A stretch of 64,000 bases of DNA, taken from positions 18,531,302 through 18,595,301 of the forward strand of contig OZ022594.1 in NCBI GenBank assembly GCA_963669155.1. The letters run 5' to 3'. Positions within the stretch are counted from its first letter, which is position 1. Every line of letters starts with the position of its first letter. Positions 1-64,000 of this stretch are shown in pieces. The translations under genes were made by a program, and so were the position numbers. Origin of the DNA: Arbacia lixula. Its lineage: Eukaryota; Echinodermata; Echinoidea; Arbacioida; Arbaciidae. The notes under the pieces are model-generated. The model saw nothing but the letters and a program-made list of their open reading frames with translations. It had not been told where the DNA came from and did no database searches.

Positions 1-29
1 AATAAAATAAAACAATAAAAAATACAGGG

Positions 30-100
30 AAACCCCGTTATAACGAGGGGATCGGGACCCACACTTTTTCCTCGCTATAGCTGATTGCTCGCTAAACCAG
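30..100. mobile_element. Possible pogo/Tigger-like element fragment
   Basis: It contains CGTTATAACGAGG followed by GATCGGGACCC and TTTTTCCTCG. This resembles the terminal region of the pogo-like element at 24274-25461, which has the same TTATAACGAG core. The other end is not visible, because the window starts here. Confidence 0.35.
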
Positions 101-204
101 TGCATGATCAAGACATACAGAAACAAATGCATCTATACGACTACACAAACAATAACATATTTACCGCTAGGACTTTAATATTTAAATGGCTTTGCAAGCA
201 TTCT

Positions 205-961
205 AAACTGAATTCATCTCTGTCATCTCCCATGCTTCCTCCCTCACAAATTCTCCATCTACCCCATCTCTTAACTGTCTCCCACTTTCATTTCTTCCAC
301 AAACCGCGCCCCACCTCCCTTTCTCATCTCCCCTGCTCCCCTCCCTATCTCTCCATTCATCCCATGTATTACTGTCTCTTATTTTCAATTTCTTCCACAA
401 ACCCACCCCACCCCCATCTCTCTCTCTCTCTCTCCTTCTCTTCCCATACCCCCCCCCCCTCTCTCTCTCATCTCCCCTGCTTTCCCCCCTCTCTCTTTAT
501 CCACCCTCTGTCTCTCTTCTTCACTCCTGCCGCATGCTCCACCCATCCCTCATCTCGGTCTCAGGTACATTTTCTTCTCTCCTCTTTACCCACCTTTCAA
601 TAATCTCTCTCTCTCTTCCTCCCTCTCCTCCCTCCCCCCCCCTCCCCCCCCCCCCCTCTCTCTCTCTCTCTCCTCTCTCTCTCTCCCTCCCCCTCTCTCT
701 CTCCCTCCCCCCTCTCTCTCTCTCTCCCTCCCCCTCTCTCTCTCTCCCCCCTCTCTCTCTCTCCCTCCCCCTCTCTCTCTCCCTCCCCCCCCCTCTCTCT
801 CTCTCTCTCTCCTCTCTCTCTCCCTCTCCTCAGCTATCTCATTTCTCCTATGCTGACAATGAGAATCGGCTTTTCATGTATAGATTTAGTGCTCATTTTA
901 TTCAGTAACTAAGTTTGCATGCACAATGTATCACGTACTGCCACATGCTCCACCCATCCCT
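205..961 (+). repeat. Pyrimidine-rich low-complexity region
   Basis: This is a long (CT)n, (CCT)n and poly-C tract. The open frames across it, rich in Ser, Leu and Pro, are a by-product of composition. No gene is seen. Confidence 0.85.
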
Positions 962-1187
962 CATCTCGGTCTCAGGTACATTTTCTTCTCTTCTATGTAC
1001 CCACCTTTCAATAATCACTCTCTCTCTCTCTTTCTCTCTCTCTCCCTCTCCCCCCCCCCCCCCTCTCTCTCTCTCCCTCTCCTCAGCTATCTCATTTCTC
1101 CTATGCTGACAATGAGAATCGGCTTTTCATGTATAGCTTTACTGCTGATTTTATTCAGTAACTAAGTTTGCATGCACAATGTATCAA
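530..1187 (+). repeat. Two-unit tandem repeat with an expanded CT microsatellite
   Basis: Unit 1 (530-938) and unit 2 (939-1187) both start with CATGCTCCACCCATCCCTC and end with the ATGAGAATCGGCTTTTCATG block and TTTGCATGCACAATGTATCA. They differ mainly in the length of the CT/C tract in the middle. Copy B retains unit 2 from 28473. Confidence 0.75.
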
Positions 1188-2207
1188 ATATTTCCCCCCT
1201 ATTTCCGGTTGTATAGCGAGGGACTAATAACTCACTGTGAGATACCACATGAGCCTGCTTGGATAGATAAAGTACAACAGTTAAAATATGGCAAGTAATT
1301 TCAATTTAATAAAACAATGATTAATTTTGCAATAGAATTTTAGCTTTATACATAAAAACATGTAACTATCCTTAAACTAATTAGCACAACAAAAGAGACA
1401 TTGACTGTGAGTGGGCCTGTGGAGTTCAGTGACCTTTTGGGCCAGTGATGAGAGAACATTCTAGAGTGTAGAGATCCAGTAAAATCAAGAACATGCCACT
1501 GTGTTTATTGTTTTGATATTTGCAGGCATAGATAGAACTTTCTAGATGGATAGAACTTTCTAGATACTTGTGCAGACTGTAATACAGTGTATATAAATCA
1601 GTTGTTTTGGACATGAGTACAGAGTTTCTGTCATCTTAGCTCCAGTCACCTGTGTTAATAGTAACCTGCATTTTAGAGTTTATTGTGACCTTGGCTCACT
1701 ACACACCTGTTTAGATTAGAATAAATCAAATGGTGAATGTGGGAAAGGGTAATGACTTCTACTCCACAAATGGTGGGGGTGGGGTAATGGTAAATTACTA
1801 CTATACAACAGTACCAAGCACAAAAAGCTCCACATCAATAACCATCCAGTTTCTTGCCTGTGGGACTGTGTGGGTCAACACACTCTCCATCTCACTCACA
1901 ACAAGATGCTACAAAATGAATTATCTTTGAATAAGCAAAGACAGGTTAAAGGCTACAATAACATGTCTTAAAATCACCTTCATTATTCTTCACACACCCA
2001 ACGAACCCCAGAAACTTAAATGAATAGCACCATCTAGGGATATATATAGGCCCATATATTCAAGGGCTTCTTTTCGACAGTTGATCAATTCTCCATTCCA
2101 CATATACATGTATCGGAGAAAATAATTCCATAATGCAATACTCAGCGACATCTGTAATTAATTTGCAGTCACATTTAATTCCACGCTAATGTACAGTACA
2201 TACACTC
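1188..2207. other. Non-coding stretch, no gene recognised
   Basis: AT-rich sequence, nearly identical to 28699-29718. It holds a short direct repeat (TAGATAGAACTTTCTAGA, near 1530-1565). A small open frame at 1730-1930 has no family resemblance, and its identity between copies means little because the whole stretch is near-identical. Confidence 0.6.
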
Positions 2208-2438
2208 CAGCTCAAAGAAGTTGGCACAGTGAAAGGGAAAGGGAAAGGGAATGGGAAAGGGAAGGAGCTGCAGTTTTAAACCGTGGTATATTTTGTCCAG
2301 TTCAGCATGAAACATGATACACTGTACTTTAGCCTAAAAAGCATCATGTTTCAAGCTGAACTGGACAAAATATACAGTGGTTTTAAACTGCGGCTCCTTC
2401 CTTTTCTTCCCTTTCCCTATGCCAATTACTTTAAGCTG
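2208..2438. mobile_element. Foldback MITE, CAGCTCAAAG family (copy A, first)
   Basis: The arms are inverted repeats. The left has AGCTCAAAGAAGTTGGCA, GGGAAAGGG and TTTTGTCCAGTTCAGC, and the right arm mirrors them, ending in GCCAATTACTTTAAGCT. It has no coding capacity. The same family occurs at 19911-20138 and in copy B. Confidence 0.75.
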
Positions 2439-2962
2439 TAGTGTAGCTGCATAGCATATCATGGGATGACTTTCCTCTATAAATGGATTGAGGATCGTAC
2501 CAGCCACCTTATATAATCATCGTGGAGCGACGGAGATTGAAGGTTTGCTTAAAGATAAAGATTATTAACACCGCTTAGCATGGTAGCTACAATAACTAAT
2601 AACCTATCATGCAACATGGCCCCAGTGTCGTGTTGGTGCAGACTATCCGTCCATCGGCAGGGTTCACCACATCAATGGTGGTTAGTGGACACCGATTTGG
2701 TTGACCAATCTATGCAACCACGACCAGGCCTTGCCCACACACACGAATGTAGAGTCATGCCAGATGATTTGAGGGAGGGTGATGTCCCTGACCAGCTTGC
2801 ATTGTCTATCATACAGACAAGCTCAAACTCCAATTGGTAAGTCACCTCAATAAACATCTCCTTCTTTTTCCTTCAGAGTGCTACTTCAGGGTGCTGACAA
2901 TAATTGCACTATGACTGGTGTATGTGTGTGAGGAGCATGGTACACAGAGTCTTCGTTTCGCA

Positions 2963-4003
2963 TAAGCCTGAGTCATATCGATTTTTTCAGAAACCGGTGT
3001 TCGATGGCTTTGCGCCGATCGAACATCGATGCATCGATACATGACGTCACCCAGCCACTGCCAAGAGCCAATTTATGAATGAAAATATAGTAAGCATACG
3101 CAGTGCAATCCTTCCATTTCCCCACATAGTATTCCACCAAAACAAGCGTGCAATTCTCTATCACCTCGTACCAAAATCGACCTAGAATTTCAATTTCCTA
3201 TATTTTATATGAATTATGAAAGGTATTCTCGGAGAATCTATTTTCTCACCGATACTGCACATGTAAGCGAATTTCGATTACTTCTTGTTTTTCCGTCAAA
3301 ATCTTACAAATTAGCGTCAATATGGCATCGTATACATGTATGTAGGTTGGAATGTGTAGAGTCTATTGCAACGGGCAGAAAGTCAATCAGCTTCCGGGTT
3401 GCGATTTTTTTTTTTCCGTAACCCTAATGCGTCGAAAAATCGCTTCCGGGTTTCAGACAACGTGACCGGATATCGTTATCACTAATATTTTGGCGACCAC
3501 GTGGTTATGACGTGATCTACGCGATGCTCCAATCAGTGGTCTCCGAATCGCTGTACGGAGACGCTCTATTAGTCTGTACGTCGGCAGCTTGTATGCAAAT
3601 TAGCCTTACGCACGATTGCCACTGTATTTCCGGGTTTTCACAGCACACGATGCTATCCGTTGTACAAAGTCTATGGACAATTGTTTGTTGTGGCGTTGCG
3701 CTGTATAGTAGTGAACGAATCAAATCCAAGTAGTATGTAGTAGCTGCTTGATCATCGAGCGACCTGTTCATTCTCTTGATGCGTTACCTGCAAAACTCAC
3801 AAAAGAGAGTAGGAACCAAGTAAGCAAATTAAAATTGTGAAAATATGAAGATAAATTGTGTATAACAGGACTATCAAACAAAAGATTTTGTGTTTTCCAG
3901 TCAATTTGGTAATTTCGTCGATGCATCGAATTCATCAAAACGAAATCGGAGTTCGACTTCTTCGATCGAACACCGGCTTAATAATCGATTCGACTCAGGC
4001 CTA
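2963..4003. mobile_element. hAT-like non-autonomous DNA transposon, copy A only
   Basis: The left end reads TAAGCCTGAGTCATATCGAT, and the reverse complement of the right end reads TAGGCCTGAGTCGAATCGAT. These are terminal inverted repeats continuing into an inner inverted block (CCGGTGTTCGAT and ATCGAACACCGG). It is flanked by 8-bp near-identical direct repeats, GTTTCGCA (2955-2962) and CTTTCGCA (4004-4011). Copy B has the empty site with a single TTTCGCA at about 30467-30473. An 8-bp duplication fits the hAT superfamily. No transposase frame is visible in its 1041 bp. Confidence 0.75.
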
Positions 4004-4011
4004 CTTTCGCA

Positions 4012-4570
4012 ATTAAAAATGTCTTGATGCAATGGCTGACTATGGCGGCGATATGATCGACGTCTCGTGGGAAGCTCGGCCTGGAGATCTCGGATAGGTG
4101 CCCACTGCTGCTCTGCTTCCTCCTCACTTTGCTTGACTTGCTCTACCCTGCTCTGATTTATTTTCCTGATCTCCTCTTTCTGTTGATGGCATCCATCATT
4201 ACATGCTGCTTATCAATGATAACTTTCATCTTACCATCGCAATTTGTGTGTTCAGACATTTTGACAGCATTCATGTGGTCTTCTGCATGGGTTTTGCATT
4301 CATCCACTCTGGCATCGAAGTTGCATAATTTCCCCTTCGCTCCTTTGATGTTCTCCGTTCTCTTCTGCAGTTCTTTGTTCCACTCAATGATTAGATCTGC
4401 AACGTTACGAACTGAACACGGTTTCTGAAGTTCCTTGAGACATTGAATTGTCCCATCCCTTGGTGCTTCTGAGCCCATCATCTGCTGTAATGGGGACATG
4501 GCAAATTGGCAATGTCCAGTCATTCTAGTTTTGGTCTGTCTGAGATGTAACCTGCGTAGTGTGAGATACA
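4012..4570 (-). pseudogene. Coiled-coil-like coding remnant (copy A)
   Basis: On the minus strand an open frame follows an acceptor-like tract ending in CAG (near 4550-4556). It encodes a hydrophilic, charged, helical segment (for example KELQKRTENIKGAKGKLC, then VDECKTHAEDHMNAVK). The frame stops at about 4158. A second frame then continues with similar character (KINQSRVEQVKQSEEEAEQQ) down to about 4015. The alternation of frames suggests a frameshifted exon or pseudogene. The heptad-like pattern recalls coiled-coil regions of TRIM/B-box-type proteins, but no RING or B-box cysteines are seen, so the family stays open. The hAT-like element 2963-4003 lies immediately downstream. Confidence 0.4.
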
Positions 4571-4662
4571 AAGAAAAAGGAACGCATGTGAAAATAAAAG
4601 TTAATGATTCCTGCGAAAGGATAAGTTTGCATAGATATGACAAATATTGATATTCGCCTGAA

Positions 4663-5028
4663 AGGGCATATAGTGTACTGGGAAGACAAAAAAGCCTTCA
4701 AAATGTAATTCTTAGCAATCTTCTTGCCAATGGTCTTAAATTCATGTATTGACCATTTTAGAAGCTTGCTGAAAGTTATTTGCCCTCAAATGATGTACAA
4801 TTGGAGTAATGAGTGATTAAATCACAAATCCTCAAAATGTTCGGCCCGAACAATATTGAGGATTTAATCATTAATCATTATTTACTCCATATGTGGATCA
4901 TTTGAGGGCAAACAACTTTCAGCAAGCTTCTAAAATAGGCAATACATGAATTTAAGACCATTGGCAAGAAGATTGCTAACAATTACCCTTTGAAGGCTTT
5001 TTTGCCTTCCCAGTACAGTATATGCCCT
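4663..5028. mobile_element. Near-full-length foldback element with TTAA-type target, copy A only
   Basis: The left arm starts AGGGCATATAGTGTACTGGG and the right arm ends CAGTACAGTATATGCCCT, so the whole 366 bp can fold back with a short loop around TTCGGCCCGAA. The right flank is TTAA (5029-5032), the left flank is TGAA (4659-4662), and the site in copy B has a single TTAA. A TTAA target fits piggyBac-type MITEs. No coding capacity. Confidence 0.65.
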
Positions 5029-5032
5029 TTAA

Positions 5033-8030
5033 AGACAGGGCGTCCAATTTGATCTAGTGATGAAAAAGATGAAACATGGCAGGAATCTGACGTATATGCT
5101 AACGATATCAACTATGAGACCTCTGTCATAGCTTCATGAACATTTTCAGGAAGAGCGTAAAACTATCCCTCTTGTTTTTGTTTAAAATCCACCGACCAGT
5201 CTACATTCACAATCATATTGTCCCTGTCAGCAAGTGATGCGGGTATTGCTCCCATTGAAGGTATGCGCTGTGATTTGTGAGTGGACAGATGCATATGTTT
5301 CAGACCACCCACCCACCCCCCAAAAAAAAAAAAAAAAAAAAAAAACTTCCTTAAACTCTTACTAGTGATTGTTAAATAATTATGCTCAAAGTCAGTATCC
5401 AGTTCTATTATACTGGGAGCAAAGTTCTGATACAGAGTCATCTTTCATTTTCTGTGGTTTTAACAAAATTATATATTTGTTGACTTGCAAAATGGACACC
5501 ATGTCTTTAAGAAAGGAATACAAAATAAAACAGTGAAGCCTTGAAGGAGGTCAGACAAAGCCAGGCAAACGGTAGAGCCTAGACTCTAGAGGGGGTCTCA
5601 AACTTACGACACCTCCCATTCCACCTGAGAGAAAACCAAGGAATGCATGACGAAAACACACATCCTGTGACCTACACACTCATGAATAATTAGTCTAAAT
5701 TAAACTCCAGAATTAATTCGTGTTGTCAAGTTAGTCCCCAGCTTTCCCCCAGCAACCTGTGGCTACAAAGCTCTAAAATTGTACTTTCTTTGTCATGTCT
5801 ATGAAGTGCAGAACCACCGAATATGTTATTATCAGCTTTAACATTTCAGAACTTGATCGATTATCATTTTCACCTAACAAAACAGTTCATCACCCGTGCT
5901 ACAATGGGTCAGGGACACAACTATACACATGCATGCATGACATGTAATAATAATCACACACCTCCACTAACATACAAAACAGTAGGTGGGGATAGTCAAG
6001 TATACTTCATGCACATCAATTTTACACTGATTTTGGATTTGCAAACTATGAGAAAGTTCTCAAACAGCATATATCACTCATTCGAATTGGAACACCCTAA
6101 TCATGCTAATTGTTAACGATATTCAATAAGTGTAGACCTACTTACCAGTTCAACGACATAGCCAAGGCGTGGTCGGGCTTTCGAGAGCGTTCGGTGTTTA
6201 TATTGCACGAATCGGATTTCAAGTGACGTCACGCATGACGGTAATATTCATGTTTTGCAACTACTTGTCTAGCTGTTTTTTTTTATTCCGCATTTTTGAG
6301 ATGTGGGTACGAGTGCCCAGTGGAATGTAAATGCATGTAACATGAAAATGATGAACCTGAATGAAGTTAGGTGGGAGAGTGGGAATGAGAAATCAGAAAT
6401 CATTAGACACGAATAACCGGCGTCTCATGCATTCGGGGCATTCTTTAATCAAATTACATGCCATATATGAGCTATGAGCCAGATGCAATCCCCCAGATCC
6501 ATGAGAGACTGATTCTTCGGTCTGGAGTCATATTGTATGATGAGAGCTAGCTTGGTCTGGTATGAGGGAGCGATTTACATGGAGCTTATTTCGATGAGGT
6601 GTATGGCAAGAATAGAGATTTTGGACGAGAGTTAAATGGAGGCGAGGGCGGAAGTCCTCGATCCTCAAAGTTGGTTTTAAGAAAAATATGCAAGAACCTT
6701 GAAAGAAATATTTTCATATGAGTGAAGGTTTGACGAAAATCCATCCAAATATTTTTTTTAAGATTAGTAAGAAAAATTATATCACAAAATCAAGAATCTT
6801 AAAATCCACAATGCTGTTATTATGATCTTTTGACGGATTTTTGATGAACCTTCACTGTTTTTTTCCTGCAAACAACCTCAAAACAAAACAAAATGGTTGA
6901 ATTTGGATTGAACTGTTAGGCCTATTAAGCCATTGATTGGTGAAAAAAATATGCAAGATAGGCCCTATAAGCCCTATTAAAAAAAAGAGAAGTACAAAGT
7001 ACAAAGAAGTGCACATAAACAGTATGATTAAGGATGATTGATGACTTGTTGTTAATAAATAAAATATAAGTCAGCTAGATTAATTTCAGACTTTAAAACC
7101 ATATCGATCTGCTTATCAAAAATATCGTTTGGGTCGGCTGCATATGGGCTTTGCATTCTGCGGCGGCAGAAGGAAAGCGGTCAAAAATGAATGCAGGGAG
7201 GGACTAGGCCTACCTGGTAACCATGGTAACTCAGGGGAAGAAAGACCAAGGGGGACACAGAAGATAAGATTAATACGAATAGGGTCTAGGCCCTACTGCT
7301 AGTTCGTCTGCAACTGATAACAAAAATAACAATGATATGGTAATATTCCACTTGAACAGCAGTAATCTATCATCGATTAAGTGTGATTACGTCATGTATC
7401 ATCATCATTAGTATTACTACAAAAATCACCACTTCTTGCTACAAGTTGCTCCCCTCCCCTTCTGCTATGTCTACCGCCACAACGAAAGCGTTTAAATTTA
7501 CATTAATAATCGATAATCATGATGATTTATAATGACAAATGATCATATCAAATCGTTTCTACTAGCTAGTACAACGATAGCGTTTACATTTATAATAATA
7601 CTGATGACTTATAATGACAATTGATATCGCATCTATACTGCTACAACGATATAACGTTTACATTCATACTGATAATTATCGTGATATTAATAATGACGTT
7701 CGATAACAGTTATAAATCGAAATAATGAGAACGGATGATAGAGGGCATGACTAAGTAAAAGAAGAAAAAAAATTGCACTGCACCGAAAGGAAGAGAAAAG
7801 TGATGTGTGTATCGTTAATGCAGGCCTCCTATATCCGTCTGTCTCTATAGTAACATCCATGTTCCGTCTAAGCAAATGGCACCGTGGTATTTGCACTGGA
7901 GAGGTCGCATAAACCTTGGATCAAACAATGCCTCAGGCGTGCATAATGATATCCTTTTCCGTTTCCCTCGTCACATCAATCTCTCTGCATACACCCATTT
8001 ACCTTTATCACTTTCCACATTCAGTGACGG
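5033..8030. other. Non-coding stretch (copy A), no gene recognised
   Basis: AT-rich sequence. It holds a copy A-only block at about 5190-5418 that includes a poly-C/poly-A run (about 5312-5345). A degenerate piece of the GGGATAGTTCACCC MITE family is at about 6715-6860 (GAAGGTTTGACGAAAAT and TTGATGAACCTTCACT in inverted order). Three imperfect 75-90 bp units with ACAACGATA-GCGTTTACATT cores lie at about 7478-7690. Confidence 0.6.
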
Positions 8031-8035
8031 ATCTA

Positions 8036-8185
8036 TACATGGAGAGGAGGGGTATGGGGGGGGGGGGAGGAGGGAAATCAGGGGTTAAACTTCCCTCCCT
8101 TAATAATTAGGATCTAAAACAATTAATGGGGGGGGGGGGGTAGAAATAAGTTGATTTTATTAGGTTTACCCCCCCCCCCCCCCTT
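8036..8185. repeat. Poly-G and poly-C runs (copy A)
   Basis: G runs near 8057-8068 and 8128-8140 and a C run near 8168-8183 are matched at 34935-35070 in copy B with different lengths, as expected of slippage-prone homopolymers. Confidence 0.85.
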
Positions 8186-8384
8186 TAGAACCTCAAAGAG
8201 AGGGGATGGTAATTGCCCGATAAATTCCCTCAAATCTCACCAATACCCCGCCCTCCGCCTTTCGAAGACGTCGTCTCATTTTTTTAAATCAGATGTCGTG
8301 ATAATGGCGAAATTTCCTCTCGAATATCGATTTCTAAATCATTCTCGCCTCTGCTGTGCATTACGTGTTAAGTGAATAGGAAGA

Positions 8385-8475
8385 TAATGGTTCGATGGGT
8401 AAGGCACCATATGTAACAACGCGAGGCCCCCGGTTCAATTTCTGGTGTGGAGGGTCAATTTTTGTATTCCTTTGC
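8385..8475 (+). mobile_element. tRNA-derived SINE head (copy A)
   Basis: ATGGTTCGATGGGTAAGGC resembles a pol III A box (clearer in copy B) and CCCGGTTCAATTTC a B box, spaced as in a tRNA. The tRNA fold is not complete, and the sequence continues into an unrelated tail, so this is a SINE promoter region rather than a tRNA gene. Confidence 0.55.
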
Positions 8476-8784
8476 AATGTTTATTTTGCCACCTTCTTCT
8501 GTTCTATCCCTCACTTTGTCATTCTCTTTGAGATTTTCTTCCCTATTTTCCCCTCTCAACCCTTCATCTTGAATGACTATCAATTACATGTTGTTAATTA
8601 CCATATAACATGTGACCATTTAGTCTCTGAAATGTTAGTATAAATTTTATTTGTAGGTGATTTCTTATGAATAGATGGAGTTACAGTTGAAGATCCATAG
8701 TGTCACCGTGCATTTACCATCCCACGTCTGTGCACGAATTTGCCAATGCAGACCACCATATACTTGTCCACAAGTACGTTTCCT

Positions 8785-8930
8785 TTTGAACATTAGATTT
8801 CAATTGTTTATACAAAAACAAAACAAAACTCGCCACCTTCTAAAAAAAGAAAGAAAAAAAGTGGTCTGCAGGGGGGTGCGTTTCGCACCCTGCGCACCCC
8901 CCCCCCCCCCCCCGGGTGACGGTCATGCAT
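8785..8930 (+). repeat. GGTGACGGTCATG / poly-C repeat family, copy 1
   Basis: It shares AACATTAGATTTCAATTGTT, ACTCGCC, a TTCTAAAAAAA run, a short palindrome (GGTGCGTTTCGCACC), a C run and GGTGACGGTCATG with 10184-10312 in the same orientation. Copy B counterpart is about 35725-35872. Confidence 0.55.
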
Positions 8931-9340
8931 TATCCAACACGGAGTGGATCTAAAATCTTCTGCGCATACAAAATCTATAATCCTCAAAATGCATTCCACA
9001 TTTGTCTTGCCTGTTTGGCGGCGTTCGTGACTGGATCAAAGCGCCAAACGCGTAAGATATTCTCTAATTGTGTTATTAATGAACCCGGCTGATGCACTGG
9101 AGGAATAAATTTCTCTTTGTGTTGTGACCAGTTCTGACATCTCCCTGATTTAAAAAAAAAATGTGAAACGCACCGGTTTACCCTTAGCATTGGTAATAAC
9201 TAGGTGTTATTTTTTCACACTTTTGAAAAATGATTGAAAATCAGTTTCCACTCACATCAAGCTGATTGCACCTTTTTTTGTGTGTACACAAAATACCGTT
9301 CCACTCTTTTTTTGTACAGCCCTGTATTATTTTTGGAATG

Positions 9341-9686
9341 TTGGGGGTTCCTTTTGTTATGTTCAATGAAAAATAGCCCATAGGTTTCAGGGCCGTCGCC
9401 AGGGGGGGGTGCGGAGGGTGCGAACGCACCCCCCTTCAGAACCAAAAGAAAAAAAAATTAAAAAAACAAAACAAAACAAAACAAAACCGGAGGGGGGGGG
9501 GGGGGGGGGGGTAGGGAGTTGGGGGTTCCTTTTGTTATGTTCAATGAAAAATAGCCCATAGGTTTCAGGGCCGTCGCCAGGGGGGGGTGCGGAGGGTGCG
9601 AACGCACCCCCCTTCAGAACCAAAAGAAAAAAAAATTAAAAAAACAAAACAAAACAAAACAAAACCGGAGGGGGGGGGGGGGGGGG
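9341..9686. repeat. Perfect tandem duplication (178 bp) with the same repeat family inverted, copy A only
   Basis: Unit 1 (9341-9518) and unit 2 (9519-9686) both start TTGGGGGTTCCTTTTGTTAT. They run through CAGGGCCGTCGCCAGG, a GGGTGCGAACGCACCCC palindrome, an (AAAAC)n tract and a G run. Outside the homopolymers I see no difference. Flanking unique sequence is part of the unit, so this is a segmental slippage or duplication, not a second insertion. Copy B lacks the repeat at this place (about 36325). Confidence 0.75.
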
Positions 9687-9689
9687 CTA

Positions 9690-11218
9690 TAGGTCTTTTA
9701 GATGGGCGAGCACTGCCTCACATCAGAATTGGTAATGTTTGTGTCTTTTCCCCCCAAACGCACCCCCCTTGAAAAAAGCTGGTGACGGCACTGGGGTTTT
9801 TTTAGTGTGACTGCTCCGCAATTTTTTGAGAACGAGTTTCCGAAATGTTTTGTTTCGGAGGCTTAATTTTCCGTTACCAAAAGCTAATAAACTTAGTATT
9901 TCAAGCTGTGGATATTGAAATGTTATTTCTCATTCCCTTAGTTATACGTGTAACACTTGAAATATACATTTCCAAATAGTTACCAAATGTCCTTCATCAT
10001 ACTTCTAATTATAATTGTTCGAATGTTTAACTGAGGAATGTGAATTTTCTGTTAGCTGATTTGAAGCCTCCGAAATAGACTTTAAAGACTGCTCACACAA
10101 ATATAAACAGAGAAACTTATCCAATCAATATATCACAGTGGAGTATTTCAGTGGGGTTCTATACAAAAGATGTTCGCTTTATTTTTAACATTAGATTTCA
10201 ATTGTTGGGTTGTTTGTCAAAAAAAAAATAATAACTCGCCCCTTCTAAAAAAAAAAATAATCTGGAGGGGGGTGTGTTCGCACCCTCCGCACCCCCCTGG
10301 TGACGGTCATGTCTTGTGTAATGGTTTCATACAAGTGTCAGAATACCCAAGATCCCATAGATCACAGTCTCGGACACACAGCAACAGCAATCAAATATTG
10401 CAGTGATCTTACATCGAGTTACATACAATTTAAAATTCGGAATGACGCAATCCTATGATATCCCTTTTCTCATAAACAAAACCAATTTTTAACACGGCTC
10501 ATTGACTTTTGATGGGAAACCATTGATGGATTTAATTTATGACTTAAATGGTTATAATATATTCGTCATGGCCTACGTTTGGAATAATAATCATCAGTTT
10601 CCCTGGATCACAAATGTGAATGTTCATCTTTTTGTCAGCTTTAGTACCTGGAAATTTAAAATGATGTAATTATATCAACCAAAATATCATCAACAATTAC
10701 CCATTGACATGCATAAGCAATCACACAAATTATAGTACTAGTGTAACGAAGTATGCTGTTGCAAAGAACATGTCAGAACGAAACATTTATTTCCTTTACA
10801 TTTTTCTATGGCCATTAATTGCACAATATGTCATGTTTACAACAAATATTAACATAGTTATGTACCATAAGCTCTTACCAAATCTTTTCCATTTGTAACA
10901 AAAATATACAGTTCTAAATATTAAAATACAGAGAATAATACATGCATGCTAGTTCACTTGAGTGAATGATATTTGCTCTGGTGGCAATTACTCCAACAGT
11001 ACACATACTACACAGCATATGCTCTCCGGTGTAAGAAAGTTGTTTCGCCGACCGCGGTTGGTCGGATGTTTTGACCGTGGTCGGGCGATAACCATTTCAT
11101 TGAATTTTCTTGACGATTCTTTACCAGTGTGTTTCCCTGCTTTTTCTACTTTTAATCACCTTATTCAAATATCAGCGTTGGGTTTGCCTTGGAGCTATCT
11201 TCTGGGCAAATATGGTCC
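9690..11218. other. Non-coding stretch (copy A), no gene recognised
   Basis: AT-rich with short open frames only. A GC-rich motif (GACCGCGGTTGGTCGG then GACCGTGGTCGGGCG) is at about 11048-11088. In copy B (about 37588-37680) that motif is partly duplicated. Confidence 0.55.
10184..10312 (+). repeat. GGTGACGGTCATG / poly-C repeat family, copy 2
   Basis: Same family as 8785-8930. The copy B counterpart (about 36735-36846) has a shorter central palindrome. Confidence 0.55.
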
Positions 11219-11220
11219 AT

Positions 11221-11355
11221 GGCCCGTATTATATAGAGTTACGATTGATCTGAATCAATCGCAAGTCAAATCCTATATCCCTAATGTACAATGTTACTAA
11301 TTATGTCAATTGCATGTCCATTACGATCAATTACAATTCTTTATAAGACAGAGCC
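11221..11355. mobile_element. Foldback MITE, GGCCCGT-TATAAGAC type (copy A)
   Basis: The left end GGCCCGTATTATATAGAGTT and right end AATTCTTTATAAGACAGAGCC are roughly complementary. Inside, GATTGATC, AATCAATC and GATCAATT alternate, giving a foldback. Copy B counterpart is 37809-37943. Confidence 0.55.
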
Positions 11356-11414
11356 AAGGAGCTTTGGTCTTAAATCATCTTTGTCACCTGACCAAAATAC
11401 TGATGAGCAACTGA

Positions 11415-11750
11415 AGGTGTCGTGGTATAGTGGTCGTAAACTGTGACTGAAGCTCAAGGTCCTTGGTTTAATTCCACCCATGGTACTTTATCCATATTGC
11501 TGCTCTCCACCCAGGAGTATAAATGGGTACCTGGTAGGAGGTGGACGATAGTATGAATGATTTGATCCAGCACAGGTATCGTGCAGCGGGCTAGGGATTC
11601 TCCCCAGGGAGTAGAGATAGTGCACATATGTGTGCATGACATGTTCTTGTATCCAGCTACCAAGGCTCTTATTCTAACATCCCTCATGATTCAGTCTCAG
11701 GACTGCCAAATGTGACAGACCCTCTACACCCTACATAAATAAAAGAAACC
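11415..11750 (+). mobile_element. tRNA-derived SINE with a conserved central domain (copy A)
   Basis: A tRNA-like head (GTGTCGTGGTATAGTGG as A box, GGTTTAATTCC as B box) is followed by CTCTCCACCCAGGAGTATAA and ATGGGTACCTGGTAGGAGG, then a unique body and a tail ending CATAAATAAAAGAAACC. The central block resembles the shared domain of the MetaSINE superfamily as I remember it, so that name is tentative. Confidence 0.65.
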
Positions 11751-11969
11751 AGAAAAAAAGAGCATAAAACCATCAGAGAAGTTGTCACTAGAGCAAATAT
11801 CAGATCACTCATTATCAAATTCACTGAGGAAGATATTCATTAAAATAATAAACAACTATGCCATTTTTTTTTTCATTTTTCAAAGAAATTTTAGGACATA
11901 CATGCAGTAGTAAGGATAGCGTGATCCATTCTGCAAATGAATGAAAAACATGTCAGAAAAAAATCTTCG

Positions 11970-12045
11970 AACTAGATGGGATTTGATCCTGCAATCGGGC
12001 CGTGTCTCAACCACAGAAGCTATGGTTATGCTATACTAATTTTGT
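11970..12045 (-). mobile_element. tRNA-derived SINE fragment, reverse orientation (copy A)
   Basis: GATGGGATTTGATCCTGCAATC is the reverse complement of a T-arm/B-box region, and the neighbouring ACAGAAGCTATGG fits the tRNA body. Copy B (38567-38640) has the intact reversed B box GGGATTTGAACC. Confidence 0.4.
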
Positions 12046-12317
12046 ATAAAAGTACAAATGGGGAATGGTATTTTATTAAGCTAGAGGTTTAATCTGAAAT
12101 CACCTCTGTGGCATTGTAAATATAGCTTGCCATTCACTACATGTCTAACATATATACATGAATCCTTAAACTGAGTTCAACAGTGGAGAGATGGATAAAG
12201 GTGTATGTAAATATTATACAACTATACCAAGCTGTGAGATTGTATAGTGGAAATTATCTATCTGAGGAGGGAGTGGCATAGAACTATTTTTTTCGAGGGG
12301 CGAAGCCCCCAAGGAAA

Positions 12318-13609
12318 CAAGGCATTAGCAATATTGTGTCTCGCCCACTTGCGAAAATAACCAGAAATATCGCGATCTCCGTTGCTACGCAAAAGAAAAC
12401 TGAAACAAACAAATAAGCAACTTTAAACAGACAACATCAAAATCAGGTGCAAAATAGTGACTTTGAATAAATTTGCATAAATGTGCATGAGTAATGTTTG
12501 CCTAAATCTACATCAGTAATGCTCACACATGCTCACACAATTCTGTGCACAAGTTAGGAAGACTTCACCAAGAGTCTTGCAAGTAAACTTTAATGTATGA
12601 CCTCAAATGACCTTTGACCTTATCATGTGACCTCTTACAGCACAATAACATGCAGGTGCCCCCAGTGCATCCATCATCCAAGTTTGATTGCCATTGTAGC
12701 AACATGTGATGAGTTATGTGTGATAAGAGAGTCTTGCAAGTAAACTTTAACGTATGACCTCAAATGACCTTTGACCTTATCCTGTGACCTCCAACGGTAC
12801 CATAACATGAAGGTACCCCCAGTGCATCTATGACCCAAGTTAGGTTGTAATCCAAGCAACCCATGTGAAGTTATTTGTCAAAAGAGAGTCTTGCAGGTAA
12901 ACTTTAACGTATGACCTCAAATGACCTTTGACCTTATCCTTTGACCTCCAACGCCACCATAACATGAAGGTGCCCCCAGTGCATCTATGACCCAAGTAAG
13001 GTTGTAATCCAAGCAACCCATGTGAAGTTATTTGTCAAAAGAGTCTTGCAGGTAAACTTTAACGTATGACCTCAAATGACCTTTGACCTTATCCTGTGAC
13101 CTCCAACGGTACCATAACATGAAGGTTCCCCCAGTGCATCTATGACCCAAGTTAGGTTGTAATCCAAGCAACCCATGTGAAGTTATTTGTCAAAAGAGAC
13201 TCTTGCAGGTAAACTTTAACGTATGACCTCAAATGACCTTTGACCTTATCCTGTGACCTCCAACAGCACCATAACATGAAGGTACCCCCAGTGCATCTAT
13301 GACCCAAGTTAGGTTGTAATCCAAGCAACCCATGTGAAGTTATTTGTCAAAAGAGAGTCTTGCAGGTAAACTTTAACGTATGACCTCAAATGACCTTTGA
13401 CCTTATCCTGTGACCTTCAATGCCACCATAACATGAAGGTACCCCCAGTGCATCTATGACCCAAGTTAGGTTGTAATCCAAGCAACCCATGTGAAGTTAT
13501 GGATCATAAGAGAGTCTTGCAGGTAAACTTTAACATTTGTGACGGACGACGGACGGACGCCATTTGGATCCCTTAGTCTCGCCTTCACCTCCGGTGGGCG
13601 AGACAAAAA
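12318..13609. mobile_element. HINE/Helentron-like element with a tandem-repeat core (copy A location)
   Basis: It starts about CAAGGCATTAGCAATATTG, has GTCTCGCCCAC near the left end, and ends in a hairpin (GTCTCGCC, TTCACCTCCGGTG, GGCGAGAC) then a short A run. The core is six full monomers of about 156 bp plus a partial one, then (ACGG)n. The same element with the same ends is at 42591-44077, at a different site. In copy B the matching place (about 38810) lacks it. The layout (subterminal inverted repeat, 3' hairpin, tandem core) matches the pearl/HINE class of non-autonomous Helentrons. That assignment is tentative. Confidence 0.65.
12571..13533 (+). repeat. 156-bp tandem array with DR1 motifs (copy A)
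   Basis: Monomers start with AGAGTCTTGCA at about 12571, 12726, 12883, 13040, 13196, 13351 and 13508 (last partial). Each full unit carries TGACCTCAAATGACCTTTGA, which contains two of its AGGTCA-type half sites. Each therefore holds the direct repeat TGACCTTTGACCT (first at 12608-12620), plus TGTGACCTCC further on. Confidence 0.9.
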
Positions 13610-14285
13610 TAGTAACTTATGCCAGTCCCTCCGAAGATGGATAATTTTCACTATACTTTCGAACGCAATGCTTGGTATATTTGTTTTATATCCCTTTTGT
13701 AAAACAATAACTAATAAATACTATTTAGAAAATAGTAAAACTTTCGGTAACACCATGTGGTTGTATGTCGCCTTTTTTTTTTCTCTGTCTCGATATCGGT
13801 TCATCCCAGGTAAATGCGCAACACACCGCGCACTGCATTCATGCGCGCACTAATTTACGCCCGCTCAGGTAGAGAGCATGCGCAGTAGTCCCAAGGAAGA
13901 AAATAGTAAATAGAGCATGCGCAGTCCTCCCCAGGAAAAAATAGTGAAAAATATCCGGAGCTCTTCGAGCATCAATTGACCAATCACGTTCCTAGAATAC
14001 TCATGAATATTCATAGAAGGGAAATAAAAAATTTATATAAAAGTGAATTTCAACCAGAATATATCAACATTGCAGGTACACAATGGCAAAATAATATGAA
14101 ACCTTTTTCTTTTGGAAAGGTAAATAAATAGCTGGGATTCAATGCAAGATATTTCTACCAAACACACAAATCCACTTATATTTTTCAGGTATCCTTCTCT
14201 GAAAAAACAAATAAGGATCGAGAGGACTCAATTCTGTCACCCGATCCCGTCACTTTAGCATGTTTTTTTTTACCTATCTGAAAAA
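13610..14285. other. Non-coding stretch, largely copy A only
   Basis: Up to about 14030 this has no counterpart in copy B. It holds two GAGCATGCGCAGT motifs (13875 and 13913). No gene is seen. Confidence 0.5.
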
Positions 14286-14299
14286 GATACTACAGATGA

Positions 14300-14566
14300 A
14301 ACCTGTCTATAGTGACCACCCAAGGGAAACAAAAATTGTGGCCTTTATAGACAGGTGGCTGCTATAGACAGGTTCTTTAACACATGATCTCTTTCCGGGG
14401 GAATCATTTTAGTGGCCACTATAGACAGGTTGGCTGCTATAGACAGGTGGCCGCAAAGACAGGTTAGACTGTATATAGTGAAACCTGTCTATAGTGGCCA
14501 CCCAAGGGAAACAAAAATTGTGGCCTTTATAGACAGGTGGCCACTAAGACAGGTTTGACTGTATGT
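14300..14566. mobile_element. Tigger-like MITE, tandem pair (copy A)
   Basis: The ends are GAAACCTGTCTATAGTG and, reversed, ACAGTCAAACCTGTCTTAG. The internal GACAGGTGGC/GCCACTATAGACAGG pieces give inverted symmetry. The unit occurs twice in tandem (about 14300-14472 and 14478-14566, the second shorter). The CAGT-AAACC terminus and TA flank fit pogo/Tigger-type MITEs. Confidence 0.6.
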
Positions 14567-14600
14567 CTGCACATAGATCCATAGTATTCTAGTCTATACC

Positions 14601-14712
14601 AGGGGCCTGTCTTAAAAAGCTTTGCGATCGTATCTCTGTACATTTGAGATAGGAGTATGGACTTGCAATTGCCCAAAACCAATCGCAACTCTATATAAGA
14701 CAGGACCCTAGT
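14601..14712. mobile_element. Foldback MITE, GGGCCTGTCTTA type (copy A)
   Basis: The left end GGGGCCTGTCTTAAAAAG and right end CTATATAAGACAGGACCCT are inverted repeats, with GCGATCG/CAATCGCAA inside. Copy B (about 39298-39402) keeps the left part. Confidence 0.55.
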
Positions 14713-14744
14713 GTGAACAACTCAACCTACAGTGACCTTGAATA

Positions 14745-14935
14745 CTATGGATCTACGAACCTGACAGATTATTGTCTCTTTCAGATTAGTAAAGCGCGCT
14801 AAACAACAGGAACGGGTTGACTGAATGGAGTCTATGGATCTACGTACCTGACAGATTATTGTCTCTTTCAGATTAGTAAAGCGCAATAAACGACAGGAGC
14901 GGGTTGACTGAATGGAGTCCTTCTACTAATTCTTG
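14745..14935 (+). repeat. 87-bp tandem repeat, two units (copy A)
   Basis: CTATGGATCTACG, TACCTGACAGATTATTGTC, AGATTAGTAAAGCGC and GGGTTGACTGAATGGAGTC repeat at 14745 and about 14832. Copy B has the same pair at about 39407-39575. Confidence 0.75.
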
Positions 14936-15452
14936 TATATTTCACAAGCATTTACAAGATCACATCCTTTGGACAATGACTATATGTATAATCACCACTG
15001 CTCTCTTTAAGGAAACATCTCTATGAATAATACAGTACCAGCTGTAAACAAGTTTGACATAATCTCTAGCTTATACGACCTTACTTGGAGAACCACTGAC
15101 TTTACAAAACAAACAGCTCCTGTGTCAGAGGAGAGAGTCTAGATTCATGCACCATATATTGTACAACTTTGGCTGACTAGCACATTTTATATAAAATCAC
15201 AAGGCACCAAGCGCTGAACAGTTTGCTTACATATCCTTATTTACATCATCATTAGCCTAGCTTACAGGCTGTAAGACATTTTTAAATCAAACTTCAAATA
15301 AGAGTCAGGTACACATTAGATGAGTCACTTTGTAATTTTTGTCTTTCCTCAGTTGATCCATGAGAATGAAAGCGTCTATGGCAGCCATGCCTCACTATTA
15401 AAAAGTTTGGATAATAAATACCCAACAGCCTGAAAGCAAGGCTACATTGATA

Positions 15453-15723
15453 CAGGGTGGTCACCAGAAAATCTTTTATAGATGACTCAAAATGGCAGAA
15501 TGTCACCTTTTGTCAGATATCTGTGCTAGACGGGTGGTACACAGCTATGGTACACATGGCTCAGAGAAAACAAAAACAGTAAGAATAATAAGACTATTTT
15601 TAGAGACTGATTAGAGACTGATTTTAGAAGTGGTGTAATAAATTTGCTTGTGGCTCAAAATCACTTTCTGTACCCCAAGCATGGTGTTTGTGCCGCACGT
15701 TTTGTACACTGGGGACCACCCTG
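15453..15723. mobile_element. Mariner-like MITE with CAGGGTGGTC ends (copy A)
   Basis: The left end CAGGGTGGTCACC and right end GGGGACCACCCTG are inverted repeats flanked by TA on both sides (15451-15452 and 15724-15725). It is 271 bp with no transposase frame. It lies downstream of the last MS4A-like exon. Confidence 0.7.
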
Positions 15724-15928
15724 TATTGATATATACTATGCATGACTAGCTGGCAAACTCAATGGATCGAAGCATGCTTCGTCTGATATCAAGCCTTTGA
15801 GAGCTATAGCCATGCTGCTCTATGTGATTCATGAGTACAGAAGGTGAAATAATCAACAGCTAGCTCGTTGGGGGCGATGCGCCATCTATGAGACTTCAAT
15901 TTCAAATGTTCGTCAGGTGGCCCAATTT

Positions 15929-18900
15929 TCACTGCACCTTGAAGTTAGAGTGACCTCCCTCCTTCCAGGAGGGTGGGGCGCGCCAGGGTGACTCCAGAGG
16001 GACCTTCTCTGGTATGTTCCCTTGGCATGGGGGAGGGGGCAGGACAGGGTAGGAGGGGGGTGGGGAGAGGACGGGGTAGACTGGGGCGGGGGGAAGGGGA
16101 ATGTGGCTGTAGTCCTGCAGGATGGGAGGCTGGGAGAGGCCAGTCAGAGACTCCTGCGATGGGATGAAAGATGAGGAGATGAAAGAAGGAGAGGAGATGA
16201 AGAGAAGAGAGGGCGAGATGGGAGAAGAGAAGAGATGAAAGGAGAAGGAGATGAAAGAGAGGTAGAGAAGAAAGATGAAAGAAGGATAGATGAAGAGAAG
16301 AGAGGGAGAGATGGGAGAAGAGAGGAGGTGAAAGGAGAAAGAGATGAAAGAGAGGTAGAGAAGAAAGATGAAAGAAGGATAGATGAAGAGAAGAGAGGGA
16401 GAGATGGGAGAAGAGAGGAGGTGAAAGGAGAAAGAGATGAAAGAGAGGTAGAGAAGAAAGATGAAAGAAGGATAGATGAAGAGAAGAGAGGGAGAGATGG
16501 GAGAAGAGAGGAGATGAAAGGAGAAAGAGATGAAAGAGAGGTAGAGAAGAAAGAAGGAAAGGAGATGAAAAAAGAGAGATCAAAGAGGAGAGAAAATAAA
16601 GAAGAGAGTGAGAGATAAGAGAAAAGAGGAGGAGATGAAAGGAGAGAGGGGACGGAAGAAGAGAGGAGGAGAAAAAAGTGATTTTTTTTAGTGACTGCCC
16701 TTTCTTCTCTCAGTTGTATCTATATTCGAGCTACCTTCATAAAAAGTTGAGATGAATTTCTGAGCTACATATGTGAATGAGGATATAGGCACAAATGATT
16801 GTTGGCCGATGGATGAAAGATGAATCAGTCAAAAATTAAACCTGGCGACAGCCCTGTATGTGTAGAAGCAGATAAACTTTATTCATTTACACATGCAGGG
16901 TAGCCCCTTAAGTGGTTAAACACTGTTTTGCTAGGGGGCCCTGCTTTGACATTTTAACATTGAACACAACATGGTTTACAGAAATACAAATGAATAAGAT
17001 GTACATCTTGGTACAAATAAACATCATTATGGAAATTGCATTATTCAGCAAAATTGTAACAAACGAAAAATGTACTTAGTAGACCTATATATGGATTAGG
17101 CCAATTTGATTTTGGATAAAATTACAATTATACAATTGTTTATCAAAATGGGGAGTTCCCCCACCTACCCTCTGCCTTGTGTCATCCCAACAGCACCCAC
17201 AACATCCCAGACCGGCCATACAGTGGTACACGGCGACCGCTGCAACTAGCAGCTCCATGCAAGACACGAGAGCCGCAGTGACATTATACAGCATGGACGT
17301 GTTCTACAGAGGGGAACAATACGGAATGGCTCAAAGATATTAGTTATACAGAGTGAAATATTTATGTATCTCTATAAGGAGCCTTGTCAAAACATGTCGA
17401 CCGTCTCTGCCATGTCTTTTAGGCAAACGGATGGGCCTTTGAACTTCCATCTCTCCTGAATAGCGGTCCGAAGGTTGAAATGACTGGAAAGGCCAGTGTT
17501 CCAACAATAGCCATATCCGGTCTTTTGTTTCATTCTGCCACATCATATGATAATATTATAGCATGGACCCTAGTAGGGTCCATGATTATAGTGAAGGAAG
17601 GGACCGCACACGTTTTTTGAACCAAAAGAACACTGGCGGCCTTATATTGAAAAGGACTGGAGACTGGGATTCTCAGATATAACTGCAGTCTTTTGTGTTG
17701 TGAACTTTTGACAAAACGGCTAAGTGACCACTGTCTACATTACTGTAAAACCAGTAATTTTTCTGCGAGTAATTTTTTTTTCGCGCAGAAGATGAACTAT
17801 AAAACAATCTACCCTATATGTTAAAATCAGCAACACAGCCCTGAACACTCAACGCCACTAAAAGAACGACTGCTGTACAACGTGTCATAGAAAGCAACAT
17901 ACGCACAATTTCAATGTCAGTACTAGTATAGTAACTCCAGAATACCTGACAGACTTGCATGTTTAGCCGTTAAAGATAGCAGGATGATTTTAAATTGGTA
18001 GTGAATTTAAATTCACGCTTGCTCTGTGTTGTGCGAAAATTCAGTCTTTAAATCCAGGGCAGTCACTGAATAAAGTAGAGTGTACTCATTGCGTGCAGTT
18101 ATTATAGCACAAACACAACATAAAGTGCAATCTACTCTAATGACCAACTGTATAAAATAACCACCTGCCTATAAAAAGAATTTGTGTTTTCCATTTTGCT
18201 GGTGCTTTTATCAAAACCAACTGAACTTTAGGGTGTATTTTCCCTTTAATTGATACCTGTTCTGAAATTCTGAGTGGTCAGTTTTCAGTCCATCTCAATG
18301 TATCCTAAATCTATGAGATGACCATCACACAGCAGGTTCTATCGTTTAAAGGGATAGTTAACCCTTAAGGTTAGTTGGTTTCAATAAAAGCAGAAGCATG
18401 AAAGAAACACATTGAAGGTTCAACGAAAATCGGTCGAAGGAATAGAAAGTTATTAGATTTTGAATTTCAATTTTGTGACGTCACATGCAAGGTGCTCTCC
18501 CATATGTTGTGTACAATATAAATAAATTGCTCATTTTTTGTTTTTGAAAATGGAATGATTTTTTTTTTTCATACAGATATGTGTGTAAAAATGTATTTTT
18601 GATCAAATGTACAGGTACAAGGATGCATATTTTTTTTTAAGAAAATGCAAATTTTTGAGAAATTGTACACAACATATGGGAGAGCACCTCACACGTGACA
18701 TAACAAAATCAAAACTTTAAAAGATCATAACATTCTTTCATCAAACCTTCACTAATGTGTTTCTTTCATGTGTCTGCTTGTATTGAAACAAAAATAATTT
18801 CAGGGTGAACTATCCCTTTAAAAGAAATCTTTAAATCAAACACAATAAACACAATGTGCTGCTCTTCCATTATCTGTAACTTAATCGGCTCCATGCAAGT

Positions 18901-21364
18901 ACCTGAAAAATAGAGCAATCACAGCCATTCGCTTCCATGAAGGTCGCATGTCCTTCTGTCACTATGATCACAGATGACATCATGCAGGATATCGTGGAGA
19001 ACAACAGATAGAGGCCAATCTGTTAAAAGATGAGTAAAAACAATTAATAATAACAATAATTAGCAATTCTTCTATGGCGCAAAACGCATAGTGATTAAAC
19101 ATGTCCCTGTGTGCTCTAAAGAAAGAAGTACAAGACACAAGATATAGGATATATATATATATATAAGCTACATGTACGCCTACCAGTATTCTCTTCATCC
19201 ATTTCTTTCACAAAATATATATATAAGATATATATAACAATGTAAGAAATTATACATATACAACATATAAAACACAAAGATATATATAATATATGAATAT
19301 ATGAATATAATATATAATGAAGATATATATGAACAGATTGTACATTAGATGTGAAATAAGTGCATCTTTAAATTGATCTTAAATCATAAGATAGAACAGA
19401 TAATACATTAGATGTTAAATAAGTGCGTCTTTAAATTGATCTTAAATTGAATCAATGTTTTTTCAAGTTGTCTTGGAGATTCTTCCACAAGGTTGAGTCA
19501 ATGAAGTGAACCTGCGTACACCATATGACCAGATCAGAAGTGATGGAATAACAAACATTTTTTTTTGTTATCAGATCAAAGATTTCTAAGTAAAGCCATG
19601 TGTAAAAGTGATTTTATTGTTAGGCAAGTAATAGTTACATTTCATTTGACATTGAAAATCATCCAACACATGAAAGTGATATTTTTCCATATTTTGTTAC
19701 AGCTAGGTTTCACATGAATATGTATACAACATTAAGACAGTTCATTAGATATCTCTCTATATTGAGGTTTTCATTTTGTACACAAAGAAATATAATTCAA
19801 ACTAAAATAAAGTGAACACCATTCATCAACTTTACATGCATAATACTCAATTTAGAAGAGCTTTTTCTTGCTTCTTTTTTCTTTCACATCCAAGTCATAC
19901 ACATACGAAACAGCTCAAAGGAATTGGCATAGGGAAAGGGTAAGGGAAGAAAGGGATCGACCCGCAGTTTTAACATTCGGTATATTTTGTCCAGTTCAGC
20001 ATGAAACATGATGCTTTTTAGGCTAAAACATCGTGTTTCATGCTGAACTGGACAAAATATACCGCTATTTAAAACTGCGGCTCCTTTCCTTTCTTCCCCG
20101 TTCCCCTACCCTTTCCCTATGCCAATTCCTTTGAGCTGTTGTGTATATACCTTCCTTCATACTCCTCTGTGATACTGAATTTGGTAGGTTTGTATTTGAA
20201 AATGTGAAACTTATTTCAACACTGAACTGCTGATCAACATATCAAATATTACAGTTAATCATATAAAGGAGCTGCATGGGTTTCTTACCATGAAAGTCTG
20301 TTCCATCATTGTAGAAACACCAAACACCCCGCAAAACAGGAAAAGCTGCCGAAATACATGTATAAAGAAAAAGAATATATTCAATCACAATAAAGTTGAA
20401 ATCCTGCTATAGGCGATCATATAGTCACATGTACATGTGTTGAGAAAGTCGCTCAAGCGAGTCTGTGCCACGGGACCAATTAGTCTTAGCATTTGGAGCA
20501 AGAGCGATGGAGATCCCCCCCCTCCCCCGCCCCCATTCCAACTGTGTTGAAGCTTGCCAATATCAAGGGAAAACAACTATTTCTAACCTTTTCTTAATTA
20601 CTGACCCTGCCTACATGTAGGCTTGTTTTTTCCGCTTAGATAGTGAGCAGAGTGACTCCCATACAAAACACGCTATGAATAAACTTAAAATTTTAGATCG
20701 CAATTAAGATCGCAACTAAGCCACATGCACCTACCCCTTTGGTTACTGCAGTTCCATGGCAGATTTTGAAATCCTAAATGGACCAGGGAGATGTTTCACC
20801 AAGCTGTTCGTAAGTTACGAACGACTTTACGAGCGACTGGTGATCCCTTGTGCTAAATGTGATACCACGCTTTGTTCATTGAGAATCTGATTTAGCACAA
20901 GAAGGGATCACCAGTCGCTCGTAAAGTCGTTCGTAACTTACAAACAGCTTGGTGAAACACCCGCCTGGGTTCACGAAGCCAGAAAATCTAACCGTGAGCA
21001 ATGGGTTAAAAAATCTCACCAGTCCAGCCCAGAGGGGAAGGTCCATGAAGTAGTGGTGGGAGTGCAGGACCATCGTCAGCAGACCCATCACAGCCGTCAC
21101 TGACCCGCACAGGATCTGCAGCAGTCCTGTCAAACGTCCCACCCCAGGGTTGTAGCTACCGCGGCGCCCGCCGGTTGGGGAGGGAATGATGCTGATGAGG
21201 GGCTGGTAGCTGCCTGATGATGTCGCAAGGCCAAGGCTGCTACCCCCATCCACCCCGCTCCCTCCGCCTCCTCCTCTTCCTCGAGCTCTTCCAGCGTTGT
21301 ACTCACTGTTGTCTCCTACATCTCCTCCCACTTCAACGTCATCACCGCTAGGGTTGGATGGCAT
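15929..21364 (-). CDS. MS4A/CD20-like four-transmembrane protein, allele A (5 coding exons)
   Basis: Coding exons in order are 21364-21020, 20345-20289, 19019-18903, 17303-17169 and 16153-15929 (stop). All junctions have AG/GT borders and phase 0, giving about 292 residues. The first coding exon begins at 21406 behind a good acceptor (TTCTTCTCAG), so the ATG at 21364 has a 42-nt untranslated lead and an upstream non-coding exon is expected. A Gly-rich cytoplasmic start (residues 1-70) is followed by TM1 (LTGLLQILCGSVTAVMGLL), TM2 spanning the exon 1/2 junction (WAGL/LFLFCGVFGV), TM3 (GLYLLFSTISCMMSSVIIV), a loop with CDC, and TM4 (NVTAALVSCMELLVAAVAV). Then come a CCGCC cluster that could be palmitoylated and a Pro-rich tail (SPPPSYPVLPPPP). 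Order, spacing and the PLWAGL loop fit the CD20-like family, which comprises membrane proteins linked to calcium entry and receptor signalling in vertebrates. The function here is unknown. Introns hold many MITEs. Confidence 0.75.
16165..16670 (+). repeat. 93-bp purine-rich minisatellite in the last MS4A-like intron (copy A)
   Basis: About 3.3 units of a 93-bp repeat (GAAGAAAGATGAAAGAAGG then GAGAAGAGAGGGAGAGATGGG), followed by degenerate GA-rich sequence. In the gene's sense it is an approximately 500-nt CT-rich tract ending just before the acceptor of the last coding exon (16153). The 31-residue repeat frame on the plus strand is a by-product of a 93-bp period. Confidence 0.9.
16860..17065 (-). 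mobile_element. SINE-like dispersed repeat, reverse orientation (copy A)
   Basis: In reverse it ends in ATGAATAAAGTTTATCTGC after GGGGCTACCCTGCATG and CAGGGCCCCCTAGC. The same block is at about 41298-41480. It is called a repeat because I recognise its general form from echinoderm DNA. No pol III promoter is visible. Confidence 0.35.
17304..18344. other. MS4A-like intron between coding exons 3 and 4 (copy A), left part
   Basis: No exon-like sequence. A short palindrome (CATGGACCCTAGTAGGGTCC at about 17563-17582) is imperfectly kept in copy B. Copy B carries its HINE-like insertion in this intron. Confidence 0.6.
18345..18824. mobile_element. Foldback MITE, GGGATAGTTCACCC family (copy A, intronic)
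   Basis: The left arm starts TTTAAAGGGATAGTTAACCC and the right arm ends GGGTGAACTATCCCTTTAAA. Inner blocks are mirrored: TTGGTTTCAATAAAAG, GAAACACATTGAAGGTTC and GTGCTCTCCCATATGTTGTG. No coding capacity. Confidence 0.8.
19150..19335. repeat. TA-rich microsatellite (copy A)
   Basis: ATATATA runs and TATATAATATATGAATATA repeats. Copy B (about 45045-45122) is much shorter. Confidence 0.85.
19336..20280. other. MS4A-like intron between coding exons 2 and 3 (copy A)
   Basis: AT-rich. A near-duplicate of 70 bp (AGATAGAACAGATAATACAT-type, with TAAATTGATCTTAAAT) is at about 19325-19450. It also holds the foldback MITE 19911-20138. No exon-like sequence. Confidence 0.55.
19911..20138. mobile_element. 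Foldback MITE, CAGCTCAAAG family (copy A, intronic)
   Basis: The ends CAGCTCAAAGGAATTGGCAT and ATGCCAATTCCTTTGAGCTG are perfect inverted repeats. The inner TTTTGTCCAGTTCAGCATGA is also mirrored. Confidence 0.85.
20791..20959. mobile_element. Foldback MITE beside the MS4A-like exon (copy A)
   Basis: TGTTTCACCAAGCTGTTCGT, AGTTACGAACGACTTTACGA and CTGGTGATCCCTTGTGCTAA are mirrored in the right arm. Both copies have it, about 60 bp from the donor of the first coding exon, so an intron transcript would contain a stable stem there. Confidence 0.85.
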
Positions 21365-21892
21365 CTTTGAACCTGCGTGATCAAGCTTGCGATGGATGTA
21401 TGCGTTCTGAGAAGAAACCAGAAAATTATATTGGGGAACTATCTGCATGAAGTGTACACAGCAGATGAACTACACATGAAACTAGAAATAAACCGTCTGT
21501 CACAGTTGTGTTCTGTTAACTATAGGCTGGTATCCGTATGCCTGCGCTATAAGCTCTTCCGCAGGAAACAAACAGTACATGTAAGGTCACAGGATACAAT
21601 GGCACTGTTGTATACATCAAGTATCTGCTTGGGTCTCCCTGGAGGCATGTACTATTAGCTCTCAGCGGAAGGTCACAAGCTACAATGGAACATACCAGTA
21701 CTATTCATGTCAACTAACTGTTACAGGTCACAACTGGCTAATCAATAATGTGAACAATGCAGGCTAAGAGAACGTGGCCAAGCACAAATCCAATTGACAG
21801 TTGATAAAGGAGTCTCAAAATGACTGTATAGTGTTCGACTTCCAGACTTATTGGCCCACATTCACAAAGGAGTTTAGATCTAGGCCGAGGTT

Positions 21893-23008
21893 TTGCCCTT
21901 CCCTTTTACAAATATCTACAAACTTCATAAAAGTTTGCACATATTTAGCACATCTTTGGGATACCAGCTGTGAAATTTAAAGGTCAGAGGTACTATAACT
22001 CCCAAAGAATAAATGAAAATCCAGCTAGTTTTCACTGAGATTTGACTATTTTTGTGGTACGTAAAAAGAAAGCTTGAAGAATATTTCCTCAAAACCGAAT
22101 ATTACGCTTTGTCGATTCCAGGGAAAGGTTATATACCGTATTTTTCGGTGTATAAGACGCATGTTTTTCCCCTTGAAAATCACGCCAAAGTCCGGGTGCG
22201 TCTTATACACGGCGTTAGAAAAAGTCGGGTCTTTCAAACTTACACGTATACACATGTATGGGACTATGCATTGTGTGACAACAACCAACATTTAACAACA
22301 AAATAAATGGCTTTGATAGCCCGACATAATACCGGTAATACGATCTCAATCACATCATCAGCATAATTACAGGTACGAAGAAAGCACCAGGACTAGTATT
22401 TGTCTGAGACACCTCAAAGAAACCGCTAGCTAGAAAGCTAAGCCCTAAGGATAACCTCCGTGAGATCAGAGCCGCTATTGTTGCTTTGATCCGGCCTCGA
22501 GGTGGCGCTGTACACATTATCGTCCGCGGAGATTTTTTTTTTTTTTATCTCCGAGGCCAAAAGGTGTACAGCGCCACCTGGAGGCCAGATCAAAGCAACA
22601 ATAGCGGCTCTGATCTAACGGAGGTTATCCTTAGGGCTTAGCTTTCTAGCTAGCGGTTTCTTTGTGGTATCTCTGACAAATACTAGTTCTGGTGCTTTCT
22701 TTGAACTGGTAATTATGCTGATGATGTGATTGAGATCGTATTACCGTTATTGTGTCAGGCTATCAAAGCCATCTATTTTGTTGTTGGATGTTGATTGTTG
22801 TCACACAATGCATAGTCCCATACATGTGTATACATGTACGTGAGACCCGATTTTTTTTTTTTTTTCAAATTGCGTGCTCAAAGTCGGGGTGCGTCTTATG
22901 TGCGGGGGCGTCTTATCTGCCGGTCGATACGGTACCCACTCTCTCTCTCAAATGATGACAAAGTCAGGGACTTTTAGAATAAGCTATGCAAAAGGGACGG
23001 GTTACCGT
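21893..23008. other. Copy A-only block of about 1.1 kb
   Basis: Copy B joins GAGGTTT directly to AAGCAAATTCAGTGG (about 47625-47640) where copy A has this block. It contains the foldback element 22134-22934 plus some 240 bp of other sequence to its left. Whether copy A gained it or copy B lost it cannot be told from two alleles. Confidence 0.6.
22134..22934. mobile_element. Long foldback element with TACCGTATTTTTCGG-type ends, copy A only
   Basis: The left end is TACCGTATTTTTCGG, then TATAAGACGC and GGGTGCGTCTTATAC. The right end has GGGTGCGTCTTATG, GCGTCTTATC and ATACGGTA. The middle is a long inverted repeat around a poly-T centre (about 22532-22546), including GTGGCGCTGTACAC and GTGTACAGCGCCAC, and CTAAGGATAACCTCCGT and its complement. 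No coding capacity. Superfamily not assigned. Confidence 0.65.
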
Positions 23009-24271
23009 TAAGCAAATTCAGTGGCGTACAAGCAGATTTAGCGCGTGCACTTCAGAAAGGTCATATAATAAATGCCTGCATTTGCATAGGGTGCTATATT
23101 CATGCTAGTTGCTATATGGCTTACCAGTAGAACATATCTAGACCATGGTTCATTCCAATAAACCATCGTCTACCCCAAAGAAGCTAGCATGAATTCAGCA
23201 CCCTACGGGCATTAAGCTTGTTCATTTTTGGACATTATGTGCATGTACGCAACAAAACTTGTTTTACACCGTGGACTAAATCGTGAATTTTGGCCATTAG
23301 AATAAAACTAGTAAATCAGCTGTAGCTTATACACATTGTATAAGGCAGTACAGTATCGGTCAATGACAAGTAATAGTTGTTTCAAAGAATCTGGCCTAGC
23401 ATTTCATGTGTGCTACAATCATTCAAGTTAACATTGTATGACCTTGCTTTCCCTTTTTCCTCTCTCATTAATTGATTCATTATCAGTTTTTAAAAAAAAA
23501 AAATCATCAATTAATTTATTGGTACACTATTACTACATTATTGATCATCTGATTTGTTTTTTATTGTTTTGATTTTCATTTGTTTACTTATTTATTGAGT
23601 ATCAATTTATTCTAATTTATCAATGATTAGCATTTTTTTCTTTCTTTTCTTGTTGTGAGGGGGTAGGGGGGGGGGGGGGGGGGTGGATGAGGGGGACCCA
23701 GAGAAGCGAGTTAGGAGCATTCAAATTCTCTTCTCCTGTCAGATCATGTAATATTGATATATTCAGAACATATGCAACTATGATACAGAGCAATGAAGAT
23801 AGAGAGTGCTGGCACCGTATTATAGTATTTACAGCAGTTTTCTGGGTAAACTATTTTGCTTGCTTAAGTGTGCAAGTTCTGCAGTGCAAAGCCAGCCTGG
23901 ATATTGTGGACATAAAAAAAACCCTGGTCATGCGGTCAAAACTGATCAACCAACGTGTATGCACTACAGCTTCAGAAGCAACTATCAAAATAGAACACGG
24001 TAGTAAAACTTATCATAAACATGCAACCCATGGAAAATAGAACAATTAGTTAGATTCACAAGAGGGTGCTCCACCAATTTGTTGCAGATCGCTGCCTCAT
24101 GGGAAATGGTTGACCTCAAAATAATGAGGCTGTACTGTAAATTGCGCCTATATATACTCTACCTGCAAAACAAATTATAGTACTGTGGCGCATATTTCCT
24201 TGAGACATTTTGACCGTTTTTGTTGAATTCTTCCTATCGCTACTATTTTTAAAATCCGCACAGCATGTCGG
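23009..24271. other. Upstream intron or 5' region of the MS4A-like gene (copy A)
   Basis: No gene recognised. An imperfect inverted repeat (TAGGGTGCTATATTCATGC and GCATGAATTCAGCACCCTA) is at about 23087-23205, also in copy B at about 47707-47825. A homopolymer G run is at 23660-23682. Confidence 0.55.
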
Positions 24272-24273
24272 TA

Positions 24274-25461
24274 CAGCTTACTCTCGATACAAAAAGCACG
24301 GATATAACGAGGTTTCGTTATAACGAGGGAAAAATCTCGGGCCCAAAATTGTCTACATGCAAACCTATGGTGCACTACAACTTACAACGAGCACGGGTAT
24401 AACGAGATTTCGTTATAACGAGCTTTTCATGTTGACCCCAAGACAAAGAAAAACATAACAATTGTGTCCGTTACAACGAGGAACGAAAAATTGAGGGCGA
24501 GCGGGCTGAAACCAGACACACACCTTGTAATACACTGTACACACAACGCGAGCATGTACTCCTTCGCATAGCTTATGTACATTGAAAGCACATGTATTGC
24601 ATCGGCAACGCATGGAGCCAGACACACACCTCGTAATACATGTACACTGTACACACAACGCAGACATGTACTCCTTCGCATAGCGTACGCACATGTACAT
24701 TGGAAGCACATGTCTTGCATCGGCAACGCATGGAGCCTCGTAATACACTGTACACACAACGCGAGCATGTACTCCTTCGCATAGCTTATGTACATTGATT
24801 AAAGCACATGTATTGCATCGGCAACGCATGGAGCCAGACACACACCTCGTAATACATGTACACTGTACACACAACGCAGGCATGTACTCCTTCGCGTAGC
24901 GTACGCACATGTACATTGGAAGCACATGTCTTGCATCGGCAACGCATGGAGCCTCGTAATACACTGTACACACAACGCAAGCATGTACTCCTTCGCATAG
25001 CGTACGTACATGTACTGTACATTGAAAGCACATGTATTGCATCGGCAACGCATGGAGCCAGACACACGTGTCTCGTAATACACTGCACACATACGGGAGC
25101 ATACTCCTTCGCACAGCGTACGTACATTGAAAGCATGTGGTTTGAAAGTCAGATTCATGTCATGTAATGCAATTAGCTATTTAAACGGCGACAGTATATC
25201 GAGGTCGGCTGATGTGTTGAGCAAAAATATATCGTCTTTTCCATTTGAAAACGCATGTTTCCAATCCCCTTTTCCCGTTTGATAACGCATGTTTCCGAGG
25301 CGGCTATAGATATCAAAACATAGTAAAACACAAAGAACACACAAGCACACATATTTCAATGTTTTTTTATTGTTTTTTATGCTGTTTGGATATAACGAGG
25401 TTTCGTTATAACGAGGAAAAAGCTCTGGTCCCGACGACCTCGTTATATCGAGAGTAAGCTG
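24274..25461. mobile_element. Pogo/Tigger-like non-autonomous element with internal minisatellite, copy A only
   Basis: The termini CAGCTTACTCTCGATA and TATCGAGAGTAAGCTG are perfect inverted repeats flanked by TA (24272-24273 and 25462-25463). Copy B has the empty site GTCGGTAGCATATT (about 48897). Subterminal GATATAACGAGGTTTCGTTATAACGAGG blocks occur near both ends. The TA duplication and CAG start with TAACGAGG blocks fit pogo/Tigger. The interior is largely a minisatellite, and no transposase is seen. Confidence 0.8.
24530..25135 (-). repeat. Minisatellite of alternating 101- and 118-bp units inside the pogo-like element
   Basis: GGCAACGCATGGAGCC recurs at about 24604, 24722, 24823, 24941 and 25042, alternately 118 and 101 bp apart. 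Long units carry an extra AGACACACAC...ACATG piece. This gives a higher-order period of about 219 bp. Cys/Arg-rich open frames across it follow from the repeat and have no family resemblance. Confidence 0.85.
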
Positions 25462-25463
25462 TA

Positions 25464-27398
25464 GCATATTTTGATGCTAAGCACTGATCTGTATACCTGT
25501 ATACAGCTCAGTGGTGATAGGCTGTGATCTTAACCTCAAAATTGAAAATAGCCTGTCCGCTGCAGTGGCTCTTCTGTATTGTGATTTGGCCTGTATCTAG
25601 GGCCGATCGACAGCTAGGGGACTGCAGTCGAGTGAGGTTTTATACATGTACGTGCATATGCAGTACAAATTCAAGTACTACAAGTTCTCTTTTAATATTA
25701 CACAAATTAACTTATAAAATGTAAGAATTCAGTAGGGAGGGAGCCATATTTAAATTTCGGCACGGTTATAAATACTTAATATTAAAATTTTTTGATGTAA
25801 GTATAACTAAATTGCAAATGCTCCATAAAAGCTAGTGGCTAAATTACACATAACAACTATCATCTTCAGTTTTCTTCAAAGAAATATTTTCTCATAACTG
25901 TGATGAATTTAAAATTAGCAAGAAAAATCAAAGAAAATTGCATTTGTAATATTTCGCCATAAATGCACATTTTATGCAAATAGATTATGGATCAAGGCGT
26001 ATAGTAACTCATTAATGTTACGATAACTTATGTTCATTGTGATGGTGTTGCATTTATATAAAACAATTAGAGAGTAGAATTCTTACTCTCTAATCAAATT
26101 GTCCTTTCACGCAACACGATCACAATAAAGAACAAACAATTTGTGTGACTGCAACTTTTAAATCTGAAACTAAATTGAAACAGAGATAGGCCTAGATAAT
26201 AACAATGTTGCTCGAATAATTTGAATGTTGCATATGAAGAATGATCACGTTATTGTTTACAATGAAAGCCTACAGGATCATCTCAAAGGTAGCATATTAG
26301 AGACCAAATACTTACATTTATAATCGTCAGGTGTGGATAGCAACGCTAGGTTCGGGCAAGTTGCGAAATGGGTTCGGCAATGCAGTATCGCGCAGCTCAA
26401 CATCAACCAAGCTAGTAGGATCGCATCTCCAAGACTCCGTAACATCAGCCTAAATGTCTACTTTCTCACATTCACAATGACGATGTAACGAGCACCTCTC
26501 TATAAACTTGCAACATGCAGTCATGCATTCGTCGGACGAGGTGTGGATGACATCATTCGAAGAAATGCATGAAGCTCCACCCGAAATAGCCTCAACTTCC
26601 ATGAAGCAATGCGTGTTGTTGACGGCTTTTGTACAGCTACAGTGCTGCAGTGAACAGCTGATCATCATAACAATAACATTTCACATGTACAGCTAAGCGC
26701 CAGACGATCAGGCACATCTTGCACGCACCCAGGTCACGAAGCTTTCCCAGGTACGAAACCCGAGCACGTGGGAAAGTTGTGCTTATCGGACGGTACCATT
26801 ATGAAGTAGGGTGTGCCACATGCAAACAAAGGGTAATACTGGTGAAATATTTAAGAATTCCACGACCTTTCAGCAGTAATCTAAAATATTTCATTAAAAT
26901 TAAAATACCCTTGCAAGGTATGTCACTGTTTATAACGGCTACATTGGTTTTGATTTGAATATTTGTAATAAGATACCTCAGATTGAAATGAAATCGCGCG
27001 TCCCATTCGAAGGGAAAGCAGTCACGCCCGAAAGGCGTGTTTAGCAAACATTTTCCCGGATCCATGTAGTGAAAGTGCTCGCGGTTTATATTTTCATCAC
27101 ATGCACATTGTTTGATTTGTCACTTCAGACTAGTCAGTTGCCAAACCCATTTGAGTTGAAATATATTTCAAACACAGCATTCCGAGAATTAAGATCACGA
27201 TAGATACAGAAATTATACGAAATAATGATGTAATGTTATATTTTGTAAAAACGGGGAACTGTTAGAAATTAGAAGAAACTTGGGTAGATTACATCATGGA
27301 TCATGCATAGGCGGGCTATGAAGGTCAAAAGCATTCCACATTCATGACAATGCTTTGACGGCCCATTATGCTCAGCTAGACTTAATGGATGTCGACTT
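25464..27398. other. 5' region of the MS4A-like gene (copy A), no coding exon seen
   Basis: An inverted repeat (GTTCATTGTGATGGTGTTGC with ACAATTAGAGAGTA, and mirrored pieces) is at about 26032-26125. The rest includes the candidate 5' exon and short open frames that are not kept in copy B. Confidence 0.5.
26316..26440 (-). other. Candidate 5' untranslated exon of the MS4A-like gene (allele A)
   Basis: On the minus strand a strong donor-like GTAAGTATTT follows at 26315. The stretch before it is well conserved in copy B (donor near 57548), while surrounding sequence carries more length changes. The first coding exon begins with an untranslated part behind an acceptor, so an upstream exon must exist. 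Its true position is a guess, and no promoter motif was recognised. Confidence 0.25.
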
Positions 27399-27885
27399 GG
27401 GATAGTTCACCTTGAAATTATTTTGGTTTCAATAATGACAGTAACATATCGGTGAAGGTTTGACGGAAATAGGTCAAATTAGAAAAATAAGATTATTTGA
27501 TTTTAAAATTTTGACTTTGTTACGTCACATGGGAGGTCTTGTCCCATGTTGTGTACTACTATTTCCTTAAATTTCTCTTTTGTATGTTCTTTGATGAAGG
27601 AATACATTCTTTTCATAGCGATATGTACATGTAAAGATGTGTCTAATAATATATCGAACGCACAGCTAGGGGAAAATATCATTTCCATTAAAATTGTAGG
27701 CCTACACAACATTATATGGGAGAGCACCTCGCACGTGATGTCACAAAATTAAAACTTCAAATAATAATAATAAAATCAAATAACAATTCCTTTGACTATT
27801 TTCGTCAAACCTTCACTAATATGTTTTTATCATGTGTTTCCTTTTATTGAAACCAAAATGATTTTAGGGTGAACCATCCCTTTTT
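27399..27885. mobile_element. Foldback MITE, GGGATAGTTCACCC family (copy A, second)
   Basis: Mirrored blocks include GGGATAGTTCACCTTG at the left and GGGTGAACCATCCC at the right, and GTGAAGGTTTGACG with CGTCAAACCTTCACTA. Same family as 18345-18824. Confidence 0.75.
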
Positions 27886-27919
27886 TAGTTGGCAGGCATT
27901 CTGAAATCGGGTTCAACTT

Positions 27920-28200
27920 CAGACGGGGGGGGGGGGGGGGGGGGGGGGGATTTGCATGGGCGGAAATCGCTACCGAAGGTGTGTGTGTGTGTGTGTGGGG
28001 GGGGGGGGGGCATGTTTTTACTCGAGAAGTAACCGTTGAGCGGGAGGGGGGGGGGGTAATGATGGATTTTTTTTTTTTTTTTTTTTTTTTTTTGGGGGGG
28101 GGCTATTTTTTTTCATGACTTTTTAATCCCGCCCAGTCTCTGAATATTGTGGGGGCACAGGAACAAAAAAAGTGTGTGTGGGGGGGGGGGGGGAGGGTAT
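27920..28200 (+). repeat. Poly-G, TG and poly-T low-complexity block, copy A only
   Basis: G runs of more than 20, (GT)n, and a T run of about 30. Copy B reads directly across (about 59120-59140). It abuts the gap and may have caused the assembly to stop. Confidence 0.85.
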
Positions 28201-28272
28201 TTCCGCCCATGCCTATTTGCAAAAGTCATGAGACTCGGAAGGAATCACCTGTATACCAAAACGTGTGTGTAA

Positions 28273-28472
28273 NNNNNNNNNNNNNNNNNNNNNNNNNNNN
28301 NNNNNNNNNNNNNNNNNNNNNNNNNNNNNNNNNNNNNNNNNNNNNNNNNNNNNNNNNNNNNNNNNNNNNNNNNNNNNNNNNNNNNNNNNNNNNNNNNNNN
28401 NNNNNNNNNNNNNNNNNNNNNNNNNNNNNNNNNNNNNNNNNNNNNNNNNNNNNNNNNNNNNNNNNNNNNNNN
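28273..28472. other. Assembly gap, 200 N
   Basis: Exactly 200 N bases separate the two copies. A round number suggests a placeholder gap of unknown true size. It lies exactly where copy A stops and copy B starts. Confidence 0.99.
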
Positions 28473-29718
28473 CATCTCGGTCTCAGGTACATTTTCTTCT
28501 CTTCTATGTACCCACCTTTCAATAATCACTCTCTCTCTCTCTTTCTCTCTCTCCCTCTCCCCCCCCCCCCCCCCCCTCTCTCTCTCCCTCTCCTCAGCTA
28601 TCTCATTTCTCCTATGCTGACAATGAGAATCGGCTTTTCATGTATAGCTTTACTGCTGATTTTATTCAGTAACTAAGTTTGCATGCACAATGTATCAAAT
28701 ATTTCCCCCCTATTTCCGGTTGTATAGCGAGGGACTAATAACTCACTGTGAGATACCACATGAGCCTGCTTGGATAGATAAAGTACAACAGTTAAAATAT
28801 GGCAAGTAATTTCAATTTAATAAAACAATGATTAATTTTGCAATAGAATTTTAGCTTTATACATAAAAACATGTAACTATCCTTAAACTAATTAGCACAA
28901 CATAAGAGACATTGACTGTGAGTGGGCCTGTGGAGTTCAGTGACCTTTTGGGCCAGTGATGAGAGAACATTCTAGAGTGTAGAGATCCAGTAAAATCAAG
29001 AACATGCCACTGTGTTTATTGTTTTGATATTTGCAGGCATAGATAGAACTTTCTAGATGGATAGAACTTTCTAGATACTTGTGCAGACTGTAATACAGTG
29101 TATATAAATCAGTTGTTTTGGACATGAGTACAGAGTTTCTGTCATCTTAGCTCCAGTCACCTGTGTTAATAGTAACCTGCATTTTAGAGTTTATTGTGAC
29201 CTTGGCTCACTACACACCTGTTTAGATTAGAATAAATCAAATGGTGAATGTGGGAAAGGGTAATGACTTCTACTCCACAAATGGTGGGGGTGGGGTAATG
29301 GTAAATTACTACTATACAACAGTACCAAGCACAAAAAGCTCCACATCAATAACCATCCAGTTTCTTGCCTGTGGGACTGTGTGGGTCAACACACTCTCCA
29401 TCTCACTCACAACAAGATGCTACAAAATGAATTATCTTTGAATAAGCAAAGACAGGTTAAAGGCTACAATAACATGTCTTAAAATCACCTTCATTATTCT
29501 TCACACACCCAACGAACCCCAGAAACTTAAATGAATAGCACCATCTAGGGATATATATAGGCCCATATATTCAAGGGCTTCTTTTCGACAGTTGATCAAT
29601 TCTCCATTCCACATATACATGTATCGGAGAAAATAATTCCATAATGCAATACTCAGCGACATCTGTAATTAATTTGCAGTCACATTTAATTCCACGCTAA
29701 TGTACAGTACATACACTC

Positions 29719-29949
29719 CAGCTCAAAGAAGTTGGCACAGTGAAAGGGAAAGGGAAAGGGAATGGGAAAGGGAAGGAGCTGCAGTTTTAAACCGTGGTAT
29801 ATTTTGTCCAGTTCAGCATGAAACATGATACACTGTACTTTAGCCTAAAAAGCATCATGTTTCAAGCTGAACTGGACAAAATATACCGTGGTTTTAAACT
29901 GCGGCTCCTTCCTTTTCTTCCCTTTCCCTATGCCAATTACTTTAAGCTG
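29719..29949. mobile_element. Foldback MITE, CAGCTCAAAG family (copy B, first)
   Basis: Allelic counterpart of 2208-2438, with a single visible base difference in the right arm. Confidence 0.75.
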
Positions 29950-30473
29950 TAGTGTAGCTGCATAGCATATCATGGGATGACTTTCCTCTATAAATGGATT
30001 GAGGATCGTACCAGCCACCTTATATAATCATCGTGGAGCGACGGAGATTGAAGGTTTGCTTAAAGATAAAGATTATTAACACCGCTTAGCATGGTAGCTA
30101 CAATAACTAATAACCTATCATGCAACATGGCCCCAGTGTCGTGTTGGTGCAGACTATCCGTCCATCGGCAGGGTTCACCACATCAATGGTGGTTAGTGGA
30201 CACCGATTTGGTTGACCAATCTATGCAACCACGACCAGGCCTTGCCCACACACACGAATGTAGAGTCATGCCAGATGATTTGAGGGAGGGTGATGTCCCT
30301 GACCAGCTTGCATTGTCTATCATACAGACAAGCTCAAACTCCAATTGGTAAGTCACCTCAATAAACATCTCCTTCTTTTTCCTTCAGAGTGCTACTTCAG
30401 GGTGCTGACAATAATTGCACTATGACTGGTGTATGTGTGTGAGGAGCATGGTACACAGAGTCTTCGTTTCGCA

Positions 30474-31030
30474 ATTAAAAATGTCTTGATGCAATGGCTG
30501 ACTATGGCGGCGATATGATCGACGTCTCGTGGGAAGCTCGGCCTGGAGATCTCGGATAGGTGCCCACTGCTGCTCTGCTTCCTCCTCACTTTGCTTGACT
30601 TGCTCTACCCTGCTCTGATTTATTTTCCTTTCCTGATCTCCTCTTTCTGTTGATGGCATCCATCATTACATGCTGCTTATCAATGATAACTTTCATCTTA
30701 CCATCGCAATTTGTGTGTTCAGACATTTTGACAGCATTCATATGGTCTTCTGCATGGGTTTTGCATTCATCCACTCTGGCATCGAAGTTGCATAATTTCC
30801 CCTTCGCTCCTTTGATGTTCTCCGTTCTCTTCTGCAGTTCTTTGTTCAACTCAATGATTAGATCTGCAACGTTACGAACTGAACACGGTTTCTGAAGTTC
30901 CTTGAGACATTGAATTGTAACGTCCCTTTGTCCTTCTGAGCCCATCATCTGCTGTGATGGGGACATGGCAAATTGGCAATGTCCAGCCATTCTAGCTTCG
31001 TTCTGTGTGAGATGTAACCTGCGTAGTGGG
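30474..31030 (-). pseudogene. Coiled-coil-like coding remnant (copy B)
   Basis: Counterpart of 4012-4570. A 5-bp length difference near 30629 (TTTCC present here) shifts where the first frame ends, so it runs on to NKSEQGRASQAK before stopping. The Lys/Glu-rich second frame is still present. The length change between alleles inside the frame argues against a constrained protein here. Confidence 0.4.
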
Positions 31031-31126
31031 AGATACAAAGAAAAAGGAATGCATGTGAAAATAAAAGTTAATGATTCCTGCGAAAGGATAAGTTTGTATA
31101 GATATGACAAATATAGATATTCGGCT

Positions 31127-31482
31127 TAAAGACAGGGCGTCCAATTTGATCTAGTGATGAAAAAGATGAAACATGGCAGGAATCAGCCGTATATGCTAAC
31201 GATAACTATGAGATTTCTGTTATAGCTTTATGAACATTTTCAGGAAGAATGTAAAACTATCCCTCTTGTATTTGTTTAAAATCCACCAACAGTGGAGCAA
31301 AGTTCTGATACAGAGTCATCTTTCATTTTCTGTGGTTTTTACAAAATTACATATTTGTTGACTTGCAAAATGGACACCATATCTTTAAGAAAGGAATAAA
31401 AAACAAAACAGTGAAGCCTTGAAGGAGGTCAGACAAAGCCAGGCAAAAGGTAGAGCCTAGAGGGGGTCTCAAACTTACGACA
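31127..31482. other. Non-coding stretch (copy B), no gene recognised
   Basis: Counterpart of about 5035-5625, lacking the 5190-5418 block of copy A. It ends at the hAT-like insertion 31491-32454. Confidence 0.55.
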
Positions 31483-31604
31483 CCTCCCATGGCAAGAGTT
31501 CCATATGCACCCCCCATAAAAATTAAAAAAAAATATATAGATCTACATAATTTGATATATATCATCATATCATAGCATAATTAGGAGGGGGAAGTGACAA
31601 AAAT

Positions 31605-31643
31605 TAGGTTTAGGGTTAGTTTTAGGGTTAGGTTTAGGGTTAA
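31605..31643 (+). repeat. TTAGGG-type repeat, first block
   Basis: Several units of TTAGGG and TTTAGGG with small variants, inside the transposon 31491-32454. Confidence 0.85.
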
Positions 31644-31775
31644 ACATCACGGGTAGCTATCCGCATAGACTCCTGGGGCTAGGCCGGCTCGGCCGGCTAG
31701 GGCCTAGCTAATGACGGGTGCTAATGCAGACCTAGAAATCACATTTTTGGACGAATTCAACGGCTAAGGAATTGT

Positions 31776-31858
31776 CTAGGGTTAGGGTTAGGGTTAGGGT
31801 CAGGGTTAGGTTTAGGTTTAGGGTTAGGGTTAGGGTTAGGGTCAGGGTTAGGTTTAGA
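31776..31858 (+). repeat. TTAGGG-type repeat, second block
   Basis: About thirteen units of GGGTTA with GGGTCA and GGTTTA variants. TTAGGG is the usual animal telomere repeat. Its place inside an element with terminal repeats makes it interstitial cargo rather than a chromosome end. Confidence 0.9.
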
Positions 31859-31984
31859 GTTCAATAGCATTTTACTCACCGAGGCCGACCGTCTGAGTGA
31901 TCATGATAACGCCCTCTACGACACTAAAGAATTAATACATACAATAAATGGCTAAATAGCTTACAACACCTCTAGCTCTCAACT

Positions 31985-32065
31985 CGTCTACGTGGTATAG
32001 TGGAGAAGCTAATGGACTGATAACCCGACGATCGAGGATCAATGCTCACTCACCGGCCGTCTTTT
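31985..32065 (+). mobile_element. tRNA-like SINE relic inside the hAT-like element
   Basis: GTGGTATAGTGG resembles an A box. GGACTGATAACCCGACGATC resembles an anticodon arm, and a weak B box (GGATCAATGCT) follows. It does not meet the invariant pattern of a working tRNA gene. Confidence 0.35.
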
Positions 32066-32130
32066 GCAAGGTAAGGAATTATACGTGTAATGATTCATAT
32101 GTGAGTTTATCGTGTGAAATGTTAGCGGTG

Positions 32131-32218
32131 GAGGGAGAGAGAGGTGGAGAGAGGGAGGGAGGGAGGGAGGGAGGGAGGGAGGGAGGGAGGGAGGGAGAGA
32201 GGGAGGGAGGGAGGGAGG

Positions 32219-32274
<56 letters not shown>
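32131..32274 (+). repeat. GGGA and GA microsatellites
   Basis: (GGGA)n followed by (GA)n, inside the hAT-like element. The Arg/Glu/Gly open frame over it is compositional. Confidence 0.95.
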
Positions 32275-32277
<3 letters not shown>

Positions 32278-32462
32278 CCTAAATAATAAAATTTTTATTT
32301 AAAAAAAAAAAAAAAAATATTTTACACTTTTAACCCCCCCAAAATACCTCACCCCATTTTTTACTCATCCCCCATCAAAAGAATCGCCCTCTTTTAGACA
32401 GTAGGCTTTTCCAAAAAAAAATTATGGGGGGGGGGTGCATATGGAACTCTTTCCCCTCCCAT

Positions 32463-35285
32463 TCCACCTGAGAGAAAACCACGGAATACATGAAGAAAAC
32501 ACACATCCTGTCACCAAAACACTCATGAATCATTTGTCTAAATCAAACTCCAGAATTAATTCATGTTGTCAAGTTAGTCCCCAACTTTCCCCAAGCAGCC
32601 TGTGGCTATAAAGCTCTAAAATTGTACTTTCTTTGTCATGTCTATGAAGTGCAGAACCACCGAATATGTTATCATCAGCTTTTACATTTCAGAACTTCAT
32701 CAATTGTCATTTTCGCCTCAGAAAACAGTTCATTACCCATACTACACTTCCCAAATTGAAAGCGAACACGGGGTCAGGGACACAAAACTGTAATACATGT
32801 AATCACACACCTTCACTAACATACAAACCAGTAGGTGGGGATAGTCAAGTATACTTCATGCACATCAATTTGATGTTGGATTTGCAAACTATGAGAAAGT
32901 TCTGAAACAGCATGTCACTCATTCGAATTGGAACACCCTAATCATGCTAATTGTTAACGATATTCAATAAGTGTAGACCTACTTACCAGTTCAACGACAT
33001 AGCCAAGGCGTGATATCGGGCTTTCGAGAGTGCTCGGTATCAGAATCGGATTTCAAGTGACGTCACGCATGACGGTTCATGTTTTGCAACTACATGTACT
33101 CGTCTACTTGTGTAGCTGTTTTTATTCCGCATTTTTGAGATGTGGGTACGAGTGCGCAGTGGAATGTAAATGCATGTAACATGAAAATGATGGGTCTGAA
33201 TGAAGATCGGTGGGAGAATGGGAATGAGAAATCAGAAATCATTAGACACGAATAACCGTATCATTCGGGGCATTCTTTAATCAAATTACATGCCATAACC
33301 CCCCCCCCCCCCCTCCCCCCGGCCCTCCCCTCCCTTTCAGAGCTAGCTATGAGCCATGCAATCCCCCAGATTCATGAGAGACTGATTCTTCGGTCTGGGC
33401 TCATAATTTTATGATGAGAGCTAGCTTCGTCTATTATGAGGGAGCGATTTACATGGAGCTTATTTCGATGAAGTGTATGGCAAGAAAAGAGATTTTGGAC
33501 GAGAGTTAAATGGAGGTGATGGCGGTTACTCACCTCGATTATCAAAGTTGGTTTTGCGAAAAATATGCAAGAACCTTGAAAGAAATATATTCATATAAGT
33601 AAAGGTTTGACGACAATTCATCCAAAGATTTTTTTTAAAGATTAGAAAGAAAAATTATATCACAAAATCAAGAATTTAAAAATTCATAATGCTGTTATTA
33701 TGATCTTTTGACGGATTTTTGATGAACCTTCAATGTTTCTTTCGTCCATCAACCTCAAAACAAAACAAAGTAGTTGAACTTGGATTGAACCGTTAGGCCT
33801 ATTAAGCTATTGATTGGTGAAAAAATATGCGAGATAGGCCCTATAAGCCCTATCGAAAAAAGAGAAGTACAAAACTCAACACATAAAACAGTATAATTGA
33901 GGACAATTGATGACTCGTTATCAATAAATAAAATACAAGTCAGCGAGATCAATTTCAGACTTTAAAACCATATCGATCTGCTTATCAAAAATATCGTTTG
34001 GGTCGGCCGCATATGGACTCTGCATGCGCATTCTGCGGCGGCAAAAGGAAAACGGTCCAAAATCAATGCAGGGAGGGATTAGGCCTACATGGTAACCATG
34101 GTAACTCAGGGGAAGAAAGATCCAGGGGGAAACAGAAAATAGGAAAAATACAAATAGGGCGCAGGACCTACTGCTAGTTCGTATGCAACTGATAACAAAA
34201 ATAACAATGATATTGAACAGTAATAAATTAACATTGATTAAGTGTGATTACGTCATGTATCATCATCATTATTATTACTGCTGAAATCACCACTACTTTT
34301 GCTACAAGTTGCTCCCCTCCCCTTCTTCTATGTCTACTGCTACAGCGATAACGTTTACGCTTATACCAATATAATAACCATGATTATTTATAATGACAAA
34401 TGATTTATATCAAATCGTTTCTATTAGCTACTACAACGATAGCGTTTACATTTATACTAATAATGATGACTTATAATGACAAATGACAAATGTGATATCG
34501 TATCTATACTGCTACAACGATATAACGTTTACATTCATACTGATAATTATCGTGATATTAATAATGACATATTCGATAACAGTGATGATATAAATCGAAA
34601 TAATGAGAACGGATGATAGAGGACATGACTAAATCAAAGAAGAAGAAAAAAATTGCACTGCACCGGAAGGAAGAGAAAAGTGATGTGTATATCGTTAATG
34701 CAGGCTTCCTATATCCGTCTGTCTCTATAATAACATCCATGTTACGTCTGAGCAAATGGCACCGTGGTATTTACACTGACGAGGTCGCATAAACCTTGGA
34801 TCAAACAATGCCTCAGGCGTGCATAATGATATCCTTTTCCGTTTCCCTCGTCACATCAATCTCTCTGCATGCACCCCACTCCATTTGCCTTTATCACTTT
34901 CCACATTCAGTGACGGATCTACATGGAGATAAGGGGGTATGGGGGGGGGGGGGAGGGAGGGGAATCAGGGGTTAAACTTCCCTCCCTTAATAATTAGGAT
35001 CTAAAGCAATTAATGGGGGGGGGGGGGGTAGAAATAAGGGGAGATTATTAGGTTTACCCCCCCCCCCCCCCATCCCTTTAGAACCTCAAATAGAGGGGAT
35101 GGTAATTGCCCGATAGATTCCCACAAATCTCACCAATACCATGAATACCCCGCCCTCCGCCTTTCGAAGACGTCGTCTCATTTTTAAATCAGATGTCGGG
35201 ATAATGGCGAAATTTCCTCTTGAATATCGATTTCTAAGTCATTCTCGCCCCTGCTGTGCATTACGTGTTAAGTGAATGTGAAGTT
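32463..35285. other. Non-coding stretch (copy B), no gene recognised
   Basis: Counterpart of about 5626-8384. It holds a poly-C run (33299-33320), the degenerate MITE piece (about 33595-33735), the 75-90 bp repeat units (about 34335-34560) and poly-G/poly-C runs (34935-35070). A few short open frames show no family resemblance. Confidence 0.6.
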
Positions 35286-35372
35286 AATGGCTCAATGGGT
35301 AAGGCGCCATAATGTAACAACGCGAGACCCCCGGTTCAATTCCTGGTGTGGAGCGTCAATTAATTTTTTGTA
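35286..35372 (+). mobile_element. tRNA-derived SINE head (copy B)
   Basis: Counterpart of 8385-8475. It has a better A box (TGGCTCAATGGGTAAGGCG) and an exact B box (GGTTCAATTCC). Confidence 0.6.
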
Positions 35373-35872
35373 TTCCTTTGCATTGTTCATTATGTCACCT
35401 TCTTCTGTTCTATCTCTCACTTTGTCATTCTCTTTGAGATTTTCTTCACCATTTTTTCCCTCTCAACCCTTTATCTTGAATGACTATCAATTACATGTTG
35501 TTAATTACCAGAAACATGTGACCATTTAGTCTCTGAAATGTTAGTATCAAGTTTATTGTAGGTGCGCTATGAGGTTTTTTGAGGGGTGTCTCTGATTTCT
35601 TATGAATGGATGGTGTTACAGTTAAAGGTCCATGTAGTGCACTGTGCATTTACCATCCCATGTCTGTGCATGAATTTGCCAATGCAGACCACCTTATACT
35701 TGTCCAAAAGTATGTTTAGCTTTGAACATTAGATTTCAATTTTTTTTATACAAAAAACAAAACAAAACACGCCAACTTCTAAAATGAAACAAAGGAAAAA
35801 AAGTGGTCTGGAGGGAGGTGCGTTTCGCACCCTGCGCACCCCCCCCCCCCCCCCCTCCCTGGTGACAGCCAT

Positions 35873-37808
35873 GCATTATAAGACGAACTCACATCCAAAA
35901 CTTCTGCGCATACAAAATCTATAATCCTCAAAATGCATTCCACATTTGTCTTGCCTGTTTGGCGGCGGTCGTGACTTGATCAAAGAGCCAATTCAACGCG
36001 TTAGAGATTATATTGTGTTATTAATGAACCCGGCTGGCCGGTGCACTGGAAGAATAAATTTCTCTTTGTGTTGTCTCCAGTTCTGACACCTCCCTGATTG
36101 AAAAAAAAAATGTAGAACGCACCGGTTTACCCTTAGCATTGGTAATAACTATTGTTAATACTAGGTGTTAATTTTTTTTTCCACACTTTTGAAAAATGAT
36201 CAGTTTCCACTCACACCAAGCTGATTGCACCTTTTTTGTGAATACAAAATACCCTTTGACTTTTTTTGTACAGCCCAGTATTATTTTTGGAATGTTGGTG
36301 GTTCCTTTTGTTATGTTCAATGAAAAATACCACATAGGTTTTAAGTTTTTATTTTTTAGAACGAGTTTCCGCAATGTTTTGTTTCAGAGGCTTAATTTTC
36401 CGTTACCAATAGCTAATAAACTTAGTATTTCGAGCTGTGGATGTTGAAATGTTATTTCTCATTCCCTTAGTCATGTTAGTTATTCATGTAACACTTGAAA
36501 TATACATTTCCAAATAATTACCAAATTTCTTTCATCATACTTCTATTTACAATCCTTCGAAAGCTTAACTGAGTAGTGTGAATTTTCTGTCAGCTGATTT
36601 GAAGCCTCCGAAATAAACTTTGAAGACTGCTCACAGAAATATAAGCAGAGTAACTTATCCAATCAATATATCACAGTGGAGTATTTCAGTTGGGTTCTAT
36701 ACAAAAGCTTTTCGCTTTATTTTTAACATTAGATTTCAATCGTTGGGTTGTTTGTAAAAAAAAAAAATAATAATAATAACTCGCCCCCTTCTAAAAAAAA
36801 AGTGATCTGGAGGGGGTGTGTTCGCACCCCCCTGGTGACGGTCATGTCTTGTGTAATAGTTTCATACAAGTGTCAGAATACCCAAGATCCTATCGATGAC
36901 AGTCTCGGGCACACAGCAACAACAATCAAATATTGCATGGATGTTACATTGAGTTAGAAACAATTCAAAATTCGGATTGACGCAATCCTATGATATCCCT
37001 TTTCTCATAAACAAAGCTAATTTTAACACGGCTCATTGACTTTTTATGTGAAACCATTGATGGATTTAATTTATTGAAACGACTTAATGATTATAATCTA
37101 TTCGTCATGGCCTACGTTTGGAATAATAATCATCAGTTTCCCTGGTTCATAAATGTGAATGTTCATCTGTTTGTCAGCTCTAGTACCTGTAAATTTAAAA
37201 TGATGTAATTATATCAACCAAAATGTCATCAACAATTACCCATTGACACTGCATGCATAAGCAATCACACAAATCATAGTACTAGTGTAACGAAGTATGC
37301 TGTTGCAAAGAACATGTCAGAACGAAACATTTATTTCCTTTACATTTTTCTCTGGCCATTAATTGCACAATATGTCATGTTTACAACAAATATTAACATA
37401 GTTATGTACCATAAGCTCATACCAAATCTTTTCCATTTGTAACAAAAATATACAGTTCTAAATATTAAAATACAGAGAATAATATATGCATGCTGGTTTA
37501 TTTTAGTGAATGATATTTGCTCTGGTGGCAATTACTCCAACAGTACACATGCAGCACACAGCCCTGCGGTGTAAGAGTTGTTTCGCCGACCGCGGTTGGT
37601 TGGATGTTTTGACCGTGGTCGGGCGATCATTACCTCAAATACCGCGGTTGGGCGTATGTTTTGACCGTGGTCGGGCGATAACCATTGCATTCAATTTTCT
37701 TGATGCTTTTTTACCAGTGTGTTTCTCTGCTTTTACTAATTTTAAGCATCGCATTTAAATATCAGGGTTGGATTCGCCTTGGAGCTTTCTTCTGGGAAAA
37801 TGGTCCAA
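35873..37808. other. Non-coding stretch (copy B), no gene recognised
   Basis: Counterpart of about 8931-11220 without the 9341-9686 duplication. A tandem doubling of the CCGCGGTTGG-type motif is at 37588-37680. No family-like open frame. Confidence 0.55.
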
Positions 37809-37943
37809 GGCCCGTATTATATAGAGTTACGATTGATCTGAATCAATCGCAAGTCCAATCTCCTATCCCTAATGTACAATGTTACTAATCATGTCAATTG
37901 CAAGTCAATTACGATCAATTACAATTCTTTATGAGACAGAGCC
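37809..37943. mobile_element. Foldback MITE, GGCCCGT-TATAAGAC type (copy B)
   Basis: Allelic counterpart of 11221-11355 with scattered substitutions. Confidence 0.55.
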
Positions 37944-38000
37944 AAGGAGCTTTGGTCTTAAATCATCTTTGTCACCTGGCCAAATACTGATGAGCAACTG

Positions 38001-38346
38001 AAGGTGTCATGGTATAGTGGTTGTAAACTGTGACTGAAGAGCTCAAGGCCGGTCCTTTTGGTTCAATTCCACCCATGGTACTTTATCCACATTGCTGCTC
38101 TCCACCCAGGAGTATAAATGGGTACCTGGTAGGAGGTGGATGATTATATGAATGATTTGATACAGCACAGGTATCGTACAGCGGGCTAGGAATTTTCCCC
38201 AGGGAGCAGAGATGGTGCACATAATGTGTGCATAATACAGTATTGTATCCAGCGACCAGGGCTCTTATTGTAACATCCCTCTTACTTCAGTCTCAGGACT
38301 GCCAAATGGGACAGACCCTCTACACCCTACATAAATAAAAGAAACC
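38001..38346 (+). mobile_element. tRNA-derived SINE with a conserved central domain (copy B)
   Basis: Allelic counterpart of 11415-11750. Head, central domain and tail are all recognisable, with more divergence in the body than in the central domain. Confidence 0.65.
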
Positions 38347-38566
38347 AGAAAAGAGGAAGATGAAACCATCAGAGTAGTTGTCACTAGAGCAAATGTCAGA
38401 TCACTCATTGTCAAATTCACTGTGGAAGATATTTAGTATAATAATAAGCAACTATGCCAATTTTTTTGTTTTTCAAAGAAATTTTAGGCATACACTCAGT
38501 ACTAGTAAGGATAGTATATGCTCCATTCTGCAAATTAATGAAAAACATGTCAGAAAAAAATCTTCG

Positions 38567-38640
38567 AACAAGATGGGATTTGAACCTGCAATCGGGCCGT
38601 GTCTCAACCACAGAAACTATGGTCAACCTATGCTAATTTC
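38567..38640 (-). mobile_element. tRNA-derived SINE fragment, reverse orientation (copy B)
   Basis: Reverse complement gives GCAGGTTCAAATCCC, a perfect B box. No matching A box is visible, so it is a fragment. Confidence 0.45.
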
Positions 38641-39079
38641 GTATAAAAGTACAAATGGGGAATGGTATTTTATAAAGCTAGTGGATTAATCTGAAATCAC
38701 CTCTGTGGCATTGTAAATATAGCTTGCCATTCACTACATGTGTAACATATATACATGAATCCTCAAAATGAGTTCAACTGTGGAGAGATGGATAAAGGTG
38801 TATATATATATATATAGAATTATATCAAAGTGAATTACAACCAGAATATATCAGCATTGCAGGTACACAATGGAAAAATGATTTGAAATCTTTTTCTTTT
38901 GGAAAGGTAAATAAAAATAACTGGGATACGATGCAAGATATTTTTGCCAAACACACAAAATCCACTTATATTTTTCAGGTATCCTTCTCTGTAAAACAAT
39001 AAGGATCGATAGGACTCAATTCTGTCACCCGATCCCGTAACTTTAGCGTGTTTTTTTTTTCCTATCTGAAAAAGATACT

Positions 39080-39258
39080 ACAGTGAAACCTGTCTATAGT
39101 GGCCACCAAAGGGAAACAAAAATTGTGGCCTTTCTAGACAGGTGGCTGCTATAGGCAGGTTCTTGAACACATGATCTCTCTCCAGGGAATTATTTTAGTG
39201 GCCACTATAGACAGGTTAGCTGCTATAGACAGGTGGCCGCTAAGACAGGTTTGAATGT
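39080..39258. mobile_element. Tigger-like MITE (copy B, shared site)
   Basis: Counterpart of 14300-14472. Only one unit is present here. Confidence 0.6.
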
Positions 39259-39406
39259 CTGTCTGCACATAGATCCAAAGTATTCTAGTCTATACCAGGG
39301 GCCTGTCTTAAAAAGATTTGCGATCGTATCTCTGTACATTTCAGATAGGAGCATGGAGTTGCAATTGCCCAAGACCAATCGCAACTCTATATAAGATCTA
39401 TATGGA

Positions 39407-39575
39407 TCTACGTACCTGACAGATTATTGTCTTTTTCAGATTAGTAAAGCGTGCGAAATGACAGGAGCGGGTTGACTGAATGGAGTCTATGGATCTACGT
39501 ACCTGACAGATTATTGTCTCTATCAGATTAGTAAAGCGCGCTAAACGACAGGAGCGGGTTGACTGAATGGAGTCC
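39407..39575 (+). repeat. 87-bp tandem repeat, two units (copy B)
   Basis: Counterpart of 14745-14935. Confidence 0.75.
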
Positions 39576-40104
39576 TTCTACAAATTCTTGTATATTTCAC
39601 AAGCATTTACAAGACCGTATCCTTTGGACGATGACTCTATGTATAATCACCACTGTTCTCTTCAAGGAAACATCTCTATAAATAATACAGTACCAGCTGT
39701 AAACAAGTTTGACATAATCTCCTTATACGACCTTACTTGGAGAACCACTGACTTTAAAAAACAAACAGTTCCTTTGTCAGAGGAAAGAGTCTAGATTCAT
39801 GCACCATATATTGTACAACTTTGGCTGACTAGCACATTTTATATAAAATCACAAGGCACCAAGCGCTGAACAGTTTGCTTACATATCCTTATTTACATCA
39901 TCATTAGCCTAGCTTACAGGCTGTAAGACATTTTTAAATCAAACTTCAAATAAGAGTCAGGTACACATTAGATGAGTCACTTTGTAATTTTTGTCTTTCC
40001 TCAGTTGATCCATGAGAATGAAAGCATATACGGCTGCCATGTCTCACCATTAAAAAGTTTGGATAAAAAATACCCAACAGTCTGAAAGCAAGGCTACGTT
40101 GATA

Positions 40105-40358
40105 CAGAGTGGTCACCAGAAAATCTTTTATAGATGACTCAAAATGGCAGAATGTCACCTTTTTGTCAGATATCTGTGCTAGACGGGTGGTACACAGGTA
40201 TGGTACACATGGCTCAAAGAAGGCAAAAACAGTAAGAATAATAAGACTATTACTGATTTTACAAGTGGTGGGATAAATTTGCTTGTGGCTCACAAGCACT
40301 TTCTGTACCCCATGCGTGGTGTTTGTGCCGCACATTTTGTACACTGGGGACCACCCTG
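40105..40358. mobile_element. Mariner-like MITE with CAGGGTGGTC ends (copy B)
   Basis: Counterpart of 15453-15723, with one change in the left end (CAGAGTGGTC). Confidence 0.7.
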
Positions 40359-40393
40359 TATTGATACATGCTATGCATGACAAGCTGGCAAAC

Positions 40394-40500
40394 TACAGTG
40401 AAACCTGTCTATAGTGGCCACCCAAGGGAAACAAAAATTGTGGCCTTTCTAGACAGGTTGGCTGCTATAGACAGGTGGCCGCTAAGACAGGTTTAACTGT
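40394..40500. mobile_element. Tigger-like MITE, copy B only
   Basis: ACAGTGAAACCTGTCTATAG at the left and GACAGGTTTAACTGTA at the right, flanked by TA. Copy A is uninterrupted here (about 15762). The element is a short internal-deletion form of the family at 39080. Confidence 0.7.
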
Positions 40501-40656
40501 AAACGGATCGAAGCATGCTCCGTCTGATATCAAGCCTTTGAGAGCCAGCCAAATACTGCTCTATGTGATTCATGAGTACAGAAGGAGTAAGCTTGTTGGG
40601 GTTGATGCGCCATCTATGAGACTTCAACTTCAAGTGTTCGTCAGGTGACCCAATTT

Positions 40657-43600
40657 TCACTGCACCTTGAAGTTAGAGTGACCTCCCTCCTTCCAGGAGG
40701 GTGGGGCGTGCCAGGGTGACTCCAGAGGAGGGATCTTCTCTGGTATGTTCCCTTGGCATGGGGGAGGGGGCAGGACAGGGTAGGAGGGGGGTGGGGAGAG
40801 GACGGGGTAGACTGGGGCGGGGGGAAGGGGAATGTGGCTGTAGTCCTGCAGGATGGGAGGCTGGGAGAGGCCAGTCATAGACTCCTGCATGGGATGAAAG
40901 ATGAGGAGATGAAGAGAAGAGAGGGAGAGATGGGAGAAGAGAGGAGATGAAAGGAGAAAGAGATGAAAGAGAGGTAGAGAAGAAAGATGAAAGGAGATGA
41001 AAAAAGAGAGAGAAAAGAGGAGAGAAAATACAGAAGAGAGGGAGAGATCAGAGAAAAGATGAGGAGATGAAAGGAGAGAGGGAATGGAAGAAGAGAGGAG
41101 GAGAAAAAAAGTGATTTTTTTTTTTAGTGACTGCCCTTTCTTCTCTCAGTTGTATCAATATTCGAGCTACCTACATAAAAAGTTGAGATGAATTGCTGAG
41201 CTACATATATGAATGAGGATATAGACACAAATGATTGTTGGCGGATGGATGAAAGATGAATCAGTCAAAAATTAATCCTTGCGAGAGTCCTGTATGTGTA
41301 GAAGCAGATAAACTTTATTCATTTACCCATGCAGGGTAGCCCCTTTAGTGGTTAAACACTGTTTTACTAGGAGGCCGTGCTTTGACATTTTAACATTGAA
41401 CACAACATGGTTTACATAAATACAAATAAATTTAGAAGTACATTTCAGTACAAATAAACATCATTATGGAAATTGCATTATTCAGCAAAATTATAACAAA
41501 CAAAAAATGTACTTAGTAGACCCATATATGGATTAGGCCAATTTAATTTTTGAAAAAAAGACAATTAAATAATTGTTTATCAAAATGGGGTGTTCCCCCA
41601 CCTACCCTCTGCCTTGTGTCGTCCCAGCAGCACCCACAACATCCGAGACCGGCCATACAGTGGTACACGGCGACCGCTGCAACTAGCAGCTCCATGCAAG
41701 ACACGAGAGCTGCAGTGACATTATACAGCATGGACGTGTTCTACAGAGGGGAACAATACAGAACGGCACAAAGATATTAGTTATACAGAGTGAGATATTC
41801 ATGTATCTCTATAAGGTGCCTTGTCAAAACATGCTGACCGGCCCTACCATGTCTTTTAGACAAACGGATGAGCCTTTGAACTTCCATCTCTCCTGAATAG
41901 CGGTTCAAAGGTTGAAAAGACTAAAAAGGCCATTTTTCCAACAATAGCCTTATCCGGTCTTTTGTTTCATTCTGCCGCATCGTATGATAATATTATAGCA
42001 TGGACCCTACTAGGGTCTATGATTATAGTAAAGGAAGGGACCCCACACGTCTTTTGAACAAAAAGAACACTGGCGGCCTTATATTGAAAAGGACTGGAGA
42101 TTATTACTGGGATTCTCAGATATAACTGCAGTCTTTTGTGTTGTGAACTTTTGACAAGACGCCTAAGTGACCACTGTCTACATTACTGTAAAACCAGTTA
42201 TTTTTCTGTGAGTAAATTTTTTTTCGTGCAGAAGATGAACTTAATTGCCACTATAAAACAATCTACCCTATACGTTAAAATCATCAACACAGCCCTGAAC
42301 AAAGCATTATCATGAACATTTAACGCCACTAAAAGAACGACTGCTGTACAACGTGTCATAGCATGCAACACGCGCACGATTTCAATGTCTGTACTCAGAC
42401 TTGCAAGTTTAGCCTGTTAAAGATAAATTCGCGCTTGCTCTGTGTTGTGCGAAAATTCAGTCTTTAAATCCAGGGCAGTCACTGAAAGTAGAGTGTACTC
42501 ATTGCGTGCAGTTATTATAGCACAAACACAACATACAGTGCAACCTACTCTAATGACCAACTGTATAGAAAAACCACCTGCCTATAAAAACAAGGCATTA
42601 GCAATATTGTGTCTCGCCCACTTGCGAAAATAACCAGAAATATCGCGATCTCCGTTGCTACGCAAAAGAAAACTGAAACAAACAAATAAGCAACTTTAAA
42701 CAGACAACATCAAAATCAGGTGCAAAATAGTGACTTTGAATAAATTTGCATAAATGTGCATGAGTAATGTTTGCCTAAATCTACATCAGTAATGCTCACA
42801 CATGCTCACACAATTCTGTGCACAAGTTAGGAAGCCTTCACCAAGAGTCTTGCAAGTAAACTTTAATGTATGACCTCAAATGACCTTTGACCTTATCATG
42901 TGACCTCTAACAGCACAATAACATGCAGGTGCCCCCAGTGCATCCATCATCCAAGTTTGATTGCCATTGTAGCAACATGTGATGAATTATGTGTGATAAG
43001 AGAGTCTTGCAAGTAAACTTTAACGTATGACCTCAAATGACCTTTGACCTTATCCTGTGACCTCCAACGGTACCATAACATGAAGGTACCCCCACTGCAT
43101 CTATGACCCAAGTTAGGTTGTAATCCAAGCAACCTATGTGAAGTTATTTGTCAAAAGAGAGTCTTGCAGGTAAACTTTAACATAGGACCTCAAATGACCT
43201 TTGACCTTATCCTGTGACCTCCAACAGCACCATAACATGTAGGTACCCCCAGTGCATCTATGACCCAAGTTAGGTTGTAATCCAAGCAACCCATGTGAAG
43301 TTATTTGTCAATCGAGAGTCTTGCAGGTAAACTTTAACGTATGACCTCAAATGACCTTTGACCTTATCCTGTGACCTCCAACGCCACCATAACATGAAGG
43401 TACCCCCAGTGCATCTATGACCCAAGTTAGGTTGTAATCCAAGCAACCCATGTGAAGTTATTTGTCAAAAGAGAGTCTTGCAGGTAAACTTTAACGTATG
43501 ACCTCAAATGACCTTTGACCTTATCCTGTGACCTCCAACAGCACCATAACATGAAGGTACCCCCAGTGCATCTATGACCCAAGTTAGGTTGTAATCCAAG

Positions 43601-46600
43601 CAACCTATGTGAAGTTATTTGTCAAAAGGTCGAGAGTCTTGCAGGTAAACTTTAACGTATGACCTCAAATGACCTTTGACCTTATCCTGTGACCTTCAAC
43701 GCCACCATAACATGAAGGTACCCCCAGTGCATCTATGACCCAAGTTAGGTTGTAATCCAAGCAACCCATGTGAAGTTATTTGTCAAAAGAGAGTCTTGCA
43801 GGTAAACTTTAACGTATGACCTCAAATGACCTTTGACCTTATCCTGTGACCTCCAACGCCACCATAACATGAAGGTACCCCCAGTGCATCTATGACCCAA
43901 GTTAGGTTGTAATCCAAGCAACCCATGTGAAGTTGTGGATCATAAGAGAGTCTTGCAGGTAAACTTTAACATTTGTGACGGACGACGGACGACGGACGAC
44001 AGACGACGGACGGACGACGGACGGACGCCATTTGGATCCCTTAGTCTCGCCTTCACCTCCGGTGGGCGAGACAAAAAATTGCGTTTTTCATTTTGCTGCT
44101 GCTTTTATCAAAACCAACTGTACATTAGGGTGGATTTTCCCTTTAATTGATACCTGTTCTGAAATCTGAGTGGTCAGTTTTCAGTCCATCTCTATGTATC
44201 CTAAATCTATGGGATGACCATCACACAGTAGGTTCTATCATTTAAAGGGATTGTTAACCCTTAAGATAAGTTGGTTTCAATAAAAGCAGAAGCATGAAAG
44301 AAACACATTGAAGGTTCAACAAAAATCGGTCAAAGGAATAGAAAGTTATTAGATTTTGAATTTCAATTTTGTGACATCATATGCAAGGTGCTCTCCCATA
44401 ATATAAATAAATTGCTCATTTTCTGTTTTTCAGAATGGAATGATTTTTTTCATACAGATATGTGTGTAAAAAGGTTTTTTTGATCAAATGCACAGGTACA
44501 AGGATGTATATTTTTTGAGAAAATGCACATTTTTGAGAAAAATTGTACACAACATATGGGAAAGCACCTCACATGTGACATAACAAAATCAAAACTTTAA
44601 AAGATCATAACATTCTTATCCTTTGACAGATTTTCATCAAACCTTCACCAATGTGTTTCTTTAATGTGTCTGCTTGTATTGAAACAAAAATAATTTGATG
44701 GTGAACTATCTCTTTAATGGAAGTCTTTAAATCAAACACAATAAACACATTGTGCTGCTCTTCCATTATCTGTAACTTAATCGGCTCCATGCAAGTACCT
44801 GAAAAATCGAGCAATCACAGCTATTCGCTTCCATGAAGGTTGCATGTCCTTCTGTCACTATGATGACAGATGACATCATGCAGGATATCGTGGAGAACAA
44901 CAGATAAAGGCCAATCTGTTAAAAGATGATTAAAAACAATCAATAATAGCAATAATTAGCAATTATTCTATAGCGCAAAACGCATAGTGATGAAACATGT
45001 CCTTGTGCGCTCTAAAGAAAGAAGTACAAGACACAAGATATAGGAGATATATATAAGATATATATAATATATAATGAATATAATATATAATGAATATAAT
45101 ATATAATGAAGATATATATGAACAGATTGTACATTAGATGTGAAATAAGTGCATCTTTAAATTGATCTTAAATCATAAGATAGAACAGATAATAAATTAG
45201 ATGTTAAATAACTGCGTCTTTAAATTGATCTTAAATTGAATAAATGCCTTTTCAAGTTGTTCTGGGTGATTGTTCCACAAGCTAGGTTGAGTCAGTGAAG
45301 TGAAGCTGTGTACACCATATGACCTGATCAGACGTGATGGTATAACAATTTTTTTTTCTTATCAGATCAAAGATTTTTAAGTAAAGCCATGTGTACAAGT
45401 GATTTTATTGTTAGGCAAGTAATCGTAACATTTCATTTGACAAATGAAAATCATCCAACACATAAAAGTGATATTTTTCCATATTTTGTTACAGCTACAT
45501 GTAGGTTTCACATAAATAAAACAACATTAAGACAGTTCATCAGATGTACATGCATAATACTAAATTTACATGAGCTTTTTTTTGCTTCTTTTTTCTTTCA
45601 CATCCAAGTCATACACGTACAATACAGCTCAAATGAATTGGCATAGGGAAAGGGTAAGGGAAGAAAGGGAAGGACCTGCAGTTTTAAAATTCGGTTTATT
45701 TTGTCCAGTTCACCATGAAACATGATGCTTTTTAGGCTAAAACATCGTGTTTCATGCTGAACTGGACAAAAAAAAACGCTATTTAAAACTGCGGCTCCTT
45801 CCCTTTCTTCCCCTAGCTTCCCTTTCCCTATGCCAATTCCTTTGAGCTGTTGTGTATATATCTTCCTTCATACTCCTCTGTGATAGTGAATGTGGTAGGT
45901 TTGTATTTGAAAATGTGAAACTTATTTCAACACTGAACTGCTGATCAACATATCAAATATTACAGTTAATCATATAAACGAGCTGCATGGGTTTCTTACC
46001 ATGAAAGTCTGTTCCATCATTGTAGAAACACCAAACACCCCGCAAAACAGGAAAAGCTGCCAAAATACATGTATAAAGAAAAAGAATATATTCAATCACA
46101 ATAAAGTTTAAATCCTGCTATAGGTTATCATATAGACACATGTACATGTATTGAGAAAGTCGCTCAACCGAGTCTGTGCAGGGGGACCAATTAGTCTTAG
46201 CATTTGGAGCAAGAGCGATGGAGATCCCCCTCCCCGCCCCTATTCCAACTGTGTTGAAGCTTGCCAATAACACGAGAAAATAAATATTTCTAACCTGTTC
46301 TTAATTACTGACCCTGCCTACCTGTAGGCTTGTTCTTTTCATCGATACTGAGCAGAGTGACTCCCATACAAAACAGGCTATGAATAAACTTAAAATTTTA
46401 GATCGCAATTAAGATCGCAACTAAGCCACATGCACCTACCCCTTTGGTTACTGCAGTTCCATGGCAGATTTTGAAATCCTAAATGGACCAGGGAGATGTT
46501 TCACCAAGCCGTTCGTAAGTTACGAACGACTTTACGAGCGACTGGTGATCCCTTGTGCTAAATGTGATACCACGCTTTGTTCATTGAGAATCTGATTCAG

Positions 46601-47072
46601 CACAAGAAGGGATCACCAGTCACTCGTAAAGTCGTTCGTAACTTACGAACAGCTTGGTGAAACACCCGCCTGGGTTCACGAAGCCAGAAAATCTAACCGC
46701 TAGCAACGGGTTAAAAATTCTCACCAGTCCAGCCCAGAGCGGGAGGTCCATGAAGTAGTGGTGGGAGTGCAGGACCATCGTCAGCAGACCCATCACAGCC
46801 GTCACTGACCCACACAGGATCTGCAGCAGTCCTGTCAGACGGCCCACCCCAGGGTTGTAGCTACCGCGGCGGCCGCGGCCGGTAGGGGAGGGAATGATGC
46901 CGATGAGGGGCTGGTAGCTGCCTGATGATGTCGCGAGGCCGAGGCTGCTACCCCCATCCACCCCGCTCCCTCCGCCTCCTCCTCTTCCCCTAGCTCTTCC
47001 AGCGTTGTAGTCACTGGTGTCTGCTACATCTCCTCCCACTTCAACATCATCACCGCTAGGGTTGGATGGCAT
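40657..47072 (-). CDS. MS4A/CD20-like four-transmembrane protein, allele B (5 coding exons)
   Basis: Coding exons are 47072-46725, 46056-46000, 44915-44799, 41740-41606 and 40884-40657 (stop), all phase 0 with AG/GT borders, about 294 residues. Against allele A there are two one-residue length changes (an extra Arg in TGRGRRG, an extra Pro in EKIPPLES). Substitutions are few and lie mainly in the Gly-rich start, the TM3-TM4 loop (Gly to Ser) and the tail. The four membrane segments are essentially unchanged, which suggests purifying selection on the core. The exon 4/5 intron contains the HINE-like element 42591-44077. The LTR retroelement 49381-57156 lies upstream on the opposite strand. Confidence 0.75.
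40893..41115 (+). repeat. Purine-rich minisatellite, contracted (copy B)
   Basis: Counterpart of 16165-16670 with only about one unit left, so the alleles differ by roughly 280 bp. It still places a CT-rich tract before the last exon's acceptor. Confidence 0.85.
42591..44077. mobile_element. HINE/Helentron-like element with a tandem-repeat core (copy B location)
   Basis: Same ends and core as 12318-13609, but seven full monomers and a longer (ACGG)n block (about 43977-44030). It interrupts the intron between MS4A-like exons 4 and 5. The matching copy A position (about 18175) is empty. Flanks are A-rich on both sides, so the exact target duplication is unclear. Confidence 0.65.
42844..43972 (+). 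repeat. 156-bp tandem array with DR1 motifs (copy B)
   Basis: Monomers start at about 42844, 43002, 43158, 43314, 43471, 43632, 43790 and 43947 (last partial). The DR1 motif is preserved in all seven full monomers although other positions vary. Confidence 0.9.
44241..44717. mobile_element. Foldback MITE, GGGATAGTTCACCC family (copy B, intronic)
   Basis: Counterpart of 18345-18824, with more divergence in the termini. Confidence 0.75.
45625..45849. mobile_element. Foldback MITE, CAGCTCAAAG family (copy B, intronic)
   Basis: Counterpart of 19911-20138, with more arm mismatches. Confidence 0.8.
46498..46664. mobile_element. Foldback MITE beside the MS4A-like exon (copy B)
   Basis: Counterpart of 20791-20959. 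Arms are at least as well matched as in copy A. Confidence 0.85.
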
Positions 47073-47114
47073 CTTTGAACCTGCGTGATCAAGCTTGCGA
47101 TGGATGTATGCGTT

Positions 47115-49380
47115 CTGAGAAGAAACCAGAAAATTATATTGGGGAACTATCTGCAAGAAGTGTACAAAGCAGATGAACTGAACATGAAACTAAAAATAAA
47201 CCGCCTGTCGCAGTTATGTTCTGTTAACTATAGGCTAGTATCCGTATGCCTGCGCTATAAGCTCTTCCGCAGGAAACAAACAGTACATGTAAGGTCACAG
47301 GACACAATGGCACTGTTGTATACATCAAGTATCTGCTCGGGTCTCCCTGGAGGCCTGTACTATTAGCTCTCTCAGCGGAAACCAAAAGGATACAAAGGGA
47401 TGGAAGGTCACAAGCTACTATGGCACATACCAGTACTATTCATGTCAACTAAGTGTTTAAGGTCACAACTGGCTAATCAATAATGTGAACAATGCAGGCT
47501 AAGAGAACGTGGCCAAGCACAAATCCAATTGACAGTTGATAAAGGAGTCTAAAAATGACTGTATAGTGTTCGGCTTCCAGACTTATTGGCCCACATTCAC
47601 GAAGGAATTTCAGATTTAGACTGAGGTTTAAGCAAATTCAGTGGCATACAAGCAGATTTAGCGCATGCACTTCAAAAAGGTCATATAATAAATGCCTGCA
47701 TTTGCATAGGGTGCTATATTCACACTAGCTGCTATATGGTTTCCCGGTAGACCATATCTAGACCATGGTTCATTCCAATAAACCATCGTCTACCCTATAG
47801 TAGCTGGCGTGAATTCAGCACCCTATGGGCATCAAGCTTGTTCATTTTTGGGCCTTATTTGCATGTAGGCAACAAAACTTGCTTTATTACACTGTGAACT
47901 AAATCTAAAACTATTTTGTGAATTTTGGCCATTAGAATAAAACTAGTAAATCAGCTGTAGCCTTATACATATTGTATAAGGCAGTACAGTATAGGTCAAC
48001 GACAAGTAATAGTTGTTTCAAAGAATCTGGCCTAGCATTTCATGTGTGCTACAATCATTCAAGTTAACATTGTATGACCTTGCTTTCCCTTTTTCCTCTC
48101 TCATTAATTGATTCATTATCAGTTTTTAAAAAAAAAAAATCATCAATTAATTTATTGGTACACTATTACTACATTATTGATCATCTGATTTGTTTTTTAT
48201 TGTTTTAATTTTCATTTGTTCACTTATTCATTGAGTATCAATTTATTCTAATTTATCAGTGATTATTATCATTTTTTCCTTTCCTTTCTTGTTGTGAGGG
48301 GGTAGGGGGGGGGGGGTGGATGAGGGGGACCCAGAGAAGCGAGTTAGGAGTATTCAAATTCTCTTCTCCTGTCAGATCATGTAAAATTGATATATTCAGA
48401 ACATATGCAACTATGATACAAAGCAATGACGATAGAGAGTGCTGGCACATATTAGAGAGTATTTACAGCAGTTTTCTGCATAAACTATTTTGCTTGCTTA
48501 AGTGTGCAAGTCCTGCAGTGCAAAGCCAGCCTGGATATTGTAGACATAAAAAAAACCCTGGTCATGCGGTCAAAACTGATCAATCAACGTGTATATGCAC
48601 TACAGCTTCAGAAGCAAATATCAAAATAGAACAGGGTAGTCAAACTTATCATAAACATGCAACCCATGGAAAATTAGACCAATTAGTTGGATTCACAACA
48701 CGGTCTGTTGCAGATCTTGTCTTATGGGAAATGGTTGACCTCAAAATAATGAGGCTGTACTGTAAATTGCGCCTACATATACTCTACCTGCAAAACAACT
48801 TATAGTACACAATATATGGCGCATATTTCCTTGTGACATTTTGACCATTTTTTAAAATTCTTCCTATCGCTGCTATTTTTAAAATCCGCACACCATGTCG
48901 GTAGCATATTTTGATGCTTAGGCACTGATCTGTATGCCTGTATACAGCTCAGTGCTGCTAGGCTGTGATCTTGACCTCAAAGTTGGAAATAGCCTGTCCG
49001 CTGCACTGGAATAGGTGGCTTGTCTGTATTGTGAATTGGTCTGTATCTATATATAGGGCCGACAGCTAGGGCGTGGTCTTTACGTACAAACTGCATGCCC
49101 TAAAAGGACTGCAGTCAAGTGAGGTTTTATACATGTACGTGCATGCAGTACAGATTCAAGTACTACAAGTTCTCTTTTAATATTACAAAAATTAACTTAC
49201 AAAATGTAAGAATTCACAGTAGGGATGGAGACATACTTGACTTTCGGCACGGTATAAAACTTGATATTAAAAAGTTTGATGTAAGTAATAAGGAAATTGC
49301 AAATACTGGCTCAATTACACATGACAACTGTCATCTTCAGTTTTCTTCAAAGAAATATTTTCTCAAACATTACTGATAAC
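47115..49380. other. 5' region of the MS4A-like gene (copy B), left part
   Basis: Counterpart of 21407-25890 without the copy A insertions 21893-23008 and 24274-25461. The G run at about 48305-48317 is shorter than in copy A. No exon recognised. Confidence 0.55.
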
Positions 49381-49607
49381 TGTAGTAGTTAGCGACCCCA
49401 CCCCTCTACAAGCCCCGCCGATAGAGGGCAGCAGGGCTGCATATATAAGCCCTGCGCCGGGGAGAGGTCGACAGACCGAATCCTGACAGAGACTGAGACA
49501 GAACTGATAGTACAAGACAGCTACAAACAAAGGTTGGTTTGTCGTTTTGTATTCGTGGTCTGTTTGGTCTCTTGGTCTGACCAAGCGTTTCAGAGTGAAC
49601 CGCTTCA
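49381..49607 (+). repeat. 5' LTR
   Basis: Starts TGTAGTAGTTAGCGACC and ends GTGAACCGCTTCA (TG...CA). A TATA box (TATATAA, 49442-49448) precedes a likely transcription start. Confidence 0.93.
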
Positions 49608-51096
49608 TTGGCGCTTGCGAGCAGAAGCTGTTCGCTGCTTTTGCGGCCTTTTTATTTAATCGATTTGTGGTGAGACTTTGCAGGTTCGCCGTGAGCTAGG
49701 CCTCTCATTGCGCATTAGATGCGTTCCCTGATGCGTGGGGGGAAAGTGCTCACGGCAGCCGCGTAGTCAAGCCACGTTTTTAGTTTCGGATCACATTAGT
49801 GTTTTGTTCGGTAGGGTTGCCTAGTCAGCCTTACCAATCGTAGTCCTAGTTTATTGCCATCTTTATAATTTTTTGTAGTGCGTGGTGTGTGTGTCCTGAG
49901 TCAGGTTCTTTTTAGTAGCCAGATTCGGGGCAATTTTTAGCTCGTTTTCGTACGGCATTTTTTCGTTTTCGCGTGGGGATATAGTTCCGGCCGCGGGCTG
50001 GAAATTTCCACGAGGGAGCGGGGATCGTGCGTAAATCGTTGCACCTACGATTGGGTGATTGTGTGTTCGAGCGTGTGTGGCTGATCTGTCGGCTGCGCAC
50101 TAGTTTAGTCTCGCGTCCGCGGGCTTTTACATCACTCGGTGGTGGGGCCTGCGCAGTGCGCGGCGCATAGTTGTTTTTCGTGTCGGGGACGGGCGGAGGG
50201 ATACTTATTATCCTCCCGCAAAAGTTTCCGGCGCCATCTTTGGACCGTGTCGATCGTGGACCAAACGTTGCACGCGTCTTCGGGACAGCGGTGATCTATC
50301 ATCTACCCGAGATTGACGGAGCGGTACGGAAAAGTGAGTTTTTGTGCTTTGATCTCCGTTTTATTTTGGATTTATAGATCTGAATCCGTGAGTTGTATAT
50401 TTGTGTTCCACTATTGGAACGGATTTTTAGCCAGTTTCGTATTTTCATCTTATATTTAAGTAAACATTTTGTGTGTGTGTGTGAGTGCATATTTGGGAGT
50501 GTCACGTGTGGACCCACCCGTTCGTAGTAGCGGGGAGTCCGTTCAAAAAAAAAAAAAAAAAAAATAAAATAAAAAAAAAAAAAAAATTGTGCGGGTGTGA
50601 GGTGATTGTTGAGGTTGATTGTTTTTAGAGTTTGTTGAACTTCACAAATTGTGAGGTGCGTTTGTTTTTGTATGGCCGGTGAGGGGGAGGATTTTGAAAT
50701 CCAAATCCAAGGCAAACTTAATTTTTTATTATTTGTCATTGAGGCGTACAAGGCAGATATCATTACACTGCCGGAGCTTGTACAGCTGTTGGTCGATATT
50801 GTTTTCCAAGAGGGAATGCAATACGAATTTTAAGTTTTACCATTTTTGTACACCCTATGGTTGGCCATTTGCGCCGACTTGTACAATTTTTGTAAATTTT
50901 ATAGTTGGCCAGTCGCGCCAAAATTTATAATTTTGGTAAAGTCTATAGGTGGCCAGCCGCGCGAAGTTTTATAACTTTCGTGCGTTATATAGGTGGCCAG
51001 TTACTCCAATACTTATAAATTTTGTTGTGTATAGTCTAGGTTGGTTCCAGACAAGCTTTGTCCAGAACCAGTAGGCCTAGAGCGTAAACTCGAACG
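49608..51096 (+). other. Retroelement leader with small open frame and 44-bp repeats
   Basis: The 1.5 kb leader holds the primer-site-like sequence, a donor-like AAAGTGAGTTT (GT at 50334), an A-rich run (about 50545-50586) and a 53-residue open frame from ATG 50672 to 50833. It also has about four 44-bp repeats (50832-51010) with TATAGGTGGCCAG cores before the gag ATG. Confidence 0.7.
50672..50833 (+). CDS. Small leader open reading frame, function unknown
   Basis: Fifty-three residues, acidic start (MAGEGEDFEIQIQGK) then a helical-looking, Leu/Ile/Val-rich part (ITLPELVQLLVDIV). It is not a low-complexity by-product. It could be a small protein or an upstream frame tuning gag translation. 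No family recognised. Confidence 0.35.
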   Translation: MAGEGEDFEIQIQGKLNFLLFVIEAYKADIITLPELVQLLVDIVFQEGMQYEF

Positions 51097-52770
51097 ATGG
51101 ATAGGGACACTAAAATCCCTATCAATCTGTGCTCCTTTGAGGAGCTTCATGAGGTGCCAGGGCTATCCCCAGCCCAGGCAGGGATCCTATTGGGTCTTAG
51201 AATTGAGCATGGAAACGTGACTCCCGAGCTCTTTGAGAAGTCTCCCGGACTTGTAGAGTCCAGGGGGCTACTCGACAAGTTTGATTACACACCCAGGAGT
51301 ACGTCGGGGCTCCAGGGTCAGAGTGGGGAAGGCCAAGGCGTTTTTTCCACTCCGATGGGATACCGGGTCCCAAACACTAGCACTCCTAGGGGGGCCCAAG
51401 CCCCGCTGGCGGAAGGGTGGGCGCCGCAGGGCGCCTGCACGTACCCGTATGATGTATACCCGCCTCCGTCGACACTGGAGACTACACGAAGGTCTCCGGG
51501 TCGCACACCAGCGCCCTCGCATGCACAACCTCGAGATGCGTATGGGTTGAGAGAGTCCTCTCGGATGGGGGACGCCCTCGCCGATAGGCAGGGGCGTCGT
51601 GGCCCCACCGTCCGGGATTACTCGCTCAGCTCCTGTGCAGCCAGCGCGAATAGAGGAAGCGTAAGTGGAGGGCGGGGCCCACAGGCCTCGCTACCACCAC
51701 CTGATTTCGGGTCAAGAGATATTCGGAATTATCGCGAAAGTCAACCTGGACTCTTCTCTAGTTCAATCCCGATAGGGCAGGGGGGTGGCAGGTCTATGTA
51801 CCAGCCTCTCCCCAAGGCCATAGCCTTTGACGGACAGGGGAGCTGGAGAACGTTCCAACGAAAATTCACGGTCTACGCCGACCAACAAAGGTGGACCTGG
51901 GCTGAACGGGTCTATCAGTTGCATTGGGGCATGACTGGGAAGGCTGGAGACTACCTCAGCCTGGTTCTTGAACAAGAGCCGGACTTGGGGTATCTCGATA
52001 TCCTTGAACGAATGGAGCAGCGTTTTGGCGAGGGTGGATTACCTGAATCCGCCCAGCTGGAATTTGCTTCAGCCAAACAGGGGCAAGACGAGTCCCTGCC
52101 GGAATGGGCTGACCGGATACTACGGTTGGCACTGAGAGCGTTTCCGGGGGTGGAAGGGCACTACCCACAGCAGCAGGCAGTCCTCCGCCTGTGCCAAGGG
52201 TGTGCCAATAGGGAGGCAGGGTGTCACGCACTCACCCAGCATCCCGCCACCATTAGGGAGGCTCTCCAGTCAATAGAGTGGCACCAGCATGTCCATCGGG
52301 CCATGTATGGTCGTGCCCGCGCTATCAAGCCAGTCGCGATGACTACCGTTGAGGAGGGAGAGGTCCGTAAGGTCGATCTCTCTCCCCCCGCGTCCACAAG
52401 ATCTACTGAAGAGGGAAGATATGCTGCCCCGGAGCGTCGCTTAATCGCGTCGGAGCGCCGATCTTCCGAAACGGAGCGCAAACTAAGCGAACTGGAGCGA
52501 AGGACTGGGGAGCGCTTAGACCAATTAGAGCGCGATATGAAAAAAGTTTTGGAGCTGCTACAGCCCAAGTCTGAAGCTTCCAGGGAACGGCCAAAGTCTC
52601 CTGGAGGTGACAGATGCTACGGCTGTGGGGGGTATGGGCACTTCCGCCGACAATGCCCAAACCCCAAGGAAAACAGAGCGAAGGTACAGGTTTCCTTTGT
52701 TGAAGGTTTGGAGGAGGAAAACTGCAGCGGGTCGGAGGAAGAGGCCAACCTCCGACCCACATCGCCATAG
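51097..52770 (+). CDS. Gag polyprotein of the LTR retroelement
   Basis: 557 residues from ATG 51097. Residues about 7-45 (NLCSFEELHEVPGLSPAQAG...) match the pattern of a ComEA-type helix-hairpin-helix motif, unusual at the start of a gag. Residues about 60-235 are Pro/Gly/Ser-rich and probably disordered. Residues about 244-360 (FDGQGSWRTFQRKF..., then LPEWADRILRLALRAFP) fit the retrotransposon gag/capsid fold. A charged coiled-coil-like stretch lies at about 445-490, and a CCHC knuckle (CX2CX4HX4C) at residues 507-520. It would form the particle and bind the element's RNA. The protease frame overlaps its end in the -1 relation, as is usual in Ty3/gypsy elements. Confidence 0.85.
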   Translation: MDRDTKIPINLCSFEELHEVPGLSPAQAGILLGLRIEHGNVTPELFEKSPGLVESRGLLDKFDYTPRSTSGLQGQSGEGQGVFSTPMGYRVPNTSTPRGAQAPLAEGWAPQGACTYPYDVYPPPSTLETTRRSPGRTPAPSHAQPRDAYGLRESSRMGDALADRQGRRGPTVRDYSLSSCAASANRGSVSGGRGPQASLPPPDFGSRDIRNYRESQPGLFSSSIPIGQGGGRSMYQPLPKAIAFDGQGSWRTFQRKFTVYADQQRWTWAERVYQLHWGMTGKAGDYLSLVLEQEPDLGYLDILERMEQRFGEGGLPESAQLEFASAKQGQDESLPEWADRILRLALRAFPGVEGHYPQQQAVLRLCQGCANREAGCHALTQHPATIREALQSIEWHQHVHRAMYGRARAIKPVAMTTVEEGEVRKVDLSPPASTRSTEEGRYAAPERRLIASERRSSETERKLSELERRTGERLDQLERDMKKVLELLQPKSEASRERPKSPGGDRCYGCGGYGHFRRQCPNPKENRAKVQVSFVEGLEEENCSGSEEEANLRPTSP

Positions 52771-52811
52771 GGCCACAGCTAGACAGGAACGGTTGCACGT
52801 TCCAGGATAGC

Positions 52812-53750
52812 GTGGATGGGCCGCCCATAGGCCCAACCAAACCAGAGGAAGAACCTGGGGTGCATTCATGCATAATTACTCTAGGGGATCCAGTGGTTAA
52901 AAGTCTAGCACAGTATGTAGAGGAGATCACGGCTCCTGAAGCTGATATCGGCACCTCGGACATCCGGTCATTTGACCGGATAGGGGAGGGTCCAGAAATT
53001 ATTCCAGACCACCCCCCGGGGGCCGAAAAGGCTGAAGAAGTGGTGGTATGTAGGTTGGAGTCCGGCTCCACCCTCAATGCTTCCGTGATAGTCGGGGGCC
53101 AGCCAGTTAGCGCAGTGGTAGATACGGCCGCGGAGGTATCACTTATCTCGGAGGAAATGTTTCAACTACTGTGTCCACGCCCGCCCAAGCTGCGAAACGT
53201 TATCCTACACGCGGCGGGTAAGGATATGAGGATGAAAGGGACAGTAGTCGGACCTATCTCTGTGAAGTTGGGAAACCAAACATATCTCGAGGAGATTTAT
53301 GTGGCACCGATAGCGGGCCGCATGCTCCTGGGATTGGACTTCCTGAGTAAACACAAGGTAACCATTCATCTTCAAGAGCCACACTTACGAATAGGAGAAG
53401 AGACGGTTCCTCTTTGGTTTGAGCACGATCCAGGGCGTCGTGTCGCTCGGGTTCATGCACGCAAGCGTGTGGTGGTACCACCGAACGCAATCAAGAGGAT
53501 CACAGGAATTATTGACCAGCGGTTAGGAACAGGTATTTTCGAACCGCAGGTGGATCTTCCAGTCATGATTCCCAGTTCCATCCACGGGGCAGGGGAAACG
53601 GTAGAACTCTATGCCATCAATCCCACGGATAGACACCAGGAAATCACTTGTTCAGGTGTCTTGGGGGAGGCTGGACAACTGCAAGACATGGAAATCCAGG
53701 AACTTAGCTTGGGGGATGCAAGGGTTTCCCAAATTAAAACGGGGGGCTAA
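52812..53750 (+). CDS. Aspartic protease region of the LTR retroelement
   Basis: A retropepsin-like domain with catalytic motif VVDTAAEVSLISEEMF (Asp near residue 104) and the later LLGLDFLSKH, the usual second conserved block. The frame is open upstream of the first listed codon and overlaps the gag end, so the true start is probably by frameshift, not a separate initiation. After the protease core about 140 residues follow with no recognised domain. The frame ends before the third gene with no polymerase. Confidence 0.8.
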   Translation: MDGPPIGPTKPEEEPGVHSCIITLGDPVVKSLAQYVEEITAPEADIGTSDIRSFDRIGEGPEIIPDHPPGAEKAEEVVVCRLESGSTLNASVIVGGQPVSAVVDTAAEVSLISEEMFQLLCPRPPKLRNVILHAAGKDMRMKGTVVGPISVKLGNQTYLEEIYVAPIAGRMLLGLDFLSKHKVTIHLQEPHLRIGEETVPLWFEHDPGRRVARVHARKRVVVPPNAIKRITGIIDQRLGTGIFEPQVDLPVMIPSSIHGAGETVELYAINPTDRHQEITCSGVLGEAGQLQDMEIQELSLGDARVSQIKTGG

Positions 53751-53859
53751 CTCCTAGTCTCCACATAGACAAATATTGCCCTCTCTGTGTAGGTAGGGAG
53801 AAGTAAGGGCAGAGAATGTGGAATGATTGGGTCTTCTTGGTTAGATACTAATTATGTTT

Positions 53860-53889
53860 TCTTCTTTTCTCTTGTTCTCCTTGCTACAG
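53860..53889 (+). promoter_or_regulatory. Splice-acceptor-like tract before the third retroelement gene
   Basis: A long pyrimidine run ending TTGCTACAG with the ATG immediately after. With the donor-like site in the leader (GT at 50334), it could yield a spliced mRNA for the third gene, as retroviruses do for env. Inferred from sequence only. Confidence 0.55.
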
Positions 53890-56402
53890 ATGACTGAGTT
53901 GAGGGCAGAGGACCTTCCTTTGCCCTCAGATAGTGATGAGGACTGGCTACTCGGCGGTGAGGAGCCGGGGGCCGTGGAGGGTGGGATGGAGCCGGCGGAG
54001 CTGCGTCCCACGGAAGTGGAGGAGGGTGGGGTCGACCGGCCTGACTCTACACTCCCCACTCGAAATCAGGTAATGGGTTTGGGAGGGGCCCCTATGGCTC
54101 AACCCAATCCCGCAGAAGACCTGGGAGGAGCTCAAAGTGCGCCTTCCGAGGTGGTGGTGGAGGAAGGGAACCTTGCGGTTGCCTCACCAGCCCCCGAAGG
54201 GGAAACCTGGGCGGGACAGTTGGTGAGGTGGCTAGTGGGGGGACCTTCTCTCCCCTACCCTAGTTTTGTGGTCCGCTTGGCCCCGTCTGAGCTGCCCTGG
54301 GACTTCGTCCTGGCGCACTTGGACATGGTGTACACGCGGGCCGCAGAGTCATGTGATGCGGGCTGGGTCAGTTGCCTGCATGAGTACCTCAGGGGACGCC
54401 TGTCTCCAGAGGACTATGTCAACAGGTACCCTTTGCTGGGGTCAGAGGAGGGCGCCGAGGAGGGGGCTGAGGGATTAAGATTCTTCGACCCCCCCACTCC
54501 TTGGTGGGAGCCGGGCATGGAGAAAAGTCAGCGTTTTCACCGCAGCCTGGCCCACCTTTCGCCCTTCTCGTGGCATACTCCAGTGGGGTCCTCAGGATTT
54601 GGGGCAAGGCCTCAACCAGAGGTTCAGGGCAATTTGTGCCTCGAACCTGCACCAGCTGACTTACATCCAGCTGGGGTTGGGCCAACCTCAAAGGGTCACT
54701 CCGAGGCTCCCATGGAGGCAGAGGAGGCTATGGACACGGGGGATTCGTCTCCTGTGCCTAGCTCCCCTCCTTCGAGCACCTGGGTGACACCGCCTGAGGA
54801 GCTGACTCGTTCTCAGCTTCCCCAGGCCGAAGTGGGAGCCACTCGGGCAGGTGTCACATCCCGCCCGGGTAAGCGACCAGGGGGAGGGTCCGTAGATGGG
54901 CCTTCCCGCAAACGCAAGGCGAGGGGCATGTGTCCCCTTTGCCAAGCTAGGCCGGCGGGAAAGTTGAGGACGCATGTCTATCGACACATGCCGCCAGCGT
55001 TGCGCTTGTGCCAGGGCAAGGATGCCCCTGAGAAATTGCCGCTTCTCGGGGTCAAAGGATGCCTCAGGTTCATGTCGCAAGCGCTGACTGGGTCAACTGA
55101 ACTGGAGAGCCTCATGCGGTTTGTGGACAGTGGGGCACCTGAGGACTGGGATTGGTCTATCCCGGACGTCATGGAGGAGGATATGATTCGCCTCCATGAA
55201 GGTCTGCGGATTCCGGTCCCTCCTCAACTGTCCGTCCGGCCCATGAGCTCTTTCGTGGTGCTGCTGCACTGGAGGGTGTTAGCCTGGCTCGTGCCTCAAC
55301 TGAGCACTGAGCAGAGGGACAGGCTGCACTTTCTGGGAGGGTCTCGCCCAAGGCAGACCACAGCAACCACCACAGGAGTTGAGTCAACTCAGGCAGGTGG
55401 CGACACGCCATCCGCACCGAGCGTGGCACCATCATCTGATGGAGGTGGGAATACTGTTCCCGCCGCTGCTGCTTCGGCTGCGGGGGCGGCCCCGCCTCCT
55501 GCGGCGGCTGGAGCTTCTGCTCCGGTTGCAGGGTCCTCCACAAAGGGTTCGGGTGTATCGTATGCCCGGGCCACATCTAAGCCACCTGTCCCCTTAGCTT
55601 TCGATAGCCATTTCCATTTGGATAGGCTAGAGGCGAAGACAGGAAAGGCGGGGCTTGGGTGTGTGGAGACTCTGGCCGGCAGGGAACCGCGGGTTCCGGT
55701 GCGACTCTGCGGGGGCGTGGTCAATTACTGCGACCCCAAAGGACACCGGAACATCAAGTTCCCTGCGGACCGGAAGTGGAAGGTGTCGGTGGGGGTGCAC
55801 CCCAAGCATGCCCCCACCTTCGATGAAGTGGATCTGGACGTTATGGGCAAGCTTGCCTGTGACGCCAGAGTTTGTGCCATAGGGAAGTGGGGCTCGACTA
55901 CTCCGTTCCCCCTAAGGCCTGGCCGAGGCAGCTGAGCGTCTACAAGACGATTTTTGAGAAGCTTGGTGCGTCCGGCCAGGTCTTGGTCCTTCATCTCCGG
56001 GGTGAGCAGGGAGCCCCGGATTCTGACAAGCCCTCTCGCGTCTGCAGGGAGGCAACTGTCGGAAGGGTCAATAAGCACCAGCGGATTCACATCCACTCGT
56101 GCACATTGAGCCCTTCTGAGGCCAAGGCGTGGGGGAAAGCATTCCCAAACGCCTACTTCGGCTTTAATGCCTTGGTCCGGTCGTTTTCGAAGGCCCAGTT
56201 GTCCGCCCTGCGGGCGATCCCTCCGAGTCGGGTTCTGTTAGAGACCGACTCCCCTCATCTGCCCTTAGGTGGGGGCATCACTCACATGACCCCTGCTTAT
56301 ATAGGGGAGGTGGGACTGCTTGTCGCCAAGGCACGGCAAGAACAGTTCCACCCCTTCATGGAGAGAGTTAGGGCAAATGCCCTGACGCTCTATGGAGCCT
56401 AA
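53890..56402 (+). pseudogene. Third coding region: C2H2 zinc finger plus TatD (TATDN2-like) nuclease region
   Basis: It opens at ATG 53890, directly after TTCTCCTTGCTACAG, a strong splice-acceptor-like sequence. The first 300 or so residues are acidic and Pro-rich. A C2H2 finger (CPLCQARPAGKLRTHVYRH, CX2CX10HX3H) lies at about residues 348-366. The C-terminal region carries TatD landmarks: SHFHLD (metal-binding HxH), GGVVNYCDP, VGVHP, GLDYS, IHIHSCT, YFGFNALV and LLETDSPHL. The GGVVNYCDP block is closest to metazoan TATDN2. TatD enzymes are metal-dependent nucleases. It sits where retroviruses carry env, and no membrane segment is seen. It looks broken in about one place. Whether that reflects decay or a sequencing error cannot be told. 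Confidence 0.75.
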
Positions 56403-56915
56403 AAGCAGGGGCATAGGGTACGGTGGGAAATTGTTTTCCGCCGGCCACCGAGAAGTGGGTATCATGTAAAGATCCTACTTCTTTTTCTGTCCATCTGAAG
56501 GTGGAATCCATCAGGGATTCCACTTTCTTAAATTCTATCGGTAGGTGGGATTCATTTAGGATTCTATCTTTCCAAATTCCTCATTTCCATTGGTAGGAGG
56601 AAACCATTTGGGATTCCACCTTTTCGGTTCCAATGGTATGTAACGGGTCTCAAAATGGCCTGCTCCGTTTAATGGCGACGCTGGCGCCTCCTGGCCTACG
56701 CCTGAGTTACCTAGGTGGGCTTCCATTATGTGGATCCCACCGATAGTACCCGAGTAATGAACATCTCGCACTGGTAAGATGGCGTCCTAGCCCGGGCAGG
56801 ATAAGCGGATAGCTCACCGCCATGGGAGCAAGGAGGATTTTGGGCAAAAGGGGTAGGGGGGACCCATAGGGAAAATACTTTTTTTTTTTTCTTCTTATTG
56901 GGGACCTTGTTTTTT
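56403..56915 (+). other. Retroelement 3' untranslated region
   Basis: It contains about three imperfect 45-50 bp units (about 56498-56640) with GGTGGAATCCA, GGGATTCCAC and TCCATTGGT-type cores, then a T run before the polypurine tract. No coding signal. Confidence 0.6.
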
Positions 56916-56929
56916 AAAACGGGGGGGAG

Positions 56930-57156
56930 TGTAGTAGTTAGCGACCCCACCCCTCTACAAGCCCCGCCGATAGAGGGCAGCAGGGCTGCATATATAAGCC
57001 CTGCGCCGGGGAGAGGTCGACAGACCGAATCCTGACAGAGACTGAGACAGAACTGATAGTACAAGACAGCTACAAACAAAGGTTGGTTTGTCGTTTTGTA
57101 TTCGTGGTCTGTTTGGTCTCTTGGTCTGACCAAGCGTTTCAGAGTGAACCGCTTCA
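56930..57156 (+). repeat. 3' LTR
   Basis: Same 227 bp as the 5' LTR with no difference seen by eye. Preceded by AAAACGGGGGGGAG, a typical polypurine tract. Confidence 0.93.
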
Positions 57157-57160
57157 TAAC

Positions 57161-58650
57161 TTTAAAATTAGCTAGAAAAATCAAAGAAAATTGCATTTGT
57201 AATATTTCGCCATAAATGCACATTTTATGCAAATGGTTAAGGATCAAGGTGTAGTAACTCATTAATGTTACAATAATTTATGTTCATGGTGATGGTGTTG
57301 CATTATAAAACAATTAGATTCTCTAATTGTTCTTCACACAACACGATCACAATAAAAGACAAAGTGTATAATACACAATTTGCGTGACTGCAACTTGTAA
57401 ATCTGAAACTAAAAAGTGAAACAGAGATAGACAATAACAATATTGCTCGAATAATTTGAATATTGCATATGAAGAATGATCACGTTATTGTTTACAATGA
57501 AAGTCTACAGGATCATCTCAAAGGTAGCATATTAGAGACCAAATACTTACATTTATAATCGTCAGGTGCGGATAGCATTAGCAACGCTAGGTTCGGGCAA
57601 TGCTAACGAGTAACGAAAATGGGTTCGGCAATGCAGTATCGCGCAGCTGAACATCGACCAAGCTAGGATCGCATCTCCAAGACTCCGTAACATCAGCCTA
57701 AATGTCTACTTTCTCACATTCACAATGACAATGTAACGAGTACCTCACTAACTTGCAACATGCAATCATGCATTCGTCGAACGAGGTGTGGATGACATCA
57801 TTCGAAGAAATGTATGAAGCTCCACCCGAAATAGCCTCAACTTCCATGAAGCAATGCGTGTTGTTGACGGCTCTAGTATACAGCTACAGTGCAGTGAACA
57901 GCTGATCATCATAACAATAACATTTCACATGTACAGCTAAGCGCCAAACGATCAGGCACATCTTGCACGCACCCAGGTCACGAAGCTTTCCCAGGGACGA
58001 AACCCGAGCACGTGGGAAAGTTGTGCTTATCGGACGGTACCATTATGAAGTAGGTGTGCCACATGCAAACAAAGGGTAATACTGGTGAAATATTTAAGAA
58101 ATGCACGACCTTTCAGCAGTAATCTAAAGTATTTCATTAAAATTAAAATACCCTTGCAAGGTATGTCACTGTTAATAGCGGCTACATAGGTTTTGATTTG
58201 AATATTTGTAATGAGATACCTCAGATTGAAATGAAATCGCGCGTCCCATTCGAAGGGAAAGCAGTCACGCCTGAAAGGCGTGTTTAGCAAACATTTTCTC
58301 CGGATCCATGTAGTGAAAGTGCTCGCGGTTTATACGTTCATCACATGCACATGTTTGATTTGTCAGACTAGTCAGATGCCAAACCCATTTGAGTTGAAAT
58401 ATATTTCAAACACAACATTCCGAGAATTAAGAGCATGATAAACACAGAAATTAGACGAAATGATGATGTAATGTAATATTTTGTAAAAACGGGGAGATGG
58501 TAGAAATTAGAAGAAACTTGAGTAAACATCTGCATGGATGCATAGGCGGGCTATGAATGTCAAAAGCATTCGTGACAATGTTTTGACGGCCCATTATGCC
58601 CAGCTAGACTTAATGGATGTCGACTTGGAAAGAAATGCTTGGATCTCTAT
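57161..58650. other. 5' region of the MS4A-like gene (copy B), right part
   Basis: Counterpart of about 25905-27398. It keeps the GTAAGTATTT donor-like site on the minus strand (about 57548) and an open frame near 57760 that diverges from copy A, so the frame is unlikely to be real. Confidence 0.5.
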
Positions 58651-59105
58651 AGGGATAGTTCACCTTGAAATTATTTGGTTTCAATAATGACAGAAACATC
58701 AGTGAAGGTTTGACGAAAATCGGTCAAATTAGAAAAATATGGTTATTTGATTTAAAAATGTTGATTTTGTTACGTCACATGGGAGGTCTCATGGGAGACT
58801 CTTTCCATAAATTGCCCTTTTTATGTTCTTTGATGAAGGAATACATTCTTTTCATAGCGATATGCATGTAAAGATGTGTCTAATGATATATCGAAAGCAC
58901 AGCTAGGGGAAAATATAATTTCCATTAAAATTGTAGGCCTACACAACATTATGGGAGAGCACCTCGCACGTGACGTCACAAAATTAAAACTTAGAAATCA
59001 AATAGCAATACCTTTGACTATTTTCGTCAAACCTTCACTAATATGTTTCTTTCATGTGTCCCCTTTTATTGAAACCGAGATGATTTTAGGGTCAACCATC
59101 CCTTT
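58651..59105. mobile_element. Foldback MITE, GGGATAGTTCACCC family (copy B, second)
   Basis: Counterpart of 27399-27885. Confidence 0.75.
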
Positions 59106-59213
59106 AATTGACCATTTTTGGCAGACATTCTCCACATCCGGGATTTCCGCCCATGCCAATTTGCAAAAGTCATGAGACTCGGAAGGAATCACCTGTATAC
59201 CAAAACGTGTGTG

Positions 59214-59765
59214 AAATCTCACACTCAAATACACTGATTATCATTTTGACACAATATATAATTTTGACATAGATTGAATCCTACAAAAATATGAAAAGTG
59301 AAGAAATTTGGTAAGAAAAAATAAGGTTATCTTTCTCCGTTTATTCATCATTCCTCAATGCTCTAAAAAGAGTTGAGTACAGGATCTCAAATGGTGTTGC
59401 CATTGACTATTTCGAGAAAATTGCTAAAAAAACCCCCCAAATCTTTAAGAGGTAAAATGAGGAATTAAAGACATAATTGCTTTCTAAATTGACATCAGCT
59501 AAATGTCAGTGCTGACTGCAGAGCAAGGGACAAAACATTGTCATGATTGTTGAATGCTTTTGAAAATCAATTAGCACGCTTTAGTATCCATACAGATGTT
59601 TGAATGAATTATGCTCGAGTTTCTTCGCCTTCATAACACCTCCCTGGTTTGAGTATTATTTATATCATACAATAATAAAGGTTTTTTTTGGTAATCAACT
59701 CACTCACGCGCATGATTACCCACAACATACGGAGTTCCGCAAGGTTCACTCTTAGGCCCATTATC
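59214..59765. other. Unique right flank, no gene recognised
   Basis: AT-rich sequence beginning where copy similarity ends. Nothing coding or repeated is recognised. Confidence 0.6.
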
Positions 59766-59770
59766 TAACT

Positions 59771-60990
59771 TTTTTTTTTAATGAATAATGATATCGCATT
59801 TCGTTTTATTGATTGACAAACAAAGGGAAAATCAATGATTAACATTGTAGAGTTAATTATCATGTAAAGAACAATACACAAATAATTGTACATTTTATAG
59901 AACACCCTGTAATGAGATTGCTTATTGTATTCAGGATGTTACAAGGTCCCATAACATCGACATGCATGTTGACTTCTGTTGATAAATATTATTGCGTACT
60001 GACGAAATTCCTAAACGTTGTATGTAAACAATATGGATCATAATTTAGTTATGCGCATAACTTTCGATAGTGCAGTGACTACCTGCATTTTCTCATATCA
60101 GAAATTAAGTGCTTTTGTTATATCCATCTAATTTGCATCAACAGAAGTATATATTTTTTTAATTAATAATGATATCACATTTCTTCTTATTGATTGACAA
60201 ACAAATGGAAAATCAATGATTAACATTGCAGAGTTAATTTTCATGTAAAGAAAAATACACAAATGATGATACATTTTATAGAACACACTGTAATGCGATT
60301 GCTTATTGTATTTAGCATGTTACAAGGTCCCACAACATCGACATGCATGTTGACTTCTGTTGATGAATATTATTGCGTACTGACGAAATTCCTAAACGTT
60401 GTATGTAAACAATATGGATCATAATTTAGTTATGCGCATAACTTTCGATAGTGCAGTGACTACCTGCATTTTCTCATATCAGACATTAAGTGCTTTTGTT
60501 ATATACATCTAATTTGCATCAACAGAAGTTTATTTTTTTAATGAATAATGATATCACATTTCTTCTTATTGATTGACAAACAAAGGGAAAACCAATGATT
60601 AATATTGTAGAGTTAATTATCATGTAAAGAACAATACACAAATGATTATACATTATACATTATACATTATACATGATTACTGTAATGCGATTGCTTATTG
60701 TATTCAGGATGTTACAAGGTCTCATAACATCGACATGCATGTTGACATGGTTGACTTCTGTTGATGAATATTATTGTGTAATAGATGAAATTCCTAAACG
60801 TTCCATGTGAACAATATGGATCATAATAACATTAGACCAATTAAGTTATGCGCATAACTTTCGTTATTGCAGTGACTACCTGCATTTTCTCATGTCATAA
60901 CATCGACATGCATGTTGACTTCTGTTAATGAATATTATTGTGTACTGACGAAATTTCTAAACGTCCTATGTAAACAATAATACATTTGAA
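59771..60990 (+). repeat. 378-bp tandem repeat, about 3.3 units
   Basis: Units start with TTAAT-AATAATGATATC at about 59779, 60160 and 60538. Each holds ATTGATTGACAAACAAA, ACATCGACATGCATGTTGAC, TTCCTAAACGTT and AGTTATGCGCATAACTTTCG (a palindrome core). A partial unit begins at about 60897. Unit 3 has an extra (ACATTAT)n expansion. Confidence 0.9.
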
Positions 60991-61320
60991 TAGATAACCG
61001 GCATATAACTAGATAGAAGGAATATTTGAGCATACATTCCAATAACCGTTTTATTAAGAAAAAATGAATGCCACCTCACTGAGTCCAGACAACATTAATT
61101 ACAACAAAATATCAATCCTTAATTGTACTAACCAATATCTTTTGAAGTAAATTTCCGTAGTGCTATATTATATGAAAATGAGTGTACTGAGGAATACGAT
61201 CGGATCGAGTAGGACATAATAGGATCAGATAAGATAGGATGAGGATAGGATCAGTATTCTGTGTTCGTATGTAGCCGATTCAAGTAGCCTATGATTAGTC
61301 GTGTGAAAATATCAGCCCTC
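60991..61320. other. Non-coding, short AGGATC/GATAGGA-type repeats
   Basis: Irregular repeats of ATAGGATCAG and GATAAGATAGGAT at about 61196-61255. Otherwise nothing recognised. Confidence 0.5.
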
Positions 61321-61324
61321 CATT

Positions 61325-61510
61325 TTTTGGCCCATTTGGCCCATATGGGCCCCAGATGGGGTGTACGGTGCAAAATGTAGATGGGTCCCAGATGGGCCAA
61401 ATGGGGCCATATGGGCCCAGATGCTCCCCATACGGGCAGCCCATATGGGGCCCATATCCAGGCCCAGATCAACCCACATCTAGCCCATATGGGCCCTAGC
61501 TATTTTGCTA
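61325..61510. repeat. GGCCCATATGGGCC-type palindromic repeat
   Basis: About fourteen irregular units built from GGCCCATATGG, CCCAGATGGG and CCATATGGGCC, several self-complementary. The Gly/Pro/Trp/Met open frames over it on both strands are by-products. Confidence 0.85.
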
Positions 61511-61624
61511 TCTGGGTACACTTTCAGCAGAATGGTGTAGGCCCACATGTAGTACTTGTACAACATGATGATATCAACCTCACATCACATATACCACCTG
61601 TTCTTTTAATGTGACAAATCAGTT

Positions 61625-61815
61625 CAAATTATGTTAGCTTCAAATCCCACCGCTGCCACCATGCCATACTTGATGATTGTATGTAAGGAAAGCCATAATC
61701 TGCTTAAACCCATATCATTGAGTCTAAGCTATGGCTCCACATGAGTCCATAAATATGAGTACTTCTGCAATTGTAAAGTGTAAAAAGCTCTATAATAATA
61801 TATATAATGCATCAT
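61625..61815 (-). mobile_element. SINE-like repeat with reversed B box
   Basis: GCTTCAAATCCCACCGCTGCCACCATG resembles the B-box arm of a tRNA-derived SINE. It is inverted relative to CATGGTGGCAGCGATGGG at 62610 and GGTGGCAGCGGTAGG at 62390. A TATAATAATATATATAAT tail follows at about 61790. Orientation is uncertain. Confidence 0.4.
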
Positions 61816-62384
61816 GTAATAATCTCGCTATTTTCGCCTTCACAGTATTCCTACTTTTAACTGACCGGAGGGGAGGGGGGTCATCTTAAAGTGGGTGAAT
61901 ATACAAGAGCGTGTATCGGGGATATAAGAAGATTATGAGGAAAACTATACATCTTCATTGACGCTGATGGTGACATTCGATGGTGTGACCTTTGTATTGG
62001 TGGTGATTGACTCCTGGTAAGACCTTTGTATACATGTGGCTGTTGACTTGATTGAGTCTGAGTAGAGGTCATGTGTTTCATGGGATCTCAGGGAAAATGC
62101 AAGGGATATCTCAGAAACCAGCGAGTCATGTAAAGCGAAGTGACCACGTTAGTAGCTTCTCAGTCATGCTGGGCACATGACTGTATCGGGTAGCCAATAT
62201 AACAATGGGGATGCATAGAAACTGTCATGAGGGCCTTTAATAAGCAGTACCCCTCCCCTTTCCAGCGCAGATAGTAAATATGTTGGGCAATCGATTGTGT
62301 ACGCACTCCTTTATCGTTCTTACCTTTAGATTGAAATACTACTGGTATGTAATTGTTAAAAATTATCAGAAATTAATTTCACAA

Positions 62385-62640
62385 CTTGGTGGCAGCGGTA
62401 GGATATACGACTGGAGTGATATCTTCTAGGCTGTAGGGTTAAATATATATCAATAGAGATATTGCTATGCATTGCTACCACAGGCATGCAATATTGCTCT
62501 TGTCCGCGCATCTTTACTAGTATATAATATTCTACAATCTAGACTCTAAACATGATTTGTGATAAATGGCTGTGACTTGCTTATCTCTGTATGCACTAAC
62601 TCTCAGTTGAACATGGTGGCAGCGATGGGATTTGAACCTC
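62385..62640 (-). repeat. GGTGGCAGCG direct repeat, SINE-like
   Basis: TTGGTGGCAGCGGTAGGATA (62387) and ATGGTGGCAGCGATGGGATT (62611) share a core. The second ends GGGATTTGAACC, a reversed B box. They are probably two related SINE ends. The sequence between has no gene. Confidence 0.4.
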
Positions 62641-62763
62641 ACATATACAAATAATTTGTTTCATACGGTGGTAACAGGCAGTTTATTAGAACTGATGTGA
62701 TCATATCATGTTGTATAAATACCAGGCCTACACCATTCTGCTTAAAGTGTATCGCAAGCAAAG

Positions 62764-62791
62764 TAGTAGTAGTAGGAGTAGTAGTAGTAGC
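62764..62791 (+). repeat. AGT trinucleotide microsatellite
   Basis: (AGT)n with one AGG interruption. Confidence 0.95.
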
Positions 62792-62804
62792 CTTCGAATA
62801 TAAT

Positions 62805-63500
62805 CAGATTTCGGCAGCCATCTTGGATTTGACAAAGGTGTGATAGTCCGAAGTATTTTTATTCCCATAAATAATCCTAGACCACAAATTTACACCTCCA
62901 ATACATTATTATAGCACTATCATTTATGGTTTGAGCCCTCTCGGAGAAAAATAGATGTGGAAATTAGTAATAAAGCCTGTATGCTAATTTGTGGCAGCCA
63001 TTTAGAATTTTTGATAATGTTGACTGCGGTGATATACTTGTAGCATACAATGTGATCAAAGTGTAATTACAACACAAATTACAAATGAAGGTTCCAAAAG
63101 AAACATGGCATAAAATATTTGCCCCTAAGTAATATCGTATACAAAATTGTATTTGTTGAATTATTCCAAATTGTGTGATATGCAAATTAACAGCAGCCAT
63201 ATTGGATTTTCTACAGAAGCATACTGTCCTTGTAAGTAAATAGTGACATGGAGAGGGATAGCCATGGTAGCATGTGATTCTGGCTAATACACAATAATAT
63301 CCTTTAAATATGCAAACTAGGGCAGCCATCTTGGATTTTACAATGAAGCGATGGTTGTATGCATAAATAAATGTCTATAAATAGAATCCTTGACACCAAA
63401 TACACATGAAAAATGGTATTGTTTTTCAATTTAGCCCTTCTGAGATGAATTGCTCACTTAACTCAATACAAAATATATGCAAATTAGCTCATTATGCTAA
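62805..63500 (+). repeat. Degenerate repeat with GCAGCCATCTTGGATTT core
   Basis: The core recurs at about 62814, 62995 (GCAGCCATTTAGAATTT), 63193 (GCAGCCATATTGGATTT) and 63321. Each is preceded by a TATGC-AA-TTAG type stretch, and spacing is irregular at 127-200 bp. No open frame of interest. Confidence 0.7.
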
Positions 63501-64000
63501 TTATGCAAATAAAGAAATGCTAAAGAATGCCAAGGTGGCAACCAAGCTAAATTATCTTCAATACCCATCTGGAACAAGATTCCATCAAAAAACCTTGTAC
63601 TTATGACAATGTCCAGGTATCGAAAATTTCTACAGGACTACATGCGCGGCACCAACATTTAGCTGCTGTCAACTGGGAAAGAAATACCTTTAATTCCCTG
63701 TTTTGTCTCTCGAAGCTGTGTTTCTTATCACATTTTTTTTGCAATTTTCAAGAAAGTTAAGGGCAACACCATTAAAGATCTTGTACTCGGTTTTCTTCTA
63801 AATAATTGTTGAATGATGCACAAACTAATATATAAGATAATATTCTTACTTACACAATTAACACATTTCTTCACTTTCCGGAGATTTCCGGAAATGTGGG
63901 TTTCAATCATTATCAAAATTGTATCTTAAGCTGTTTATTTTCATTAAAGGTGATATTCATAGGAAATAAAATCAAATAAATACAGTTTATTTTATAGCTG
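63501..64000. other. Right edge, no gene recognised
   Basis: AT-rich sequence with a few short open frames on both strands and no recognised motif. Confidence 0.55.

Follow-up and report, generated by a model that had tools for sequence, protein, structure and literature searches.

The window analysed here, a 64,000-nucleotide stretch of the Arbacia lixula contig OZ022594.1, contains at positions 49381-57156 a young LTR element that was recently inserted. Its 5' LTR (49381..49607) and 3' LTR (56930..57156), on the forward strand like all genes and signals below, are 227 bp each, end in TG...CA and differ at no position, and the four bases TAAC stand on both flanks (49377..49380 and 57157..57160, without strand) as a target site duplication. 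A primer-binding-site-like TGGCGC... (49609..49628) lies just 3' of the 5' LTR, and the polypurine tract AAAACGGGGGGGAG (56916..56929) abuts the 3' LTR; accordingly the LTRs, the short target duplication, the polypurine tract and the primer site that are hallmarks of Ty3/Gypsy elements are all found here. The identical LTRs and the polypurine tract had been recognized by an earlier sequence-only reading of this DNA, and both were confirmed.

The gag gene is an open frame of 557 aa (51097..52770) with a helix-hairpin-helix-like N-terminus and a CCHC knuckle that is plain by eye, its weak Pfam matches all being below threshold (zinc knuckle 0.0058, PNMA 0.0064, HHH_3 0.0076); in the related gag of a second family both HHH_3 and zf-CCHC exceed the Pfam cut-offs. 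The protease open frame (52704..53747) overlaps gag in the -1 frame and gives a retropepsin match above cut-off (PF13975, E 1.1e-9); a search of the overlap for a slippery heptamer of the form XXXYYYZ found none. The gag and retropepsin assigned by the sequence-only reading are therefore both present, the former as an open frame with sub-threshold profiles.

The next gene, ORF3, encodes a zinc-finger/TatD protein, and its first part (53890..55935, to the end of the first frame) is open and aligns with sea urchin proteins. It carries a C2H2-type finger (54931..54990) and a TatD nuclease domain (55597..56399) that passes through a frameshift into a second frame. The motifs HFHLD, VGVHP, EVGLDY, LHLRG, HIHSC and ETDSP are spread over these two frames, and PF01026 matches in two pieces, of which the N-terminal one alone is below the cut-off (E 0.025) and the C-terminal one above it (7.3e-16). 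Because the two pieces lie in different frames, the TatD gene of the window copy is broken, which counts against our preferred explanation; the finger and the motifs of the protein described earlier could be verified. The ORF3 frame is open across 852 codons in the copies L095, L096, L098 and L100, where PF01026 is above cut-off, and dN/dS among these four first-family copies is about 0.4; the value for the window ORF3 was discarded, since codons misaligned past the frameshift inflate it. Pfam recognized only TatD in ORF3 and no DEDDy exonuclease, and no env profile appeared among the frames searched with Pfam. The N-terminal part with the finger, folded alone, resembled no PDB entry convincingly (best E 4.2), which is no proof of a new fold.

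Candidate splice signals were also noted. A splice-donor-like AAA|GTGAGT in the leader (50331..50339) is the single site that scores 8 of 9 by the rule applied between the LTR and the TatD ATG, and it is kept in all six copies checked. A splice-acceptor-like site (53842..53889), consisting of a branch-point-like TACTAAT, a polypyrimidine stretch and CTACAG, is the only one in the element under the rule used, and the TatD start codon stands immediately 3' of it; an acceptor-like site before an ATG was obtained in one of 300 simulated sequences.

Comparison with the pol proteins of related copies revealed no RT, RNase H or integrase in the window element; RT and integrase are regarded as absent because the matches of these proteins are confined to the tail of the protease (up to 53747) and to a stretch of 23 residues at the end of the PHD finger (53744-53803). 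In the sister copy L100 of the same genome 3,154 bp of RT-RNase H-integrase-PHD sequence, missing from the window copy, lie between protease and TatD, and comparison with L100 and the 23-residue match place the deletion junction, with its remnant of the pol end (the end of the PHD finger), at 53744..53803. One junction is common to all three pol-less copies (the window copy, L095 and L096), which hold gag, PR and TatD and were inserted independently of one another. An intron scar was considered and rejected, the junction having no GT-AG. The window copy derives from a fuller element by deletion, and the subset of copies that lost pol nevertheless went on moving. The sequence-only reading was thus right that no polymerase lies inside this element; its suggestion that the nuclease gene stands in place of polymerase fails, since in the fuller relatives protease and TatD are separated by RT, RNase H and integrase.

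Seventeen regions around LTR matches were examined with tblastn for gag, PR and ORF3/TatD. ORF3 or TatD was detected in nine of them (L095, L096, L097, L098, L100, L104, L105, L108 and L110), in L104 and L110 only as fragments of diverged copies. Among the eight regions where tblastn found neither, L099 and L107 are the 5' parts of elements running on into L100 and L108, and L101, L102 and L103 are solo LTRs; L106, L109 and L111 gave no gag, PR or ORF3 match by tblastn despite their LTR match, which speaks against our explanation. Pol precedes TatD in L100, L105 and L108, and the order PR-RT-RNase H-IN together with gag was found in L100, L108 and L113/L114. In the second family pol lies just upstream in 7/7 near-identical TatD copies, and a third locus or family has the same order, pol then TatD. 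For the second-family copy C17 the duplication TATT is seen only when the LTR start is set one base after the BLAST boundary. At least three families of the Arbacia lixula genome carry TatD, in several copies rather than in one, and TatD is a standing component of the LTR family, placed after pol where env would otherwise be; the proposal of a stable TatD-bearing family was thereby upheld, with relatives in other animals as well. In the first family, the copies L097, L100, L105 and L108 have pol genes that are interrupted or cut short, so that no working helper of this family was seen, which is a further point against the preferred explanation.

Relatives were also recovered from further sea urchins, a hemichordate and bivalves. 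PF01026 matches 54/54 relatives, 53-54 of the 54 aligned proteins retain the HxH, E, H, H and D ligands, and the C2H2 pattern is present in 40; the HP histidine is lost from two Lytechinus proteins. Among the 120 pol relatives listed, of 4,610, none has PF01026 within the same protein as pol, which was also counted against our explanation. Of the 54 proteins taken for the trees two were labelled TATDN2, P0052 was dropped because trimming left it under 200 residues, and the other 51 were classed as element-type, element context being shown for only a minority of these 51. P0053, P0056 and the host gene L116 are those that we take to be TATDN2 or TATDN2-like. In the tree, built without TATDN1 and TATDN3 rows, a branch (100/99) divides the element-type TatDs from the TATDN2 rows, L116 included, and no grouping of the former with animal TATDN2 proper was found. 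Since the element TatDs are separated in this way from the TATDN2-like gene of their host, their recent capture from that gene appears unlikely; the earlier idea of a captured host nuclease is loosely supported in its general form, but not as such a recent event. Prokaryotic and viral-contig TatDs served as comparison rows only: a scan with the TatD alignment gave six loci in viral contigs and the best 80 of 474 in prokaryote genomes (24-35% identity), 78 such rows passed the motif filter, and the first 25 entered one tree and the first 20 the TATDN2 tree.

The window element is very probably a young, pol-deleted, non-autonomous Ty3/Gypsy-type member of a group whose fuller members are organized as LTR-gag-PR-RT-RNase H-IN(-PHD)-[zinc finger/TatD]-LTR. 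What was observed directly is the order of the genes, the deletion common to three copies, their independent insertion and the retention of TatD across families and species. Like env, the TatD protein would be translated from a spliced message, and the pol-less copies would move with RT and integrase from relatives. The finger might bring TatD, a metal-dependent nuclease, to nucleic acid, where it could trim or clear nucleic-acid ends or RNA:DNA hybrids in reverse transcription and integration. We favour such trimming or clearing during replication tentatively, at somewhat less than an even chance; that TatD antagonises host defence is unlikely, that it repairs damaged (abasic or deaminated) cDNA is more unlikely, and a non-catalytic role or none appears improbable. 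With similar reserve, the group may represent an old, unnamed Gypsy-type branch of echinoderms, hemichordates and molluscs, in which a zinc-finger/TatD gene of one ancestral origin occupies the env slot, has its own spliced message and aids spread by processing cDNA ends or hybrids or by undoing host damage.

It is conceivable, if rather doubtful, that TatD counters host defence or host damage, cutting defence RNAs or processing abasic or deaminated cDNA sites, and has no part in normal replication. AP-endonuclease activity is described for TATDN1, TATDN3 and three E. coli TatDs in the sections of PMC10085689 consulted, and a gene that has a reading frame and an acceptor-like site to itself fits an accessory factor, yet nothing in the analysis sets this role apart from cDNA processing. 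Less credible still, and quite improbable, is a mainly nucleic-acid-binding or structural finger-TatD with dispensable nuclease activity: the finger would suit it, as would two other parts of the ORF3 protein that are predicted to be helical and altered residues in some relatives such as the two Lytechinus proteins, but the ligands are retained almost throughout.

The kept active site, together with the dN/dS of the four open copies, likewise argues against TatD being passive cargo, taken once from the host by one element. TATDN2-like genes do exist in the host (L116) and the window frame is broken; however, the tree separates the element TatDs from the host gene, and pickup by a single copy is already refuted by the three or more families and the other animals that carry TatD, which makes this origin very improbable. 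That the family as such exchanged polymerase for TatD can hardly be maintained: three independently inserted copies without pol might give this impression, but they have one common junction, and pol before TatD in L100, L105, L108 and the second and third families has refuted it.

LTR elements are usually described with gag and pol as their needs, env being the best-known extra. The elements studied here resemble Ty3/Gypsy elements (Metaviridae) in their PR-RT-RNase H-IN order, TG...CA LTRs and 4-bp duplications, and differ from the usual ones in the extra finger/TatD gene and, in the first family, in the PHD finger at the integrase end. Certain orchid Ty3/Gypsy elements (PMC9289625) reportedly contain an m6A demethylase domain, and so also gained an enzyme domain, although a different one and in plants. 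With animal TATDN2 and other TatD nucleases the element proteins share the TatD fold, the catalytic residues and the class II HxH motif, whereas their separate grouping and the C2H2 finger in 40/54 distinguish them from TATDN2. Troyka LTR elements are likewise described from sea urchins with many non-autonomous copies, but with 3-bp duplications and CG...CG ends, according to the portions of PMC12440569 used. The closest parallels are Juno and Vesta of bdelloid rotifers, in which gag and pol are followed by an enzymatic ORF3, a DEDDy exonuclease or a GDSL esterase, described as expressed via spliced messages; the nuclease there has the DEDDy fold, and TatD is unmentioned in the parts of PMC5408684 consulted. 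LTR elements whose additional ORF3 encodes an enzyme are thus already known, and TatD as that enzyme is the new variation; no earlier report of a TatD-bearing LTR element was found in the literature searched, a scope that left out subscription journals and Repbase.

Our results suggest that a family of jumping genes has long carried an enzyme that cuts nucleic acid. A second env-slot nuclease, whose active site is conserved across animal phyla, would indicate an overlooked replication step or host conflict, for which the finger-TatD supplies a testable enzyme, and if true would, with the rotifer DEDDy elements, mean that retroelements recruited nucleases as accessory factors more than once. 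The TatD proteins ascribed to Sedimenticola and Thiodiazotropha bins would represent animal DNA, and the analysis suggests that some 'TatD hydrolases' of symbiont bins, like some animal gene models called just TatD or uncharacterized, are retroelement genes.

The LTR element at 49381-57156 of the window is real: it spans 7,776 bp, has identical LTRs of 227 bp with TG at the start and CA at the end, is flanked by a TAAC duplication, and holds a polypurine tract and a primer-site-like TGGCGC, with a GC content of 0.547 vs 0.392 in the remainder of the window. Among the parts named by the sequence-only reading, the retropepsin (PR) and the C-terminal half of TatD passed the Pfam cut-offs, whereas gag, and the N-terminal TatD half taken alone, stayed below them. 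Comparison with related pol proteins recovered, as the traces of pol, the tail of the protease and the end of a PHD finger (23 residues). The window gag (51097-52770) has a helix-hairpin-helix start (HHH_3 0.0076, below cut-off), and a second-family gag (L114:1779-4217) opens in the same way (HHH_3 1.3e-6); such an N-terminus is not known to be usual for Gag.

It had been proposed that TatD stands in place of polymerase, and the sister copies contradict this. A search of the 607-Mb host genome (590 contigs) with the LTR gave at least 32 matches, and 17 regions were fetched. Six full-length members show no mismatch within any LTR pair and differ in their 4-bp duplications (TAAC, GTAG, TTAT, ATAA, ATGT and ATAT); two solo LTRs have the duplications CTTA and TTGC. 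The window copy, L095 and L096 are organized as gag-PR-TatD. The copy on contig C12 (L099, L100) carries PR, RT, RNase H, integrase and PHD upstream of an open TatD frame, with a stop interrupting pol, and pol also lies ahead of TatD remnants in L105 and L107/L108, where the LTR match covers the first 98 bases only. L097 retains PR, RT, RNase H and the integrase start, followed by a deletion reaching into the TatD gene; the deletion in L098 is unlike that of the window copy and ends within the protease. Diverged copies with TatD fragments lie at L104 and L110, their gag being about 71-72% identical, and no protein matched in the LTR-match regions L106, L109 and L111. A PHD finger was observed at the C-terminus of the first-family integrase (L100:3424-6018, L108:7788-8189), and the C12 leader contains about 4.3 kb of additional sequence (L099:1604-5878).

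In pairwise comparison, 3,154 bp of L100 are absent from the window copy. The junction sits in a G run present on both sides and lacks a splice consensus; L095 and L096 share it, together with the small gaps nearby. A single deletion event was subsequently copied to at least three sites. A template jump by RT could perhaps have produced it. Since the window copy, L095 and L096 lack RT and integrase, we infer that relatives must have supplied both.

The host genome gave 55 matches by TatD protein search and 46 by PF01026. Seven near-identical TatD places, 40% identical to the query, have open frames of 579-583 codons (one of 420) and represent a second family. Its copy on contig C17, the neighbourhood of which was read as three pieces, has LTRs of 354 and 353 bp (99.7% identity), a gag with helix-hairpin-helix and CCHC (7.9e-7), PR (8.8e-9), and a pol frame, open for 1,115 codons or more, that encodes RT, RNase H and integrase and has no PHD match in Pfam; the finger-TatD frame (2.5e-35) begins about 80 nt after pol. 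From the other six places 0.9 kb upstream of TatD was fetched, and the integrase end was found there in all of them (97-100% identity); its pieces lie in different frames in L120 and L123, therefore pol is broken in both. At a third locus, L126, pol (69% identity) lies upstream of a 577-codon TatD frame. Thus pol or its integrase end precedes TatD outside the first family as well, and the TatD gene is carried by sister copies and further families, not by one copy. In their aligned parts the first and second families are 57% identical in pol, 34% in gag and 32% in ORF3, the zinc-finger/TatD gene.

A search with the first ORF3 frame (residues 340-690) returned five proteins, all belonging to Lytechinus (L. 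pictus, L. variegatus) or Strongylocentrotus; with these as the closest protein matches, the host is probably a sea urchin. The TatD part of one relative, P0001, returned 54; further urchins, the hemichordate Ptychodera and bivalves are among their sources, and all 54 matched PF01026. One of them, P0023 of Mytilus edulis, also contains a retropepsin, 36% identical to that of the window over 217 residues (E 1e-37); a stretch of 90 residues in it shares 40% identity with the RNase H-integrase region of L100 (E 4e-16), with no Pfam call for integrase there. Among the 120 pol relatives listed of 4,610 matches, many have a PHD finger and none has PF01026. The pol P0066 and the finger-TatD protein P0012 come from one source, with a longest contig of 11,370 for both, which suggests that they are encoded on one contig.

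The sequence-only reading had spoken of a captured host nuclease. In an unrooted tree, in which TATDN2 stood for the animal TATDN proteins, 57 element-type rows (six from the host genome and 51 proteins, a minority of which have an established location in elements), 20 prokaryotic or viral-contig rows and three TATDN2 rows were each separated from all the others by a single branch (100/99, 100/99 and 100/98). The host TATDN2-like gene groups with P0056 and P0053, and the window family with Lytechinus (100/99). With the element-type sequences standing apart, recent capture from host TATDN2 is unlikely. Five proteins named as TatD hydrolases from Sedimenticola or Thiodiazotropha genome bins (P0008, P0011, P0017, P0040, P0049) group among the animal element-type TatDs, therefore DNA of the animal hosts may contaminate these bins.

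The TatD ATG at 53890 is directly preceded by a splice-acceptor-like TACTAAT-polypyrimidine-CTACAG, and the rule applied finds no other in the element; in Markov simulations any acceptor-like site arose in 45 of 300 and one before an ATG in 1 of 300. All five copies having the stretch retain the polypyrimidine tract and CAG|ATG, the branch-point-like word reading TACCAAT in two of them, and 6/6 copies retain a donor-like site in their leader. The N-terminus of P0007, MFSFSFCLALQ-MM, could be a translated acceptor-like site of the same kind, as judged from the protein alone. Across ORF3, L095 and L096 are identical; L095 and L098 are separated by 18 synonymous changes and 22 nonsynonymous ones (dN/dS 0.41), L098 and L100 by 10 and 11 (0.37), which suggests, on small numbers, that ORF3 is under constraint.

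Extra enzymes in the ORF3 slot of LTR elements are already known: rotifer elements are described as having a 3' exonuclease in the slot occupied here by TatD (PMC5408684). No report of a TatD nuclease there was found in the literature searched on TatD with retroelements. AP endonuclease and 3' exonuclease activity are described for TATDN1 and TATDN3 (PMC10085689), and TATDN2 is cited as an R-loop RNase in PMC12709183. We tentatively favour, at somewhat less than even chances, that TatD would process cDNA ends or hybrids; defence antagonism and lesion repair are both live rivals for its role.

Further loci were observed in the host genome. L112:1467-5615 is open over 1,383 codons and combines a TatD domain with two finger/helical units and internal tandem repeats; among the frames listed for the 6.8 kb fetched there was none for pol, and L112 is possibly a solitary or co-opted gene. 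L119 (C2:5464700-5468800) holds three TatD-domain units in tandem, spaced about 1.4 kb. On the minus strand of the window, open frames at 20879-21469 and 46623-47189 have weak CD20-like matches that fall short of the cut-off (0.0022 and 0.00086). In the host genome (G000), PF01026 scores highest at C506:12125-12868 (257 bits), where a full domain in a single frame sits on a small contig; this is perhaps a bacterial contaminant.
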